Source: Halocatena pleomorpha (lineage in GTDB: Archaea; Halobacteriota; Halobacteria; Halobacteriales; Haloarculaceae). From it: a DNA stretch of 64,000 nt. A program made the position numbers and the translations under genes. Shown here piece by piece: positions 1 through 64,000 of the stretch (the first letter of the stretch is position 1; the number at the start of each line of letters is the position of its first letter). Under the pieces are notes generated by a model. That model was not told the origin of the DNA and searched no databases. It worked only from the letters and a program-made list of their open reading frames with translations. The stretch lies in NCBI RefSeq assembly GCF_003862495.1, contig NZ_RRCH01000023.1:62001-126000 (forward strand), given 5' to 3'.

Positions 1-226
1 CCATCCGTTGATGACTGCCGACTCCGTCGCGGATTTCTCCGAGCTCGCAGACGATCGATTCATCTACGGCACGCCCGAGCAGATCATCGAGCAGATCGAG
101 GCGATGCAAGATCGATTCTCGTTGAACCAGCTCGCGCTTCGCTTCCATCATTCCGGGATGCCGCCCGAACTGGTCGAAGACCAACTCCGACTGTTCGGTG
201 AGGAAGTCATCCCCGCGTTCGACTGA
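1..226 (+). CDS. LLM-class flavin-dependent monooxygenase, C-terminal fragment
   Basis: The frame is open from the left edge (first full codon at base 2) and stops at 226, so only about 74 C-terminal residues are seen. They contain the ending typical of luciferase-like flavin monooxygenases: FIYGTPEQIIEQIEAM (a GTPEQV-type motif), then LALRFHHSGMP and a final helix with LRLFGEEVIPAF. In this family the segment closes the TIM barrel and the last helix carries the reduced flavin side. The start lies outside the window, so substrate and partners cannot be judged. It reads toward the pectate lyase but is separated from it by 405 bp with a hairpin, so co-transcription is unlikely. Confidence 0.8.
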   Translation, partial: HPLMTADSVADFSELADDRFIYGTPEQIIEQIEAMQDRFSLNQLALRFHHSGMPPELVEDQLRLFGEEVIPAFD

Positions 227-265
227 TCCGCGCTTTCCACTGTGAGCCGTGGTGTCCCCTGTGAC

Positions 266-295
266 CGTTCCTACTATGGGAACGACTATCCCATA
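266..295. repeat. Nested inverted repeats after the monooxygenase gene
   Basis: CGTTCC (266-271) pairs perfectly with GGAACG (279-284). TATGGG (275-280) pairs with CCCATA (290-295). The two hairpins are mutually exclusive because they share bases. They lie 40-70 bp after the monooxygenase stop, so a transcript-end structure or a protein-binding site are both possible; the sequence alone does not decide. Confidence 0.45.
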
Positions 296-583
296 ACCGT
301 CCGGATGCGGCGTCACACGCCTGATCTCCGGAAGGAAACGACACTCCGAACGCAGCTATCGTTTGTCCGTAGCGAATCGATCGGTGTGAACCCATAGCGG
401 GGCCGTGCGTGCTGTATCTTGCAGAATGAAAAATTCAATGAGACGGAAGTGAATAATGGTCGGTGGTCGTCTAGTCATTACAATAGTACGTCTGTAACTG
501 TTCGGTAGATGGGAACCAGCTGTGTTCCGATCACCATCTGTCTCCATATCCTTTTCCTAACTGTATAATAGTAATTTTTATTG

Positions 584-600
584 AGATAAGTTTATTATCT
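584..600. promoter_or_regulatory. Inverted repeat in the pectate lyase promoter region
   Basis: AGATAA (584-589) and TTATCT (595-600) form perfect 6-bp arms around GTTTA, 32-48 bp upstream of the pectate lyase ATG and inside an AT-rich promoter-like stretch. The position, overlapping where the TATA box would lie, suits a repressor operator. This is inference from symmetry and place only. Confidence 0.4.
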
Positions 601-631
601 GTGTCGTATATTACTGTAATGGTGTCTATTA

Positions 632-1906
632 ATGGCACACAACAGACGCACGTTTCTACGTGCGATCGCGGTTGGGAGTATCGGAACCTCTGTCCTCGGT
701 GGAACCGCCACGGCGGTCCCGACCACCGAGCGCCGGGGATATGAAACGTTCAGCCAGTCGTCCTTTCAGGGGGGAGACGGCTTTGCCACGATGGGACCGT
801 GGCTCGAAGAGGGTGCCGAGGTGTACACGATCACCGAACCGACGCGGGAGGCCGTGGAGGCGGCGTTCACCGCGAGCGGGTCACGCGTGGTCGTCTTCGA
901 GACCAGCGGGACGATCGACCTCGGCGGCGAGCCGTTGGTGATCACGGAGGACAACTGTTGGGTAGCGGGCCAGACCGCCCCCTCGCCAGGTATCACCTTC
1001 ATCAAGGGGATGGTACAGATCGGTGCCAACAACTGCGTTGTTCAGCACATCCGCTCACGGATCGGACCGGGTTCTGACGGGAACATTCAGGGCAACGACG
1101 CGATCAACACCCAAGACGACACCCAGAACAACGTCATCGATCACTGCACGGCCTCGTGGGGCGTCGACGAATGCATGTCCGTCGGCTATGACACCGACAG
1201 AACGACGTACTCGAACAACCTGATCTACGAAGGATTGTATGATCCGTACGGAGACGGCTCCGATCACAACTACTGTACACTGATCGGTGATGGAGCCGAC
1301 CACGTCACGTTGCTCGGCAACGTCTGGGCCAAAGCCCGCAACCGGATTCCACGGCTCAAAAGCGACACACGAACCGTCGTCGTCAATAACTTCTGTTATT
1401 TCTTCGACGAGGCGTCGAACACCGACAGCTCGGCTGAAACGACGTGGGTCGGCAACAAGTACACCGGTGTGACGGCTACAGGTGAATCAATCGTCGAAGG
1501 CAGTGGCACGGTGTACAGCGAAGACAACGTCACGGCCGATCCGCCCATCGACTCGGATGTCTCGTTCGTCGAGGGCGACACCACCAGCTCGAAACCGCTC
1601 TGGCCAGACGGATTGACTGCCCTTTCGTCCGATACCGTCGAGAGCCACAATCTCGGGACGGCCGGCGCACGGCCTGCTGATCGGACCGCTAACGACGAGC
1701 GGATCGTTGGTGAGATCACTGACCGGGCGGGTAACGACCGCCTCGACAGTCCGTACGACTACTGGGTCGGCCACCCCGATGAGGTCGGCGGGTACCCATC
1801 GCTCTCGAACAACACGCATTCACTCTCGGTCCCCGGTAGCGGACGTCGTGAGTGGCTTCGAGCGTGGGCGCGCGCCGTCGAGGATCCGAACGCCAGCCCA
1901 CCCTGA
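632..1906 (+). CDS. Secreted pectate lyase, polysaccharide lyase family 1
   Basis: A 424-residue exported enzyme expected to cleave alpha-1,4-polygalacturonate by beta-elimination, giving unsaturated oligogalacturonides. A Tat signal opens the protein (NRRTFLRA, then a hydrophobic stretch ending in an Ala-rich site near residue 28). The mature part is a right-handed beta-helix with PL1 landmarks: DAINTQDDTQNNVIDHC followed by SWGVDE (calcium-site and substrate-cleft region), a basic RNRIPRLK segment after LLGNVW that could hold the catalytic Arg, and the C-terminal VGGYPSL typical of archaeal and bacterial PL1 enzymes. No extra binding module is seen. It has its own AT-rich promoter region and would feed the importer encoded just downstream on the opposite strand. 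PL1 assignment is firm; preference for plain pectate over methylated pectin is inferred. Confidence 0.9.
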   Translation: MAHNRRTFLRAIAVGSIGTSVLGGTATAVPTTERRGYETFSQSSFQGGDGFATMGPWLEEGAEVYTITEPTREAVEAAFTASGSRVVVFETSGTIDLGGEPLVITEDNCWVAGQTAPSPGITFIKGMVQIGANNCVVQHIRSRIGPGSDGNIQGNDAINTQDDTQNNVIDHCTASWGVDECMSVGYDTDRTTYSNNLIYEGLYDPYGDGSDHNYCTLIGDGADHVTLLGNVWAKARNRIPRLKSDTRTVVVNNFCYFFDEASNTDSSAETTWVGNKYTGVTATGESIVEGSGTVYSEDNVTADPPIDSDVSFVEGDTTSSKPLWPDGLTALSSDTVESHNLGTAGARPADRTANDERIVGEITDRAGNDRLDSPYDYWVGHPDEVGGYPSLSNNTHSLSVPGSGRREWLRAWARAVEDPNASPP

Positions 1907-2049
1907 CCGGACACGCTTCAGCGTCTTCGAGAATCATCCGCTACAACCGGATCGCGGTACCGGCCGATCCGATCGGTGTATCCGTACCGCGTCGCACAAC
2001 CGTCCCACGACAGCGTTCGTCCGGTCATGTCGGATTTGGACGTGGTGCG

Positions 2050-2274
2050 TCACTCACTACCGAGCGCTGACCAGAGCGCGGCGACGGCGTACACCCCGAG
2101 CGTGACGACGATTAGTGAGAGTCCCCACAGACCGAGCAGCCCACTGATCTCTCCTGTCGTGACGAACCCCCCGAGGGCGATCAGTACGACGCCGATCCCG
2201 AGGACGGTCCATGACAGCGGCCGGCCTGGGATCAACGCCGTCAAACCGGCGTCGCGTTCGCTCGTCTCACTCAT
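2050..2274 (-). CDS. Small two-helix membrane protein trailing the ABC operon
   Basis: A 74-residue protein with two hydrophobic segments (about residues 20-40 and 45-68) separated by a short Gly-rich turn. I do not recognise a family. Its start is supported by a GGAGG Shine-Dalgarno sequence at 2284-2288, nine bases before the ATG. It follows the last ATPase gene by 51 bp, with a strong hairpin in between, so it may be translated from the same message or from a processed part of it. A role in membrane organisation of the transporter is only a guess from position. Confidence 0.6.
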   Translation of the reverse strand: MSETSERDAGLTALIPGRPLSWTVLGIGVVLIALGGFVTTGEISGLLGLWGLSLIVVTLGVYAVAALWSALGSE

Positions 2275-2289
2275 CAGCTATTTCCTCCG

Positions 2290-2309
2290 TACGGCGCTCC
2301 CGCGCCGTA
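2290..2309 (-). other. Strong hairpin between the last ATPase gene and the small membrane gene
   Basis: TACGGCGC (2290-2297) and GCGCCGTA (2302-2309) are perfect 8-bp arms around TCCC. On the minus strand the order is ATPase stop (2326), hairpin, then the GGAGG ribosome site (2288-2284) and ATG (2274). It could be an attenuator, an RNA-processing or stability element, or a structure that affects translation of the small gene. Confidence 0.55.
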
Positions 2310-2325
2310 TCTGTCTGTGTGTGGC

Positions 2326-3378
2326 TCACTCATGCAGCGGCTCACTCTCCCAGTAGTCATGCGTCTCGTCGCTCCGAAAGCAGTGGCTCTCGTGGTTGGG
2401 ACCGACATCGTACGATTCCGGTTGGGTCGCTCGGCACGCTGCTCGTGCTCGTGGACACCGCGTATGGAACCGACAGCCGGATGGTGGATTCGTCGGATCG
2501 GGAACGTCGATCTCCCTGATCGGAACTTCCGTTTCGACATCCTCGTACAGTTCCGGCGTCGCCCACTTCAACACCTTCGTATAAGGGTGTTGAGGGTTCT
2601 TGAGGATCTCGTTGACCGGTCCGATCTCTACGATCTGACCGAGATACATCACGGCAATCCGGCCGTCAGCCTGCTGGGCGATATACCGGGCGTTCGAGAG
2701 GTCGTGTGAGATGAACAGATACGACGTGTCAAACACCGACTGGAGTTCGAGCATGATGTCCATCATCTCGACGCGCAGCGACACGTCGAGCGCGCTGATC
2801 GCTTCGTCAGCGAGAACCACGTCTGGGTTCACCAGCAGCGATCTGACCAACACGACCCGCTGTTGTTCGCCGCCCGAGAGTTGGTGGGGATACCGGTTGA
2901 CGAAATCTTCGGCCGGTGACATCCCGACGTGTTCGAGCAGCGTGAGAATCCGCTCTTGGCGTTCCTCGTAGCTTAGCTCCGGTTGCCACCGTTTGAGCGG
3001 CAACATCAACGAGGTGAGAACGCGCTGGTTCGGATTGAGTGCGCTGCCTGGGTCTTGATGGATGATCTGTAGCGAGCGGCGGATCTCCTCGAACGGCAGT
3101 TGGATTTCTCCACGGCTCTCACGGGCGTCCCAGATGTCCTGTCCGCGGTAGGTCACCGACCCGCTGGTCGGACGCTGGGCACCGATCGCAGTCTTTCCGA
3201 GTGTGGACTTTCCACAGCCGCTTTCACCGATCAGCGCGACAACGTCGTTCTCTTCGATGTCCAATGAGACACCGTCGACTGCGCGGACGGGATTCTCGTT
3301 CGATAAAACGTCGAGTCGCCCGTCCTGACTGTTGAACTCGACGGTTACATCCTCCATCGAAAGGAGTGGCTCACTCAT
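2326..3378 (-). CDS. ABC transporter ATPase, oligopeptide/dipeptide-importer class (DppF/OppF type)
   Basis: A 350-residue nucleotide-binding subunit with Walker A GESGCGKS, signature LSGGEQQR, Walker B VVLADEAISALD and the H-loop Asp-His pair FISHDL. The C-terminal oligo_HPY extension contains GCRFHTRCPRARAAC, typical of ATPases of peptide-class importers. I chose the ATG at 3378 because it overlaps the preceding gene's stop by ATGAGTGA, the same overlap used between the two permease genes; a GTG at 3387 is possible. It is the fifth gene of a compact operon (lipoprotein, permease, permease, ATPase, ATPase). Because pectin genes surround it, the cargo may be acidic oligosaccharides rather than peptides. 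Confidence 0.9.
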   Translation of the reverse strand: MSEPLLSMEDVTVEFNSQDGRLDVLSNENPVRAVDGVSLDIEENDVVALIGESGCGKSTLGKTAIGAQRPTSGSVTYRGQDIWDARESRGEIQLPFEEIRRSLQIIHQDPGSALNPNQRVLTSLMLPLKRWQPELSYEERQERILTLLEHVGMSPAEDFVNRYPHQLSGGEQQRVVLVRSLLVNPDVVLADEAISALDVSLRVEMMDIMLELQSVFDTSYLFISHDLSNARYIAQQADGRIAVMYLGQIVEIGPVNEILKNPQHPYTKVLKWATPELYEDVETEVPIREIDVPDPTNPPSGCRFHTRCPRARAACRATQPESYDVGPNHESHCFRSDETHDYWESEPLHE

Positions 3379-4399
3379 CAGCGACACCTCGTGGGTTGTT
3401 TCGGATCGGAACGGTTTCAGGAACCTCCGCGTGGTAATGACAGGATGCCTCGTGTTCGGTCTCGACAGTCATCAGTTCGGGTTCAATCGAGTGGCATTTC
3501 TCTTCGGCCATCGGACAGCGCGGATGGTACGAACAGCCCGAGATGTACTCGACCGGATCGGGTTTGTTCCCTTCGATCGTTCGGATCTCATCGGGTGGCG
3601 TCGTGAGATCCGGTGTTGTCGAGAGGAGCGCCCGTGTGTAGGGATGGGCGCTGTGGTACAGTAGTTGGTCGGTCTCGGTGATCTCCACGAAGTCGAAGGC
3701 GTACATCACCGCCATCCTGTCCGCAATCTTTGTCAGCAACGGCAGGTCGTGGGTGATGAACACCAGCGTGAGGTCGAACGTCTCTCGGATCCCGCGCAGA
3801 AGATCAATGATTGATCGTTGCATGAGCAGATCCAGCGCCGCCGTCGGTTCGTCAAGCAGCAACACTTCCGGTTCGAGAAGGAGGCTCAACGCGATGAGCG
3901 TGCGCTGTTGCATTCCACCGGACAGCTCGTGTGGGTGAGAGTCCAACACTCGATCAGGATCCAGATACAACTGTTCGAGGATCTCTTTGCCTCGTTCCAT
4001 GCCCGCCGGAACGTCGTACCCGTGGTCTTGCAGCGTCTCCCGGAAGTGATCTCTGATTGACATCACGGGGTTGAACGAGGTCATCGCCCCTTGGAACACC
4101 ATCGCAACCTGCTCCCAGCGAAATCGTCGCAGTTCCTCGGGATCGAGATCGAGCACCGAAATCGGATCACCATCCTCGGGGTAGTACGTCACCTCTCCGG
4201 ACACCGTTCCGGGTTCCGGAACCGCGTCGAGCAACGACAGTGCAACCATCGATTTGCCGCTGCCACTCTCTCCGACGATACCCAGCGTCTCCTCTCGATA
4301 CACGTCGAGATCGACGTTTCTGACGACGTTTGACTCCCCACGGTCGACGCCGAACGTGACAGCGAGATCGCGGATTTCGATGGCAACGTCGTCGGTCAT
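3371..4399 (-). CDS. ABC transporter ATPase, oligopeptide/dipeptide-importer class (DppD/OppD type)
   Basis: A 342-residue nucleotide-binding subunit pairing with the DppF-type protein. It has Walker A GESGSGKS, signature LSGGMQQR, Walker B VLLLDEPTAALD, switch FITHDL, and the C-terminal oligo_HPY region with GCSYHPRCPMAEEKC. A textbook ribosome site (AGGAGGTGAT, 4405-4414) lies five bases before its ATG, which settles the start; most neighbouring operon-leading genes look leaderless instead. It sits 25 bp after the second permease and overlaps the next ATPase gene by 8 bp. The class is firm; the transported solute is not shown by this subunit. Confidence 0.92.
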   Translation of the reverse strand: MTDDVAIEIRDLAVTFGVDRGESNVVRNVDLDVYREETLGIVGESGSGKSMVALSLLDAVPEPGTVSGEVTYYPEDGDPISVLDLDPEELRRFRWEQVAMVFQGAMTSFNPVMSIRDHFRETLQDHGYDVPAGMERGKEILEQLYLDPDRVLDSHPHELSGGMQQRTLIALSLLLEPEVLLLDEPTAALDLLMQRSIIDLLRGIRETFDLTLVFITHDLPLLTKIADRMAVMYAFDFVEITETDQLLYHSAHPYTRALLSTTPDLTTPPDEIRTIEGNKPDPVEYISGCSYHPRCPMAEEKCHSIEPELMTVETEHEASCHYHAEVPETVPIRNNPRGVADE

Positions 4400-4404
4400 T
4401 GTCG

Positions 4405-4414
4405 ATCACCTCCT
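4405..4414 (-). promoter_or_regulatory. Perfect Shine-Dalgarno sequence of the DppD-type ATPase gene
   Basis: On the minus strand AGGAGGTGAT stands five bases before the ATG at 4399. It matches the anti-Shine-Dalgarno end of archaeal 16S rRNA over all ten bases and fixes the start of an internal operon gene. Confidence 0.8.
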
Positions 4415-4424
4415 GATTCAGTGC

Positions 4425-5411
4425 TCATTCTGTCATCTCCTTGTCGTCGATCGTCTCCGCGTGGCGCGCCTGCAGCCGCACGTTGAAGATAGCGTCCATC
4501 GCTTGTGAAAGCAGAACGAACGCGAACGACATCAATATGATGGTAATCATCGGGAACACGAGCCACGGAAGCAGTTCGGATCTGGTTAGCGCGTTTTCCT
4601 GATATGCGAGGTTCATGAGTACACCCCAGTTGTACGTCGTGAACGGGAGAATGCCCAGAAAGTACAGCGACACTGACTCAAAGATGACGCGTCGAGACGT
4701 CAGTGACGCGTTGACGAGGATGAACGGCATGAGCTGGCCGGCCACGTCCCGGCGGAGTATTGATGACGTCGGGAGTCCCATGATCTGTGACGCCTCGACG
4801 TAGCTCTCTTCGCGGATGCTGAGCACCTGCGATCGGACCGTCCGGGCGAGACCGGGCCACATGTCGATACCGAGGAAGACGCCAACAATGTAGGGATTCG
4901 TCGGCTGGAAGATCGCCGTGATGACGATGATGAGCGGCAGTCCCGGGATCGTGATGATGATGTCCGCCAGCATCATGAGCACTGCGTCGACCGGGGTTCC
5001 ACGCATGAAGCCCGATAGCAGACCGACGACTGCCGCTACACCGACGGCGACGATGGCTCCTGCGAAGATCATCCTGAACATGTCCGGCGTCGCGTAGATG
5101 ATCTGGTCAAGGATCGATCGTCCGTAGAGGTCGGTGCCCAGCGGATAGGCCAGTTCCTGGAACGGTCCTTGCAGTTTTGGATGATCTCCCGAGGACGGTT
5201 TCGTAGCCAGCCAGACGCCGACCGTCCCCATCAGACCGTACAACAGGAGGATCGTTCCGGCTACGACGGCGCGCCAGTCGTGGATGGCGATCCGGAGCGG
5301 AGCGAGCACCGTCAGATCGAGCGTGCGTTTCAGTCGAGCCGACCGAGACGGTGGCTCTCGGTCGGTGTCGTCGAACAGCTCTTCGAAGTCGAGTTCGTCA
5401 GCCTCACTCAT
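4425..5411 (-). CDS. ABC transporter permease, DppC/OppC type
   Basis: A 328-residue inner-membrane permease. A polar N-terminus (SEADELDFEELF) precedes the first membrane helix near residue 50, the order seen in DppC-type subunits, where an N-terminal OppC_N segment precedes the BPD transport domain. The coupling motif appears as EASQIMGLPTSSILRRDV. The frame runs back to 5465, but the ATG at 5411 is preferred because it overlaps the upstream stop by ATGAGTGA and begins with the conserved acidic leader. It forms the channel together with the DppB-type partner encoded immediately before it. Confidence 0.9.
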   Translation of the reverse strand: MSEADELDFEELFDDTDREPPSRSARLKRTLDLTVLAPLRIAIHDWRAVVAGTILLLYGLMGTVGVWLATKPSSGDHPKLQGPFQELAYPLGTDLYGRSILDQIIYATPDMFRMIFAGAIVAVGVAAVVGLLSGFMRGTPVDAVLMMLADIIITIPGLPLIIVITAIFQPTNPYIVGVFLGIDMWPGLARTVRSQVLSIREESYVEASQIMGLPTSSILRRDVAGQLMPFILVNASLTSRRVIFESVSLYFLGILPFTTYNWGVLMNLAYQENALTRSELLPWLVFPMITIILMSFAFVLLSQAMDAIFNVRLQARHAETIDDKEMTE

Positions 5412-6423
5412 TCGAATCACCCGTTGAGATGCGTGGGTCGATGTAGCCGTATGTGAGATCAGCAATGTAGATGGCGAGCAGCGTGATCGTCGTGAACACG
5501 AGCAAGGTCCCCATCAACACGGGATAGTCGTGTAAGAGAACGGCGTCGTACAGCAGCTTTCCCATCCCGTTGTACGCGAAGATCTCCTCAACAACGACCG
5601 TACTCGACAGCACACCGGCGATCCCAATCATGAACTGGGTGTACAACGGCAGCACCGAGTTCCGTCCGACGTACTGCATCGCAACGCGAGAGCGCCGCAA
5701 CCCTCGAAGCTCTGCGACTCGGACGTAGTCGTCACCGAGCACCCGGATCGCGTTGCCCCGCATGGTAAGCGCGCCGCCCGTGGCAAGGATTCCCATCGAC
5801 ACCACTGGAAGTGTGGCGTGCCGGACGACGCTACTCATGTACTCCAGCGTGAATCCGGGATCGACGAACGTCCCATACCGGCCGTTGATCGGGAACACCG
5901 AGTATTCGATGCCCAACACGTACACGAGGATGATCGCAAAGATGTAGTAGGGCACCGAGTTGAGGAAGATCACGCCGATCGAAGCGACCGAATCGAACAG
6001 CGAGCGTTCCTTGTACGCCATCACCGCTCCGAGAAACAGACTCACCGTATAACCCAGAGCGAGCGCGTACACGCCGATGAACATGGTCCAGGGAACGCTT
6101 TGGAGTATCAGGTCCAACACCGGTTCTCCCTGATAGATCGAGGTGCCCATGTCTCCCTGTATGAGCAGCGAGTGGAGGTAGTTGTAGTACTGAACGTGCA
6201 GCGGTTTATCCGGGTTGACGTTCGCGTAATGTTCGACCATCTGATTGAGGAGATCGAGATTCACCGATCCCCCGACCTGTCCGGACTCAGCGAGGATCAT
6301 CGCGCGCATCGCCTCGGCTGGCCCACCTGGCATCGCTTGGTACAGCGCGAACGTGAACGTCACGGTCACGAAGAACGTGAGGACCATCTGGCCCGTGCGT
6401 TTCAGAACGTATCGTGGATGCAT
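5404..6423 (-). CDS. ABC transporter permease, DppB/OppB type
   Basis: A 339-residue permease. It opens with MHPRYVLKRTGQMVLTFFVT, the first helix typical of DppB (short positively charged N-terminus, then FxLYQxMPGGPAE). It keeps the GDMGTSIYQGEPV segment and an EAA-type loop (VRVAELRGLRRSRVAMQYV) that contacts the ATPases. It lies 6 bp after the solute-binding lipoprotein gene and overlaps the second permease gene by 8 bp. Family membership is firm; the solute is unknown, with pectin-derived oligosaccharides favoured by context. Confidence 0.92.
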   Translation of the reverse strand: MHPRYVLKRTGQMVLTFFVTVTFTFALYQAMPGGPAEAMRAMILAESGQVGGSVNLDLLNQMVEHYANVNPDKPLHVQYYNYLHSLLIQGDMGTSIYQGEPVLDLILQSVPWTMFIGVYALALGYTVSLFLGAVMAYKERSLFDSVASIGVIFLNSVPYYIFAIILVYVLGIEYSVFPINGRYGTFVDPGFTLEYMSSVVRHATLPVVSMGILATGGALTMRGNAIRVLGDDYVRVAELRGLRRSRVAMQYVGRNSVLPLYTQFMIGIAGVLSSTVVVEEIFAYNGMGKLLYDAVLLHDYPVLMGTLLVFTTITLLAIYIADLTYGYIDPRISTGDSNE

Positions 6424-6429
6424 GGATGG

Positions 6430-8247
6430 TCACTCGGCGCGATTGATCCAGCCGTGCATGAGTGCGGTTTCACCGGGGCGGTCCATATCGAGTTTGACGT
6501 TCTTCTCATCCCCTGATGGGAAGTCGTACGCCTCAACATCGCCCCACGAACCGCTGCGCTCCTCGATCCAAGTCAGATTCGGCAGATCGAAGTTGAACCA
6601 CTGGACGAGCGTCCGCGTCATTTTCTTCACTTCCTCGGTGGAGCTTGCGACCGGGAGATCGGTCATGAGCTGTGCTGGTTTGATGGTGACGCTGTCGCCG
6701 CCGAGTTCTTTAGCACCGACTTCGGAGGGAATCTTCAGTTCAAATGGAATCCCTGTGACACCCGTCTCCGCGTCGCTGGTCGGGTCACCGACTTCGACGC
6801 CGTAGAAATCGTTCGAGAAATACGATGTCGGATGCCACAGGGCGGCCGCGACGTGCCAGATCCACCACATATCGTGGTCGTACTGTTCCAACCTCTGGTA
6901 GTAGTCGTTCGACCCGACGGTCGTTACGTCCATTCCGAAGCCGAACGATTCGAGTTGGTCGCTGACCACGACGCCCGTCGAGGACTGGAACTGGCCGTCG
7001 TTTGTCAGGAAGGTGAATTCGACAGGATTTCCGTCCCCGTCGAGCACTGTCCCGTTTTCGCGCGTGTAGCCGGCCTTTTCCAGTTGCGTTACGGCCCCTG
7101 TTTCGTCGGCTTCGATGGGGTAGTTGATCAACTGGTCGGCCCATCCCTTGCCGAGGAACTTCTCGTGGATTGACGACCGGATACCGGTCTGCACTGCGGG
7201 CGGTTTCCCGACGAGTCCAGATTCTACAGCGGCGTCGACCATCGGGCGCAGATCCAGCGCGTGGGCGATCGCCCGCCGAACCGGACGCTTGGCCAGATGC
7301 TTGTTCTTCCAGTTGAACGTTATTTTCTGCATCCTGAACCAATCTATCTCTTTCCAGTTCTGGAGGTTGTCCGGGTAGTCAGCTCGGTCGACTTCACCGA
7401 TCAGCCCCTCCGGATACATGTCGAGTTCGTTGTTGACCTCCATAGCGCGAAGGTTTTCCGTCGCTATTTCCGAAATCAGACGCACTTGCTTGACGTTCGT
7501 TTGCTCCGCGAGCGGGTGATCCTCGTACAACTCGAAGGCGGTGTCGCTGTCGCTCCAATCGACCACCTTGTACGGACCGTTGCCGAGTCCCTCTTTAGAG
7601 AGTTGGTCGATCGGGATCTGCATGTTCCGGAGATCGTCGAAGACACCGTCCCGTTCTTTCTGTGTCGTCGCGTCTTGGAGTCGTTCGAGGTATTCCTTGT
7701 AGATCCAGCGCGGGGTGGTCAGCTTTCCGAACGTCTGATCCGTGAGATCCGCCCGCATCAGGTCCGACGAGACGTTTCCTTTGAACGTCCGTTCGATCGT
7801 GTAATCATCGACAAGCACGTTTTCCTTGATGTGTGATGTCTTAGGATCCTGTAGCCGTCTGATCTCCAGATACGTCCAGTAGTCCTCCGCCGTGAGATCA
7901 TCACCGCTCCACCACGAGTAGTCCTCGGGGAACTTGATCACGAGCGTGTTCCCGTCCGTCGAAAGGGATTTCGGCAGATCCGGCCAGACGTTCCCCGCGA
8001 CGTCTCCTTTGGCGATGTAGTGGTGGGTTTGGTCCTGAAGACTGTGGGCGAAATTCGACTGTCGGAAGATGTTGAACTGGACTTCAGTCGGTGATCGACC
8101 GAAGGCGTACACGAACGCCTCGCTGTCGTTCCCGCTGCCGCCTAAACAGCCTGCAAATCCTGCGATGCTGGCTGCGCCTGCCGCAGCCATGAACTCTCGT
8201 CGGCAAAGCCTCTCTTTGCCCCCTGCGTTCCGGTGTTGGAATGTCAT
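6430..8247 (-). CDS. Solute-binding lipoprotein, family 5 (peptide/oligosaccharide class)
   Basis: A 605-residue extracellular receptor that leads the ABC operon. The N-terminus has a Tat motif (CRREFMAAAG) and a lipobox ending at Cys34 (FAGC), so it is exported folded and lipid-anchored, as usual for haloarchaea. The body fits SBP family 5: KFPEDYSWWSGDDLTAEDYWTYLE is the usual DVxFSW-like segment, and PVRRAIAHALDL the conserved VRqAl-ai motif. Family 5 receptors bind peptides but also beta-oligosaccharides in Thermotoga and other extremophiles. Flanked by PL1 and PL22 genes, this one may bind oligogalacturonides or RG-I fragments. A TATA-like CCATAAAT stands at 8282-8289. Confidence 0.88.
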   Translation of the reverse strand: MTFQHRNAGGKERLCRREFMAAAGAASIAGFAGCLGGSGNDSEAFVYAFGRSPTEVQFNIFRQSNFAHSLQDQTHHYIAKGDVAGNVWPDLPKSLSTDGNTLVIKFPEDYSWWSGDDLTAEDYWTYLEIRRLQDPKTSHIKENVLVDDYTIERTFKGNVSSDLMRADLTDQTFGKLTTPRWIYKEYLERLQDATTQKERDGVFDDLRNMQIPIDQLSKEGLGNGPYKVVDWSDSDTAFELYEDHPLAEQTNVKQVRLISEIATENLRAMEVNNELDMYPEGLIGEVDRADYPDNLQNWKEIDWFRMQKITFNWKNKHLAKRPVRRAIAHALDLRPMVDAAVESGLVGKPPAVQTGIRSSIHEKFLGKGWADQLINYPIEADETGAVTQLEKAGYTRENGTVLDGDGNPVEFTFLTNDGQFQSSTGVVVSDQLESFGFGMDVTTVGSNDYYQRLEQYDHDMWWIWHVAAALWHPTSYFSNDFYGVEVGDPTSDAETGVTGIPFELKIPSEVGAKELGGDSVTIKPAQLMTDLPVASSTEEVKKMTRTLVQWFNFDLPNLTWIEERSGSWGDVEAYDFPSGDEKNVKLDMDRPGETALMHGWINRAE

Positions 8248-8366
8248 AGACTATCGTCCATCAATGCTCATGTTGATGCCACCATAAATCCTTTCATTGG
8301 ACACATCCCGGACACGATCGATTGACTAACCGAAAGCTTTGCAACCACGGCAGTGAACACTCGCGT

Positions 8367-8588
8367 ATGAACCGCGACCGGGCAATTGCGTCGCTCTGTC
8401 GATCCGCACGCGGATTGCAACTCCTGTTCGTCGTCTCTCTCGTTTCAATCGGCGTGTTGCTCGCCTCCCTCCGTGTCGTCACTCCCGGCTCAGCGACGCA
8501 CGTCATCACAATGGTGCAACTGGTTACGTTCGCGGGACTGTTCGCTCTTACAGGGACCGCGTTACTGATCTGTGTCCGTTGGAGCTAA
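8367..8588 (+). CDS. Small membrane protein of unknown function
   Basis: A 73-residue reading frame from the ATG at 8367. It has a basic N-terminus (MNRDRAIASLCRSARG) followed by two hydrophobic segments, about residues 17-36 and 47-68. I recognise no family. It is divergent from the importer operon and 54 bp upstream of the oligogalacturonate lyase, in the same direction. It may be a real small membrane protein or a chance frame; amphipathic composition and the basic leader favour the former. Upstream in-frame codons to 8322 are less likely to be translated because they are polar and lack a start context. Confidence 0.45.
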   Translation: MNRDRAIASLCRSARGLQLLFVVSLVSIGVLLASLRVVTPGSATHVITMVQLVTFAGLFALTGTALLICVRWS

Positions 8589-8611
8589 ACGCCGGTCGTT
8601 TCATGGGTGGC

Positions 8612-8618
8612 TTTTTAT
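8612..8618 (+). promoter_or_regulatory. TATA box for oligogalacturonate lyase
   Basis: TTTTTAT lies 25-31 bp upstream of the ATG at 8643, the distance expected between an archaeal TATA box and a transcription start that coincides with the start codon. This favours 8643 over the upstream in-frame GTG at 8607 and ATG at 8628. Confidence 0.55.
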
Positions 8619-8642
8619 CAACTCGTCATGACTTTCGTGTCG

Positions 8643-9806
8643 ATGGGAAGCGATCACCACCAGGGTCCCGACGCCGGGCGCGTGCTGGCTCCGGAACGGG
8701 AGTTCTACGACGATCCACAGACGAACGCCCGCATAACGCGACTGACGAGCGATCCTGAGACCCACAGTCGACACCTCTATTTCACCGAGAACGGCTGGTA
8801 CGACGACCAACTCCTCGTCCGTTCGGATCGGAGCGGCACTGATGATCTGTACGCCGTTGCTCTTGACGATGGGATGATCACGCAGCTGACCGACCTGCCA
8901 CGCGCTGTCAGCGGCGTCACAAGGGTCGAACACGAAGCGACGGCCGTGTTCTGGCACGACGACAGCCTTCTTGCGCTTGATCTCGAATCACTCACGGTGA
9001 CCGCGCTGTACAACTGTCCGGCGGGCTACGAGGGGAGCATCGCGGCCGGCACGGCCGACGGCGAGCGGGCAGTGGTGGCAATTTCGGAACGTGTTGATGT
9101 CGACCACGACGGTGATCGGGACGCATGGATCGCTGCCCGGAGCGCTGCCGCGCCACGCTCCCAAGTGCTTTCTGTTCCATTCGATGGCGGCAATGGGACC
9201 GTCCACGTCGACGCGAACTGTTGGCTCGGTCACGTCAACGCCTCACCGACTAGACCGGAGCTGGTGACCTACTGCGAGGAGGGGCCGTGGGAGGCTGTCG
9301 ATCGGATCTGGGGGCTGGATCTGGCGACGAACGAAACGTGGCGGATTCGGTCGACTGGCCCGGATGAAGCCGTCGGTCACGAGTACTGGCTGGCTGACGG
9401 CGAACAGATCGGATACCACGGCTGGCGAGGGACACGCGCGGACCCTGACGCATTTTTCGGCCACGTGCGGTATGACGGGGAAAACGTCCGCGAAGCTTCT
9501 GCGCCCGATATTTACACCCACTTTCACAGCAACAGCCGAGCACTCGTCGTCGGTGACGGAACGTATCGTGGCGCACCCTCCGTTCTGCTCTGGGAGTGGA
9601 ACCCGAACGCCGCCGCGTACGAGACGCCGCGGAAACTCGCCACTCACGGCTGGAGCGGCGACGACGATGTTCATCCCCATTCTCGACTGTCTCCTGAGAG
9701 CGAGCGGGTGGTGTTCGACAGCTCTCGTGGCGGAACGAGCGACGTGTATCTCGTCTCGGTTCCTGACGATCCCACGACGGTGCCCGTGTTCGATGGCACC
9801 GGGTAG
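8643..9806 (+). CDS. ogl: Oligogalacturonate lyase, polysaccharide lyase family 22
   Basis: A 387-residue cytoplasmic protein, with no signal peptide, expected to split short (unsaturated) oligogalacturonides by beta-elimination, releasing 5-keto-4-deoxyuronate. The sequence has the repeated blade pattern of the seven-bladed propeller. PL22 signatures are LTSDPETHSRHLYFTENGW near the N-terminus, NASPTRPELVTYCEEGPW with DRIWGLDL in the middle, a His-rich HFHSNS, and HPHSRLSPE near the end; the His residues and nearby Glu/Gln are the usual manganese and catalytic ligands. The start at 8643 is chosen from the TATA spacing. It completes the import route: PL1 outside, the ABC importer, then this enzyme. 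No KduI/KduD partner is in the window. Confidence 0.88.
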   Translation: MGSDHHQGPDAGRVLAPEREFYDDPQTNARITRLTSDPETHSRHLYFTENGWYDDQLLVRSDRSGTDDLYAVALDDGMITQLTDLPRAVSGVTRVEHEATAVFWHDDSLLALDLESLTVTALYNCPAGYEGSIAAGTADGERAVVAISERVDVDHDGDRDAWIAARSAAAPRSQVLSVPFDGGNGTVHVDANCWLGHVNASPTRPELVTYCEEGPWEAVDRIWGLDLATNETWRIRSTGPDEAVGHEYWLADGEQIGYHGWRGTRADPDAFFGHVRYDGENVREASAPDIYTHFHSNSRALVVGDGTYRGAPSVLLWEWNPNAAAYETPRKLATHGWSGDDDVHPHSRLSPESERVVFDSSRGGTSDVYLVSVPDDPTTVPVFDGTG

Positions 9807-9822
9807 CCACGCGTCGGTGTGC

Positions 9823-11811
9823 TCACGCTCGCTTGTTGACCGTGAGTCCGTCGAGCAGATCCCGGTCGGCAACCGCGAGATCGAACGGGTCGATCCTTGC
9901 GCTTCCGATGGACCACTCGGCGTCAGTTTCGACATCGATCCGATCGCTCGTGAAGTTCAGCACCCACGTGTGGTTATCGCGCACGGCGGCGCGAACGCCG
10001 TTGGGCAACCGGTCGGCGTGATCGACGCCACTGCGCGTGAGCAGTGTGTCTACCAGATCGTCCGCAAGTTCCTGTTCGGGCCAGACGCCACAGTAGACGA
10101 CGTGTCCGTCACCGACAGCGTTGCGAACGCCCGCCGTGGAGCCGTTGAGTTCGTTACCGGTGTACTCCACGACCGGAACGGCGGCGTCGGCGTCGAGCCG
10201 CTCGGCCCACGTCCGAACGGCGTATCTGGTTCCGTTGACGACAACGGTACGGTCGAACTGATCCGGAACCGTCTCGTAGTGCGTGACCGTTGCGCCGACG
10301 AGAGACGACAGCGGTCCCGGCGGGGACGCTGGTCGGAGCTTGTTCCCCTCGTCTTTGACGCCTGTCCGCGGGCCGAGGAGCAACTCACCGCCTGAAGCGA
10401 CGTACTCAGTCAGGTGATCGGTAAGATCCTCAGTTGCGATGTGCAGTGTCGGCGCGACGACAGCGCCGTATTCCGAAAGATCCGTGGTTGGATGCACGAC
10501 AGCAACCTGAACCCCTCGCGCCCGAAGCGCCCGGTAAAACGACTGGACGAGCGCCCAGTAGTCGAAATCGGGCGCGTGGGGCTGCTCGGAGAGTGCCCAC
10601 ACGTTCTCATAATCGTGTAGCAACGCAACCGACGCGTCGACATTCCCGACATCGAACAGCTCCTCAGCAGCCCGGGCGGCGTCGTGATACCCGCGGTCGG
10701 GCGACCCATCGCGCTTGCGGAGTCCGGCGTGGTACTGCTCTTGGCCGTGGAGACACCGCCGCCACCGGAAGTAGACGACGGCGTCGGCACCGTGAGCGAC
10801 GGCGTGGTGTGCCCACAGCCGCATCGCGCCCTCTGCGGGTTGGGGTGAGTGTGGCGGCCAGTTGATGTCACCTGGCTGCTGTTCCATTACCCAGAACGGT
10901 CGTTCTAGAACGCCTCGGTGCAGATCGTGGTTGAACGAGATCAGATCCGGATCGCCGGCCTTGAGTTGATCTGGCGTGGGTTGCCCATCGGTCGCCTGAA
11001 CGTGTCCGGTGGGGTAGGAGTCCCACGAGAGCAGATCAAGATCGTCAGCGATATTGTACAGGTCGATCGCCGGAAACCGATCCATGAAATTATGCGTGAC
11101 GAACCAGTCACCGTACTCGCGGAGCAACTCCGCTTGGAGGCGGTTGTACGCGACGATACTATCCGAACAGAACCGGCAGTAGTCGAGCACCAGCGATGGG
11201 TGGTCCTGTGCTGGTGTCGGAGCGGGCACCGACGCTTGCTCGACACTGTCGTACTGTTGGCTCCAGAATGTCGTTCCCCACGCGTCGTTGAGTCCGTCTG
11301 CATCACCGTACCGCTCCGCCAGCCAGTCGCGAAACGCCCCGTCGCAGTCCGCACAGTAACAGCGTGCGGTGTCGTGACAGCCGTACTCGTTATCGATCTG
11401 CCAGCCCACGACGTGGGAGGTGTCAGCGTAGCGGTTCGCCAGTTCGCGGACAACACGCTCGGTTTCCACCCGGTATCTCGACGAGTTGACGCAGTACTCT
11501 CGGCGGCTTCCGCCCGCTCTGACCGTTCCGTCACGGTCGGTCTGTCGGATCTCAGGATGCTCGTCGAGGAGCCACCGTGGCGGTGAGGCTGTCGGCGTAC
11601 AGAGGACGACGTTCATCCCGTGGTCACCGACGAGCGCGACGATCTCGTCTAGCCACTCGAAGTCGAACGTGTTGCGCTCGGGTTCGAGTCGTCCCCACGA
11701 GAACTCGGCCAGTCGGACGTACTCGAAGCCTGCCGCAGCCATCTCTCGTACGTCTGTTTCCCATCGCTCCTGAGACCACTGCTCCGGATAGTAACACACA
11801 CCGATCGACAT
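9823..11811 (-). CDS. Beta-galactosidase, glycoside hydrolase family 42
   Basis: A 662-residue intracellular enzyme with the three GH42 domains: a TIM barrel (about 1-375), a beta-galactosidase trimerisation domain with the class-I amidotransferase fold (about 380-590) and a small C-terminal beta domain. Catalytic residues are visible: acid/base Glu142 in WQIDNEYG and nucleophile Glu310 in FWVMEQQPG. Cys107 and the CHDTARCYCADC cluster (145-156) are the zinc ligands found in many GH42 enzymes. The absence of a signal peptide suggests it acts on imported galactose-containing fragments, such as RG-I side-chain pieces; Bacillus has a GH42 (YesZ) in its RG-I cluster. It diverges from the GH78 gene, and a TATA-like CCATAAAC at 11834-11841 gives a leaderless start at 11811. 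Confidence 0.93.
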   Translation of the reverse strand: MSIGVCYYPEQWSQERWETDVREMAAAGFEYVRLAEFSWGRLEPERNTFDFEWLDEIVALVGDHGMNVVLCTPTASPPRWLLDEHPEIRQTDRDGTVRAGGSRREYCVNSSRYRVETERVVRELANRYADTSHVVGWQIDNEYGCHDTARCYCADCDGAFRDWLAERYGDADGLNDAWGTTFWSQQYDSVEQASVPAPTPAQDHPSLVLDYCRFCSDSIVAYNRLQAELLREYGDWFVTHNFMDRFPAIDLYNIADDLDLLSWDSYPTGHVQATDGQPTPDQLKAGDPDLISFNHDLHRGVLERPFWVMEQQPGDINWPPHSPQPAEGAMRLWAHHAVAHGADAVVYFRWRRCLHGQEQYHAGLRKRDGSPDRGYHDAARAAEELFDVGNVDASVALLHDYENVWALSEQPHAPDFDYWALVQSFYRALRARGVQVAVVHPTTDLSEYGAVVAPTLHIATEDLTDHLTEYVASGGELLLGPRTGVKDEGNKLRPASPPGPLSSLVGATVTHYETVPDQFDRTVVVNGTRYAVRTWAERLDADAAVPVVEYTGNELNGSTAGVRNAVGDGHVVYCGVWPEQELADDLVDTLLTRSGVDHADRLPNGVRAAVRDNHTWVLNFTSDRIDVETDAEWSIGSARIDPFDLAVADRDLLDGLTVNKRA

Positions 11812-11883
11812 GGCTTCGTGTTCGCCGGGACAACCATAAACGTTGCCGCAGTCGATGATGACCGATCCACGCCAACGGGGAAC

Positions 11884-11889
11884 GTTTTA
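11884..11889 (+). promoter_or_regulatory. TATA box for alpha-L-rhamnosidase
   Basis: TTTTAT lies 26-31 bp upstream of the ATG at 11915. The spacing implies a leaderless message and selects 11915 over in-frame ATGs at 11843 and further on. The divergent GH42 promoter (11834-11841) shares this 103-bp intergenic space. Confidence 0.55.
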
Positions 11890-11914
11890 TCGCTCCCCGT
11901 TCAACGGGACATCG

Positions 11915-14605
11915 ATGAGCGATCGAGACCGACCGACAGATCTCAGCACGGAGTACGCGCAGGATCCGATCGGCGTCGACGAACCGAATCCAACCTTCCG
12001 GTGGCGTGTCGCAACTGATCGACGGGGAGCTTGCCAGTCGGCTGCCCGCGTCCTTGTCGCGTCCGCTCCCGTTCGGCTCAGTCCCAGAGCAGCGGATGTC
12101 TGGGATTCGGGAAAACAATGCTCGGCACGCCCCGCTATCGAGTACGACGGTCCACCGCTCGCCGCTGGCTGTCGGTACTACTGGACGGTTCGGGTGTGGA
12201 ACGAAGCCGATCGACCCAGCGAGTGGAGCCAGCCAGCAACGTGGGAGATGGGACTCTCTGAGGCGGACTGGGAGGCGTCGTGGATCCGACGGGCTGGAAC
12301 TGACCAGAGCAGTCCGTTCTCCTGTTTCAGGCGGTCGGTCGCGGTAACTGGTGCGATCGAGCGCGCTCGCGTCTTCGTCTCCGCGAGCCACCAGTACGCG
12401 CTGTCGATTAACGGTGAATCGGTCGACCGGGGGCAGGCGTTCGCGTATCCCGATAACCAGTACTACAAAACCCTCGACGTGACGGATCACCTCGGCTCCG
12501 GTGAGAACGTTCTGGGCGTCGTACACGCCTACCACGGCGCGGGACAAGGCCGGCCCGCGAGCAAGCCGGGACTCATCCTTCAACTGCAGATCGACTTTGC
12601 GGATGGGCGATCGACGGTTGTGGTGACCGATGAGAACTGGGAGACGACCGCCGGGCCGTGGCTCGACGCGCCGCTTCGCAACGAGGAGATCGCTGAGCCG
12701 GTCGAGATCATCGACGGACGGCGGCTGTCGCCCGGCTGGGACGAACCGGGCTGTGACGCTGATTGGGAATCGGCCGAAGTCGTCGGCACTCACCCGACTG
12801 ATCCGTGGGAGCGACTGGTGGCCCAACACCGCGAAGTCACTCACGAGACAGTCCATCCCGAATCGGTCGACCGGCTCGATTCCGGAGCGGTCGTGTTCGA
12901 TTTTGGACGTGTATACCCAGGTCGGCCGGTCGTTCGCTTCGAATCGGGAACGGACGGTCACCGTGTCGAGATGCGCGCCGGATACCATCGCACGGATAGC
13001 GGGGTGGCCGACACGGCCGGCACACAGGCGACTGACATGCGGTATGCGTACGTCCAACGAGCCGGCCGACAGGAGTTCCGTTCGTTCAACTACCTCGGCT
13101 TCCGGTACCTACAGATCGACGATCCGGGCGAATCGCTCTCGTGTGAGCAGGTGTCGATCGCGGTCTCGTACAACGCGGTTCCGGACCGGAACGCGGCGAC
13201 GTTCGATTCCTCGAACCCCGTGCTCGATGAAGTAGTCGAGCTGGCCCGCCACTCCGCGCTGTACGGCTGTCAGGAAGGATTTGTCGACACCCCGACCCGC
13301 GAGAAAGGGCAGTTTTTGATGGACGCGTTCAACATGTCCCGAGTAACGACGCTCGCGTTCGGTGAACGACGGCTGAGCCGGGGTGCCATTCGGGAATTCG
13401 TTCGGTCCCACTACCGGTACTGGGCAGCGACCGGTCGACTCAACGCCGTGTATCCGAACGGCGACGGCAAGCGGGACATTCCGGAGTTCACCGCGGCGTT
13501 TCCGGCGTGGGTGTGGCATTACTACCAAGTCACAGACGACCGCCGCGTGCTCGAAACGGCCTATCCCGTTGTCCGCGCTGTTGCTGATTATCTCGTTCGC
13601 CACATCGATTCTGACACCGGGTTGGTGACGAACATCAGCGGCGGTGCGGGAGGACCGTACGAGGCGGGCATTGTGGACTGGCCTCCCGAAATGCGATACG
13701 GCTACGACCGTGATTGGCCTGCGCTGACGACGGTCAATCTCTTCGGCGTGAACGCGTTCAAACGAGCGGCGGACATCGCCGTTGCGCTGGACCGACCACG
13801 CTCTGAACGAGCGTACTTCCATAAACAGCATCAGCAGTTGGAAACGGCTGTTGTCGAGTATCTCCACGACGGCGAACTGTTCGTTGACGGCCGTGACGCC
13901 CACGCGTCCAGCGATCACGCCTCTCAGCACGCCAACGCGCTCGCGCTCGCGACCGGCACCGTTCCTGAATCGTCGATCGAGACCGTGACCGATCACGTCG
14001 TCGATTCGGGAATGCAGATGGGACCGATGATGGTGCCGTGGCTGCTTGAAGCGCTCCAAACCACCCACAGACCAGCGGCGTTCGTCGAGTTGCTCACCGA
14101 TCCCACGGCAGACGGCTGGGCCAACATCCTCGAACAGGGCGGGACGTTCACGTGGGAGTCGTGGCACTGTGGCGCTGATACCCTCTCTGAACAGGCGCGT
14201 CGAAACCGGAGCGAATCCCACGCCATGGGTGCAACGGTGTTCACATACGTTTTGCAGGTGTTGCTCGGTGTTCGGTTCGAGGACCACGCTGACCGACGGC
14301 TCCGTGTCCGTCCACCTGACGCTGGACTCGACGCCGCTTCCGGCCGCGTTCCGACTGAATGCGGTGCTGTCCGTGTCTTCTGGGAGCGAAATGACGGACT
14401 CGATCTCACCGTGACGATCCCGTGGAACACCACCGCGTCCGTCGTGGTTCCGTCCAGGTCGAACCGAATCGGCATCAACGATACGACCGTTGCCGTCAAC
14501 CGGTCGACAGAGGTCAACCTGTCTGGTGTCGACGCCGTCCGTGACACCGGTGACGCCGTCGTAGTCGATGTTACCACTGGCACCTACCGGATCACCACCG
14601 ACTGA
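11915..14605 (+). CDS. Alpha-L-rhamnosidase, glycoside hydrolase family 78
   Basis: An 896-residue protein removing terminal alpha-L-rhamnose from oligosaccharides by inversion. The domain order fits GH78: an N-terminal fibronectin-like domain (TFRWRV, YWTVRVWNE), a Bac_rhamnosid_N beta-sandwich (about 120-290), a further beta-domain, an (alpha/alpha)6 barrel (about 420-760) and a C-terminal beta-sandwich. The barrel contains VDTPTREKGQFLMDAFNMSR, the acidic catalytic segment of a GH78 subgroup, and TFTWESWHCGADTLSEQ followed by SESHAMGA, where the base is expected. No signal peptide, so cytoplasmic. RG-I backbone is a galacturonate-rhamnose repeat, so rhamnosidase plus the GH4 enzyme could trim imported RG-I oligomers alternately. 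Confidence 0.93.
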   Translation: MSDRDRPTDLSTEYAQDPIGVDEPNPTFRWRVATDRRGACQSAARVLVASAPVRLSPRAADVWDSGKQCSARPAIEYDGPPLAAGCRYYWTVRVWNEADRPSEWSQPATWEMGLSEADWEASWIRRAGTDQSSPFSCFRRSVAVTGAIERARVFVSASHQYALSINGESVDRGQAFAYPDNQYYKTLDVTDHLGSGENVLGVVHAYHGAGQGRPASKPGLILQLQIDFADGRSTVVVTDENWETTAGPWLDAPLRNEEIAEPVEIIDGRRLSPGWDEPGCDADWESAEVVGTHPTDPWERLVAQHREVTHETVHPESVDRLDSGAVVFDFGRVYPGRPVVRFESGTDGHRVEMRAGYHRTDSGVADTAGTQATDMRYAYVQRAGRQEFRSFNYLGFRYLQIDDPGESLSCEQVSIAVSYNAVPDRNAATFDSSNPVLDEVVELARHSALYGCQEGFVDTPTREKGQFLMDAFNMSRVTTLAFGERRLSRGAIREFVRSHYRYWAATGRLNAVYPNGDGKRDIPEFTAAFPAWVWHYYQVTDDRRVLETAYPVVRAVADYLVRHIDSDTGLVTNISGGAGGPYEAGIVDWPPEMRYGYDRDWPALTTVNLFGVNAFKRAADIAVALDRPRSERAYFHKQHQQLETAVVEYLHDGELFVDGRDAHASSDHASQHANALALATGTVPESSIETVTDHVVDSGMQMGPMMVPWLLEALQTTHRPAAFVELLTDPTADGWANILEQGGTFTWESWHCGADTLSEQARRNRSESHAMGATVFTYVLQVLLGVRFEDHADRRLRVRPPDAGLDAASGRVPTECGAVRVFWERNDGLDLTVTIPWNTTASVVVPSRSNRIGINDTTVAVNRSTEVNLSGVDAVRDTGDAVVVDVTTGTYRITTD

Positions 14606-14774
14606 CTGTGTGTCCGGTATCGTCGGTGTCGGATTATAACTGTGTGGTGCACTCACAGCGCGGTTCGGCCCTCCTACTCCCCCCGCTCGAAACGGTTTCT
14701 GCCGTCCGTTCATACCGGATGCCGACCCAGCGGTTCCGTTCACGAGCCGGTTGTTTCGTCGGTAGGGATCGCTC

Positions 14775-15983
14775 TCAACAGAACGTGTTACCGGAGACCT
14801 CGGTAGTAGCGGCGTACGTTTCGATGCCAGTGGCGTTGTTACATAGACTGTTGTTCAAGATTCTATTCTCTTCGGTGTCTGGTCCAGTTTCGTAGACGCC
14901 GTAGTCGTTGTTGTCGATCTGGAGGTTTTGGACCGTGACGTCCCGCGTGTAGTGGTGGGCGTCGGAACTGCGCGAGTCGATACGGATCCCTTCGCCCACG
15001 TTGTTGGTAATCGTGCCGCCGTCGACAGTCATGTTTCGGGTGTCTTGGATGAGTGCGCCAGATTCACAGCTCTCGATAGAGACGTTCGAGACGGTGATGC
15101 CGTGGCTCCCCGAAACGGTGAACAGCCCGCGACCACAGTCGACGGCCCGTAATTCTCCAAGGTAGATGTTCGGACCGCAGTCGTTGGCACACCGAAAGCC
15201 GGCGTACCCCCCACCTTGGTCCGCGCGCGTAGCATCGACGGCGTCCACAGTCGCGTCCGTTGTGTCGTTTAACAGCAACCCACACCCGTCGGTATCGACG
15301 GTTTCTACGGTGCCAATGTCGACGCCGTCGACGCCGTACGTCTCGACCGCGTGATGAGCAGCGCCTTCGATCGACGCGTATTCGAGGCTGAACCCCTGTG
15401 TACGACCGCCGCCACCGCTGTCGTCGACGCGGATTCCGAGACCGATGTCAGTTGTATCGTACAGCGACATCTCGATAGTGCCAAGCGCCACGTCCGAACA
15501 GCTTTTGATCCAAAGCCCGTACCGTGGATTGCCTTCAACACGGAGGTTCTGGATCTCGATCGACTGGACGTTTTCGGCCTCGAACGGAACGATGAGGTCC
15601 TCGCCCGTGTCCTCAACGAAAATCGTGCCGTTGTGATCAATGACTGTGTAGCTGTCGAGCCTGACGGATTTGAGCGACTCCGTTGCGGTGAACGTTCCGG
15701 AGTTTTTGATGAGCACTTTCTCCTTAGTGGTCCGTCCGTCGGTGAGGCTGTCGACTGCGGCCTGTATCGCGTCCCGGTAGCTCCCGCCTGCATACACCGT
15801 TCCGCCGTTCGTGGCGTACCACGTACTGCCCGTTTGGTACACTTCGGCGTCGTGGCTGCTCGCGCTCGCCGTCCCGGTAACCCCGATTCCGGTGAGCAGT
15901 CCGGCGCTCCCGAGCAGAACGCGGCGGCGTGTAACCGGCCGTGAGGTGGCAGCCGTATGATCGGTCTCAGTACTAGATGGCAT
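14775..15983 (-). CDS. Secreted right-handed parallel beta-helix protein
   Basis: About 402 residues from the preferred ATG at 15983 (15998 and 16022 are in-frame alternatives). A Tat signal follows a polar leader (TRRRVLLGSAGLLTGIGVTG, cleavage near ASAS). The rest is a ladder of short coils rich in IEIQNLRVEGN, VQNLQIDNNDYGV and NNVGEGIRI-type repeats, the pattern of NosD/pectinase-like beta-helices. I see no clear polygalacturonase (GH28) or PL1/PL9 catalytic set, so the activity is open: a polysaccharide lyase, an epimerase-like or a binding protein are all possible. Context between GH78 and an esterase suggests an extracellular pectin role. AT-rich promoter sequence with CATATATT (16007-16014) precedes it. 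Confidence 0.75.
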   Translation of the reverse strand: MPSSTETDHTAATSRPVTRRRVLLGSAGLLTGIGVTGTASASSHDAEVYQTGSTWYATNGGTVYAGGSYRDAIQAAVDSLTDGRTTKEKVLIKNSGTFTATESLKSVRLDSYTVIDHNGTIFVEDTGEDLIVPFEAENVQSIEIQNLRVEGNPRYGLWIKSCSDVALGTIEMSLYDTTDIGLGIRVDDSGGGGRTQGFSLEYASIEGAAHHAVETYGVDGVDIGTVETVDTDGCGLLLNDTTDATVDAVDATRADQGGGYAGFRCANDCGPNIYLGELRAVDCGRGLFTVSGSHGITVSNVSIESCESGALIQDTRNMTVDGGTITNNVGEGIRIDSRSSDAHHYTRDVTVQNLQIDNNDYGVYETGPDTEENRILNNSLCNNATGIETYAATTEVSGNTFC

Positions 15984-16126
15984 GTCATCTCTTACCATAT
16001 AATATTCATATATTCTATACATTAATAAAATTAATCTAATATTTGTGACAATAGATTGGGGAAATCTCTTTCAAGGTAGCTCGGCCGCGGCTCCCGGGTG
16101 TGCTGTCTCTAAAGAGCGTCGGGGGA

Positions 16127-17134
16127 TCAGCGAACGGCTTCGAGTTTTCGGGCGAGGTTTTCGCCCATCCGGATCATCGCGTTGTCACCCGGGTGGACGA
16201 GGTCGGTCGTGAGTCCGCCGATATCGGGTAAGATCTCCGGTCCTTCGAATAGGGAGACGTTGTCAATCTGGCTAACGGTGTCTCTGAGTGCGTCCCGGAA
16301 CTGTTCACAGCGTTCTCCGTCAACGCTCCTCTGAACGTCTCGTGCGTTCGGATAGATGGTGATACACGCAATCGTCGCATCAGGGTTGGCAGCAGCGATG
16401 CTATCGATCATGTACGTCGCGCGTTCGCGGAACTCCGCGACTGAAAACCGATCAACCATGTTGACCGACAGCGCGAGCGTCGCTATGTCCCAGTCGTCGC
16501 GGGTAGCGATATGGTCGGCCATCGCCCGATCGCAGTACGCCGTGCCACAGGAGCCGAGATTGATCGGATCGACACCGAGGCGGCGGGCGGTTTGGTTGAC
16601 GTAGGTGAGGTGTTCAGCCACTGCAGCTTCTCCTTCCGTGATGGAGGTTCCGTACGCTAGGTACCGCTGGTCGGGGAGTTCCTCCGCAGTGGGTGGCCGC
16701 CGGTCGCCCTCGGCGCCGTGATAGCGAACGTGTGCTCCCCGGTGTTCACCGGGCAACATGAGCCGACAGACGCGGGGATCGTACGCGAGCGGTTCCTGCT
16801 CTTCGGGACGGAGATCCGTGAGCTGTTCCGGAACAGCCAGTTCGATGGTTGTCGGCTCAGGACCGATCACGAACGTCTCCGTGCTCTGTATCGGACCCCA
16901 AAACACGCGTATGAGGCTTTCAGTGGCGCGGTCTGTTGGGCTCGTTGAGAGCGTCACCGAGACCGAGTCATCAGGCACAAACCGGAGTTCGACACCCGCA
17001 GGATGGACCATCCTCGTCTGTGCTCCCTCGTTCAACGCCGACCGGACGCGTTCGGGAACACGCTGGAGACGCGCTCCCTCTTCGACTGCCCGGCACTCGC
17101 CCACGTTGTGAAACTCGATTTCATCGCAGCGCAT
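16127..17134 (-). CDS. Two-domain SGNH-family esterase, candidate pectin/RG acetylesterase
   Basis: A 335-residue protein. An N-terminal beta-sandwich-like domain (about 1-150) precedes an SGNH hydrolase domain with all four blocks visible: nucleophile Ser164 in GTSITEG, Gly in GSCGTAYC, Asn in LSVNMVD, and the DxxH pair in DLVHPGD. This layout recalls carbohydrate esterases with an N-terminal jelly roll (CE2-like). The start at 17134 is favoured because AAATATTTA (17159-17167) lies 25-33 bp upstream, and residues encoded before it look non-coding. No signal peptide, so deacetylation would occur after import. In an RG-I locus the obvious job is removing acetyl groups from galacturonate or rhamnose residues; the substrate is inferred. 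Confidence 0.82.
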   Translation of the reverse strand: MRCDEIEFHNVGECRAVEEGARLQRVPERVRSALNEGAQTRMVHPAGVELRFVPDDSVSVTLSTSPTDRATESLIRVFWGPIQSTETFVIGPEPTTIELAVPEQLTDLRPEEQEPLAYDPRVCRLMLPGEHRGAHVRYHGAEGDRRPPTAEELPDQRYLAYGTSITEGEAAVAEHLTYVNQTARRLGVDPINLGSCGTAYCDRAMADHIATRDDWDIATLALSVNMVDRFSVAEFRERATYMIDSIAAANPDATIACITIYPNARDVQRSVDGERCEQFRDALRDTVSQIDNVSLFEGPEILPDIGGLTTDLVHPGDNAMIRMGENLARKLEAVR

Positions 17135-17158
17135 ATCAGCAGGGTGTCCTCTCATCCT

Positions 17159-17167
17159 AAATATTTA
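17159..17167 (-). promoter_or_regulatory. TATA box for the SGNH esterase
   Basis: TAAATATTT on the minus strand stands 25-33 bp before the ATG at 17134, consistent with a leaderless transcript. The divergent dehydrogenase has its own TATA-like CTTTATAG at 17204-17211. Confidence 0.5.
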
Positions 17168-17257
17168 CCGCACATGGCGATTTTCGAATGGACTCCCAAA
17201 TCCCTTTATAGCTGGTAACCCCACCCCAGTGTACAGCGGTCACGGAGTTGCTCGTGT

Positions 17258-18292
17258 ATGAAACAGATCGTCCAAACCGGTCCAGAAGCCGTAGAAGTAC
17301 AGCAAGGAAACCGTCCATCGCCCGATCCAAACGAGGTGTTGGTCCGCGTTCACACAGCCGGACTGTGTGGCAGTGACGCCCACGCCTACAGATACGACGG
17401 CGGGTATGAGTGGATTCCCATCCCTCGGATCATGGGTCACGAATACTCCGGGGAAGTCGTGTCGGTCGGTGAGGAGGTGACGAGCGTTTCGACCGGCCAG
17501 CGCGTTGTCGAGGAACCGATCCACCACTGTGGTGATTGCTTCCAGTGTGACAACGGTCAAGAAAACGTCTGTCAAAACTTCTCGATCACCGGGATGCATC
17601 GGGACGGCGCGTACGCCGAGTACACGGTTGTCGAACCTCACCATCTGCATTCGATCCCCGACGACGTGGGCCTCGGGTCCGCGGCGATCACGGAGCCGAC
17701 TAGCATTGCCGCCCGAGCGGTGTTCGATCAATCGAGCGTGACGCCTGGCGATACGGTGCTCGTCGAGGGACCTGGTCCCATCGGCTCGCTGATCGCATGT
17801 ATCACCGATTCGATGGGTGCGAACGTGCTCGTCTCCGGACTCGGACAGGATACGACGGCTCGACTCCCACGATTGGACTCGATTGGCGTCGATACGATCG
17901 ACGTGGAGTCAGAATCGATCGAAGAACGAGTCGACGAACGAACCGATGGACTCGGGTTCGATGTCGTCTTCGATACGACTGGCCACCGGAGCGGGATCGA
18001 AACCGCTGTCGAAGTCACCCGAAAGGGAGGTCAGGTCGTCGTCGTCGGACTGCCCGGTGATCCGAGTTCCCTGTTCATGACGCCACTTGTTCGGGGGGAG
18101 ATCGAGGTGAATACGTCGTACGGATCGACGTGGACGAACTTCGAACAAGCGCTCCGACTGATGGAAAACGGTGCGATCGATCCAGACGACATCGTTGACA
18201 CGTCTTTCTCGGTGTCGGAGCCGGCAACCGCCTTCGAAGCGTTCCTCGATTCGAAAACCATCAAACCCCTGTTCGACTTCGACGGGACGTAG
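17258..18292 (+). CDS. Zinc-dependent medium-chain alcohol/polyol dehydrogenase
   Basis: A 344-residue MDR-superfamily enzyme close to sorbitol/threonine dehydrogenases. Catalytic zinc ligands are Cys37 (AGLCGSD) and the His61-Glu62 pair (GHEYSGE). The structural zinc site is complete: Cys91, Cys94, Cys97 and Cys105. The coenzyme fold shows VEGPGPIGSL near residue 170. It probably oxidises a secondary hydroxyl of a sugar, sugar acid or polyol with NAD(P)+. In this locus it may act on rhamnose- or galacturonate-derived intermediates, but the known haloarchaeal rhamnose pathway uses a short-chain dehydrogenase, so the substrate is open. It has its own promoter and is followed by a strong hairpin at 18384-18404. 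Confidence 0.85.
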   Translation: MKQIVQTGPEAVEVQQGNRPSPDPNEVLVRVHTAGLCGSDAHAYRYDGGYEWIPIPRIMGHEYSGEVVSVGEEVTSVSTGQRVVEEPIHHCGDCFQCDNGQENVCQNFSITGMHRDGAYAEYTVVEPHHLHSIPDDVGLGSAAITEPTSIAARAVFDQSSVTPGDTVLVEGPGPIGSLIACITDSMGANVLVSGLGQDTTARLPRLDSIGVDTIDVESESIEERVDERTDGLGFDVVFDTTGHRSGIETAVEVTRKGGQVVVVGLPGDPSSLFMTPLVRGEIEVNTSYGSTWTNFEQALRLMENGAIDPDDIVDTSFSVSEPATAFEAFLDSKTIKPLFDFDGT

Positions 18293-18615
18293 GTCGTCCC
18301 GCATCACCGGATCGTTTCGTTTCCCAATCATGTTTCTAATCACTAGTACACCGGCTGCGTCCCCGCTGTTCGGTCCACCTGCGGCGTCCGGTCGTACCGG
18401 ACGCTTTCGGTGACCTACGAGACGTTTACTACCTGGGAATTACACACGTACACATGTAATAGATTCTGGCGTGACACCGATGTCGACGACAGTCTCAAGT
18501 TTCAGTGATCAATCCGTCCGGCATCGCCGGTTACGAAACTCGTTTTTCCCTCTATTCGACTGGCAAAAGGTTTTTAATAATTCACCATAAACTGACGTTG
18601 GAGGCGTTGACAGCA
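18293..18615. other. Intergenic region between dehydrogenase and RG lyase
   Basis: No gene. It holds the hairpin at 18384-18404 and, at 18571-18580, an AT-rich TTTTTAATAA box upstream of the PL11 start. In-frame codons from 18505 to 18615 precede the Tat signal and are not thought to be translated. Confidence 0.6.
18384..18407 (+). terminator. Perfect 8-bp hairpin followed by T residues
   Basis: GCGTCCGG (18384-18391) and CCGGACGC (18397-18404) pair perfectly around TCGTA and are followed by TTTC. It stands 92 bp after the dehydrogenase stop and about 210 bp before the PL11 start, a plausible transcript end. The T run is short, so an intrinsic terminator is likely but not certain. Confidence 0.5.
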
Positions 18616-20550
18616 ATGAATGACAGAGAGGCGGATGCAGGATCGGCATTCGGCAGTCTGAGTCGACGTTCGTTCGTCAGTGCGTCGGGAGCAGCGTTGG
18701 CCGCTGGTCTCGTCGGAACGAGCGGGACTGTGGGCGGGCGTGCTGTGCGTGATGAGCGTCCCCCACGACAGATGGAATCGCTCGATCGGGGGCTAGTAGC
18801 GGTGCCGACGGACGATGGGGTGTTGGTCCGCTGGCGACTTCTCGGAACCGATCCCGATCGGATCGGGTTCCACCTGTTTCGTGACGGGACGAAAGTGAAC
18901 AATGAACCAATCCGCGACCGCACGAACTACCTTGATGACGATGGAACGACAGCCTCGACGTACTCGGTGAAACCCATTGGTGTTGCGGAGTCCACTCAGA
19001 CGACGACCGTCTGGGACCGGAACTACCGCGAGATCCCGCTGAACAAACCGGCCGAAACGGTCGGCCACAACGGGGAAACGGTGACGTACAGCGCCAACGA
19101 CGCCAGCGTGGGCGATCTTACCGGCGATGGGAGCTACGACATCGTGCTCAAATGGACGCCGTCGAACGCGAAGGACAACGCTCACGATGGCTACACCGAG
19201 AACGTGTATCTCGATGGCTACCAACTCGACGGGACGTTCATGTGGCGGATCGATCTCGGTCGGAATATTCGCGCAGGGGCGCATTACACGCCGTATCTCG
19301 TCTACGATTTCGACGGCGATGGCGTCGCGGAAATCGCCGTGCGAACGTCGGACGGCGCTATCGATGGTACTGGCACGGCTATCGGTGATCCGGACGCCGA
19401 TTACCGCAACGAAACGGGACGGATCCTGACGGGACCGGAGTATCTCACCGTGTTCGACGGAGAGACGGGGGCGGAACGCGCGACGGTCGACTATCGGCCG
19501 GCTCGAGGCGATGTTTCGGATTGGGGTGACAGCTACGGCAACCGCGTCGATCGGTTCCTCGCGGGCGTCGCGTATCTGGACGGCGAACAGCCGAGCATCG
19601 TGATGACCCGTGGGTATTACGAGAAAACGATGTTGGCGGCGTTCGACTTCCGAGACGGTGAACTCACCGAACGGTGGGTGTTCGACAGCGACGATCCCGG
19701 CAACGGCGCGTACGCTGGGCAGGGCAATCACCAACTCAGCGTCGCGGATGTCGATAACGATGGATACGACGAGATCGTTTACGGTGCCATGGTCGTCGAT
19801 CACGACGGAACGGGACTGTACTCGACTGGTTGGGGCCACGGCGACGCGCTCCACGTCGGTGACTTCGATCCCGACCGGTCGGGACTGGAGGTCTTTCAGG
19901 TTCACGAGCCGACGACTGCACCGTACGGCGCGTCATTCCGGGACGCCGAGACAGGCGAGTTGCTCTGGGGGCAACACACCGGCGAAGACACTGGCCGGGG
20001 AATGATCGCTGATGTCGATCCGACCCACAAAGGAGCCGAAGCGTGGGGTTCGGGCGTCGACACGCACACCGTTGCTGGGGAGTCGATCGCTGACCCCATC
20101 CCGTCGATCAATTTCGGCATCTGGTGGACGGGAGATCTCCAGCGGGAACTCCTTGATCACGACTGGGATGGGGACGCCGAAATCGGGGTGGGGAAGATCG
20201 ATCGGTGGAACCACGAGACAACAGAGCTTGAGACCCTGCTCACCTTCGAGGGAACGTATTCGAACAATTATACGAAGGGAACGCCCTGTCTATCGGCGGA
20301 CATTCTCGGTGACTGGCGCGAGGAGGTGCTCTGGCGGACCGAAGACAGCAGCGCGCTTCGGGTCTATACGACGACACACCCGACCGAACACCGGATACCC
20401 ACGCTGATGCATGATCCCCAGTATCGAACGAGTGTGGCGTGGCAGAACGCGGGATACAATCAGCCACCACATCCGAGCTTCTATCTCGGGACCGGCATGG
20501 ATGACCCGCCGATGCCGAACATCGAACCAGCCCGCGACGGGAATCCGTAG
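18616..20550 (+). CDS. Secreted rhamnogalacturonan lyase, polysaccharide lyase family 11
   Basis: A 644-residue exported enzyme expected to cut the rhamnose-galacturonate backbone of RG-I by beta-elimination. A Tat signal (LSRRSFVSASGAALAAGLVG) opens the protein from the ATG at 18616. The body matches YesW/YesX-type PL11: GLVAVPTDDGVLVRWRLLG (N-terminal beta domain), then propeller blades with DxDGDG calcium loops (DLTGDGSYDIVLKW, YDFDGDGVAEIAVRTSDG, DVDNDGYDEIVYGAM), IWWTGDLQRELLDH, and the C-terminal SADILGDWREEVLWRT. Such blades bind calcium in the Bacillus enzymes. No extra binding module. It is the clearest marker that the locus targets RG-I and not only homogalacturonan. Confidence 0.95.
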   Translation: MNDREADAGSAFGSLSRRSFVSASGAALAAGLVGTSGTVGGRAVRDERPPRQMESLDRGLVAVPTDDGVLVRWRLLGTDPDRIGFHLFRDGTKVNNEPIRDRTNYLDDDGTTASTYSVKPIGVAESTQTTTVWDRNYREIPLNKPAETVGHNGETVTYSANDASVGDLTGDGSYDIVLKWTPSNAKDNAHDGYTENVYLDGYQLDGTFMWRIDLGRNIRAGAHYTPYLVYDFDGDGVAEIAVRTSDGAIDGTGTAIGDPDADYRNETGRILTGPEYLTVFDGETGAERATVDYRPARGDVSDWGDSYGNRVDRFLAGVAYLDGEQPSIVMTRGYYEKTMLAAFDFRDGELTERWVFDSDDPGNGAYAGQGNHQLSVADVDNDGYDEIVYGAMVVDHDGTGLYSTGWGHGDALHVGDFDPDRSGLEVFQVHEPTTAPYGASFRDAETGELLWGQHTGEDTGRGMIADVDPTHKGAEAWGSGVDTHTVAGESIADPIPSINFGIWWTGDLQRELLDHDWDGDAEIGVGKIDRWNHETTELETLLTFEGTYSNNYTKGTPCLSADILGDWREEVLWRTEDSSALRVYTTTHPTEHRIPTLMHDPQYRTSVAWQNAGYNQPPHPSFYLGTGMDDPPMPNIEPARDGNP

Positions 20551-20662
20551 CGATAGTACGGAACAACATCCTCCTGTATTGTTCCCGCATAGGGAACCAT
20601 TGGCACCGAGCCGCGATTCCCCCGGACGAAAACTATTTGATCGTTTGCACACAGTGTCGGTT

Positions 20663-21754
20663 ATGGAACGGATTACGCTCGGGATCATCGGGTGTGGAAC
20701 GATCAGCGACGTGTATTTCGAGACTGCAACCGAATTCGACGTGCTTGAGGTCGTGGCGTGTGCCGATCTGGCGACCGAACGGGCCGAGGCGAAGGCAGAG
20801 CAGTATGGGTGTCGCGTTCTCACAACTGATGCACTGCTCGCTGATTCGGAAATCGATGTCGCGGTGATCCTGACGCCGCCCTCGACGCACGGTGACCTCC
20901 TCATGCGAGCACTAGAGAATGATACGCACGCGTACACTGAGAAGCCGTTAGCGACTTCGATGCACCAAGGAACTGAGATCGTCCGGACAGCACAAGAGAA
21001 GGATCTCCTCGTGGGGAGTGCCCCTGACACCGTCCTCGGAAGCGGGCTACAGACCTGTCGTGACGTGCTTGATTCGGGGCGGATCGGTGATCCGGTCGGT
21101 GCTGTTGCAGCGTGGGCCAGTCCTGGACACGAACATTGGCATCCGGATCCGGATTTCTACTACCAAGAGGGGGGCGGTCCGTTGTTCGACATGGGACCGT
21201 ACTACCTCACGGCACTCATCGCGCTCCTCGGTCCGGCGAGTGCTGTCGCAGGCACCACGACCACGGCGACTGACGAGCGGACGATCACCAGCGAACCAAG
21301 GTGGGGAGAAACGATCGACGTGGCGGTACCGACCCACGAGACCGGAACGATCACGTTCGAAAACGGAAGCGTCGGAACGGTGTTGATGAGCTTCGATGTC
21401 TGGGAGTCGTCCACAACGGGCTTTGAGATCCACGGAACAGAGGGATCCCTTCAGCTCACCAATCCGAATCGGTTCGACGGCGCACCCCGTGTCCGTGTCC
21501 GAGGAGCGGACGAGACGCAGGAAGTTTCGGTGACTCGCAACCAGTCGAGACAGCAGCGTGGACTCGGGTTAGTGGATCTCGCGTACGCCCTCACAACCGA
21601 CTGGCACCACCGGACCAGCGCGGCGTTGGCGCTCCACGTGCTCGATATCATGACGGGGATCCGCGATTCGGGGGCAGAACACGACTACGTCGAACTCTCA
21701 AGCACGCTCGAACGACCGCCAGCCGTTCCGGACGACTTCCCGAACAGTCCCTAA
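20663..21754 (+). CDS. Gfo/Idh/MocA-family sugar oxidoreductase
   Basis: A 363-residue protein from the ATG at 20663; the open frame continues upstream but overlaps the PL11 gene, and an AT-rich box (20629-20638) sits 25-34 bp before this ATG. The Rossmann domain has IGCGTISDVYF and the catalytic-region EKPLATSMHQG; the C-terminal domain has DMGPYYLTAL, a variant of the usual DxGxH motif with Tyr where His is common. Members oxidise or reduce sugar hydroxyls with NAD(P), often at C3. It converges on the GH4 gene with only 13 bp between stops. A role with GH4 and ThuA in keto-sugar chemistry is conceivable; the substrate is unknown. Confidence 0.87.
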   Translation: MERITLGIIGCGTISDVYFETATEFDVLEVVACADLATERAEAKAEQYGCRVLTTDALLADSEIDVAVILTPPSTHGDLLMRALENDTHAYTEKPLATSMHQGTEIVRTAQEKDLLVGSAPDTVLGSGLQTCRDVLDSGRIGDPVGAVAAWASPGHEHWHPDPDFYYQEGGGPLFDMGPYYLTALIALLGPASAVAGTTTTATDERTITSEPRWGETIDVAVPTHETGTITFENGSVGTVLMSFDVWESSTTGFEIHGTEGSLQLTNPNRFDGAPRVRVRGADETQEVSVTRNQSRQQRGLGLVDLAYALTTDWHHRTSAALALHVLDIMTGIRDSGAEHDYVELSSTLERPPAVPDDFPNSP

Positions 21755-21767
21755 GCGGTGGCGGTGC

Positions 21768-23192
21768 TCACTCTAAGACTGTCGCGTTCTGGAGATCATA
21801 GTCGGTGAAGTACTCGCGCTCGATCTCCACAAGCCGAGTGAACAGCTCTTCTGCGTGTTCCCGCTTGAGGGTTACGAGTGGGTCGTTGAGGAACGCTTGG
21901 AACGCGAGATCGAGATCACCCCCGATCCCAGCTTCGATGAGCGTCTCCTGATTAGTGACGTGGCGCTTGACCATGCTGTGGATCTCGCCGGGCAAATCGC
22001 CGGCACACAGCGGTGTAACGCCTTTTCCAGTGAGCAAGGCGTTCGTTTCGACGATGATATCCTCCGGAAGGTTGCTGATCTGTCCTTGATTGGGATAGTT
22101 GAGGTGGGTCTTGAACGGTTCGATGCCTAACAATGCGCGCATGATCTCGATGGCTTCTTCGCCCGACTCGGTGAACTCGAATTCGTCTACGCGCGCGGCC
22201 ATCATCTTATCGGGCGTCTCCCCGCCGACGCGGGCAGAACTGGGCGTGAGCCGAATCCCCCAGCGCTGGATCTCTTCGGGCGCATCGATCGAGAGGTACC
22301 ACGGGACGAACTCCGCGAGGTGTCGGTCGCCCGCCGCACCGAGTACGCCGAACCGGTCGTACAGATCAAACGCGATTTGGAACTGATTAGTCCAGTAGGA
22401 TTCATCCGCCATGTCGCCGGGTTCGTAGCCGGGAAGGGGCTTGCGGCGTTCGAGTTCCGCATCGAGATAACCGTACAGGTCGTGACCGGCCCAGTCGGCC
22501 GCGTCGATCCACGTGAAGTGGTTGATCCCCTTGACGGTCACGTCAATCTCCTCGCGGTCGATATCCTCGGCCGTCTTGATGTACCGCTCAGCGATCTCTG
22601 CGAACAGTTCCTGAAACGGGTGAACTTCATGACAGAGGCCGATAGCGTTGATGTCGGGAAACTCCGCGTACAGCGCGCGAGTACAGACCGTCATCGGATT
22701 GGTGTAGTTGATTACCCACGCGTCAGGACATTCCTCGCGGACTGTGGCAGCGATCTCCCGGTACTGCGGGATGGCTCGCAGCGCCCGTATCGTGCCACCG
22801 GGACCGACCGTATCGCCCACCGTCTGATAGACGCCGTACTCTTGGGGCACGTCGAGATCGTGTTTGAACGTCTCGTCGGGTGGGTCCTGAATCGAGCAGA
22901 CGACGAAATCCGCAGCCGACAGCGTGGCGTCCATCTCTTGATACGCCTCGAATCGCCATTCACCGACCGCGTCCGCCCGTTCCATCACGCGGTTCCCGAA
23001 TTCGGCGTTTCGTGTGGCCGCTTCGTAGTCGACATCGTACAGGGCGACCTCTCCGCTGAGGTCCGAACATTGCCCCAGATCATTGATGAGGGTGTGCGCC
23101 CATCCTTGACTTCCTCCACCAACGTAGCCGATTTTCAACTCCGACGCCGAGGCTGACGCTCCATTCTGAAGCCCGAGCTCGTGCATACACAT
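21768..23192 (-). CDS. GH4 family glycosidase, probable alpha-galacturonidase (LplD-like)
   Basis: An NAD+ and Mn2+ dependent glycosidase of family 4, about 474 residues from the ATG at 23192. The frame reaches 23234, but a TATA-like CTATAAAT at 23251-23258 is too close for that start; 23186 is another option. Visible motifs are the nucleotide-binding IGYVGGGSQGW, INYTNPM, and the metal-ligand motif CHEV, which distinguishes alpha-galacturonidases from CHSV alpha-galactosidases and CHG-type alpha-glucuronidases. Family chemistry goes through transient C3 oxidation. No signal peptide. It would release galacturonate from the ends of saturated oligomers, complementing PL22 and GH78. Specificity from CHEV is an inference from the Bacillus enzyme. 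Confidence 0.88.
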   Translation of the reverse strand: MCMHELGLQNGASASASELKIGYVGGGSQGWAHTLINDLGQCSDLSGEVALYDVDYEAATRNAEFGNRVMERADAVGEWRFEAYQEMDATLSAADFVVCSIQDPPDETFKHDLDVPQEYGVYQTVGDTVGPGGTIRALRAIPQYREIAATVREECPDAWVINYTNPMTVCTRALYAEFPDINAIGLCHEVHPFQELFAEIAERYIKTAEDIDREEIDVTVKGINHFTWIDAADWAGHDLYGYLDAELERRKPLPGYEPGDMADESYWTNQFQIAFDLYDRFGVLGAAGDRHLAEFVPWYLSIDAPEEIQRWGIRLTPSSARVGGETPDKMMAARVDEFEFTESGEEAIEIMRALLGIEPFKTHLNYPNQGQISNLPEDIIVETNALLTGKGVTPLCAGDLPGEIHSMVKRHVTNQETLIEAGIGGDLDLAFQAFLNDPLVTLKREHAEELFTRLVEIEREYFTDYDLQNATVLE

Positions 23193-23327
23193 GTGATTGG
23201 AATGCAGAGAGATATAGCTGTTGGCACCCGGCATGCGTCTGGTGTTATCAATTTATAGTCATGAACGCTGGTGAGAAGCGTGATGCGCAGCTCTGTTGGG
23301 AAGTCACCTGAGAACTGTAGGTGGCCC

Positions 23328-23969
23328 TTACTTGCTCCCGGCCCAACGGATCCCTCGGACGAGCAGCGATCGGACGCCGTCGGTGGCGAACGCAGGCTGT
23401 CCGTGTCCGAGTGAACAGTAGAACACCCGTCCGTCTCCGTACGGTTTTACCCACGCGACCGGCATGTCTCCGTTTTCGGGGTGGTCCATCCGAGCCAGCA
23501 CCCGCACGTCATCATGAGCGACGACGTACGGCTCGTCCCAAACAGTAAACCCACTGAGTCCGGCCGACACCGGATGATGGCTGTCGACGATGTTCACGTC
23601 GAACGTCCCTTGCTCAGGGTGGGTTAGAAAGTGCCCGCCGAGTAACGCCCGGAGATCGGGGAACGGCTCCTCGCGCGTCCCGTCGGCCACGGTCGTGAGA
23701 TCGGCGGCGCAGTGGATCCCAACGTACCCCCCACCGTTTTCGACGAACGAAAGCAGTCCGGAACGTTGGTCGTCGGTAAACGTGCTGTCGGTCGTGTAGT
23801 CGATCAAAACGTCGTAATCGGTTGGATCACACAACTCATCGCGGTCGGTCGTCAGCTCAACACTGATCCCGTCTGCGTTGATCGCCCGGCGAAGCGATGG
23901 GCCGATCCGTTCGAGCTGATGGAACGGAAAGCGGTTCCCGCCGATCACAACTGCTTGTATCTCTGACAT
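23328..23969 (-). CDS. ThuA-like domain protein
   Basis: A 213-residue protein made almost wholly of a ThuA-like fold related to class-I amidotransferases. It opens with a VVIGGNRFPFH strand-loop, has YDVLIDYTTD, then GGGYVGIHCAAD and LLGGHFLTHPEQGTF with conserved His residues, and ends with GRVFYCSLGHGQPAF. ThuA proteins act with a Gfo/Idh/MocA partner (ThuB) in trehalose/sucrose catabolism through 3-keto sugars; the exact reaction of ThuA is poorly defined. It sits 135 bp upstream of GH4 on the same strand and near a Gfo/Idh/MocA gene, so a related sugar-acid function is reasonable but unproven. Confidence 0.8.
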   Translation of the reverse strand: MSEIQAVVIGGNRFPFHQLERIGPSLRRAINADGISVELTTDRDELCDPTDYDVLIDYTTDSTFTDDQRSGLLSFVENGGGYVGIHCAADLTTVADGTREEPFPDLRALLGGHFLTHPEQGTFDVNIVDSHHPVSAGLSGFTVWDEPYVVAHDDVRVLARMDHPENGDMPVAWVKPYGDGRVFYCSLGHGQPAFATDGVRSLLVRGIRWAGSK

Positions 23970-24391
23970 TCGTTTCGGACCACTGCACCGCAGTACCTAA
24001 TAGCTGTCGTCCGCTGAGCGTGGCGAAAGGAATTTCCCCGCTGTACAGTGATTAGCCAGTAGCTGGTCGGTGAACCGAGTAGATCAACGCCGAGGTGTAG
24101 AGGAATTAGAAATAGATTCCCGTATTCTGTGCACTGCTCTTTTTGGAGTTCTCATTTTTACCACTCTGTATCATTATTATCTATATTTCACATGACCGTT
24201 TAACTGTGTAGATTCTATATGGGTGTATCTAGACCACATCTCTGAACTTTTTCGACTGGCCATTAGAAGTGACATTCATTCTGATTGAGTAAATACTTTC
24301 AAATGATTGGTGGTATATCCGGAGAACCCAATCGTTCATACTACAGGTGCGGGGATGGCGGACAACAGCGGAGATATCGTATCCCTTCTGA
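23970..24391. other. AT-rich boundary between the pectin locus and the acyl-CoA region
   Basis: No gene I can support. The palindrome CTGTACAG (24041-24048) lies 72-79 bp upstream of the ThuA start. From about 24110 to 24300 the sequence is distinctly AT-rich. A 68-codon minus-strand frame (24229-24435) runs into the esterase gene in another frame and has no family features. Confidence 0.55.
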
Positions 24392-25363
24392 TCAGTTGTC
24401 GAACGTGTCCGTGAGATCACTGGCCAACTCCTCAAGACACGCCTCGGCGTTAGAAGCGACGCCAGTCATGCTGAGAAAGCCGTGAATCATTGTTTCGTAG
24501 TTGCGGTGAGTCACGTCGACACCGTCCGCTGCCAGCCGGCGAGCGTACTCGATTCCGTCGTCACGCAGGGGATCGAACCCGGCGGTGACGACCGACGCTG
24601 GTGGCAGGCCGGACAGATCTCGCGCCAACAGCGGGGCCGCGTACTCGTTGCGGGCGTGAATTGGATCTTGCACGTAGTTCCGCTGGAACCACTCCATTTC
24701 ATCAGCTTCGAGGAAATACCCTTCGGCGTTCTCCTCGTAGCTCGCCGGCTGAGAGATGACAGAGGTCGTTCCGACAGCAGGATAGATCAGGAGCTGCCGG
24801 TCGATCTCCGGTCCATCACGGTCGTTTGCCAACAGCGTGAGGCTGGCCGTCAGATTGCCCCCAGCGCTGTCGCCGCCGACCGCGAGCCGTTCGGGATCGC
24901 CACCCAGATCGTCGGCGTAGCGTTCTGCCCACTCCAGTGCCGCGTAACTGTCCTTTACAGCCGCCGGAAACGGGTGTTCGGGAGCAAGCCGGTAGTCGAC
25001 GCTGAGAACGAGCGCCTCCGCTCGGTTGGCGAGTGCGGTGCAGACGTTGTCGTGGCTGTCGAGATCACCCAACACGAACCCGCCACCGTGTAAAAAGAGA
25101 AGAACTGGGAGATCGTCCGCCGGAGTCGGTTTGTACAGCCGGATCGTAATCGGTTCGTCCGGTCCTTCGATCTCGATGTCCTGCGTGTAATGGACTGATT
25201 CGCTCTCGGTGAACTCGTTCATCGCTTCAAACTGTTCCCGAGCCGCCTGCGGTGTGAGTGCCGGAAGTGGTGGCACATCTTGTTCGTCCATCACGTCCAA
25301 GACCGTCTTGATCTCCGGATCTAGTGCCTCGGCTTTCACCGGCGTGTCATCAATCGTCATCGT
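24392..25363 (-). CDS. Alpha/beta hydrolase, hormone-sensitive-lipase type esterase
   Basis: A 323-residue cytoplasmic esterase of the HSL (family IV) group from the ATG at 25363. The oxyanion motif HGGG is at 91-94, the nucleophile elbow GDSAGG at 163-168 (Ser165), with the usual SVDYRLAPEHPFPAA between them. The acid is expected in AGFDPLRDDG and the His in MIHGF near the C-terminus. Such enzymes hydrolyse short acyl esters or serve as lactone or carbamate hydrolases in catabolic clusters. It is 152 bp downstream of the IclR gene in the same direction and begins the acyl-CoA region. The natural substrate is unknown. Confidence 0.9.
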   Translation of the reverse strand, partial: TMTIDDTPVKAEALDPEIKTVLDVMDEQDVPPLPALTPQAAREQFEAMNEFTESESVHYTQDIEIEGPDEPITIRLYKPTPADDLPVLLFLHGGGFVLGDLDSHDNVCTALANRAEALVLSVDYRLAPEHPFPAAVKDSYAALEWAERYADDLGGDPERLAVGGDSAGGNLTASLTLLANDRDGPEIDRQLLIYPAVGTTSVISQPASYEENAEGYFLEADEMEWFQRNYVQDPIHARNEYAAPLLARDLSGLPPASVVTAGFDPLRDDGIEYARRLAADGVDVTHRNYETMIHGFLSMTGVASNAEACLEELASDLTDTFDN

Positions 25364-25542
25364 GCGCAGAGAGATACAGCGCACGCTCACTTAAATCATC
25401 TACTCTGATAAAACGTCGGCGTCGGTGCTGTAACCGTATTTCGCCGGTGGTTCCGTTCTGGTGTATGGTGAACGCCGGGCGGTCGGTGTTTCGACTGGGG
25501 CGGACACTGCTGTAACAGTACGTAGCTGATATCGATGGCTAT

Positions 25543-26310
25543 CTACCTGTTAAACGATAGATCGACTTCGATCGCGTTGGCGGCTGACAGGAGTCGACTC
25601 GGGAGATCCCGCTGGTGCCAGTCACCTTCTAGGCGCATCGCTGGGCCTGAAAGCGAGACCGCGCCGCGAACGTCGCCGTCGTCTACGATCGGAACCCCGA
25701 TTGCTGTAACACCTGTTCGATACTCCTCTCGATTGAAGAAGTATCCTCGATCACGACCCGCACGGAGTTCGTCGTACAGTCGCTCTCGGTCCGTGATCGT
25801 GTTCTCGGTAAACTGTTTGAGTCCCCACCGATCGAGGATCTCCTCGACGCGAGGGTGGGGTAAGTGAGCGAGAATCGCCTTCCCGGATGACGAACAGTGC
25901 ATGTAGGAGTGCGTTCCGACCCTGATGTCCGTCTGTACCGATCGGTCGCCCGCAGCGACACAGAGCGCCGTCGCAAGTCCGTGCTGTTCAACCATGCAGA
26001 ACACTCGTTCACCGGTTTTTTCCGCTACTTCCTCGACGACAGGCTGCGTCACCGTGTACAGCGACTGTGACCGTTTAACGTATTCACCGAAGTTCACGAA
26101 CCGAAGGCCGAGTTCGTACTGATCATCCCCAGAGACGACGAACCCGTTTCGCGCCAACGTCGCCAAATGCGCGTGCGCAGTGCTTTTCGACATATCGAGA
26201 TGATCGGCCAGTTCGGTAACGCCTGCGCCGTCCAGCTTCCACAGCGCTTCGATGATCGAAAGCGTCTTTTCGATTGATGTGAGCGTTTTCGGTGTGTCGT
26301 CGGTGCTCAT
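25543..26310 (-). CDS. IclR-family transcriptional regulator
   Basis: A 255-residue regulator. An N-terminal winged helix-turn-helix (about 10-70, with GVTELADHLDMSKSTAHAHL as recognition region) is joined to the IclR effector domain (about 85-250), where MVEQHGLATALCV and the MHCSSSGKAILAHLP segment are diagnostic. I chose ATG 26310 because the helix-turn-helix begins soon after; residues encoded before it look random. It diverges from an acyl-CoA ligase gene, whose promoter carries the perfect inverted repeat at 26438-26457, a natural candidate for its operator. IclR proteins usually sense small carboxylates or aromatic intermediates. Confidence 0.92.
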   Translation of the reverse strand: MSTDDTPKTLTSIEKTLSIIEALWKLDGAGVTELADHLDMSKSTAHAHLATLARNGFVVSGDDQYELGLRFVNFGEYVKRSQSLYTVTQPVVEEVAEKTGERVFCMVEQHGLATALCVAAGDRSVQTDIRVGTHSYMHCSSSGKAILAHLPHPRVEEILDRWGLKQFTENTITDRERLYDELRAGRDRGYFFNREEYRTGVTAIGVPIVDDGDVRGAVSLSGPAMRLEGDWHQRDLPSRLLSAANAIEVDLSFNR

Positions 26311-26437
26311 ATTTGTTCTTTTGTTCCAACTCAGTATAAGCTTGTTCGATATTGTAGAACACACTGGCGGTCAGCGACGATCTTCCCGTCTGTTCGCCCC
26401 CGCGGTGCTCATCGATAGGCAAAGGTTTTTGAGAACC

Positions 26438-26457
26438 CACAGTTCATGATAACTGTG
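26438..26457. promoter_or_regulatory. Perfect inverted repeat, candidate IclR operator
   Basis: CACAGTT (26438-26444), six bases, then AACTGTG (26451-26457). It lies in the divergent space between the IclR and acyl-CoA ligase genes, just after an AAGGTTTTT TATA-like box (26422-26430) and 8 bp before the ligase GTG. This is where a bound regulator would block initiation. Confidence 0.55.
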
Positions 26458-26464
26458 ATCAACC

Positions 26465-28021
26465 GTGACAAACTTGGTCAGTGACGTGATTTCTACAGTC
26501 GACGCCCACGCCGAGGAGACGGCGCTCTGGTATCAGAACCAGGCCATCAGCTATCGGGCGTTCTGGTCGCAGGTTCGTCAGTTCGCGGGTGCGCTCAGGG
26601 CGCGAGACATCGAACCGGGCGATCGGGTTGCGATCTACCTACCGAACCTTCCGCAGTACGTCGTCGGCTTTTTCGGGACGCTGCACGCTGGCGGCGTCGT
26701 CGTACCGATGAATCCCCAGTACAAGGCCCGCGAGATCGAGCACTTGCTGGCTGACAGCGAGGCACAGGTTGTCCTCACGCTCGCTGATCTTGTGCCGTAC
26801 GTCGACCAAGTGAAAGCCGAGACGGACGTTGAACACGTTGTAAGCGTCGGCGGCAACGACGCAGGAGAGCCGTTTGCTGCGTTCCTCGATTCGGCGGACG
26901 ACGTTTCGGCTCCCATCGAGCGGGCCGATGACGATGTCGCAGTCCAGCCGTACACGAGCGGGACGACTGGCACACCCAAGGGCGTATTGCTCACCCACCG
27001 AAACCTCGCGTGGGACGCACGGGCGGTTTCGAAGCTGATGGATGGCGGCGTTCGTTCTGACGATCGGTTCCTCGGGGCGCTACCGCTGTTTCACATCTAC
27101 GGGATGACGGTCACGATGCTCTCGACGCTGTTCGAGGGCGGATCGTATTACCCGCTCCCTGAGTGGGACGCACAACGGGCGTTGTCGCTGATCGAGCGCC
27201 AGCAACTAACGGTGATGCACGGCGTACCGGCGATGTTCAACGACCTCATCAATCAGGAGAACGCCACCGAAGCTGATCTGTCTTCGCTGCGCTTCGTTAA
27301 CTCCGGTGGGAGCAGCCTTCCGATCGAGGTGTTGGAGCAGTTTGAGGAACTGTACGACGCCGAACTGTACGAGGGGTACGGTCTCACTGAAACGAGTCCC
27401 GTCACGCACGCGAACCAACCCGGTAGCAGACGCCCCGGCAGTATCGGCCGACCGCTCGACGGTGTGGAGGCGAAAATCGTTGACGGCGCGGGTGAGGAAC
27501 TGCCGCCCGTCGAACGCGGTCCGGTTGCGGACGACGCTGACCTCGATTCCGTGACGGGAGAACTTCTCGTCCACGGACCGAACGTCATGAACGGGTACGC
27601 CGACTTGCCGGCGGCCAACGAAGGAGTGTTCACCGAACGCGATGGGAAGCGGTGGTTCCACACGGGTGACATCGGATACTACGACGAAGACGGATTTTTC
27701 TACGTCGTGGATCGGGAGAAGCACATGATCAACACGGCCGGCTACAACGTGTATCCCCGAGAGGTCGAAGAACTCCTCTTTGAACATCCTGCGGTCGCAG
27801 ACGCCGCCGTGCTCGGTATCCCTGACGAACGCCGGGGTGAGACCGTTGGGGCCTTCGTCGTTCCGGCCGGAGACGTGACGCCAGAAGAGATCAAACAGTA
27901 CTGTCTCGACAATCTCGCGGAGTATAAACATCCCCGGACGGTCGAGTTCGTCGAGGAACTACCGCGCACCACCACCGGAAAGGTACAGAAGTTCGAACTG
28001 CGCGACGGCACCGATCAGTAG
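26465..28021 (+). CDS. Acyl-CoA ligase (AMP-forming), first of two
   Basis: A 518-residue member of the adenylate-forming ANL superfamily that would activate a carboxylic acid with ATP and CoA. Motifs in order: YTSGTTGTPKG (P-loop-like), LFHIYGMT, YGLTETSP, TGDIGYYDEDGFFYVVDREKHMI with the hinge, and the C-terminal PRTTTGKVQK with the catalytic Lys. It starts with GTG; no better ATG lies near. Divergent from IclR and 73 bp upstream of an acyl-CoA dehydrogenase, with which it probably forms an operon. Acid chain length or ring type cannot be read from the sequence. Confidence 0.9.
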   Translation: MTNLVSDVISTVDAHAEETALWYQNQAISYRAFWSQVRQFAGALRARDIEPGDRVAIYLPNLPQYVVGFFGTLHAGGVVVPMNPQYKAREIEHLLADSEAQVVLTLADLVPYVDQVKAETDVEHVVSVGGNDAGEPFAAFLDSADDVSAPIERADDDVAVQPYTSGTTGTPKGVLLTHRNLAWDARAVSKLMDGGVRSDDRFLGALPLFHIYGMTVTMLSTLFEGGSYYPLPEWDAQRALSLIERQQLTVMHGVPAMFNDLINQENATEADLSSLRFVNSGGSSLPIEVLEQFEELYDAELYEGYGLTETSPVTHANQPGSRRPGSIGRPLDGVEAKIVDGAGEELPPVERGPVADDADLDSVTGELLVHGPNVMNGYADLPAANEGVFTERDGKRWFHTGDIGYYDEDGFFYVVDREKHMINTAGYNVYPREVEELLFEHPAVADAAVLGIPDERRGETVGAFVVPAGDVTPEEIKQYCLDNLAEYKHPRTVEFVEELPRTTTGKVQKFELRDGTDQ

Positions 28022-28094
28022 CGACGCAGCACCGTTTGTAGCGAACAGCGCGTTGTTGGAGAAGATACTTCAGGCCGGACGCTGACACGGAGAT

Positions 28095-29234
28095 ATGGCG
28101 TTCGATCTGTCCGACGAGCAGCAGGCAGTCCGTGCTGTCGTCCGAGAATTCGGTGAAAACGAGATCCGACCGGTAGCGAGAGACCACGACGAATCGGGGA
28201 GCTATCCGTACGATCTCGTTGAACAAGCAGCACAGTACGATCTGATCGCACCAACTATCCCGGAGGAGTACGGCGGTGCAGGGATGGATCTGCTCAGCTC
28301 TGTGCTCGTCACGGAGGAACTGTGGCGCGCTGACCCCGGCATCGGGAGCGCTATCGGCTCACGAGGGTTCGGGAGCAGCATGATTCGGGCCTACGGCGAC
28401 GCGGCGATGAAATCGGAGTGGCTAGAGAAGATCGCCTCCGGTGAGTCCGCTAGTTGCTCGTGCATCTCAGAACCAGCGCACGGTTCGAACGTCGCCGGGA
28501 TCGAGACGCGCGCCGAGAACGACGGCGACGAATGGGTGATCGACGGTAACAAGATGTGGATCACTAACGGTACTGTTGCTGATGTCGCGGTCGTGATGGC
28601 GAAAACCGATCCCGGTGCCGGACACCGCGGAATCACGGCGTTTCTCGTGCCAACCGACACCGACGGCTTCGAGGCGACAAAGATCGACAACAAACTCGGT
28701 ATTCGAGCGTCGGATCTCGCTGAGATCACACTCACCGACGTTCGAGTACCGACAGACAACGTTATCGGAGCGGTCAACGAAGGGTTCTACCAGCTGATGG
28801 ACTTCTTTGCCGGCGGGCGGACGAACGTGGCTGCTCAAGCGCTGGGTGCTGCCCAGGCCGCGCTCGATGAAGCGGTGGCCTACGCGAACGAACGCGAGCA
28901 GGGCGGTCAGCCGATCAAAGAGTATCAGGCCATCTCGCACAAGATCGCGGAGATGGCGACGAACGTCGAAGCCGCCCGATCGCTCACCTACCGCGCTGCG
29001 AGCCACGTCATGGACGGCGAAAAGCAGGAAGCCACGAAGTACGCCAGCATGGCAAAGTTGTTCGCGAGCGAGCACGCGGTCGATGTCGCGGACGAAGCGA
29101 TTCAGGTTCACGGCGGGGCTGGCTACGTAACCGATCATCCTGTCGAACGGTTCTACCGCGATGCCCGGATCACGAAGATCTACGAAGGGACGAGCGAGAT
29201 TCAGAAGAACATCATCTCCGATTCGATCCTCTGA
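28095..29234 (+). CDS. Acyl-CoA dehydrogenase with canonical catalytic Glu
   Basis: A 379-residue FAD enzyme forming the alpha,beta double bond of an acyl-CoA. It begins AFDLSDEQQAVRAVVREF, has the FAD-binding segment CSCISEPAHGSN and WITNG, and ends KIYEGTSEIQKNII, in which the Glu of YEGT is the usual catalytic base (Glu376 of human medium-chain enzyme). It follows the acyl-CoA ligase and stops directly against the convergent lactonase-type gene with no spacer. Electrons would go to electron-transfer flavoprotein, not encoded here. Confidence 0.92.
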   Translation: MAFDLSDEQQAVRAVVREFGENEIRPVARDHDESGSYPYDLVEQAAQYDLIAPTIPEEYGGAGMDLLSSVLVTEELWRADPGIGSAIGSRGFGSSMIRAYGDAAMKSEWLEKIASGESASCSCISEPAHGSNVAGIETRAENDGDEWVIDGNKMWITNGTVADVAVVMAKTDPGAGHRGITAFLVPTDTDGFEATKIDNKLGIRASDLAEITLTDVRVPTDNVIGAVNEGFYQLMDFFAGGRTNVAAQALGAAQAALDEAVAYANEREQGGQPIKEYQAISHKIAEMATNVEAARSLTYRAASHVMDGEKQEATKYASMAKLFASEHAVDVADEAIQVHGGAGYVTDHPVERFYRDARITKIYEGTSEIQKNIISDSIL

Positions 29235-30026
29235 TCACAGCGTCCGGAGTCGCTCGGCGTCGCCAGCGTCGTGTCCACACACCACCAGCGCGTCGTGTCG
29301 CCGTTCACGGTCTTTGAGCCAGCGAAGGCTCTCGAACCACGCCCGTTTGTCCCAGAGCAGGCCGGCACCGAGTGGTAGCTCCTCGTCGTAGTTCTGGCGC
29401 ATGTACGCTACGTCTCCCGCAATGAGCAGCGTCTCGTCTTCCAGTTCGATCTGGAGTCCGAGCAGTCCCGGTGTGTGTCCGGGGAGGTGTAGGAATTCGA
29501 TCCCCGAAAAGTGGGTCTCGCTCTCCCGGTGGATGATCTTCCAGTTCAGATCGTGGTCGAAATCCGCTGCGACGTAGGCGTCGCTGCCACGATCAGTGTT
29601 TGCGCTGTAGTAGGCGTGTTTGAGCTCGGTTTCGTGAACGTAGATCGGCACGTCGGTGCCCGCGAAGTTGTGCAAGCCACCGGCGTGGTCCAGATGCAGG
29701 TGGGATTGAATCACGGCGTCGATCTCATCGACCGCGTAGCCCGCCGCTGCGAGATCGTCACTGAGGACGTGTTCATGGGCGTCGTAATGCTCGAACGCCG
29801 CGTACAGCTGTGCGGGCCAGTGTCCGTCTCCCGCTGCTGGGTGCGACCCGGTGTCCCAGAGGATGGTCGCCTCGGGATGGTCGATAACGAGGTTGTACAC
29901 CGGGCCTTCGCCCATCATCGTCTCGGGATCGGGATTCTCAGCGGTCCCCACCGTCATTCCTTCGATGATGTGGTTCAGATCGGTTCTAATATGTCCACGG
30001 TCGATCAGGTCGATCGTGATATCCAT
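29235..30026 (-). CDS. Metallo-beta-lactamase-fold hydrolase, AHL-lactonase (AttM/AiiA) type
   Basis: A 263-residue two-metal hydrolase. The HxHxDH motif is HLHLDH; further ligands are the His in LPGHTPG, the Asp in AGDVAY and the final His in VVCGHDAG. Length and layout (NLVIDHPEATILWDTGSHP before the metal motif) match N-acyl-homoserine-lactonase family proteins. It could open lactones arising during catabolism or degrade signal lactones; the catabolic neighbours favour the former. Convergent with the dehydrogenase gene, stop against stop. Confidence 0.87.
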   Translation of the reverse strand: MDITIDLIDRGHIRTDLNHIIEGMTVGTAENPDPETMMGEGPVYNLVIDHPEATILWDTGSHPAAGDGHWPAQLYAAFEHYDAHEHVLSDDLAAAGYAVDEIDAVIQSHLHLDHAGGLHNFAGTDVPIYVHETELKHAYYSANTDRGSDAYVAADFDHDLNWKIIHRESETHFSGIEFLHLPGHTPGLLGLQIELEDETLLIAGDVAYMRQNYDEELPLGAGLLWDKRAWFESLRWLKDRERRHDALVVCGHDAGDAERLRTL

Positions 30027-30129
30027 TACGCTCCCGATTCAGGGCGCTCACACATAGCTTCCGACGGTAGCGGCCATCCGTTCCGGTTGTGGCGTCGTCT
30101 CGGAGGACGGAGGATCGCTGGTGGACCGG

Positions 30130-30945
30130 TTAGTCGTTCAGGATGACGGTAGCGAGGTCGCTGCCGACCTGTGAATCACCGAGGTATTCTAGGTGGCCAC
30201 CAACCGACGCGGTAACGTCGACATCCGTGTAGTTCGATGCCCCGCCACACGGTGCTCCTTCCGTTCCAAGCGCCGTGTCACCGATACCGCCGTACGCTGA
30301 ACCGACGGTCGTATCGTTCTGGGAGTGGTAGTTTCGGACTGTTCCCGCGTTGTCTGCGATCCCTGAGTGCCACTGTCCGCCCAGACAGACGGTCGATCCG
30401 TCCGCAGCAGCACCCATGCCACCGATGGTGTCGATCGTGTAGCCGGACCCGATCGACGTGGCCGTCCAGTAGACGATCCGGCCACCCAACGAGTGTCCGG
30501 TTAGCCGGACGTTGCCACCACCGCTGTCACTGAATTCCTCGATGAGTCGGGCGACCTCCGCTCCGACGGCTTCCGTGTCGCCTTCGGCGTCGAGGTACCA
30601 GAAGTTGGTCGCGGGCCACTCGATGGCGATCGCTGCGTCCGGCGTGTAGCCGCCCGCTTCGACGGATCCCAACACGTCGCTCGCCTGACTCCTGACTGTC
30701 GTGTCACCGAACCAGCCGTGAACGAACACGAATAACTCATCAACGACCGGCAGCGATCCGTCGGCTTCGAAGCCGCCGAAGAGCGTTTCCTCGACCTCGA
30801 TGACTTCGACGATTTGAGCGGACGCGACGCCAATGGTAGCCATTGGCCCGGCGAGTGCCGCGGTCCCGACTCCCTTGAGGACAGTCCGTCTGTCGACGGC
30901 GATCGTCTCACTGTTCTCCTCTTGTCCACGTGTGTTGTCTCGCAT
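30130..30945 (-). CDS. Tat-exported lipase/esterase-like hydrolase
   Basis: A 271-residue protein with a Tat signal (DRRTVLKGVGTAALAG, cleavage near ASA at 41-43) and an alpha/beta-hydrolase fold: oxyanion region FVHGWFG (74-80) and nucleophile elbow GHSLGG (150-155, Ser152). A late His in SVGGHLEYLG is a candidate for the triad. No lipobox is visible, so it is probably secreted free. It is similar to small haloarchaeal secreted hydrolases with lipase-like elbows. It could supply fatty acids or other acids to the acyl-CoA genes; substrate not known. An AT-rich promoter lies at 30967-30985. Confidence 0.8.
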   Translation of the reverse strand: MRDNTRGQEENSETIAVDRRTVLKGVGTAALAGPMATIGVASAQIVEVIEVEETLFGGFEADGSLPVVDELFVFVHGWFGDTTVRSQASDVLGSVEAGGYTPDAAIAIEWPATNFWYLDAEGDTEAVGAEVARLIEEFSDSGGGNVRLTGHSLGGRIVYWTATSIGSGYTIDTIGGMGAAADGSTVCLGGQWHSGIADNAGTVRNYHSQNDTTVGSAYGGIGDTALGTEGAPCGGASNYTDVDVTASVGGHLEYLGDSQVGSDLATVILND

Positions 30946-31135
30946 GGGACGAATGAGAAATCGGAATTATTATAATAAAAATTTCTTACGCCTATGAGTG
31001 CAATTTTAAGTGCGGAGTGATACACCCAAGACTGTGGTTACCACACCCATGAAGTTATTAATTTAGAACCATAACGACAGATCGATCCGATCGCACGGCG
31101 GTTCGGATCAGCACAAACGTCGTTGGAGAACAACT

Positions 31136-31816
31136 ATGTGGGAGGTTTCGTACGTTATGACCCCAAATCAGGGGTATTTCGACAGGGCAGAAACGATCAT
31201 TTGGGAGACGGGAGTGCGACTCGAATCGATCCGATCGATGGAATTCGTCGCGGACGGGTCGGTCGTGATCGTGTATGAGATCGACGGTTCGGTTGATGCG
31301 CTTCGGCGGTGTTTGGAGAACGCGCCCGAGAAGGTCGTCGACTACGCCGTCGCTCGGGACGCTGATCCGGTTGTGATTCAGATCCGGTTCTATCCGGACG
31401 AGACACTCACGCAACTACTCTCAGTGCAACGCTCGTTCGGTGTTTCAGTCCGGTTCCCGATCCGGTACGTTCGGCAGGATCCCGCTAGCGTCGAAATCGT
31501 GGAAGTCGGACCACGGACGGAACTCAACAGTCGCATCCGAGAGACGCGAAAATTATCGTCCGTCTACATTGAGCACGTCCATCCGTACCACCCGAGTACG
31601 CCACGGTGGTTCGCCCAGCTTACAGATCGTCAGCAGGAAGTGTTACGAACGGCGGTCCGAACCGGCTACTATCGGGTTCCACGAGAAACCACACACGAGG
31701 ATCTCGCTGCGGAGCTCGACTGTTGTGCGAGCACTGTCGGACAGCATCTCCGTCGAATCGAGGCCGAGCTCGTCGCTTCAATCCTGCCAACCGGGTCCAG
31801 TACGGGAGCGACGTGA
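31136..31816 (+). CDS. Bacterio-opsin-activator type (HTH_10) transcriptional regulator
   Basis: A 226-residue haloarchaeal regulator. The N-terminal two-thirds is a bat-associated sensory domain without recognised ligand residues. The C-terminus has the HTH_10 helix-turn-helix: LTDRQQEVLRTAVRTGYYRVPRETTHEDLAAELDCCASTVGQHLRRIE, seen here as LTDRQQEVLRTA near residue 162 and CCASTVGQHLRRIE near 200. It is 48 bp upstream of the enoyl-CoA hydratase gene in the same direction and may regulate it. Effector unknown. Confidence 0.88.
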   Translation: MWEVSYVMTPNQGYFDRAETIIWETGVRLESIRSMEFVADGSVVIVYEIDGSVDALRRCLENAPEKVVDYAVARDADPVVIQIRFYPDETLTQLLSVQRSFGVSVRFPIRYVRQDPASVEIVEVGPRTELNSRIRETRKLSSVYIEHVHPYHPSTPRWFAQLTDRQQEVLRTAVRTGYYRVPRETTHEDLAAELDCCASTVGQHLRRIEAELVASILPTGSSTGAT

Positions 31817-31864
31817 CTGGACGGAGAGCGGGCGTATTTTGTGGGTCGAACGCAACGATAGCGC

Positions 31865-32638
31865 ATGGACGACTTGGAGACCGTTCTGATCGAGTTCGAT
31901 GAAACGAGTGGCGTCGGGACGATCGCGCTGAACCGCCCAGAATCGCTGAATGCACTGAACGATCAGCTTTCACAGGATGTTGTTACCGGCCTGCAACGCC
32001 TCGAAGAGGAGGAGCTTCGCGTCGCTGTGATCGAAGGTGTGGGCGACAAAGCGTTCTGTGCGGGAGCGGACATCGGTGGCTTTTCGAGTGAGTCGTCGGT
32101 CGAACGTTCCGAGCGGCCCGTCCACACGTTCGTTTCGGAGTTTCCGGTGCCGGTCGTCGCAAAGATCGACGGCTACTGTCTGGGTGGTGGTTTCGAACTC
32201 GCGTTGGCGTGTGACCTCCGGCTGGCGAGTGCGGACAGCGAATTCGGTTTTCCCGAAGTGAATCTCGGGCTGTTGCCCGGTGCTGGCGGCGTCCAGTTCG
32301 TTACGAAGCTGTGTGGACCAGCTACCGCAATGGAGTTGGCAATGCGCGGTGAGCACGTTTCGGCGGAGTGGGCCGCCGAGGAGGGTCTCGTGAACCACGT
32401 GTATTCTACAGATCAGTTCGAGAGCGAAGTCGAGTCCTTCGTGACGCAACTGGCCGGTCAGGCACCGCTTGCGATCCGCGCGATCAAGAAATCCGCGCGG
32501 ATGGCCGTCGATGCGGGACGGTCTGAGGGTCGACAGTACGACCGGCGGCTGTTCAACGAACTGCTCACGACTGATGACTTCGCTGAGGGCGCGGCGGCGT
32601 TCAGTGAAGACCGGGAGCCGGAGTTCGAGGGTCGCTGA
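31865..32638 (+). CDS. Enoyl-CoA hydratase/isomerase (crotonase family)
   Basis: A 257-residue crotonase-fold enzyme. The oxyanion hole and first catalytic Glu are in CLGGGFELAL and the second Glu in GFPEVNLGLLPGAGG, both present as in true hydratases, together with AFCAGADIGGF. It should add water to trans-2-enoyl-CoA, giving the (S)-3-hydroxyacyl-CoA. It converges on the 3-hydroxyacyl-CoA dehydrogenase gene with 4 bp between stops; that enzyme is the next step in beta-oxidation. Confidence 0.92.
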   Translation: MDDLETVLIEFDETSGVGTIALNRPESLNALNDQLSQDVVTGLQRLEEEELRVAVIEGVGDKAFCAGADIGGFSSESSVERSERPVHTFVSEFPVPVVAKIDGYCLGGGFELALACDLRLASADSEFGFPEVNLGLLPGAGGVQFVTKLCGPATAMELAMRGEHVSAEWAAEEGLVNHVYSTDQFESEVESFVTQLAGQAPLAIRAIKKSARMAVDAGRSEGRQYDRRLFNELLTTDDFAEGAAAFSEDREPEFEGR

Positions 32639-32642
32639 ACCG

Positions 32643-33377
32643 TCAGTCCCACTCCTCACCGATCCCGCGCAGCGAAAACGGACCGACCGGGAGGTTGTAC
32701 CCTTCTTCGAGCGCCGTATCGACCTGTTCTTTCGTAGCGATCCCGTCGTCGACGATCCGCTGGGCCTCCCGTCGCATCGCGCCGTAACACCGGTTGGCAA
32801 TGAAGCCGTACGATCCCGGATCGTCGTTGATGACGACGGCGGTCTTGTCGAGTTCGTCGGCCAGTTCCTGTGCGCGTTCGACAACCGCGTCGTCGGTCTC
32901 GGGCGCGCGAACGATCTCGACGAGCGACATCACTGGAACGGGATTGAAAAAGTGCGTCACTGCGACCCGTGACGGATCGGAAACGGCGTTTGCGATCGCC
33001 GTCACTGAGAAACCGCTGGTGTTCGAGTACAGCGGCTGATCGTCCGTCACGGCGTCCAGTTCCCGGAACACCTTCCCCTTGATCGCTAACTCCTCTGTGA
33101 CGGCTTCGATGACGAACTCCGTTCCCTGCGTTGCGGCGTCGAGATCAGTTGTGAACGTGAGCCGGTCGAGCGTTGCGTCGCGTTCCTCCGGTGTGAGGTG
33201 GCCGCCATCGACGGCGTCATCAAGTCCAAAACTGCCCGATACCAACCGCTCACGCGCGTTCTCGACTAGTTCTTCGGAGACTTCACGGACGCGGACTTCA
33301 TAGCCGTGACGCGCGAGCATTTGCGCGATTCCACTGCCCATGATGCCCCCACCGATGACTGCAACTGCTTGTGCCAT
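32643..33377 (-). CDS. 3-hydroxyacyl-CoA dehydrogenase
   Basis: A 244-residue NAD-dependent enzyme from ATG 33377; longer upstream frames look non-coding. It starts with the Rossmann motif AVIGGGIMGSGIAQML. The catalytic His and its partner Glu are in VTHFFNPVPVMSLVEIV. The C-terminal helical domain contains GSYGFIANRCYGAMRREAQRI (NAD/CoA interface). It lacks a second C-terminal domain and a fused hydratase, so it is the short free-standing type. It should oxidise (S)-3-hydroxyacyl-CoA made by the adjacent crotonase; its gene diverges from the second acyl-CoA dehydrogenase gene. Confidence 0.92.
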   Translation of the reverse strand: MAQAVAVIGGGIMGSGIAQMLARHGYEVRVREVSEELVENARERLVSGSFGLDDAVDGGHLTPEERDATLDRLTFTTDLDAATQGTEFVIEAVTEELAIKGKVFRELDAVTDDQPLYSNTSGFSVTAIANAVSDPSRVAVTHFFNPVPVMSLVEIVRAPETDDAVVERAQELADELDKTAVVINDDPGSYGFIANRCYGAMRREAQRIVDDGIATKEQVDTALEEGYNLPVGPFSLRGIGEEWD

Positions 33378-33503
33378 GGATGGACGGTACACGGGTGGGA
33401 ACTTAGCTGTTCCCAACCTGAGCGTGTGAGCCGACCAATGAACGTTTCGCGGCGTGTTTCCCGTGTCGGGTGGTTTTACGGTGGTGTGTACGAAGTAGCT
33501 CAC

Positions 33504-34754
33504 ATGGAGTATCACGACTCCGAGACGGCGAAAGACGTGGCAAATCGGGTGGGAACGTTCATGGACGAAGTCGTGCTTCCCCGTGAGCGGGAAGCGCTGG
33601 CAACTGGTGAACCCATCACCACTGAGGAGATGGAATCGCTTTGGGAACAGGCTAAAGAACGCGATCTGTTCGCGCCTCAGGTGCCAACGGAATACGGCGG
33701 TCAGGGACTCGACTTTCAGGAGATGCTGCCCTCATTCGAGCAGGTCGGCCGCTCGCTGATCGGGGCGCGGTCGATCCGGGCGAACGCACCGGACGAAGGG
33801 AACATGCACACGCTCGAAATGGTTGGCACCCCTGAACAGAAAGAGAAGTGGCTTCGTCCGCTCGTAAGCGGTGAGATCTCTTCGGGCTTTTCGATGACTG
33901 AGCCGATGCAGGGCGGGGGATCGGATCCAAAGATGCTCAAAACCACTGCCCGGAAAGACGGCGACGAGTGGGTGCTCAACGGTCACAAGTGGTGGACCAC
34001 TGGGGGCATGAACGCCGACATTCTGCTGGTGATGGCCCGAACCGATCCCGACGCCCATCCCTACGAAGGCACGTCGATCATTCTCGTGCCGGCGGACACT
34101 GATGGCGTGACCGTCGTCCGCGACATTCCGCACCTCGGGGATCACAGCATCACCGAGCAGTCGGTCGGTCACGCGGAGATCAAATACGAGAACGTCCGCG
34201 TCCCACTCGAAAACACGCTTGGGGCTGAAAATCAAGGATTCCAGATCGCCCAGATGCGCTTGGGTGGCGGACGGCTCACTCACTGTATGCGCTATTCGGG
34301 GATGGCAGAACGCGCGCTCGACATCGCCAAGGCGTATCTCACCGAACGCAAGGCGTTTGGCTCCGCACTCGCTGATAAGCAGGCGTTGCGCCACCGGATC
34401 GCTGACGCGGAAACGCGGCTCCACGCCGCGCGAACGATGGTCCGCCACGCGGCCCGCGAACTCGACCACAGCGAGGCTCGCATCGAGGTCGCAATGGCGA
34501 AGCTGTTCACCGCGAACGTCACCAACGATGTCATCGATCTCGCTGTCCAGTGTTGTGGTGGGGCTGGCATCGGGAAGGATCTCCCGTTGGCGCATTTCTA
34601 CGAGCACGTCCGGGCGTTTCGAATCGTTGACGGTGCCGACGAAGTCCACCGCCGATCGATCGCTCGCGACGCCTTCGATGCTGTCGAGGAGGTCGAGATC
34701 CCGAACACGCCCCAGTTCGACGAGGAGCTGTGGATCGACGAGTTCGACGGCTAA
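33504..34754 (+). CDS. Acyl-CoA dehydrogenase, ACAD10/11-like, Asp at catalytic position
   Basis: A 416-residue flavoprotein from ATG 33504 (the frame extends to 33306 but overlaps the divergent gene). It has the FAD-region FSMTEPMQGGGSDP and WWTTGG, and C-terminal RIVDGADEVHRRSIAR. Where medium-chain enzymes have Glu in YEGT this protein has Asp (VDGADEVH), as in ACAD10/11-like dehydrogenases that handle branched or hydroxylated acyl chains. It is divergent from 3-hydroxyacyl-CoA dehydrogenase and the only one of the four dehydrogenases here with this DGADEVH ending. Confidence 0.9.
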   Translation: MEYHDSETAKDVANRVGTFMDEVVLPREREALATGEPITTEEMESLWEQAKERDLFAPQVPTEYGGQGLDFQEMLPSFEQVGRSLIGARSIRANAPDEGNMHTLEMVGTPEQKEKWLRPLVSGEISSGFSMTEPMQGGGSDPKMLKTTARKDGDEWVLNGHKWWTTGGMNADILLVMARTDPDAHPYEGTSIILVPADTDGVTVVRDIPHLGDHSITEQSVGHAEIKYENVRVPLENTLGAENQGFQIAQMRLGGGRLTHCMRYSGMAERALDIAKAYLTERKAFGSALADKQALRHRIADAETRLHAARTMVRHAARELDHSEARIEVAMAKLFTANVTNDVIDLAVQCCGGAGIGKDLPLAHFYEHVRAFRIVDGADEVHRRSIARDAFDAVEEVEIPNTPQFDEELWIDEFDG

Positions 34755-34926
34755 GCGACTGGATCCGTTCAGAACGATCGGATTCGATCGGAAATCGTTG
34801 ACCGCCCCTAATCGCGTTCGTGTTGCTGGGACGAGTTTGGGCCATCCGTAGCTATTTGAACCTAGACGGGAATAATCGGTACGTATAAGCGGAAATACGC
34901 CACAGCGGAATTCGGAGGGAGTCGGC

Positions 34927-35166
34927 TTGGAAGATATTCACGAGGCCTTGGACTCGGTGGAGCAGTCCACGATGTCCGTGACCGTCGAGACCGTTCGAGA
35001 ACGGTGGCGAACCGCGGGCGCCATCGCCGTGCTGGCGGTCACCAGCGTCCTGCTGTTCCGCGTGGACGGAGGACGATCGATCGACACACAGGTGTTTGCC
35101 GGGATCACCCTCCTCTTGTTGCTCTACTTCCTCGTGACGCTGCGATCGGACGTGGGCACGGAGTGA
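34927..35166 (+). CDS. Small two-helix membrane protein
   Basis: A 79-residue protein with a TTG start supported by GGAGGGA at 34914-34920, six bases upstream; an in-frame ATG at 34972 is an alternative. A polar N-terminal third is followed by two hydrophobic segments, about residues 31-45 and 56-71. I do not recognise it. It precedes the RDD gene by 60 bp in the same direction, so both may be membrane proteins of one transcript. Confidence 0.55.
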   Translation: MEDIHEALDSVEQSTMSVTVETVRERWRTAGAIAVLAVTSVLLFRVDGGRSIDTQVFAGITLLLLLYFLVTLRSDVGTE

Positions 35167-35226
35167 TGGCGGCCGATTCCGCGACCGAGGGGAAGGTATT
35201 TCGTCTATCCCGGTGAATGTGTCACC

Positions 35227-35802
35227 GTGATCGACTGGACGCTAGACGGATTTTTGCCGACCGGGCGGCAACCGGTGCCAGCACTGGAGACTGCGGACGA
35301 CCGCGGTGTTTTGCTCGCCCGGGGCGGTGCGGCGATGATCGACCTGTTCGTCTGCTACGTTCTGATCGAATTTCCGTTCATCTACGCTTTCAGCGTGGCG
35401 TTCATCGGTCCCTACGAGGCGCTCGGGGAATACATCGTCGTCTTGTCATTACTTGCGCTCCTGCCGATTTACGCCACCTACTCCTTCCTCTTTGAGTGGC
35501 GCTACGGCCGAACGCCAGGGAAAGTTAATCGCGATCTGCTGGTCGTCACGGCCGATGGCCGCCCGTGTACCTACCGCGCGAGCGCCATCCGGAACCTCTT
35601 TTTGTACGTCGATCTGCTCGGCATCCCGCCGCTCGTGATCGGCTTCCTATCGCCCCTTGTGACAGACGGCCGTCGCGTCGGCGATCTTGCCGCCGGGACG
35701 ATCGTCGTTCGCTCAGTGGCTCCGACGGATCCCAATGGGGCGGTCGCGGCCGACCTAGACACGAGTGCAGCCAGTCGGGCGGCGGAGACGCGCAAGAACT
35801 GA
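35227..35802 (+). CDS. RDD-family membrane protein
   Basis: A 191-residue protein starting at GTG 35227. The RDD domain spans about residues 30-160, with three hydrophobic segments: the first carries ARGGAAMIDLFVCYVL (Arg and Asp of the RDD motif), the second follows ALGEYIVVLSLLALLP, and the WRYGRTPGKVNRDLLVV turn before the third is strongly conserved in this family. RDD proteins are small membrane proteins of uncertain function, some linked to ion transport. It ends 15 bp from the convergent ABC ATPase gene. Confidence 0.82.
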   Translation: MIDWTLDGFLPTGRQPVPALETADDRGVLLARGGAAMIDLFVCYVLIEFPFIYAFSVAFIGPYEALGEYIVVLSLLALLPIYATYSFLFEWRYGRTPGKVNRDLLVVTADGRPCTYRASAIRNLFLYVDLLGIPPLVIGFLSPLVTDGRRVGDLAAGTIVVRSVAPTDPNGAVAADLDTSAASRAAETRKN

Positions 35803-35817
35803 CGGATCAGCGCGGAC

Positions 35818-36897
35818 TCAAGCGATCCGGACGCCGGAGTCGGTGTCGAACAGACAGATCGAATCGGACTGGAAGACGAGCCCGTACTCCTTGCCGTCGC
35901 CCTCGAAGTCCGGACCGGTGACAACGATCACTTCTCCGAACTCTGTTTCGAAGAAGCTGTGCGTCGCATCGCCGAGGGGTTCGTCTAGCAGGTGCGTCGC
36001 CGGGATGCCAGCATCGGTGTCGTTGTTGACGGTGATGTGCTGAGGCCGGAGACCGACGCGGACCTCGTCTCCGTTCCACCCTCCGAGACCGTCGACCTCG
36101 TACTCGTAGTCACCGACCACCAGCTCCCCTGTTCCGTTGACGGCCCTGATCCGCCCGTCGAAAAACTGCGTCGACGGCTGGCCGATGAACCGGCTGACGA
36201 ACTCCGAGTCCGGCTCGTCGTAGATCTCTTTTGGCGGGGCGACCTGTTCTAGTTCGCCGTCGTTGATGACCGCAACGCGGTCGGACATCGTCATCGCCTC
36301 CTCCTGGTCGTGGGTCACATACAGCGTCGGACAGCCGATCTCGTCGGTCACCTTCTCGATGACCGGCCGCAGCTCAGCCTTGAGCTTGGCGTCGAGGTCC
36401 GACATGGGTTCGTCGAACAGGAAGACCTCAGGGTCGCGCACGAGCGACCGACCGAGCGCGACGCGCTGTTGCTGACCGCCGGACAGTTCCGAGGGCATCT
36501 TCTCGAGCTGGTCGGTGATTTGGAGTAGCCCTGCGGCCTCCTCGACGCGAGCGATGCGCTCTTGCCGGGAGAACCCGGCGATCTTGAGGCCGTAGGCAAT
36601 GTTCTCCTGAACGCTCATGTGTGGGTACAACGCGATGTCCTGGAAGAGCAACGCAATGTTGCGCTCCTGAACGGGCGTCTCCGTCACGTCTCGGTCGCCA
36701 AATCGGATCGTGCCGCTCGTCGGTGTGTTCAGCCCCGCGACGCACCTGAGCGTCGTGGTCTTGCCACAGCCCGAAGGACCCACTAGCGTCACGAACTCGC
36801 CGTTGGCGATTGTCAGGGTTACGTCATTCACTGCGACGATTTCGTCGCCCGATTCCTCGTACACTTTCGTCAGGTTCTCGATCGTGATGTCCGGCAT
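35818..36897 (-). CDS. CUT1 sugar ABC transporter ATPase (UgpC/MsmX type)
   Basis: A 359-residue ATPase with Walker A GPSGCGKT, signature LSGGQQQR, Walker B VFLFDEPMSDLD and switch YVTHDQEEAM. Beyond residue 240 it has the two-part OB-fold regulatory extension (TOBE) typical of sugar importers, with EVRVGLRPQHI. It is last of four genes in a CUT1 operon (lipoprotein, permease, permease, ATPase), separated from the preceding permease by 39 bp. MsmX-type ATPases can serve several importers, so this one may not be exclusive. Confidence 0.92.
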   Translation of the reverse strand: MPDITIENLTKVYEESGDEIVAVNDVTLTIANGEFVTLVGPSGCGKTTTLRCVAGLNTPTSGTIRFGDRDVTETPVQERNIALLFQDIALYPHMSVQENIAYGLKIAGFSRQERIARVEEAAGLLQITDQLEKMPSELSGGQQQRVALGRSLVRDPEVFLFDEPMSDLDAKLKAELRPVIEKVTDEIGCPTLYVTHDQEEAMTMSDRVAVINDGELEQVAPPKEIYDEPDSEFVSRFIGQPSTQFFDGRIRAVNGTGELVVGDYEYEVDGLGGWNGDEVRVGLRPQHITVNNDTDAGIPATHLLDEPLGDATHSFFETEFGEVIVVTGPDFEGDGKEYGLVFQSDSICLFDTDSGVRIA

Positions 36898-36936
36898 GGA
36901 TGTTGTGTTTGGTGTAAGCTATCGTTCGATCGACTC

Positions 36937-37809
36937 TCAGAGGGCTCTGACCTGAAACCCCTTGAGTAGGTAGCTCTGCATGAAATAGGCGAAAAGCAGT
37001 GGTGGCAGCGTCATGACCAGCGAGATCGCCATCAGGTGTGCGTCCGGCAGGAACTGTGCTTGGCTCATTGCCCGGAGCACGCCGGGGGCGAACGTTGTGG
37101 TTTCGGTCGACGGGAGGAGTATCTGTGCGAACGTGAAGTCGTTCCAAGCGAGTGCGAAGGCGAACAGTGCCGCGGCGATGATCGCCGGTCGACACTGCGG
37201 AACGACGACGTCGCGAAAGCCCCGCCAGCGCGAGGCGCCGTCCACCCACGCGGCCTCCTCGTGAGCCTCCGGAATCGTCATGATGTACTTCCACATCAGC
37301 CACACCGTGAAGGGCATCGAGAGGGCCGATAGTGCAATGATGAGCCCGATACGGGTGCCCAGCAGTCCGATGGACTGCCAGATCTGGTAGAGCGGGATCC
37401 CGATGACGATGGGGCTGAAGAGATACCCGATTAGGAGGATCCGCGCGAAGTTCTCCTTTTGGGGGAAAGACAACCGCGCAAGACCGTACCCGGCGATCAG
37501 CGAGACGACGACGACCGTCACGATGGTGCCGATGGCTACCACGACCGTGTTGAACATGTAGGTGTACATCTCCGGGTTCGCTAAGACTGAGAAGTTATCG
37601 AGCGTGAATGTCTCGGGCGTGGGAACGACCGTGACGGCGTCCTCGACGGTTTCGTACTCGGTGACGGCGAGCTGGGCCATCCAGTAGATCGGCCAGACGC
37701 CGACGACAACGATTATCACCGTGCTGAGGAGCTTCAGCGCCTCAAACACCCGGCTTTCGTCGTCGTAGGAGAGACCAAACACGCCTCCCGGTGGTTCGTT
37801 CCGGCTCAT
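36937..37809 (-). CDS. CUT1 sugar ABC transporter permease (MalG type)
   Basis: A 290-residue inner-membrane permease of the MalG kind, with six predicted helices and the EAA coupling loop EEAAWVDGASRWRGFRDVVVP. The C-terminus (SYLLKGFQVRAL) is the usual MalG tail. Its ATG overlaps the preceding permease stop by four bases (ATGA). Substrate not readable from sequence. Confidence 0.92.
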   Translation of the reverse strand: MSRNEPPGGVFGLSYDDESRVFEALKLLSTVIIVVVGVWPIYWMAQLAVTEYETVEDAVTVVPTPETFTLDNFSVLANPEMYTYMFNTVVVAIGTIVTVVVVSLIAGYGLARLSFPQKENFARILLIGYLFSPIVIGIPLYQIWQSIGLLGTRIGLIIALSALSMPFTVWLMWKYIMTIPEAHEEAAWVDGASRWRGFRDVVVPQCRPAIIAAALFAFALAWNDFTFAQILLPSTETTTFAPGVLRAMSQAQFLPDAHLMAISLVMTLPPLLFAYFMQSYLLKGFQVRAL

Positions 37810-38759
37810 GTGGTCGTCTCCACCTCCTCGCTCGGATTGAAGAGCGTGAAGTAGGCGATTGCAGCCACCAGCAAGAAGAGGAACATGACGACAGCGATCG
37901 CGTTGGCGAACCCGTAGGCCTGATCGGTGTAGACGGTTTTGTAGGCCAGCACGGGAAGCGTGGTCGTGGCGTCACCAGGCCCACCCTGCGTGAGCTGCCA
38001 GATGATGTCGAACTTATTGAACATAAAGATGGACCGGAGTAGGACGACGACCAGAATGATTCCCGTGAGACGGGGTAACGTGATGTCACGGAACATCTGC
38101 CACCGGTTGGCGCCACACACCTTCGCCGCCTCGTAGAACCGGTCGGGTATCGCACGCAGTTGTGCGAGCGTGAAGATGGTGATGAAGACGGAGAACTTCC
38201 AGCTGCCGATGAGGATCAACAGCGGCATGGCCCACTCTCGTGACCCCAGTGGGGCTTCGGTGGCACCCCATAGGCCAAACTGCTCGGCACCGAGCGCCTG
38301 AAACACGCCCCCGGCCGGATCGAACACCCGGAGTGCCACCAGTGAGACGATGATTGTCGGGATCAGATACGCCGTGAAGACCACCGCGGTGAGGAGCTTC
38401 TGACCGCGGGTGATGCGGTTGAGCACGATCGCCATCCAGAGACCGACAGCGAGCTGAATGAGGGTACTGCCGACCATGTAGACGACCCCCCGCCACAGCG
38501 AGCCCCAGAACGTGGCGATCTCCATGACCTCGGAGTAGTTCTCGAGACCGACCCACTCCCATTCGGGGTTGAGTGTGTGGATATCGTGTAACGATGCCCA
38601 GAACGCGAAGGCGATTGGGACCACCGCGATGAGTACGTACAGTGCGACGACGGGGAGAACGGTCCCGATCCCGACGATCGTCTCTCGGCTCGCGGGCAGG
38701 CTCTCCCACGGAACGTACGTTTTCCGAGCTCGAGTCGATTCTCCAGTTTTACCGGCCAT
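37806..38759 (-). CDS. CUT1 sugar ABC transporter permease (MalF type)
   Basis: A 317-residue permease from the ATG at 38759. The same frame stays open to 39473, but that stretch is an out-of-frame shadow of the lipoprotein gene with an Arg/Gly/Pro-rich translation, so it is excluded. It has a cytoplasmic N-terminus, six helices, and the EAA loop YEAAKVCGANRWQMFRDITLP. It pairs with the MalG-type protein encoded next. Confidence 0.92.
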   Translation of the reverse strand: MAGKTGESTRARKTYVPWESLPASRETIVGIGTVLPVVALYVLIAVVPIAFAFWASLHDIHTLNPEWEWVGLENYSEVMEIATFWGSLWRGVVYMVGSTLIQLAVGLWMAIVLNRITRGQKLLTAVVFTAYLIPTIIVSLVALRVFDPAGGVFQALGAEQFGLWGATEAPLGSREWAMPLLILIGSWKFSVFITIFTLAQLRAIPDRFYEAAKVCGANRWQMFRDITLPRLTGIILVVVLLRSIFMFNKFDIIWQLTQGGPGDATTTLPVLAYKTVYTDQAYGFANAIAVVMFLFLLVAAIAYFTLFNPSEEVETTT

Positions 38760-38860
38760 ATCTAGGTAGCCTCTGTGTCCATGTGTGTTGATCTCATTGT
38801 TATCCGTCTTCGATCTGCGCCGAACGCGGTCACACGAGGAGCTGCCACATTCGTCATCGA

Positions 38861-40276
38861 TCAGCCAAACTGCTCTTGGGCGTCCGCGAAGGCGTCTTCG
38901 AGTTGACTGAGACCCCACTCGTAGGTCTCCTGAACGCTCATCGAGTCGGTGACCACGTTGTTGACCATCTCGCCGTAGAACCACTGGCGTTGCATGTACA
39001 GCGACTCCGGCGAGGAGATGTTGGCTTCGTCGACGCTGCCGTAGTGGTTGCCCCAGATCTCGTTCTGGCACTGTTTGAGCTTCTTGAGCAGGTGTGGGTG
39101 GGCCTCGAAGATGTCTTGGTTCCGGAACGCGTCGGACCCCAGTATGTCGGCGTAGGTCGGGAGGAACCGGCCCGGATCTGTCTCGTAGAAGCTCACGGTC
39201 CGCTCCATGCTGTCGGCATAGAGCCACTCGAACCACTCCTTGGCGCCGTCCGGATTCGTGCCGCTCGCGAAGATGTGGTAGCCGTCGGGCGCTGGGGCGC
39301 TCAGCCAGTTTTCGTCCGCGTCGATCTCCGACCAGGTCGGGTACGCCTTGATCTGGGTCGCCTCGGCCAGCTCGCGCAAGGCGTCGCTGTCCTCGGCTTC
39401 GGCCGTCTGTGCTGCGATGCCCACCGGCCAAGCGTTGAGGTGGTAACACTGGGCGTACTGGCCCTGAACCCACTGGCTGAGTGACTCTGACCAGCCGATG
39501 CTGGTCGGGTCGGGCGAGTACTCAGCGAGGTCTTTCATGTACTGCAACACCGCCGTCACCTCTTTTTCGGGGAAGTGTACCTCGAACTCAGCGCGCGTGT
39601 CCGGATCCTTCCAGCGGAGGCCGACGCCCGAGACGCCTGCGCTCGCTAGCAGGACCAGAAACTCGTCCTGACTCTTGCCAGTCGGCATTCCAGCCACCCC
39701 GTACCCGCGGGCGTCGACATCGGACTCGTCGATGGCCCGGGCGTTGTCGAGCACGTCCTGGAAGGTTTCGGGCACCTCCAAGCCGAGTTTCTCGTAGATG
39801 TCCGCTCGGTACTGGAAGTTCGAGACGTACAGCCCGTGGGGGATCTGATAGATTTCGTCTCCTTCCCCGAGGAACGCGTCGGTGTTGATCGCCCCGTTGA
39901 CCGCCTCGATCGACTCCACGATGTCGGTAACGGTGTCGAGCTGGCCGCTCTCCCAGATGTCGGCCACCTGGTCGAACGTGGAGGTGTTGGCGTCCGGCGG
40001 CTCGCCCGCCTGAATCAACTGGGCGAGCCGTCCCTCTTGGGTGCCGGACATCCCGCCCTCTTCGATGTTCATGGAGATGTCGGTTTCCGATTCGAACTCC
40101 GACTTGAACTCCTCCCAGAGTTCCTCCCAGGAATCGGTGTGGTAGTCCGTGATGAAGTGGACTGCCCCATCACCACCACCATCGCTGTCCCCACCCAGAC
40201 AGCCCGCTACCGATGCGGCAATTCCTACACCGGCTCCTGTGAGTATCTCCCGTCTATTGCAGGTGTTTCTTGTCAT
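38861..40276 (-). CDS. CUT1 sugar-binding lipoprotein (family 1)
   Basis: A 471-residue extracellular receptor and first gene of the operon. The Tat motif NRREIL is followed by a lipobox ending at Cys26 (VAGC) and a Gly/Asp-rich linker. The body has the SBP family-1 pattern: an EFESETDISMNIEEGG strand segment, GEPPDANTSTFDQVADIWESGQL, and aromatic-rich segments near YHLNAWPVG. Sugar specificity is unknown and no glycosidase adjoins it. A TATA box (TTTTATATAA on the minus strand, about 40321-40332) lies upstream. Confidence 0.92.
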   Translation of the reverse strand: MTRNTCNRREILTGAGVGIAASVAGCLGGDSDGGGDGAVHFITDYHTDSWEELWEEFKSEFESETDISMNIEEGGMSGTQEGRLAQLIQAGEPPDANTSTFDQVADIWESGQLDTVTDIVESIEAVNGAINTDAFLGEGDEIYQIPHGLYVSNFQYRADIYEKLGLEVPETFQDVLDNARAIDESDVDARGYGVAGMPTGKSQDEFLVLLASAGVSGVGLRWKDPDTRAEFEVHFPEKEVTAVLQYMKDLAEYSPDPTSIGWSESLSQWVQGQYAQCYHLNAWPVGIAAQTAEAEDSDALRELAEATQIKAYPTWSEIDADENWLSAPAPDGYHIFASGTNPDGAKEWFEWLYADSMERTVSFYETDPGRFLPTYADILGSDAFRNQDIFEAHPHLLKKLKQCQNEIWGNHYGSVDEANISSPESLYMQRQWFYGEMVNNVVTDSMSVQETYEWGLSQLEDAFADAQEQFG

Positions 40277-40619
40277 GCGTGATCGTACATCATTTGCACA
40301 TTGCTAGCAGTCTAGAGGAATTATATAAAACTTCGCCATTTTTACAAACTATTTACATTGATATTTTATAAATAATTGGTTCAGATACACACCACGTTCT
40401 CCACGCGGTGGTGGCGCTGACCACAGTCACCCGACGACGTGACGGTTCAGCGAACTCGTGTCGCACCGAGCCGTCTCAGCCCGCATGGAGGAGGCGATCC
40501 GTATCGGTTGTCGTCACAGTTATTGTCTTTGAAGAACCATTTCTGCTATGACACGCACTAATGGCCTAGTCGTGAGCGATCGGCATCGGAACGACCGGCT
40601 ATCGGGATGGTGGTGATGG
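40277..40619. other. Divergent intergenic region between the sugar-binding protein and the MaoC gene
   Basis: Bases 40310-40380 are AT-rich and include the lipoprotein gene's TATA box near 40321-40332. The remainder has ordinary composition. No gene, repeat or clear operator was seen; the MaoC gene's promoter probably lies in the last 100 bases. Confidence 0.5.
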
Positions 40620-41597
40620 ATGCCGACTAAGCCGCTGTCGACGCTCGAAGCACAGGTCGGAACGTCTCACCGCACTGTCAAGGGATTCGAGATTGAAGCT
40701 GGGAAAGTGGCGGAGTTCGCTCGGGCGATCACAGATCCCAATCCCGTGTTTTTCGACGCGCAGACGGCCCGGGATCGCGGTCACGACCGGATTCCTGCGC
40801 CGCTGACGTTCACGCGTGTCGGAACGTTTCCCCGCTACGCTGTCGAGGACGAACGCGGGTTTGATCTCGGCTTCCGGCCAGAGCACGTGATCCACGGCGA
40901 ACAGTCGTATGAGTACGACCGACCCGTGTACGTCGGCGACGTGTTGGAAGGCACGACCACCCTGACCGACTGCTATCAGCGTGAGGGTGGGCGTGGTGGT
41001 ACGATGACGTTCGCCGTCTTCGAGACGACGTACACCGATCAGGACGGCGACCGCGTGCTGACCGAGCGAACGACGAGCATCGAAACCACGGGAGCGATCG
41101 ATGGGGATGGTCCGTCGACCGACCGGCAACCGCCAGCCCGAATGATGGAGCCGCGACCGATCCGTCCGCGTCAAACCGTTCCTGCGGAGCGAATCGATCC
41201 GGACACGGCGCTCGCAGTCGGTGACACCGGTCCGACGATTGTCGTTGAAGATCTACATCGACAGGATTTCGTCAGGTACGCGGGCGCGAGCGGTGATTTC
41301 AATCCGATTCACTACGACGAACCGTACGCCACAGCGGCGGGCAACGAGCGCGTCTTCGGACAGGGTATGTTCACGGCAGGCGTCGCGTCGCGGGTCCTCA
41401 CCGACTGGTTCGGGATCGACCGGATCGCGTCGTTTAGCGTGCGGTTCCGCTCGCGTGTGTTCCCTGGTGACACGATTGTCGGCACTGGCGAAGTCGTCAA
41501 TATCGGGTCGAACCGTACCGACGTGACCGTCGAATTGGAAGCCACCGCCGATGGGAAAACGCTGCTCACCGGTACGGCGACTGTCATCACTGAGTGA
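40620..41597 (+). CDS. Double-hotdog MaoC-type (R)-enoyl-CoA hydratase
   Basis: A 325-residue protein of two hotdog domains. The N-terminal one (about 20-155) resembles FAS1/MaoC N-terminal domains but lacks the catalytic pair (ITDPNPVFFD stands where GDxNPxH is expected). The C-terminal one (about 205-320) keeps the hydratase-2 motif SGDFNPIHYDEPYA with Asp226 and His231. It should hydrate enoyl-CoA to the (R)-3-hydroxyacyl-CoA, the opposite stereochemistry from the crotonase in this region. It is 78 bp upstream of the second acyl-CoA ligase, in the same direction. Confidence 0.88.
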   Translation: MPTKPLSTLEAQVGTSHRTVKGFEIEAGKVAEFARAITDPNPVFFDAQTARDRGHDRIPAPLTFTRVGTFPRYAVEDERGFDLGFRPEHVIHGEQSYEYDRPVYVGDVLEGTTTLTDCYQREGGRGGTMTFAVFETTYTDQDGDRVLTERTTSIETTGAIDGDGPSTDRQPPARMMEPRPIRPRQTVPAERIDPDTALAVGDTGPTIVVEDLHRQDFVRYAGASGDFNPIHYDEPYATAAGNERVFGQGMFTAGVASRVLTDWFGIDRIASFSVRFRSRVFPGDTIVGTGEVVNIGSNRTDVTVELEATADGKTLLTGTATVITE

Positions 41598-41675
41598 TCG
41601 ATCCCGAGAGCGGTTGCGTTCGGTACAGATCTGTATCTGGGAAAAATTTAATACTAAACCATCACATCCGATTCT

Positions 41676-43238
41676 ATGGATCTGGAGGATGTTACTGACG
41701 GTGCCAAAGAGGGAAACGTTGCACGACTTCACCACGAGACGGCTCGTCACCACGGCGACGCTCAGGCGGTTGAGTGTCACGATCGAACGCTAACCCACGA
41801 GGAGCTTCATACCGAAAGCGCACGTTTTGCCGGCGGACTGGCCGATCTCGGCGTCGCGCCCGGCGACACCGTGCTGGTGTATCTGCCGAACTGTCCGGCG
41901 TATCTCATCGCTACGTTCGGCACGTTCATGGCCGGTGCCGTCGTTTCGCCCGTGAATCCTCAGTATCGTAGGCGCGAACTCACCCATCAACTGTCAGACA
42001 CGGGGGCGACGGCTGTGCTCACACACGCCGCGTTGCTCGAACACGTTGAAACGGCGCTCGATGCGCTCGACACCGACCCGATCGTCATTGTGGTCGGGGG
42101 TAGTGCCGATCACGTCCATTCCTTCGCAGACGTTCGGAATGAGGAACTGTTTGTTAAGCGCGACGCCGACGACGTGGCGCTGTTGCCGTACACCTCTGGC
42201 ACGACGGGTACACCGAAAGGTGTCCAGCTAACCCACCGAAACGTCCGGGCACAACTGAACGCCGTGCTCGCCCGCTCTCACGAACTCGAAGCTGAGGCGG
42301 TTCGAAGCCTCGTTTGGCTCCCGCTGTACCACATCACCGGGTTCACTCACGCAGCGTTGCAGCCGCTGATCCGTGGCGGGAGTGTCTGTGTACGGAGCGC
42401 CGCCGACTGGGACGCCACCGCCTGTATGGAACTGATTGAGGAAAAACGGATCACTCATTTCGTAGGCGTCACCGCGATGTACGTCGATATGGTGACTGCT
42501 GACGCGTTTGGAGCGTTCGATCTGACGAGCCTCGAAACAGCCAGTGAGGGCGGCGCGAAGATGTCTGTCGCCGTCCAACAGGAGTTCGAAACGACTGCCG
42601 GCGTGGAGATGGGTGAGGGATACGGACTGACCGAGACCCACGGCGCGACACACACTCAGTCAGGATCAACGTTCGGGTTTCGCCACGGCACGATCGGACA
42701 ACCCATTCGCATGACCGACTGCAAGATCGTCGACAAGACGGGCGAAGAAGTGCCCCCCGGCGAGGAGGGCGAACTGCTCGTTCGCGGCCCCCAAGTGATG
42801 AAGGGGTATCACGACATGCCCGAGGCCACCGAGGCGGCGCTCACCGACGATGGCTACTTCCGGACCGGCGACATCGCCCGCCGTGATGCGGACAACTACT
42901 ATGAGATCGTCGACCGCAAAAAGCACGTGATCGTGTCCGCCGGCTACAACATCTACCCGAGTGAACTCGAAGCGGTGCTCGACGAGCACGACGCGGTGGC
43001 TGAAGGGGCCGTCATCGGTGTGCCCGACGAGCGACGCAACGAGGTTCCCAAGGCGTTCGTCGTCCCGCGTCCCGACGCTGAGGCCACCACCGACGTGACG
43101 GCCGAGGGGATCAAGGAGTTTTTCATCGACACCGTTGCCCCCTACAAACATCCCCGGGAGGTCGAGTTTGTCGAGGAACTCCCGCGGACGACCTCTGGCA
43201 AAGTGCAGAAGTTCAAGCTCCGAAACGATACGAACTGA
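41676..43238 (+). CDS. Acyl-CoA ligase (AMP-forming), second of two
   Basis: A 520-residue ANL-superfamily ligase similar in layout to the first: YTSGTTGTPKG, LYHITGFT, YGLTETHG, RTGDIARRDADNYYEIVDRKKHVI and the C-terminal PRTTSGKVQK with the catalytic Lys. The two paralogues differ at the segments lining the acyl pocket (LFHIYG versus LYHITG), suggesting different acids. It converges on the third acyl-CoA dehydrogenase gene with 3 bp between stops. Confidence 0.9.
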   Translation: MDLEDVTDGAKEGNVARLHHETARHHGDAQAVECHDRTLTHEELHTESARFAGGLADLGVAPGDTVLVYLPNCPAYLIATFGTFMAGAVVSPVNPQYRRRELTHQLSDTGATAVLTHAALLEHVETALDALDTDPIVIVVGGSADHVHSFADVRNEELFVKRDADDVALLPYTSGTTGTPKGVQLTHRNVRAQLNAVLARSHELEAEAVRSLVWLPLYHITGFTHAALQPLIRGGSVCVRSAADWDATACMELIEEKRITHFVGVTAMYVDMVTADAFGAFDLTSLETASEGGAKMSVAVQQEFETTAGVEMGEGYGLTETHGATHTQSGSTFGFRHGTIGQPIRMTDCKIVDKTGEEVPPGEEGELLVRGPQVMKGYHDMPEATEAALTDDGYFRTGDIARRDADNYYEIVDRKKHVIVSAGYNIYPSELEAVLDEHDAVAEGAVIGVPDERRNEVPKAFVVPRPDAEATTDVTAEGIKEFFIDTVAPYKHPREVEFVEELPRTTSGKVQKFKLRNDTN

Positions 43239-43241
43239 TCG

Positions 43242-44438
43242 TTAGATGAGCTCGCGAGCGATGGTTCGGCGCTGGATCTCATCGGTCCCCTCGAAGATGC
43301 GGAAGACACGGGCAGTCCGGTAGTCGCGCTCGATGGGGCGGTCCTTCATGAATCCCGAACCGCCGTGGACCTGCATCGCCACGTCGGCTGCCTCGTTGTA
43401 CAGCTCGGCCCCCTTGAGTTTCGCCATCGACTCCTCTTTGCGGGCACGCTCACCGTGATCGATCTTCCACGCCGCGTACCGGTAGAGCTGTCGCACCTGC
43501 TCGATCTCGGTCGCCAGATCTGCCAGCTGGAAGGAGATCCCTTGCCGGTGGCCGATCGGCTTCCCGAACACCTCCCGATCGCGGGCGTAGTCGACCGCCA
43601 GATCCAACAGGAACTGCGCTCTGCCGACGCTCGAAGCGGCGATGTTGATCCGGCCGCCTCCGATCCAGTTCATCGCGGTCTGGAACCCACGATCGATCTC
43701 GCCGAGCACCTGATGCTCTCCGACCCGACAGTTGTCGAACCGGAGTTCACACTGCCCGCCGGGCGTCAGCCCCATCGTCCGGTGGATGCGCTCGACGCTG
43801 CACCCCGGATTGTCCGCGTCGACCAGAAACGCCGAGATTCCTTCATAATCGCCCGGCTCGCCGCTCGTCCGCGCGAACACCATCGCAAAGTCCGCGTACG
43901 GCCCGTTCGTGATCCAGTATTTATTGCCGTCGATCACCCACTCATCGCCGTCTTTCTCGGCTGTTGACTCCATGTAGTGGGGATCGCTGCCGTGTGCGGG
44001 CTCGGTCAGCGCGAAACACGTCGTAACCTCCCCTGCCATCAGCGGTTCGAGATACTCCTCGCGCTGTTGCTCGTCGCACGCCAACAGAATCGGCGTCGGA
44101 CCGCCCGCACCGCCCAAGATCGCGTCGTGAAACCCCGGCGGACGGTTGGCGAGGTGTTCGGCGACCAACGCCCGCGTGAGCACGTCGACGCCGCCACCGC
44201 CCACCTCCTCGGGCATCCCCATGCCATAAAAACCCGCCTCGACCGACTGCTTCCGGATCGTTTCCTGTATCTCCCGGTATTCCTCGACCTGCCGGTGGGT
44301 CTCGTCCACGATGTGGCGCTCGTAATCTTTGCTCAGAAACCGGTCGTGCTCCTGTTCGAGCGGGGCGACCTCCTGCTCGATGAAATCATCTAGGGCGCTT
44401 TTGATCTGTACCGCTTCGGACGGCTCGCTAAAGTCCAT
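43242..44438 (-). CDS. Acyl-CoA dehydrogenase with canonical catalytic Glu
   Basis: A 398-residue flavoprotein with the FAD-region CFALTEPAHGSDP and YWITNG, and C-terminal RIFEGTDEIQRRTIARELI, in which the Glu of FEGT is the catalytic base. An N-terminal helix rich in acidic residues (LDDFIEQEVAPLEQEHDR) gives it a longer start than typical short-chain enzymes. A perfect inverted repeat (44506-44524) lies 68-86 bp upstream of its start. Confidence 0.92.
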   Translation of the reverse strand: MDFSEPSEAVQIKSALDDFIEQEVAPLEQEHDRFLSKDYERHIVDETHRQVEEYREIQETIRKQSVEAGFYGMGMPEEVGGGGVDVLTRALVAEHLANRPPGFHDAILGGAGGPTPILLACDEQQREEYLEPLMAGEVTTCFALTEPAHGSDPHYMESTAEKDGDEWVIDGNKYWITNGPYADFAMVFARTSGEPGDYEGISAFLVDADNPGCSVERIHRTMGLTPGGQCELRFDNCRVGEHQVLGEIDRGFQTAMNWIGGGRINIAASSVGRAQFLLDLAVDYARDREVFGKPIGHRQGISFQLADLATEIEQVRQLYRYAAWKIDHGERARKEESMAKLKGAELYNEAADVAMQVHGGSGFMKDRPIERDYRTARVFRIFEGTDEIQRRTIARELI

Positions 44439-44505
44439 AGACAGTATGACAGAACCGTCAACTTAATTGTTACCGTGGGACACATCGACGCAACTGACAG
44501 TGTAC

Positions 44506-44524
44506 CGTTCAATAATAGTGAACG
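44506..44524. promoter_or_regulatory. Inverted repeat upstream of the third acyl-CoA dehydrogenase
   Basis: CGTTCA (44506-44511) and TGAACG (44519-44524) form perfect 6-bp arms with a 7-base AT-rich spacer. The distance of 68-86 bp from the start at 44438 fits an upstream regulator site. It is unlike the ACTGT/ACAGT palindromes elsewhere. Confidence 0.4.
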
Positions 44525-44599
44525 AAATACGCTGGTCGAGAGTAGTGTTATCGCTTATCGTTACAACTGTACCTGTGTAAACCCCGGCTGAGAAACGTT

Positions 44600-44614
44600 T
44601 CAGTGGTTCACTGA
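44600..44614 (-). terminator. Hairpin after the second metallo-beta-lactamase gene
   Basis: TCAGTG, GTT, CACTGA: perfect 6-bp arms. It lies about 70 bp beyond the stop at 44684 on the minus strand and could end that transcript. No T-run follows, so support is limited. Confidence 0.3.
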
Positions 44615-44683
44615 CCCGGCGATTCGCCTGCGGTTTCCGTGTTGTTACGTTCGATTACGTCGAACAAAGGTGACGTTCGGCTT

Positions 44684-45652
44684 TCAGATCACGGCGGCGG
44701 CTGATACCGAGTCGTTGTTCAGCGCGTATCCGTCATCGGTTGCGGTGACGATTCCGTGGCGCTGGAGATGGTCGAGGTGGGCGTACGCCTCACCAGGACC
44801 GTGCATGACGTGGATGCCTTCGAGGTCACCGAACAGGTGCGCGCTCGTCTCCCACGCGGTCGCCGGACCGTGGTCAGCTACCACGGTGCAGACCCGTTCT
44901 GCGCGTTCGCGGTGGTGATCGATGATCGACCGGGCGCGATCGGTCGGGTCCGTGATGACACCGCGGTGTCCCGGCCACACCCGTTCGAACGCCCGTGTTG
45001 CGATCGTCTCTAAGGTGTTCCGGTAACGTTCGAGCGGTCGATCGACGCGAACGTCCGCTCCGCCGACGTTCGGTGTGTACACCGGAAGCAGTGCGTCACC
45101 GCCAAACGCCGCCAGACCGTCATCAGCGTGAAACTCGAAACAGCACTGACCGGCGGTGTGGCCCGGTGCGTGAAGCACATCTAGCCGGTGTCCGGCGACA
45201 TCGATGCTGTCACCGTCCGTGATCGGTTCGACCCGTTCCGGTTCGTCCATCAAGTCGTCGCTCACCTCCAGACCGGAAAGTAACGATTCGCGCTCGGACG
45301 CCGGCATCCCCCACGCCTCAAACTGCTCACGCTGTCGAGTCCGGAAGTCTTCGAGTGCCTGCTCCGTTCGACGGACCAAGGGGGCGTCGTTCTCGTGGAC
45401 GTAGACGGTCGCCCCGCTTTCGCGTTGGATCGTCCCGGCGAGTCCGGCGTGATCCGCGTGCCAGTGTGTCAGAACGACGGTGTCGATCTGCTCGAAACCG
45501 ATGTCGTGAGTGGCAAGCTGCGCTCGCAACGCTCGTTCGGTCTCGGGTGTCGCAATCCCTGTGTCGATCAGCGCTACTGCATCATCGTCCTGAAGGAGAT
45601 ACACGCTGTTCTCTCCTTCGAACTCGGCGTTTTCCAGCCGTACTGCTTCCAT
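44684..45652 (-). CDS. Metallo-beta-lactamase-fold hydrolase, LACTB2-like
   Basis: A 322-residue protein. The metal motif is THWHADH; further ligands are the His in APGHTAGQC, the Asp in GGDALLP and the His in PGHRG. A C-terminal winged-helix-like part (about 255-322, with GEAYAHLDHLQRHGIV) matches the LACTB2/PksB-like subgroup, whose known members include nucleases and thioesterase-like hydrolases. Between two acyl-CoA dehydrogenase genes, on the same strand, a thioesterase or lactonase role is plausible. Confidence 0.87.
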   Translation of the reverse strand: MEAVRLENAEFEGENSVYLLQDDDAVALIDTGIATPETERALRAQLATHDIGFEQIDTVVLTHWHADHAGLAGTIQRESGATVYVHENDAPLVRRTEQALEDFRTRQREQFEAWGMPASERESLLSGLEVSDDLMDEPERVEPITDGDSIDVAGHRLDVLHAPGHTAGQCCFEFHADDGLAAFGGDALLPVYTPNVGGADVRVDRPLERYRNTLETIATRAFERVWPGHRGVITDPTDRARSIIDHHRERAERVCTVVADHGPATAWETSAHLFGDLEGIHVMHGPGEAYAHLDHLQRHGIVTATDDGYALNNDSVSAAAVI

Positions 45653-45716
45653 AGTTCGATGTCCCGTTGGACGGCTATGACAGTTACGACCGCTCTGGCT
45701 TTTGATGACAGATAGT

Positions 45717-46901
45717 TTATTTGTACGCCTGCATATCGGTGAGTTCGTAGCCGACTACGAGCTTCTGGATCTCTGTGGTGCCGTCCGGAATCGTCATCGT
45801 CCGGGCGTCGCGGTAGTACCGTTCGAGGGGATAGTCCTTCGAAAGCCCGTTGCCCCCGTAGATCTGCAACGCTTCGTTGGTCACTTCGATGGATTTTTCA
45901 CACACCCATCCTTTCGAGAGCGATGACAGCATCCGGGCTTCTGGATCGTCAGCAGCGATCCGTTCAGCGGTGTGGCGGGTCAACAGCCGGCTGGTTTCCA
46001 GACCGGCCCGGATGGTGTAGAGCTTTTCCTGAATAAGCTGGTGTTGGCCGATCGGTTTGTCAAACACCTCCCGATCGGTCGCGTAGTTTATCGCTGCCTC
46101 GTAGGCGGCCTGCATGATCCCCACGGAGATCGTCGCCATCCCGTTTCGCATTGACGCGAACATCGTGTTTAGCGGGTTCGCGCTCGTGGCTGTCGTCCCG
46201 AAGAACGAATCACCAGACCCCATCCGACCGTCGCTCATGGCGTTCATCACCGCTCGTGACAGCTTGTTATCTTGTGGGATCCGACAGTCGTCGAGAAACA
46301 TCTGCCCCGTCGGCGATCCCTTCCAGCCGAGCTTCTCAAGCTGTGTGGTTTCGAACGGCGCGGTTTTCTGATCAATGAGGAACATATCTCGGCGGTCCTG
46401 TTCGTCGTCCCACGCGACGATGAGCGCCACATCTGCGATGGGTGCGTTCGAGACCCACGTCTTCTCACCGTTGAGAACGTACTCATCGCCGTCTTTGACA
46501 GCCGTCGTATTCGGAACTTTCGTGTCGGAGCCACCATCCGGTTCCGTGATCGCAAAACAGCCGACGAGTTCGTCGTTTTCCCGTTCGGTAGCGTAGGCGT
46601 CGCGGGTCCGCTCCGAAAAGAGATCCAGCATTTCAACCACCATTGACATTCCCATCGTCACTTGGAGACTCGGCCAGACACGGGCCACCTCCTCACGGAC
46701 GAGCGTGTTCGTGATCGGATCGTCGAAGGTATCTCGGGCGTACGGACCAACGTCGATCTCGGCCATCGTTTGCATGTACTCAATCGCTTCTGCTTTCGTC
46801 AAGGGTGTCCGGTCGGCCTCCGGCAACTCCGGCGCGATCTCGTTTTCTAAGAACTCACGCACTGAATCACGCACCATCCGTTGTTCTTCATCAAGTTTCA
46901 T
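45717..46901 (-). CDS. Acyl-CoA dehydrogenase, Asp at catalytic position
   Basis: A 394-residue flavoprotein from ATG 46901 (46922 is in frame but precedes the conserved MKLDEEQRMVRDSVREF). FAD segment: CFAITEPDGGSDTK and TWVSN. The C-terminus reads TIPDGTTEIQKLVVGYEL, so Asp again replaces the usual Glu. Three palindromes at 47022-47079, 121-178 bp upstream, are candidate regulatory sites. Sequence differs clearly from the other three dehydrogenases, so it probably has its own substrate. Confidence 0.9.
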   Translation of the reverse strand: MKLDEEQRMVRDSVREFLENEIAPELPEADRTPLTKAEAIEYMQTMAEIDVGPYARDTFDDPITNTLVREEVARVWPSLQVTMGMSMVVEMLDLFSERTRDAYATERENDELVGCFAITEPDGGSDTKVPNTTAVKDGDEYVLNGEKTWVSNAPIADVALIVAWDDEQDRRDMFLIDQKTAPFETTQLEKLGWKGSPTGQMFLDDCRIPQDNKLSRAVMNAMSDGRMGSGDSFFGTTATSANPLNTMFASMRNGMATISVGIMQAAYEAAINYATDREVFDKPIGQHQLIQEKLYTIRAGLETSRLLTRHTAERIAADDPEARMLSSLSKGWVCEKSIEVTNEALQIYGGNGLSKDYPLERYYRDARTMTIPDGTTEIQKLVVGYELTDMQAYK

Positions 46902-47021
46902 CGGTCTCAGTACGTTCCACATCGTTACCGTTCTGTGTTAAGTCTTCTCGTTAATCACGGAAAAATAATTGGTGCTCAGAGAGAAGTGATGTGCCGCTCG
47001 ACCGCGACTGCTGATGTAGCC

Positions 47022-47079
47022 ACTGTTTATACAGTATTAGATGGGGGCACTGTTTAGACAGTTCTCACTGTTCAAACAG
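47022..47079. promoter_or_regulatory. Three tandem ACTGT-N4-ACAGT palindromes
   Basis: Copies at 47022-47035 (ACTGTTTATACAGT), 47049-47062 (ACTGTTTAGACAGT) and 47067-47079 (ACTGTTCAAACAG). Centres are 27 and 18 bases apart. The first two are perfect 5-bp inverted repeats; the third has a C in place of the last T. Such clusters are typical operators for a dimeric regulator, here 121-178 bp upstream of the acyl-CoA dehydrogenase and also beyond the oxidoreductase stop. Confidence 0.6.
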
Positions 47080-47120
47080 CCCGTTTCTAGGAGAGCGAAT
47101 CATCAAGATACAAGCGGGAA

Positions 47121-47144
47121 CTTCCGCCGTTTACGGCGGGGAAG
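47121..47144. repeat. GC-rich hairpin resembling an IS200/IS605 right-end stem
   Basis: CCGCCG (47124-47129), TTTA, CGGCGG (47134-47139) is a perfect stem, with CTTCC / GGAAG flanks extending it after a bulge. The layout (GGGAACTTCCGCCG, loop TTTA, CGGCGGGGAAGG) recalls the 3-prime hairpin of haloarchaeal TnpB-type elements, but no transposase remnant is visible nearby. A terminator for the upstream oxidoreductase gene (minus strand) is the simpler reading. Confidence 0.35.
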
Positions 47145-47199
47145 GTGACGACATACACCTCGTTACCGATACGTCAGCGGGCGATCTGAGCGCGTTGGC

Positions 47200-48285
47200 T
47201 CACTCGGTCGTAATCGATTGGCGTGTTTCTTCGAGCAACGACTGCACGTCGACCGGTGTTCCGGTTCGGCTGCTTTTCATCGCGGCCGCTATCAACGCCA
47301 TCGACTGCAAGTTATCCTGAACGTTCGTCGCCATCGGTTCGCCGCCGTCCAGCCAGTCAACGAACTGTTCGATGAGCCACGTGTTGCCCCATTTGTCTCG
47401 GTCGTCGAGGACAACCGGAGAACCCGCCGTCGCTCGTCCACCGACGACGCCCTCCTGTTCGGGATCGTACGGATACCGAACCAACGCACGGTCATCGAGA
47501 ACGAGCGTCTCGTTTCGACACTCCGCACGCAAGTAATCGCTGTTCCACCCGTTGAGGGTGACGGCGTTCGCCTTCGCGCCCTCCCAGGTTGCCCGCGCTC
47601 CGTTCTCGAACCGGAGTTGGACAAGCGCTTGGACATCGCCCTCGTATTCGGCCCATTCGGGGCACCACGTGTCGGCGTACACTGTTTCACAGCGGCTACC
47701 GGCCATGTCAGCGATAAAATCGAGCTGGTGAACCGCCCCCTCGATCATGAGCACGTCCTCCATCTCGTGGCGGAACGCTCCCCACGTCCCGTAGGAACGG
47801 GCGTTGCACGTGAATCGACCGACGAGGTAATCGAGCGGGCCGGCGTCCTCACGCCGCAGTTGTCGTCTGAACGTCGTTTTGTCCCGATCGAATCGGTGGC
47901 TCATTGTGACACCCATCTTCAGATCGGCTCGGGACACCTTCGTAGCGATCCGGACAGACGCCGCAAGCGAGTCAGCGATCGGTTTCTCGCTCAGGATGTG
48001 AAGATCGTGCTCGATGGCCGCGTCGACGATGTCTTCGTGGAGCCACGGGGGTACCACGATCGTGCAGGCGTCGGCTTCGACCGCCTCGAAGGCAGTCCGT
48101 ACATCTGTGTAACACTGGTCCGACTCTAGTCCGAACTGTTCGATCGCGTTCTCGTGTTGTTCGGGATCGATGTCGACCGCAGCGACGACATCGATCAGAC
48201 CGTCCTCGACGTTCTTCGGCAGATACGTCGAACACCACTGTGCACCCTGCCCACCTGTTCCAACCTGAATGATTCGATAGGTCAT
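47200..48285 (-). CDS. Gfo/Idh/MocA-family oxidoreductase, last gene of the second CUT1 operon
   Basis: A 361-residue protein with Rossmann start IIQVGTGGQGAQW (Gly-rich loop), the EKP motif as LSEKPIADSLAASVR, and the C-terminal domain with MIEGAVHQLDFIADMAG, whose His fits the catalytic position. It follows the second permease by 69 bp on the same strand, so the importer and a sugar dehydrogenase would be co-expressed, as in many oxidative sugar pathways. A TAACTGTTA stretch lies just upstream (about 48317-48326). Substrate unknown. Confidence 0.9.
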   Translation of the reverse strand: MTYRIIQVGTGGQGAQWCSTYLPKNVEDGLIDVVAAVDIDPEQHENAIEQFGLESDQCYTDVRTAFEAVEADACTIVVPPWLHEDIVDAAIEHDLHILSEKPIADSLAASVRIATKVSRADLKMGVTMSHRFDRDKTTFRRQLRREDAGPLDYLVGRFTCNARSYGTWGAFRHEMEDVLMIEGAVHQLDFIADMAGSRCETVYADTWCPEWAEYEGDVQALVQLRFENGARATWEGAKANAVTLNGWNSDYLRAECRNETLVLDDRALVRYPYDPEQEGVVGGRATAGSPVVLDDRDKWGNTWLIEQFVDWLDGGEPMATNVQDNLQSMALIAAAMKSSRTGTPVDVQSLLEETRQSITTE

Positions 48286-48354
48286 GGGTATGATCGGTCG
48301 AGACGGCGATATTCAATAACTGTTACTAATCCGGAAGTATGGTCGGTGGCAGGA

Positions 48355-49272
48355 CTACTCCTTGAGCGCGCCCTGTGTGAGACCGCTGACGATGTAGTCC
48401 TGAGCAACCATCACGAGGATCGCCATCGGAACGACGCCGATGATGCTCGCAGCGGCCATCAAGTCGTAGGCCACCTGTTGACTCCCTTGGAACTGGAAAA
48501 TTCCGTGCAAAATCGGGGACCAGTCACCGGTTCCGCTCACCATCAGATACGAGAAGAAAAATTCGTTATATACAATAATGAATGAGAGGATTCCCGCAGT
48601 GGCGAATCCGGGAGCCGACAGCGGGATGATGATCCGAACGAGCGCACCGAGCCGGGTTGAGCCTTCGATCCGCGCGGCGTCTTCGAGTCCGTCGGGGATC
48701 TGTGCATAAAACGTCGACAGCAGAAAGATGATCAGCGGCATGGTGAGCGCGCTGAGCGGCATGACGATGCTCCATGGGGTGTTGTACAGCATCGGTGACT
48801 GGACGCCGAGGAATTCGATGTTCGCTGTGAACAGCTGGAAGATCGGGATCAAAAACGCCACACCGGGGAAATACGAGATCACGAGCACGACTAACAACAA
48901 CGGCGTGCGTCCCGGAAAATCGTATCGACCGAAGACGTAGCCGGCGATGCTGCCGACGAAGAGCACGACGATCGTCGTCAGCGTGGCGATGATGGCGCTG
49001 TTCAGCATGTAGATGTGGAAGGGGATCGTCTCGAACACCTCGACGAATACGCTCGGATGAAAGCCCTTCGGGAGCAGTCCCATATCTACGATCGATCGGT
49101 TCGGTGTCACGGCGATCACGAACAGCCAGTAGAACGGAAACAGTGACGCGAGCAGAAAGAATGCGGTCACGACGTACAGGAGCACGCGGTAGGCCGACTC
49201 TGGGCGTTCGATGGCTCGCCGTGCGTACTGCTGGATGAGGTTTCGCTCCGTGTCTTCGTTGTCTTCTCGCAT
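48355..49272 (-). CDS. CUT1 sugar ABC transporter permease (MalG type)
   Basis: A 305-residue permease from the ATG at 49272, which overlaps the preceding stop by one base (TGATG); the frame extends to 49398 but would overlap the previous gene extensively. Six helices; the EAA loop is EDAARIEGSTRLGALVRIIIP. The C-terminus SGLTQGALKE is typical of this subfamily (GlnP/MalG tail). Confidence 0.92.
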   Translation of the reverse strand: MREDNEDTERNLIQQYARRAIERPESAYRVLLYVVTAFFLLASLFPFYWLFVIAVTPNRSIVDMGLLPKGFHPSVFVEVFETIPFHIYMLNSAIIATLTTIVVLFVGSIAGYVFGRYDFPGRTPLLLVVLVISYFPGVAFLIPIFQLFTANIEFLGVQSPMLYNTPWSIVMPLSALTMPLIIFLLSTFYAQIPDGLEDAARIEGSTRLGALVRIIIPLSAPGFATAGILSFIIVYNEFFFSYLMVSGTGDWSPILHGIFQFQGSQQVAYDLMAAASIIGVVPMAILVMVAQDYIVSGLTQGALKE

Positions 49273-50267
49273 CAGACACCAAGCCCCCCACCTTCCTCGC
49301 CACGGAACTGGACGAGATAGATCAGTAACAGCAGCCCGATAGCGATCGCTACGAGAAACGCGATTGCTGCCGCCGAGCCGTAGCGGTGGGCGTTCCACGT
49401 CGTCACGACGAGACAGCTCACTGTCGGCACCGTGTTACAGCTAGCGACCGTCTCGACGACGCCGTACACTTTGAGCGCCGCGATCGTCCGAAAGAGCAAG
49501 GCGACGAGGAGCGCGGGTAACACCAAGGGGAACGTGATCGTCCGGAAGCGCTGCAATCGTGAAGCTCCCTCGACTTTGGCTACCTCGTACAGCGACCGAT
49601 CGATGCTCTGGAGTCCGGCGAGGATCAACAACGCCATGAACGCCGACTGCTTCCAGATGTCAGCGAGGATACTGATCAACAGCGCGTCCTGACTGTTCGC
49701 TAGCGGCGAGGCGGAAATGAGTCCGAGATCGTTCAGCGGACCGACTGCGAAGCCGATCGAGGGCTGGAACATGAGATAGAAGATCATCCCCTGGATCACG
49801 ATCGGAACGGCCCACGGAAGGATCATGGCGACGCGGGCAAAGCGCCGGCCGCGAAAGCGCTGATCGAGTACCAGCGCCATCGCAAAGCCCAAGATCGTCT
49901 CCATCACGACCGCACCGAGCGTAAATAGGAGCGTTACGGGTACGGCACTCCGAAAGGGCCGACTCAGATCGAAGAAGGGCCGTCTGAGAATCGGGTTCGC
50001 TCTGCCAGTTAGTAGATCGATGTAGTTCTGTAGCCCGACGAAGCCCCCGACGAGATCAGGACTCAGTACGTTGTCGGCGTGCAATGAGAGGTTCGCCGTG
50101 TACAACAGCGGCCAGATCGCCATCGATCCCAACACGAGCAACACTGGGAGCAACATGAGATAGACGAACTGGGTTTCGCTCAGGCGTTCGATACGATCTA
50201 AAACGACGAGATCAAGCCGGTAGCTCGGTCGCCGTGTGTCCATCGATGATCTGTTTTCAATTGTCAT
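49272..50267 (-). CDS. CUT1 sugar ABC transporter permease (MalF type)
   Basis: A 331-residue permease with six helices and EAA loop YEVAKVEGASRLQRFRTITFP. It starts 3 bp after the lipoprotein gene's stop; ATG at 50243 is a shorter alternative. The helix 4-5 segment contains two Cys (SCNTVPTVSCLVV), uncommon in haloarchaeal permeases. Confidence 0.92.
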   Translation of the reverse strand: MTIENRSSMDTRRPSYRLDLVVLDRIERLSETQFVYLMLLPVLLVLGSMAIWPLLYTANLSLHADNVLSPDLVGGFVGLQNYIDLLTGRANPILRRPFFDLSRPFRSAVPVTLLFTLGAVVMETILGFAMALVLDQRFRGRRFARVAMILPWAVPIVIQGMIFYLMFQPSIGFAVGPLNDLGLISASPLANSQDALLISILADIWKQSAFMALLILAGLQSIDRSLYEVAKVEGASRLQRFRTITFPLVLPALLVALLFRTIAALKVYGVVETVASCNTVPTVSCLVVTTWNAHRYGSAAAIAFLVAIAIGLLLLIYLVQFRGEEGGGLGV

Positions 50268-50270
50268 AGC

Positions 50271-51707
50271 TCACACTGATCCTTCAATCCGTTCGAGTCG
50301 GTTCGCAAGCCGCTCCATTCCCGCCTCCGGTGTGGTGTCACCCATGATGACCCCGTTTGCCTCTTGGGCAACGACCTGTGACTGCTCGGGCCAGATCGCC
50401 GTTGCTGGTCTGGCGAGCGAGTGCTCGCTGGCGTACGTGAGCGTCTCCACGTACCGTCCCATGATCGACACGTCGGTCGCGCTGGCGAGCACGTCCGGGA
50501 TTGGCGGGATATGACCGATAAGCGAGAAGTTTGCGAGCTGGAACGACTCGGTCGTGAGTGCTTGGAGAAACTCGACACAGGCGTCGAGATGGTCGGTCTC
50601 GGGGTTCACTGCGTAGTTCCAGCCACCGAGTGCCGCGATCGATCCACCGGTGCCGGGATATGTTCCGTTGCCGTCGGGAACGCCGTACGGAATCGGCATC
50701 ACGCCCATCGACTTGCCGAGGACATCGCTGGCACCGTTGATGTTGATCGAGTACGGCCAGTTGCGCAGCGCGACCGCGTTGCCCTGCGTGAACGGTCGCA
50801 TCGACGGCGAGAGTCCCCATTGGAAGGCGTCGGTCGAGGTGATTTCTCCCGTGAATCCGTCGAGGGTGTCGGGTGCGTCCGTTCCGTGGATGAACGTCCG
50901 AGCCATCCGGAGCGAGTCGAGTACGGGTTTTTCGGTGACCGTTACCGGTCGATCACCGATCGTGTAGAGGTTTTCCTCAGGATTGCCGAAATACGCACCG
51001 CCCCACGAACTCAGAAACTCGTTGAACACACAACAAGCGAGTTGCAGTTCGGAGGCGGCCTGCCAGTTGAAGCCGTACTCGACGTCGGATTGCTCGTATA
51101 CGTCCGTTATTTCGGCCGCGAACCGCTTCCAGGAGAGCGGATCGGTCGCGTGCTGTTGCCAGTCGTAGCCAGCGCTTTCGACGAGATCACGCCGATACTG
51201 GATCGTCGGCAGATCGGGATACAGCGGTACGGCATAGAGGTTTCCGTCGTCACCGGTTGCCGACTGGACGCTCTGGGTGACGTACCGCTCTCGGATCCGG
51301 GCGAGTGTCTCAGCAGGGAGCACGTCGTCCAAACTCAACAGCTGTTCCCTAACGACGAACGGTCGGATCCACCCCACGTCACAAACCAACAGATCTGGGG
51401 TAGAAAGTCCAGCCGACAGCCACTGCTGATACTGGGCGAGTGAGTCGTCGGTCGTCTGGCCCGGACTCGCCATCTCGATGTGGATGTTCTCGGACATGCC
51501 CGCGTCGTGGAGGTTTCGGGTGACCTTCGAAGCGGCGTTACGCCATTCGTCGGGTGCGGTTATCTGGATCGTTGTCCCGTTCGATCCGTTCGACGTTTCT
51601 CCCCACCCCAAACAGCCAGCCAGACTGACGATTCCACCTGCACCGACTGTTCTGAGGAGCGCCCGCCGATCGACCGAACGGACCCCCCGGTGTGAACGTT
51701 CGCTCAT
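50271..51707 (-). CDS. CUT1 sugar-binding lipoprotein (family 1)
   Basis: A 478-residue receptor. Tat motif DRRALLRTVGAGG, lipobox ending at Cys32 (LAGC). Family-1 features: ITAPDEWRNAASKVTRNLHDAG at the N-lobe, PDLLVCDVGWIRPFV, and GWNYAVNPETDHLDACVEFL. Its ATG overlaps the ATPase stop by four bases (ATGA). Here the ATPase precedes the lipoprotein gene, the opposite of the first CUT1 operon. Gene neighbours (GH3, GH2) suggest a beta-linked oligosaccharide. Confidence 0.92.
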   Translation of the reverse strand: MSERSHRGVRSVDRRALLRTVGAGGIVSLAGCLGWGETSNGSNGTTIQITAPDEWRNAASKVTRNLHDAGMSENIHIEMASPGQTTDDSLAQYQQWLSAGLSTPDLLVCDVGWIRPFVVREQLLSLDDVLPAETLARIRERYVTQSVQSATGDDGNLYAVPLYPDLPTIQYRRDLVESAGYDWQQHATDPLSWKRFAAEITDVYEQSDVEYGFNWQAASELQLACCVFNEFLSSWGGAYFGNPEENLYTIGDRPVTVTEKPVLDSLRMARTFIHGTDAPDTLDGFTGEITSTDAFQWGLSPSMRPFTQGNAVALRNWPYSININGASDVLGKSMGVMPIPYGVPDGNGTYPGTGGSIAALGGWNYAVNPETDHLDACVEFLQALTTESFQLANFSLIGHIPPIPDVLASATDVSIMGRYVETLTYASEHSLARPATAIWPEQSQVVAQEANGVIMGDTTPEAGMERLANRLERIEGSV

Positions 51708-52861
51708 CGTGTTGGGGTAGTCGGCTCTGAGACGATGTCGTGTGCGATCGCCTCACCCGTTGCGGTCTCAAAGAGGTGCACGCTCGTCCGATCGAAGACG
51801 ATTTCGACGGATTCTCCTTCTTCGACCGCCGACTCGGAGGGAGCGCTCATCAGGAATTGCGACCGCCCCACGGTCTCATCGGCGTCGGCCCAGTCTCCAC
51901 TCGTGGCTTCTTCGAGGCCGGCGTCCAAATAGACGAAGATCTTCTCTCCAATCGGTTCGAGCACGTCGACCGTCGCGTCGATCGGTTCAGTACGCTCCAG
52001 CGGTTCGGCGTCGGCAAAGTAGATGTCTTCGGGACGAACTCCGAGAGTAACGTCGGTCACGCCGTCGTAATCAGCGTCGCTGAGATCAATACGCAGGTTC
52101 TCAGAGACGAACTGTGCTCCGTCGATCGAGCCCGCAACGAAGTTCATCGACGGGGACCCGATGAAGCCGGCGACGAACTGATTGGCTGGTTCGTTATAAC
52201 AGGTCAGCGGCGGGGCGATCTGTTGGAGTTTTCCGTCGTTGATCACCGCAACGCGGTCGGACATCGTCATCGCTTCCTCTTGGTCGTGGGTGACGTAGAT
52301 CGTCGTCACGTCCAGTTTGCGCTGGAGCTGCTGGAGTTCCGTGCGCATGTGCACACGCAGCTTCGCATCCAAGTTGGCGAGTGGCTCGTCCATCAGAAAG
52401 ACCGATGGGTTGCGAACGATCGCACGCCCGATAGCGACCCGCTGGCGCTGCCCACCGGACAGCTCGCTTGGGCTGCGCGTGAGTAGTCCTTCGAGTTGGA
52501 GCGTCTCGGCAGCTTCGTTCACCCGCCGCTCGATCTCTTCTGGGTCTGTGTTCCGGATTCGGAGTCCGTAGCTGATGTTCTTATACACGTTCATATGAGG
52601 AAACAGCGCGATGTTTTGGAAGACCATCGCAAGATCCCGGTCCTTCGGCGGAAGATCGGTCACGTCCTCATCGTCGATGAACACCTTTCCCTCACTGGGA
52701 ATCGTCAATCCTCCGATCATCTCAAGCGTTGTGGATTTCCCACAGCCGGAGGGACCAACGAGCGAGATGAACTCACTGTCAGCAATATCAAGGTCGATCC
52801 TCTCAACTGCGACGACATCGTCGTACTGTTTGGTAACTGTTGCTAAACGAAGCGATCCCAT
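51704..52861 (-). CDS. CUT1 sugar ABC transporter ATPase, first gene of its operon
   Basis: A 385-residue UgpC/MsmX-type ATPase: Walker A GPSGCGKS, signature LSGGQRQR, Walker B VFLMDEPLANLD, switch YVTHDQEEAM, and a C-terminal TOBE region with DVTLGVRPEDI. It leads a five-gene operon (ATPase, lipoprotein, two permeases, oxidoreductase). A TATA box (52886-52893) lies 25-32 bp upstream of its ATG, so the message is probably leaderless, and a palindrome (52862-52874) fills the space between TATA and start. Confidence 0.93.
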   Translation of the reverse strand: MGSLRLATVTKQYDDVVAVERIDLDIADSEFISLVGPSGCGKSTTLEMIGGLTIPSEGKVFIDDEDVTDLPPKDRDLAMVFQNIALFPHMNVYKNISYGLRIRNTDPEEIERRVNEAAETLQLEGLLTRSPSELSGGQRQRVAIGRAIVRNPSVFLMDEPLANLDAKLRVHMRTELQQLQRKLDVTTIYVTHDQEEAMTMSDRVAVINDGKLQQIAPPLTCYNEPANQFVAGFIGSPSMNFVAGSIDGAQFVSENLRIDLSDADYDGVTDVTLGVRPEDIYFADAEPLERTEPIDATVDVLEPIGEKIFVYLDAGLEEATSGDWADADETVGRSQFLMSAPSESAVEEGESVEIVFDRTSVHLFETATGEAIAHDIVSEPTTPTR

Positions 52862-52874
52862 ACTGTTTTACAGT
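52862..52874. promoter_or_regulatory. Palindrome between TATA box and start of the CUT1 ATPase
   Basis: ACTGT-TTT-ACAGT, perfect 5-bp arms, occupies positions -1 to -13 from the ATG, between the TATA box (52886-52893) and the expected transcription start. It resembles the triple palindrome at 47022-47079 but has a 3-base spacer. A protein bound here would block initiation. Confidence 0.6.
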
Positions 52875-52885
52875 CTCTATTACAT

Positions 52886-52893
52886 CATAAATA
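52886..52893 (-). promoter_or_regulatory. TATA box of the second CUT1 operon
   Basis: TATTTATG on the minus strand, 25-32 bp before the ATG at 52861; this spacing fits a leaderless transcript. Confidence 0.55.
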
Positions 52894-52930
52894 GGTGTTG
52901 GTTATTAGGAGTAATACTATTTGAAACACA

Positions 52931-55864
52931 TCATTTGAGGCGGATCATATTGACGCGGACGGCACCGTCACGGACCACAAGACAGAGGTCCTGTCTGTTG
53001 CCGCTCGCTCCGTTCAGCGGGACTGAGTGGCTCGCGTACTCGTACTTATCATCAGTTGACGGTATGGACGTACTGCCGAGCATCCGGCCGGATGGAGATC
53101 CATGACGAAGTTCGATCGTCGCTTCTCCGGATTCCAGGCGAGCGACCGAAACGGTTGCTTCGGTCGGTTTGCTTCGGAGATCGACATCGACGAACGACAC
53201 CCATGATCCATCGGACATGCCAACGACCGTTCCCTCCGCTCGTGACCGATCGAGTAGTTCGATTTTCGACCACGACCAGTCGTCAGCGTCGACTGCCCGC
53301 GTCTCCTTGGATAGATCGCGCGGTGGAATCCGATCGCCATCGACTCGGAGTGATCCGCGTAGCCGGATGTCGTCGGAGGCCGAGCCGACGAGCACCGCGT
53401 GGGTTGCCCGTTCAACGATCCGTTTTCGTCGCGTCACGTCCCAACAGGAGAACGCGCTGTGATCGATAGAGTGTTCGACAGTTGTGCTCTCGTCGGGAGC
53501 GAGGTGAATCCGCTCGAATCCGCGGAGAACACGATCCGGCCGTCGAGTTCGGGAGTGGCGCTGTGTGGTGTAGATCTGGACCACTTCGTCGGCGGCCATC
53601 GATCCAGTGTTGGTTACCCGAACCGTGATGGTCGCGTTGTCGTCCGAATCGAGCGTTCCCCGTGGGGAAACGCGTAGATTCTCATACTCGAAGCTGCTGT
53701 ATGAGCGTCCGTGACCGAACGCGTACAGTGGATCCTCTTGTCCGTAGCGGTAGGTCATCCCCGCTTTGGCGATGTTGTACTCTGTTATGTCCGGGAGTTG
53801 CTCGACTGAGCGCGGCCATGTCTGGGGCAACCGACCGCCGGGAGAAACGTCTCCGACCAACACATCGGCCACTGCACGACCGGTTTCCTGCCCAGCGTGG
53901 CTTGTCCATAGGATCGAAGGAAGCTGTTTTTCCACCCCAGTGCGAACGGGATAGCTGCTTTCGATGACCAACACGGTGTGTGGCTGGGCGTCAACCACGT
54001 GCTCAAGAAGGTCCCGTTGGGACGGCGCAATGGCGAGTGTTTCGCGGTCTCGCGTTTCACGGCCGCCTATCAGGGGATGTGTGCCGACTACTACGACGGC
54101 AATGTCCTCGTCGGTCGCGGCTTCGACCGCCGTCTCGACGCCGTCGCGGCGCACCTCGCGGACGAATCGGGCGGCGTCGGACTGTCGTTCAGCGCTGGCG
54201 TGAAGCGCCCCGTCCATGATCGCCACGTACTGCTCACTACTCCGGTGTCGAAGCAGTACCCCGTCGTCAACATCAATGAACTCGAAGGTCTCTTGAACCA
54301 TTTCCCACCCAGCGGGCCGCTCCGCAGAGTTGACGAGCTGATCGTCATCGACGGTCACGTACCGATCGTTCGCCGTCGCCTGGAGCGTCCACGCGGTTTC
54401 CGTCCATTGTACGGCTTCGAACAGTTGAACGCTAGGGGTGTCGGTACCGTTGAGTCTGAGAACGCCGCCGCCTTTGCCGACGCCGGCTGTGACGTACTTA
54501 TCCGAGGAGCGTTCCCGAAGCGCGATCTGATCGGCACCGACGGCGGTGTGAATCTGCTCCGCCCCAAACCGGTCACGCAACCCGTCTACGGGGGTGCTCC
54601 GGTACGGCATCGTTCCGCTGTACCAGTCCTCAAACACCCTATCTGAAAGTGGACCGAGAACGGCAACACTGTCATCCTCCGAGACCGGAAGCACTGCGGG
54701 ATCATTTTTCAGGAGAACGGTCTGTTTGCGTGCTGCCTCCCGAGCGAGTTCTTGATGCGCGGGCCGTCCGATGACTTCCTCGGTGAGATCTGCGTAGGGA
54801 TCCTCCGACGGCGGCAAGAACTCCCCGAGCAGCGACCGAACCCGCAGGACGTGTCTGACTGCTTCATCGAGGTCTCTGTGGTTCAGGTCTCCGTTTTCCA
54901 GTGCGCCGAGTATCGCGTCAGTCGTGATCGAACTGTCAGACCCGTTCTCGGTGAAGCTATCTAATCCCGCGCGCAGTGCATGCGCACGGGCTGTCTCCTT
55001 CGATTCAAAGTACTCCTGAGCGCCGGTCAGGTTCATCGGTGCCCACGCGTCACTGACGTTCAACACCGATCCGCTGTCGGGTGCCCATTCCCGAACGAAT
55101 CGGTTCAGCAACGGTGACACTGTCATTGGTCGCCCGTTGACACGGTTGTACGACGCCATCACTCCGACAGCGTTGCCCGCCTCGATCGGTGGACGGAAGA
55201 ACTGAAGATAGTACTCGTGCAACAGTCGAGGCGGCAGTTCGGCGTTGGTGGTCGTCCTGTCCGTCTCGTTGTTGTATCCGATGAAGTGTTTGAGCACCGG
55301 GGCTGTTTTGAGATACTCCGGATCGTCTCCGGCGAGACCGCTTGTATACGCTGTCGCAATCTCCCCGCTTACCAGTGGATCTTCCGAATACCCTTCTTCG
55401 TTTCGGCCCCACCGGGGATCTCGGAGCGGATCGACCGTCGGAGACCAGACGTTGAGGCCGACGCCACCAGAACTCGCATTGTGTTTTCCCCGGACTTCAT
55501 CACCCACCGCACTGCCGACGCGCTCAATCAGTTCCGGATCCCACGTACTCCCGAGACCGATGGCTTGAGGAAAGACAGTCGCTTCTCCGAGCCACGCAAC
55601 CCCGTGCAGCGCCTCCGTTCCGGTCCGAAACGAATCGAGGTTGACCCTCGGAATCGGCGGCTGGTACTGGTGTAATAACGACACTTTCTCCTCGGTAGAG
55701 AGTCGCTCAACCAGAGCATCGACGCGTTCGTTTCTCTGTTCTGTGCCGCGAGATGGTTGCGCTTCCGTACTCTCTTTAGGGGCTGCATTCACAGTCCCTG
55801 TCAGTGCCAGACCCGTTCCGACACCGATGGCTGCGAGCAAGTTTCTACGAGTCGTATCCATCAT
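52931..55864 (-). CDS. Secreted GH3 beta-glycosidase with fascin-like insertion and CBM6-like tail
   Basis: About 977 residues from ATG 55864 (55861 also possible). A Tat signal (TTRRNLLAAIGVG, cleavage near AAP at 27-29) leads to the GH3 TIM barrel (about 45-345; nucleophile Asp272 in SDAWAP, substrate motifs KHFIGYNNE and DPRWGRNEEGYSEDP), then the GH3 C-terminal domain. That domain is split: residues about 447-573 form a run of repeats (LRERSSDKYVTAG, ANDRYVTVDD, RHRSSEQYVAIMDG), the pattern of fascin-like beta-trefoils, before AVVVVGTHPLIGGRETRDRE resumes. A fibronectin-III-like domain and a CBM6-like module (about 865-977, GSWVSFVDVDL) finish it. The substrate is a beta-linked glucoside or xyloside; family does not say which. 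Confidence 0.9.
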   Translation of the reverse strand: MMDTTRRNLLAAIGVGTGLALTGTVNAAPKESTEAQPSRGTEQRNERVDALVERLSTEEKVSLLHQYQPPIPRVNLDSFRTGTEALHGVAWLGEATVFPQAIGLGSTWDPELIERVGSAVGDEVRGKHNASSGGVGLNVWSPTVDPLRDPRWGRNEEGYSEDPLVSGEIATAYTSGLAGDDPEYLKTAPVLKHFIGYNNETDRTTTNAELPPRLLHEYYLQFFRPPIEAGNAVGVMASYNRVNGRPMTVSPLLNRFVREWAPDSGSVLNVSDAWAPMNLTGAQEYFESKETARAHALRAGLDSFTENGSDSSITTDAILGALENGDLNHRDLDEAVRHVLRVRSLLGEFLPPSEDPYADLTEEVIGRPAHQELAREAARKQTVLLKNDPAVLPVSEDDSVAVLGPLSDRVFEDWYSGTMPYRSTPVDGLRDRFGAEQIHTAVGADQIALRERSSDKYVTAGVGKGGGVLRLNGTDTPSVQLFEAVQWTETAWTLQATANDRYVTVDDDQLVNSAERPAGWEMVQETFEFIDVDDGVLLRHRSSEQYVAIMDGALHASAERQSDAARFVREVRRDGVETAVEAATDEDIAVVVVGTHPLIGGRETRDRETLAIAPSQRDLLEHVVDAQPHTVLVIESSYPVRTGVEKQLPSILWTSHAGQETGRAVADVLVGDVSPGGRLPQTWPRSVEQLPDITEYNIAKAGMTYRYGQEDPLYAFGHGRSYSSFEYENLRVSPRGTLDSDDNATITVRVTNTGSMAADEVVQIYTTQRHSRTRRPDRVLRGFERIHLAPDESTTVEHSIDHSAFSCWDVTRRKRIVERATHAVLVGSASDDIRLRGSLRVDGDRIPPRDLSKETRAVDADDWSWSKIELLDRSRAEGTVVGMSDGSWVSFVDVDLRSKPTEATVSVARLESGEATIELRHGSPSGRMLGSTSIPSTDDKYEYASHSVPLNGASGNRQDLCLVVRDGAVRVNMIRLK

Positions 55865-56247
55865 CTTTCGAAACTCTACCAATGAGTGGTATTGAATAAA
55901 TAAAAACATACCGCAGGAGTAACTGGTTCGGTTGTGCATCCCCGTTCTATTTTGCAGAATACTGATTGAAGCGTGTTCCCAACTATCGTATCATAGACGC
56001 TACGAACGACAATGTGATTACAAGCGTACTTCCGTAATAAACTATGACGGTTTCCCTGATCGAGAGCGCTGCTGAAAACGGTCATTCACACCTCATTCCT
56101 GAGAATATATCGATTGTAGTGAGGCACTCTTCTATCGGGATGTTTTAGAAAACGCTGTTCTCCATCTTGGAATGTTAGTTATAACGATTGTGAATTCTAG
56201 AATCAATGGGGGGATGGATGAACGAATCGTCGACTAAAATACGGACC
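55865..56247. other. AT-rich region between GH3 and GH2 genes
   Basis: No gene. Next to GH3 it holds a promoter: TAAATAAAAA at 55898-55907 (forward reading) as TATA, and the inverted repeat at 55877-55891. The 3-prime side adjoins the GH2 stop (56248). No terminator-like hairpin with a T-run was found, though AT-rich tracts may serve. Confidence 0.5.
55877..55891. promoter_or_regulatory. Inverted repeat in the GH3 promoter
   Basis: TACCA-ATGAG-TGGTA, perfect 5-bp arms, immediately downstream of the TATA-like box and 13-27 bp before the ATG at 55864. Its right part TGGTATTG recurs in the GH2 promoter at 60341-60348. Confidence 0.45.
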
Positions 56248-59200
56248 TTATCGGTCCGGATGAACGAGCGTCATTGGGTCCTCAGTTTCCGCATCGAAGG
56301 GGAGAAGGCTGACTTCGAACGACGTTTCTACCGGTTGAACCTGGTGTTCCTCATGCGGATCGATCGGCGTTCCGCCGACACCGGAGACGCGGTGATCGAG
56401 GTTGACCGCGATCGACCCTCTGTCTTCGAGTTCGTACTCGTGGGTAGCTGCTGCTACGTTCGAAAAGCGATTGCAGCTCACGTTTATCGGCTCCGCTCCG
56501 CGGGCGAGTAGTCCATTTTCTTCGTCGGTGAGCGCCACCCATCGGGTGTCGGTTTTGTTGCCGTTGTCCGTCGGCGGAAGGTAGGGCACATACTGGTCGG
56601 CAACCGTTCCAGCGTAGTGACCGATGTCGACACCGGTTTTCCGATCAGGAAACGTTTCTTGTGGCCCTCTGCCGTACCACTCGATATCCGCAAAGCGACT
56701 CGGTAGCTCCAGTTGCACCCCAACTTTGGGAAGATACCCGGTTACGATGGCTTTCAGTTCGTCGTTCGGGATGGCGTCGACGGCGATCGTGACGGCACCG
56801 TTGCCGAAGATCTGGTACTGGTAGGTCGTCTCGAACCCCGCAGACGATCCGTTCACTTCATTTCCGCGTGCGAAACTCTCTATGTCGATCTGTGCGTGCT
56901 CGTTCGTTCGTGAGACATCCACGGATTCGATCTCGTGATTGAGAGTATTGAGTCCGGCTGTCCGCCAGGCCGTCGCCTGTTCGCCGTTCCACTCTTGGGC
57001 GTCGTTCATAAGCGGGGCACGCCACGCGTTAAACAACGGTCCCCGATCGAGGATTTCAGTTCCCTCGTAACGCATCGACGTGAGTGTTCCCGCCGGTTTG
57101 TCGATCTCGTATTCGAAGTTCGTTCCTGTGACGGTTACCGCCGCTTCTGTTTCGGACACGCGTGGCGGCTGTCCGGCACTGAGCGGCGCTCGCTCCGGAC
57201 GATCGACCGGTATCTCGAACTGTTCACGAGCGACCTCGTGGCCCGCATCGGCGTAGTCGGTCGCTTCGGGCTGTTGAAACGAAAGGTGCAACCAGTACTC
57301 CATTCCAGGCGCGGGATCGGTCGGTCGCTCGAACGGCACCCGAACCGGTTGTGTCTCTCCCGGCTCGATGTCAAGCTCCAACTCTCCCGACTGGACCGTC
57401 TCGTCAGCAACCAGCGTCCACTGACAGTCGAGTTCGTTCACGTTCGTGAACTGGTGGTGATTGGTGACGTACAGTTTCCCTGTAGATAGATCTTGAGGCT
57501 CGGCTTTCACCGGCTGATGGCTGTGCTTGAGCTGCCAGAGTTCGGGTTGTGGTTCGCGATCGGACCAGACCATCCCGTTGAGACAGAACGGATCCTCATC
57601 ATAGAATTGGTAGCGCACCTGTTCCCCATCATCGGTGGTCGTGCGTGTGAGATCCTGGTTTACCCAGTCCCAGATGAAGCCGCCGTGGAGACTTTTATCG
57701 CGTAACAGCGTCCCAAAGGAGTAATCGAGAATCGCCGCGTCAGGATCGGCCGTCTGTACCTCGTCGACTGATAGCGCGCGATCGAACACGCGAACGGAAT
57801 CGATCGTTACGGACGGCTCGGATCGGCCCTCGTGATCAGCCGTTCCGATCCGAACCGCTCCGCCGTTGTCGATCTGCTCCGGTGATCGATCGGTTTCGGT
57901 AATCAGCTCGCCGTTGAAGTACAACTGAAGACGATCTTCCTGACAGACACCGACGAGCGTGTGCCATCCTTCCTCGCTCGCCGCTGTCAGCGGTGATCCG
58001 ACGGCTGAACGGTCACCGACGCTGAACGCTGGCCGACGACCGGGCTTGAGAGACAGCGCGTACTGTCCATCGTTCGAAACGAGATCGATGCTCGTTTTCG
58101 GATGGATCTCTGCAAACGAAACAGCGATCGAAAAGCCCGGGGAGGTAAAACTGAGTGCGTCCGTGTCCTCGACATCAACGTGATCGTCGCCACGAACGGT
58201 GATGCTCCCGTCCGTTCGTCCGGTGTCGACGGTTGGCGATCCGACAAGGACGCCGTCGTGACCGGTCCCGGATCCATCGCGGGCGCGTCTAACCGTCGGC
58301 TGGATGTGATTTGCCCACATTCGGTGGACCAGTCCGAGACTGCTTCCCATAGCGTGGTTGTACTCTCCCATCACGACCGGTCGGTTCCCGTTACCGGGCG
58401 AACCGTCGCCACTGGACCGGTCTCCGAATCGCGGGCTGTCGCTGACATCAGCCCCTTCGGCTAACCCTAACAACGTGTCGAGTTCGATGTACCGGGGACC
58501 GAGCATGTCAGCAAATTCGATGTCCCAGCCGCCACTGTTCGGTTGGTGATACAGCAGTCGATTCGGTGCCAACTCGGGCGCTTCGACGGTTCCGTCGAAT
58601 GATTCGACTGGTTCGGGGGCGAGTCGAGTTGCGTCTGCGGTGCTGTCGGGAATCGTCGGGTCGTCGGCACCGATCGCCAGCGCGGCCATGTTGATGTGTT
58701 CGGCCGCTGTTCCGGCCTCGTTACCTGTCGACCACGAGAACACCGAGGCGTGATTGCGGTCACGTAGCACCATTCGCCGGAACCGAGAAACGGCCTGTTC
58801 GTGGTACGCGTCGGTTTCAGCGAGAATACCCTCCCACCAGTGCGTTTCACAACAGGCTTCATCCATCACGTAAATGCCGTACTCATCAGCGAGCCGGAGA
58901 AACGTCGGATCGTTCGGATAATGGGACGTTCGAACGGCGTTGACGTTGAACCGCTTCATCAGCTCGATGTCGGCACGCATCGTTTCGAGGGGCATTGTTC
59001 GACCGGTTTCGGGGTCGGTTTCGTGGCGGTTCGTGCCGCGCAGATTCACCGGTTCGCCGTTAACCAACACCTGCCCACCGGGACCGCCACGGCTGGCTTC
59101 GTACGTTCGGAACCCCACCTTGTCGAGCAACACTTCTATCGTTTGTCCGCGCTCAGAAATCAGTTCGAGCACGAGCGTGTACAGGGTCGGCTGCTCGGCG

Positions 59201-60315
59201 GACCACTGCTCTGGACGGCTGATTGTGCGTTCCATACTCACGACTCCGCCGTCGGAGTCTATCGTTGTCTGACCGACCAGCTCTGCTTTCGTTCCGTCGC
59301 CGTCCGGCTCGTGGAGCGAGGCACGGATCGAATACGTGTCTCCTACAGCGTCGGCGTAGTTCGCTACCTCTGCGTCGATCCGTAAGTGTCCGTCTCGGTA
59401 TTCGTCGTCCAGTCCGGACTCGACGGCGAAATCTCGAACGTGGACGGACGGTGTCGAGAACAGGTACACATCCCGGTAGATCCCGGCGTACCGGAACATG
59501 TCGATCGCTTCGAGCGCTTCTCCATCGGAAAATCGGTACACCTGCACCGTGATCTCGTGTTCGCTGCCGGGGGTGATGTGCTCGGTGATGTCAAACTCTC
59601 CCGGCGTCATCGATCCCTGCTGGAAGCCCACGTACTGATCGTCTATCCACACGAAATACGCCTGTTTGACGCCAGCAAAGTGGACGAATACGCGTCGATT
59701 GTCCCAATCAGCCGGAACACGGAACTCTCTCTGATACGTGCCTGTCGGATTCACGTCGGGAATGTCGACGCTGCCATCGCTTGGAACCAGATCACCCTCC
59801 AGCTGTGGTTCATACCGCGTCCACGTCTCTCGCCAGTTGGCGTAGATCTGCTGGTCGTAACCGTCGATCTGCCACGGACGGGGGACGGTAGTGGTCTCCC
59901 AGTCGGTGTCGGTGTGTGTCGCCGGTCTCTGATCCGGTCGCTCATAAAAGGAGAAGCGCCACTCCCCGTTCAACAGTGTACAGTACTCCGATTCGGTGAA
60001 CCGATCAGCGAGCGAGGTGAATCGCTCGTCCGATCGGCGGGCCGTCTCGACGGAATCATACGGTATCGTCGCCGTGGCGTGGGTCGGCTCGCGGTGTTGT
60101 TCGAACACCGAGGGTGTCTCGATGTACGCGGCGAGGTTGGTGATCCGACCGGGTCCGCCGGTTTCCGTCGATGGTGCGAGTGGACTGTCCGCTCCGGCCA
60201 CCGTCTCCGTGGCCCACGCCGTCGATACAAGTGCGGTCCCCCCTGTCATCTGAAGAAACCGTCTGCGCGTCGTCGTGTAATCCGTCTCCGGTGTGGATGT
60301 CTCGTTCTCACTCAT
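56248..60315 (-). CDS. Secreted GH2 beta-galactosidase with LamG domain inserted in the catalytic barrel
   Basis: A 1355-residue LacZ-type enzyme from ATG 60315, exported by Tat (TTTRRRFLQMTGGTALV). Order: sugar-binding jelly roll (about 110-295), Ig-like domain, TIM barrel with acid/base Glu533 (STGNEAG) and nucleophile Glu651 (GEYNHAMG), then an insert of about 200 residues containing a LamG/concanavalin-like domain (about 690-865; ITVRGDDHVDVE, FSIAVSFAEI, LQLYFNGELI, VTIDSVRVFDRALS). The barrel resumes at LHGGFIWDWVNQDL; C-terminal Ig-like and beta-gal small-chain domains follow (HQFTNV; PDRKTGVDIGHY region). In E. coli LacZ nucleophile and GGFVWDWVDQ are only about 25 residues apart. Galactose specificity is inferred from the family. 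Confidence 0.92.
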   Translation of the reverse strand: MSENETSTPETDYTTTRRRFLQMTGGTALVSTAWATETVAGADSPLAPSTETGGPGRITNLAAYIETPSVFEQHREPTHATATIPYDSVETARRSDERFTSLADRFTESEYCTLLNGEWRFSFYERPDQRPATHTDTDWETTTVPRPWQIDGYDQQIYANWRETWTRYEPQLEGDLVPSDGSVDIPDVNPTGTYQREFRVPADWDNRRVFVHFAGVKQAYFVWIDDQYVGFQQGSMTPGEFDITEHITPGSEHEITVQVYRFSDGEALEAIDMFRYAGIYRDVYLFSTPSVHVRDFAVESGLDDEYRDGHLRIDAEVANYADAVGDTYSIRASLHEPDGDGTKAELVGQTTIDSDGGVVSMERTISRPEQWSAEQPTLYTLVLELISERGQTIEVLLDKVGFRTYEASRGGPGGQVLVNGEPVNLRGTNRHETDPETGRTMPLETMRADIELMKRFNVNAVRTSHYPNDPTFLRLADEYGIYVMDEACCETHWWEGILAETDAYHEQAVSRFRRMVLRDRNHASVFSWSTGNEAGTAAEHINMAALAIGADDPTIPDSTADATRLAPEPVESFDGTVEAPELAPNRLLYHQPNSGGWDIEFADMLGPRYIELDTLLGLAEGADVSDSPRFGDRSSGDGSPGNGNRPVVMGEYNHAMGSSLGLVHRMWANHIQPTVRRARDGSGTGHDGVLVGSPTVDTGRTDGSITVRGDDHVDVEDTDALSFTSPGFSIAVSFAEIHPKTSIDLVSNDGQYALSLKPGRRPAFSVGDRSAVGSPLTAASEEGWHTLVGVCQEDRLQLYFNGELITETDRSPEQIDNGGAVRIGTADHEGRSEPSVTIDSVRVFDRALSVDEVQTADPDAAILDYSFGTLLRDKSLHGGFIWDWVNQDLTRTTTDDGEQVRYQFYDEDPFCLNGMVWSDREPQPELWQLKHSHQPVKAEPQDLSTGKLYVTNHHQFTNVNELDCQWTLVADETVQSGELELDIEPGETQPVRVPFERPTDPAPGMEYWLHLSFQQPEATDYADAGHEVAREQFEIPVDRPERAPLSAGQPPRVSETEAAVTVTGTNFEYEIDKPAGTLTSMRYEGTEILDRGPLFNAWRAPLMNDAQEWNGEQATAWRTAGLNTLNHEIESVDVSRTNEHAQIDIESFARGNEVNGSSAGFETTYQYQIFGNGAVTIAVDAIPNDELKAIVTGYLPKVGVQLELPSRFADIEWYGRGPQETFPDRKTGVDIGHYAGTVADQYVPYLPPTDNGNKTDTRWVALTDEENGLLARGAEPINVSCNRFSNVAAATHEYELEDRGSIAVNLDHRVSGVGGTPIDPHEEHQVQPVETSFEVSLLPFDAETEDPMTLVHPDR

Positions 60316-60344
60316 TGTCCTTACGGTTATCGTTAGCGAATGGT

Positions 60345-60357
60345 ATTGTACTACAAT
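60345..60357. promoter_or_regulatory. Inverted repeat in the GH2 promoter
   Basis: ATTGT-ACT-ACAAT, perfect arms, between a TATA-like box (60361-60370) and the predicted transcription start near 60340. With 60341-60348 it shares TGGTATTG with the GH3 promoter at a matching distance (about 25 bases) from the start codon. Confidence 0.45.
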
Positions 60358-60452
60358 GAGATTAATACTTTTCCATACTATCAAAAAACACTGGAATGCT
60401 ATCCTGATGCGATGATTCACTCCCCAACGAGACACAAAACGGAGTCGGTAAC

Positions 60453-60477
60453 ACAGTTGAACACTGTGCTTCAACTG
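60453..60477. promoter_or_regulatory. Overlapping palindromes with ACAGT/ACTGT half-sites upstream of GH2
   Basis: CACAGT-TGAAC-ACTGTG and the overlapping AGTTGAA-(8)-TTCAACT, followed by ACTGTTTAG, which matches half of the second palindrome at 47049. The site is about 140-160 bp upstream of the GH2 start and could be an activator or second repressor site. Confidence 0.4.
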
Positions 60478-60629
60478 TTTAGTATACGAGAACGAACTGA
60501 TGATCCCGTCTGACGCCTGAAACGCCTCTCAGAACGCTTTCTAGACGGACAGACGAGATTATATCAGGGAGCAGAAACACTGTGACCGGTCGTGTTCGTT
60601 CTCAGTGCAGGAACAGAACACCTCTGTTA

Positions 60630-61211
60630 TTACTCTCGACGGACGACGTGACAGTTTCGACACCGAGCCTCGTAGGACTCTTCTGCAGCAACCATGATCG
60701 TCGGCTCATCGTAGTGGGCGGGTTTGCCGTCGATGAGTCGTTGGTTGCGTGTTGCGGGTTCACCACATTGGGTACAGATCGCTTGGAGTTTGTCGACGTA
60801 TTCCGCGAGCGTCATGAGTTGCGCAAGCGGTTCAAACGGTTCGGCACGGAACGTTTGGTCTGTCCCGCTGACGATGACACGGCGACCGTCGTCAGCGAGG
60901 CGTTTGCAGATCGAAACCAGTTCTTTCGAAAAGAAGTTCGCTTCGTCGAGGGCGACGACTTCTTCGCCGTCGAGTGAGGCAAGGATTCGCTGTGGCTGTT
61001 CCTCATCGACTACTGTCGCGTTCCACGTCGCTCCCGTGTGAGTTCCGATCGTCGTCTCGCCGTAACGACCGTCGACGGCTGGTGTAAAGACGGCGACTGA
61101 CTGTCCAGCGATTTCGGCCCGTCGTATCCGACGGAGTAGCTCCTCGGTTTTCCCCGAGAACATACAACCAGTGATTACCTCCACCCACCCGCTGTTCGTG
61201 ATGGCGTTCAT
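60630..61211 (-). CDS. tdk: Thymidine kinase
   Basis: A 193-residue type-II thymidine kinase phosphorylating (deoxy)thymidine with ATP. P-loop GCMFSGKTEEL, catalytic Glu in VVALDEANFF, the thymidine-gating lasso near AHYDEPTIMV, and a zinc site of two CxxC pairs (CTQC and CRNC) are all visible; length is normal. Its TATA-like box at about 61233-61239 gives a leaderless start at 61211. A housekeeping gene that separates the GH2 and GH97 genes and is unrelated to the sugar genes. Confidence 0.94.
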   Translation of the reverse strand: MNAITNSGWVEVITGCMFSGKTEELLRRIRRAEIAGQSVAVFTPAVDGRYGETTIGTHTGATWNATVVDEEQPQRILASLDGEEVVALDEANFFSKELVSICKRLADDGRRVIVSGTDQTFRAEPFEPLAQLMTLAEYVDKLQAICTQCGEPATRNQRLIDGKPAHYDEPTIMVAAEESYEARCRNCHVVRRE

Positions 61212-61749
61212 ACCGGGCAGGCGGCAGGCGACAGTAAAAAGCTGTCGTCACTGATTGACGCCATCTTCGGAACGCTTCGGACGTTCGTCGGTGCCAGTTC
61301 CGGCTGTGTTTCCCATCCCACTCAAACACGTAGTACGTATCAGGGCTACTCGTTATTGTTGTATTAATTTTATAACTAAAGATAGGAATAGCAAAATTAT
61401 ATTTTCATCAAACAGCAGGAATTCGTCTGTAGAAACGTTGTGAAGAGGCAATAATGTGTGATGTATTGTTTCATCATTCTCTATGGTTTCGAAATGTCGG
61501 GATATCAACACCGCTGCAGGTCAATACAGCCTTCGACTTCACATCTCGGATCACTGATTGTTTTCGCCGTCTCGTTTCGCTCGAAAAACTGGAAAGATAT
61601 TCGAGGTAACTGTTCCATTACAACCGTACCGGTGTCACGTGAACCTGATACCAGCGATTCGTTGTACCGGACGGCAACTTCCAGATATATATCGAATTTG
61701 GATCAGTCACCACAATCGTTAAGTTATTCTCTCCTAAATGAACGAGTGA
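61212..61749. other. AT-rich region between thymidine kinase and GH97
   Basis: No gene supported; a 104-codon plus-strand frame (61458-61772) is of shadow type, with no domain or composition signal. GATATATATC at 61684-61693 and TTAAGTTAT at 61719-61727 are TATA candidates for the GH97 gene; the second is 23-31 bp before ATG 61750. The thymidine kinase promoter occupies the first 40 bases. Confidence 0.5.
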
Positions 61750-64000
61750 ATGACAGACGGTGTAGAGGATGATTCCTGTCGAATGGTAGATTCATCGATG
61801 ATGAGTCGCCGGTCCTTCATGGGTGGCGTCGCCGCGCTCGCTGCGTCGGCGTACTCCCTGTCTGTTCCGGACGACGTCGCTGCACAGGTGACGGACGGTG
61901 ACGATTCGGCTACGCAGACGGTTACCTCGCCAGACGGCCGTATAACAGTCACAGTCAACGCTTCGGAGGGAGGGTTGCACTACCGTGTTGTACACGACGA
62001 AACCACAGTTGTCGCGGATTCCGCGCTTGGGTTCGAGTTCCAAAACCAAGCACCATTTCGTGACGGACTCACCGTTACTGGGAGCGAACGCTCAACGGTA
62101 GATAAAACGTGGACGCCCGTGTGGGACCGGTACGACGAGATTCGTGAGCAGTACAACGAACTTCGGATTGGACTCGAAGAGCGCGAACAACCAGGACGGG
62201 CCGGAACGCTTGCGGTGCGTGTGTTCGACGATGGACTCGGGTTCCGATTCGTCTTTAGTGACACCTTCGGTGACCCCTTCGTCATCACCAGCGAACGCAC
62301 GGAGTACAATTTCGCTGGTGATTACACCTCATGGTGGATTCCAAACGATTACAACAACTTCGAGGTGGAGTATGAACAGACGTCGCTGAGCGACGTTTCT
62401 TCGACGCTCGAAACGGAATGGGGTGGGGAGTTCGACGGCGTGCATACTCCGATGACGATGCGGATGAACGAGGACCGCTACGTCAGCGTCCACGAGGCGG
62501 CTCTCGACGATTACGCGTCGCTTGCTCTCACGCCGACCGATGGGACCGGCTTTGAATCCACGTTGGCACCCCTGCCAGACGGCACGAAAGTGTCTGCCTC
62601 CGCACCACATATGACGCCGTGGCGAACCATCCAGATCGGCACTCGGCCAGGGGCTCTCATTGAGTCGAACCTGATCGTCAACCTCAATGAAGCGTACAGC
62701 GACGGCGTGTTTTCTGCGGGAACCGATTGGATCGAGCCACAGAAATTCATTGGCGTTTGGTGGCTGATGATCACCGGCCGCGCCGATTGGGAGTATCAGG
62801 GATCACACACCGGTAACCACGGTGCACAGACCGGCCGGGCAAAACAGTACATGGATTTCGCCAGCGAACACGGCATTCCCGGCGTACTCATTGAAGGGTG
62901 GAACCAAGGATGGTCAAGTTATCCCGGCGACGGAAGTGAATTCGATTTCACTTCCTCGTATCCGGACTTTGATCTCCAAGCGGTAACCAGCTACGGGCCG
63001 CGTCTCGATCCCCCGACCCAGATGACGATGCACAACGAAACAGCCGGGGACTTTCAGACCTACGAATCCCAACTTGACGCGGCGTTCAGCTTGTACGACG
63101 ACCTCGGTGTCCGGACTATCAAAAACGGATACGTCGCTGACAGCGGAGATCTGGCTGGTGAGGGCCACAACCATCACAACCAGATGTTGGTCAACCATCA
63201 TACGCTCGTCGCTGAAACGGCGGCGGCGAATCGACAACTGCTCGATATGCACGAGCCGATCCATCCGACCGGTCGTCGACGAACGTATCCGAATCTCATG
63301 ACTCGGGAAGGCGTGAAAGGACAAGAGTACGACTCGTTCGGCTCCATCAGCCCTGGACATCACGTGACATTCCCCTTCACACGGATGCTCGGCGGTCCTG
63401 TGGAGTTTACTCCGGGAATCTTCGACATGGAATCGGGATCCGGCGGCATCGAAACGACACGCGCAAAGCAATTGGCGATGTATCCGACGTACTTCAGCGG
63501 ACTCCAGATGGTCGCGGATCTGCCGAGTTCGTATTTAGCTGACCAGCCAGCTACCCTGAGTGTCGGCAGTGTAACACAAGCGGAACACGGCGACCGTCAC
63601 GGCTTTTCGACTGCCGCGCGATGGGGCAACGCACAGGGCGAGGCGTACGTTCCTGTCGATCCGAACGTCGCTGCCGGATCAACAGTCTCCTGGACCGTCG
63701 AGGCAGTCGACAGGGCCGGCGATTACGAGCTTCATCTCCGGTACGCTAGTGATGCAGACAACAACGCTGTTCCGGCAGACACCGACCGGACGGCGACCGT
63801 AACGGTCAACGGAGCCGCCAGTACCCAGATCAGTGTTCCGTCCACCGACTACTGGGATGTCTGGGAGACGGTTTCGACGACGGTGTCTCTGGAGTCCGGC
63901 GACAATGAGATCACTGTGACGATAACTGAAGAGGATACCGGCGGCTTTAACCTCGACGCCATCGCAGTCACGGAAACAGGCGTAGCGATGCCGGAACCAA
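61750..64000 (+). CDS. Secreted GH97 alpha-glycosidase with CBM6/35-like module, cut by window end
   Basis: The frame is open from ATG 61750 to the edge, 750 residues seen. A Tat signal (SRRSFMGGVAALAASAYS) is preceded by a polar leader; 61783, 61798 and 61801 are other possible ATGs. GH97 order: N-terminal beta-sandwich (about 50-290, HEAALDDY), then the TIM barrel with GVWWLMITGRADW and LIEGWNQGW (Glu382). Three acidic residues match the inverting (SusB) subgroup by spacing: Glu430 (HNETAG), Glu502 (MHEPIHPTG) as base, Glu520 (REGVKGQEY) as acid. After ADLPSSY a CBM6/35-like module (about 605-745) replaces or interrupts the usual C-terminal domain. Alpha-glucosidase or alpha-galactosidase activity is possible; the C-terminus is not visible. 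Confidence 0.9.
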   Translation, partial: MTDGVEDDSCRMVDSSMMSRRSFMGGVAALAASAYSLSVPDDVAAQVTDGDDSATQTVTSPDGRITVTVNASEGGLHYRVVHDETTVVADSALGFEFQNQAPFRDGLTVTGSERSTVDKTWTPVWDRYDEIREQYNELRIGLEEREQPGRAGTLAVRVFDDGLGFRFVFSDTFGDPFVITSERTEYNFAGDYTSWWIPNDYNNFEVEYEQTSLSDVSSTLETEWGGEFDGVHTPMTMRMNEDRYVSVHEAALDDYASLALTPTDGTGFESTLAPLPDGTKVSASAPHMTPWRTIQIGTRPGALIESNLIVNLNEAYSDGVFSAGTDWIEPQKFIGVWWLMITGRADWEYQGSHTGNHGAQTGRAKQYMDFASEHGIPGVLIEGWNQGWSSYPGDGSEFDFTSSYPDFDLQAVTSYGPRLDPPTQMTMHNETAGDFQTYESQLDAAFSLYDDLGVRTIKNGYVADSGDLAGEGHNHHNQMLVNHHTLVAETAAANRQLLDMHEPIHPTGRRRTYPNLMTREGVKGQEYDSFGSISPGHHVTFPFTRMLGGPVEFTPGIFDMESGSGGIETTRAKQLAMYPTYFSGLQMVADLPSSYLADQPATLSVGSVTQAEHGDRHGFSTAARWGNAQGEAYVPVDPNVAAGSTVSWTVEAVDRAGDYELHLRYASDADNNAVPADTDRTATVTVNGAASTQISVPSTDYWDVWETVSTTVSLESGDNEITVTITEEDTGGFNLDAIAVTETGVAMPEP

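Follow-up and report, generated by a model that had tools for sequence, protein, structure and literature searches.

The window analysed here, a stretch of 64,000 nucleotides from Halocatena pleomorpha, carries on its minus strand a gene for a LacZ-type GH2 enzyme, which spans positions 56248..60315 and encodes 1355 amino acids plus the stop codon when counted from the ATG at 60315. The reading frame is open from a TTG at 60474 down to the stop at 56248. Rather than this in-frame upstream TTG, the ATG at 60315 is likely the start, since the Tat motif TTRRRFLQMTGG comes after it and the Arg-Arg and Phe-Leu pairs of this motif (R17, R18, F20 and L21; residues are numbered from this ATG throughout) are invariant across the aligned haloarchaeal relatives. 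The enzyme is predicted to be exported by the Tat system. Its neighbours are, in order, a GH97 with a CBM (61750 onwards, plus strand) and a thymidine kinase on one side, and a GH3 with CBM6, an ABC importer and a Gfo/Idh/MocA oxidoreductase on the other, and this order from the GH97 to the oxidoreductase is also found on a plasmid of Halocatena salina. Judged by its gene content, the neighbourhood is a sugar- or polysaccharide-use locus (Table 1).

Table 1. Features of the GH2 gene and of its neighbours in the window.
Feature	Position in the window	Strand	Basis
Tat-type signal peptide, TTRRRFLQMTGG..., residues 1-45	60181..60315	-	sequence
Domain 1, sugar-binding jelly roll (PF02837)	59449..59973	-	Pfam
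Domain 2, Ig-like (PF00703)	59107..59445	-	Pfam
TIM barrel to helix alpha7 (PF02836, best stretch, profile 6-225)	58315..59076	-	Pfam
Acid/base Glu533 (= LacZ E461)	58717..58719	-	alignment to E. coli LacZ
Nucleophile Glu651 (= LacZ E537)	58363..58365	-	alignment to E. coli LacZ
Helix alpha7, residues 663-671, conserved upstream junction	58303..58329	-	AlphaFold2 secondary structure and junction conservation
LamG insert, residues 676-866	57718..58290	-	Pfam match at 57754-58191 and AlphaFold2
Strand beta8 motif LHGGFIWDWVNQ, residues 876-887, includes Trp882 (= LacZ W568)	57655..57690	-	alignment and AlphaFold2
LacZ_4 domain (PF16353)	57208..57471	-	Pfam
Bgal_small_N domain (PF02929), without LamG in the window protein	56308..57129	-	Pfam
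GH3 with CBM6 and fascin-like insert, neighbour of the GH2	52931..55939	-	Pfam; gene order as on the Halocatena salina plasmid
ABC sugar importer: ATPase, binding protein, two permeases	48355..52861	-	order as in Halocatena salina

The shared order of thymidine kinase, GH2, GH3, ABC importer and Gfo/Idh/MocA oxidoreductase covers positions 47200-61211 of the window and recurs on the 532 kb H. salina plasmid (L032), so the window region may also lie on an extrachromosomal replicon. Within the C-terminal domain of the GH3, about 125 residues (54122-54544, minus strand) resemble a fascin-type beta-trefoil, with a match to PF06268 (E 8e-4) that falls below the cut-off; the neighbouring glycosidase would thus likewise carry an inserted small beta domain in its catalytic portion.

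The window protein shows the five-domain order of LacZ-type GH2 enzymes, PF02837-PF00703-PF02836-PF16353-PF02929 (Glyco_hydro_2_N, Glyco_hydro_2, Glyco_hydro_2_C, LacZ_4 and Bgal_small_N), all above the Pfam cut-offs, with a PF13385 Laminin_G_3 domain (LamG) nested within it (E = 8.1e-15; 55.7 bits against a cut-off of 27.6). This LamG splits the barrel model PF02836, whose best stretch ends at profile position 225 of 302, whereas the match extends to position 252-264 in relatives that carry LamG after strand beta8. The nucleophile Glu and the GG of the beta8 motif (GGF-WDW) lie 227 residues apart, against 27 residues in LacZ of E. coli and in haloarchaeal LacZs that have no LamG, and the insert therefore amounts to 200 residues. 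The segment is predicted to be all-beta (block pLDDT mostly 80-94 in AlphaFold2), as in Laminin_G_3 and ConA-like domains. A LamG profile matched 4qvs (E 2e-12) and laminin LG domains in the PDB and was the better query, the segment alone giving a single weak match. In the whole 3.65 Mb genome, it is the sole Laminin_G_3 match. Chance or a frameshift artefact was ruled out as the source of the insert, since the frame is open and many relatives share the insert position. On these points the sequence-only reading holds: its gene coordinates were exact; the GH2 identity it claimed is confirmed by the five Pfam domains, the catalytic Glu pair and the predicted LacZ fold; and the roughly 200-residue LamG segment that it placed between the nucleophile and the GGFIWDWVNQ strand is there, with its PF13385 match and the extra residues. 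Structure prediction, which it had proposed as a check, returned an all-beta LamG segment within the barrel and not a loop unlike LamG.

The catalytic apparatus appears to have been spared by the insertion. In the alignment with E. coli LacZ (reference sequence taken from the K-12 genome), both catalytic Glu (E533 and E651) and twelve other minus-1 subsite positions are kept, the matched LacZ positions being E461, E537, H357, H391, H418, E416, N460, Y503, H540, W568, F601, N604, D201 and N102. LacZ W999 is unmatched, standing opposite a Gln in a stretch where the alignment is loose, LacZ D598 is lost within a deletion and LacZ M502 is replaced by Arg. The galactose site therefore looks kept and the aglycone side altered, and, with W999 unmatched and D598 missing, lactose may not be a substrate. 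The AlphaFold2 model (residues 110-1309, from a 19-row alignment; mean pLDDT 82.7, pTM 0.86) superposes on E. coli LacZ over 892 aligned residues at 2.2 A (VIA-align, Z 43), and Foldseek ranks LacZ-type enzymes at the top for it. With its catalytic residues preserved and its predicted fold superposable on LacZ, the protein has, in the model, an intact barrel despite the insert, and LamG substitutes for no part of the fold; disruption of the barrel was accordingly rejected. With 742.3 bits, the protein falls below the curated cut-off of 999 of the NCBIfam equivalog beta_gal_Bga2A (NF052611) and is not assigned to it. It is predicted to be a GH2 glycosidase of the LacZ type that is exo-acting and has a conserved minus-1 subsite.

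Insertions in TIM barrels are mostly discussed for the loops of the catalytic side. In a (beta/alpha)8 barrel, the alpha7-beta8 connection lies on the N-terminal, non-catalytic face and active sites lie on the other. The model of the window protein runs from beta7 (647-649) through helix alpha7 (663-671), the LamG strands (688-865) and a short helix (868-875) to beta8 (876-881), with short linkers joining LamG to the barrel. Since the insert occupies an alpha-to-beta connection, we infer that LamG protrudes on the side of the barrel that faces away from the active site, a conclusion of topology and not of distance. Therefore, the sequence-only reading was correct that LamG interrupts the catalytic barrel, with PF02836 split and the insert between alpha7 and beta8 in the model, but what it described as adjoining the active site is adjacent in sequence and not in space. 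Its further proposal, that LamG sits beside the active site and directs a polymer end into the cleft, had in its favour that the insert breaks the barrel near the nucleophile in sequence. Steering of this kind is unlikely from the opposite face, and the insert lies in an alpha-to-beta connection with short linkers instead of a beta-to-alpha loop. Moreover, the position that would suit the idea, the catalytic-face loop after beta8, is occupied in other relatives and has no insert in the window protein. The proposal is thus unsupported, and we regard it as improbable. Reading nearness to a catalytic residue in sequence as nearness in space is an easy error, corrected here.

A single-protein query retrieved no relatives, while a profile search of genome contigs with an alignment gave 36 loci. 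The search of other GH2 proteins for the same insertion, also suggested by the earlier reading, found it at the equivalent position in many haloarchaea. Among LamG-bearing LacZ enzymes there are two main positions. In position A, LamG lies after beta8 and before alpha8, in enzymes from Bacteroidota, a KSB1 bacterium, a planctomycete, Paenibacillus, Streptomyces, Alteromonas and some haloarchaea. In position B, it lies before beta8, as in the window protein, which has no LamG between beta8 and alpha8; the genera are Halocatena, Haladaptatus, Haloarcula, Haloferax, Natrinema, Haloterrigena, Halostagnicola, Halalkalicoccus and others. A model of the position-A enzyme of Haladaptatus salinisoli (L060), of lower confidence (pTM 0.67), places the LamG strands between beta8 (625-634) and alpha8 (883-889), so that the LamG of position A is, as modelled, part of the beta8-alpha8 connection on the catalytic face of the barrel.

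Relatives bear additional LamGs within Bgal_small_N, single or two in tandem. These extra copies (L047, L041, L037, L048, L050-L054, L040 and L006) enter at about one point, after the equivalent of window residue ~1153; two LamG types occur at this site, and the tandems are in L006 and L052. One GH2 of H. salina (L042, 2263-7482; 1740 aa) has LamGs in domain 2 and after beta8, and a C-terminal ricin-type beta-trefoil. The small chain of the haloarchaeal position-A enzymes (L043, L060, L063 and L064) is encoded by a separate ORF; in these loci and in L038, LacZ is split over two adjacent ORFs, one of ~1010 aa with LamG and one of ~560 aa with the small chain and a jelly-roll domain, an arrangement reminiscent of LacL/LacM of lactobacilli. 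Altogether, LamG domains that share the same boundaries are found in four places on the GH2 scaffold, namely position A, position B, Bgal_small_N and domain 2. The termini of the LamG fold are close together, which makes it insertion-competent and would explain its occurrence at all four.

In a scaffold tree built with the LamG segments excised, position B formed a single clade (support 100/100), sister to the haloarchaeal position-A enzymes (themselves supported at 99/99), and these two together with the position-A enzymes of Bacteroidota and KSB1 formed one LamG-bearing group (100/100). A wider, quick tree again recovered position B as one clade, its nearest neighbour being the H. salina protein with LamGs in domain 2 and position A. 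As the position-B clade nests within position-A enzymes, LamG would have switched sides of beta8 once, by move or by replacement. By parsimony, LamG after beta8 was the ancestral state, replaced in a single haloarchaeal lineage by LamG before beta8. The tree of the LamG domains has a weak backbone. A clade uniting the before-beta8 LamGs with those of the split haloarchaeal enzymes was rejected (p 0.0008), whereas single clades of all haloarchaeal LamGs (p 0.086) and of all after-beta8 LamGs (p 0.20, leaving out the Halocatena L042 copy) were not. Therefore, this tree is compatible with a move of the same copy and with replacement by a second copy, and does not decide between them. Overall, we consider it probable that LamG crossed one strand, from the catalytic to the opposite face, while the enzyme stayed intact, and that with the two other sites these enzymes form a natural series of four positions.

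The before-beta8 LamG is consistently retained. A whole-length position-B profile found 27 loci in 23 of 391 Halobacteria genomes, all 27 with the insert; no loss was seen when these loci were compared manually with the scaffold search matches. All 24 scaffold matches that are 57% or more identical to the window protein carry it, as do three more clade members at 50-51%. Judged from substitution rates, LamG is under purifying selection (dN/dS between the window and H. salina of 0.17, core 0.13, against 0.10 for the scaffold). Nevertheless, it evolves faster than its surroundings: among 18 members, mean pairwise identity was 37% in the LamG body versus 62% in the scaffold, with LamG lower in 153 of 153 pairs, and the variable body lies between strongly conserved junctions at alpha7 and beta8. 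This faster divergence is what would be expected of a neutral passenger, a tolerated insertion devoid of function; however, retention at all 27 loci and dN/dS values of 0.13-0.17 led us to reject this explanation as very improbable. Few residues of the LamG body are invariant (G, L and F), and a conserved binding site is not evident in it; this weakens the case for LamG as a CBM for a single ligand.

We lean, with modest confidence, towards a Tat-secreted GH2 enzyme in which the LamG plugged into alpha7-beta8 serves as an accessory module, away from the pocket, that tethers the enzyme or holds a partner. Such a plug-in module would probably act in tethering or assembly, holding the enzyme on a polysaccharide, a surface glycan or a partner subunit; this could raise local activity on polymers, and the chain end would not be steered into the pocket by LamG. 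Tethering at a distance from the pocket is favoured by the polysaccharide-use gene context (GH97, GH3 and ABC importer) and by precedents from GH families other than GH2: in a GH146 enzyme, activity on larch arabinogalactan was 5.8-fold higher for the construct that included the N-terminal LamG than for the one lacking it, with no gain on an oligosaccharide (PMC10850190), and a Laminin_G_3 domain was reported as a CBM (Sakka 2019, as cited in PMC9655821). The main rival, which we find rather unlikely, is that LamG has no sugar-binding role and is an element of assembly or stability, packing on another subunit or on the underside of the barrel at high salt. The conserved junctions with a fast-evolving body, the lack of a conserved ligand site and the retention of LamG in every clade member would agree with this. 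In contrast, the placement of LamGs at other scaffold sites in relatives is unlike one fixed interface, and LamG modules of other glycosidases aid polymer hydrolysis (PMC10850190).

Compared with E. coli LacZ and other LacZ-type GH2 enzymes (PDB 6drv, 1dp0, 3bga and 6sd0), the window protein shares the five-domain scaffold, the catalytic Glu pair, most minus-1 subsite residues and the overall predicted fold, but differs in its predicted Tat secretion, the 200-residue LamG in alpha7-beta8, the shortened D598 loop, the unmatched W999 and the Arg in place of M502. LamG in GH2 has been known since 2016, when an architecture survey in PLoS One (PMC5145203) noted that some proteins have a Laminin G3 domain placed between GH2C and DUF4981; the alpha7-beta8 position was not singled out there. 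That wording fits position A and, at Pfam resolution, might also cover position B. The class is represented among the loci read by L055-L059, L061, L062, L065 and L066 and the four haloarchaeal position-A loci; these are likewise LacZ-type with one LamG near strand beta8, but their LamG follows beta8, on the catalytic face, instead of preceding it on the opposite face. The enzymes of Haladaptatus halobius (L047), Haloterrigena turkmenica (L041) and Haloarcula mannanilytica (L052) belong to the same tree clade, with LamG before beta8, although, unlike the window protein, they have one or two additional LamGs inside Bgal_small_N. The bifidobacterial GH146 Bll3HypBA1 (PMC10850190) and, as cited in PMC9655821, a Ruminiclostridium josui arabinofuranosidase also join a Laminin_G_3 to a carbohydrate-active enzyme; the LamG tested in Bll3HypBA1 is N-terminal and outside the catalytic domain, whereas that of the window protein is inside the barrel, and the GH families differ. 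The open-access literature searched yielded no account of the insertion at position B, of a switch of LamG across beta8 or of the extra LamGs of the small-chain domain.

These observations flag a clade of halophilic GH2 enzymes predicted to be secreted. Related enzymes that carry LamG before or after the same strand, or at one of the two other sites, offer a natural comparison of the effect that the placement of a binding-type module has on a glycosidase.
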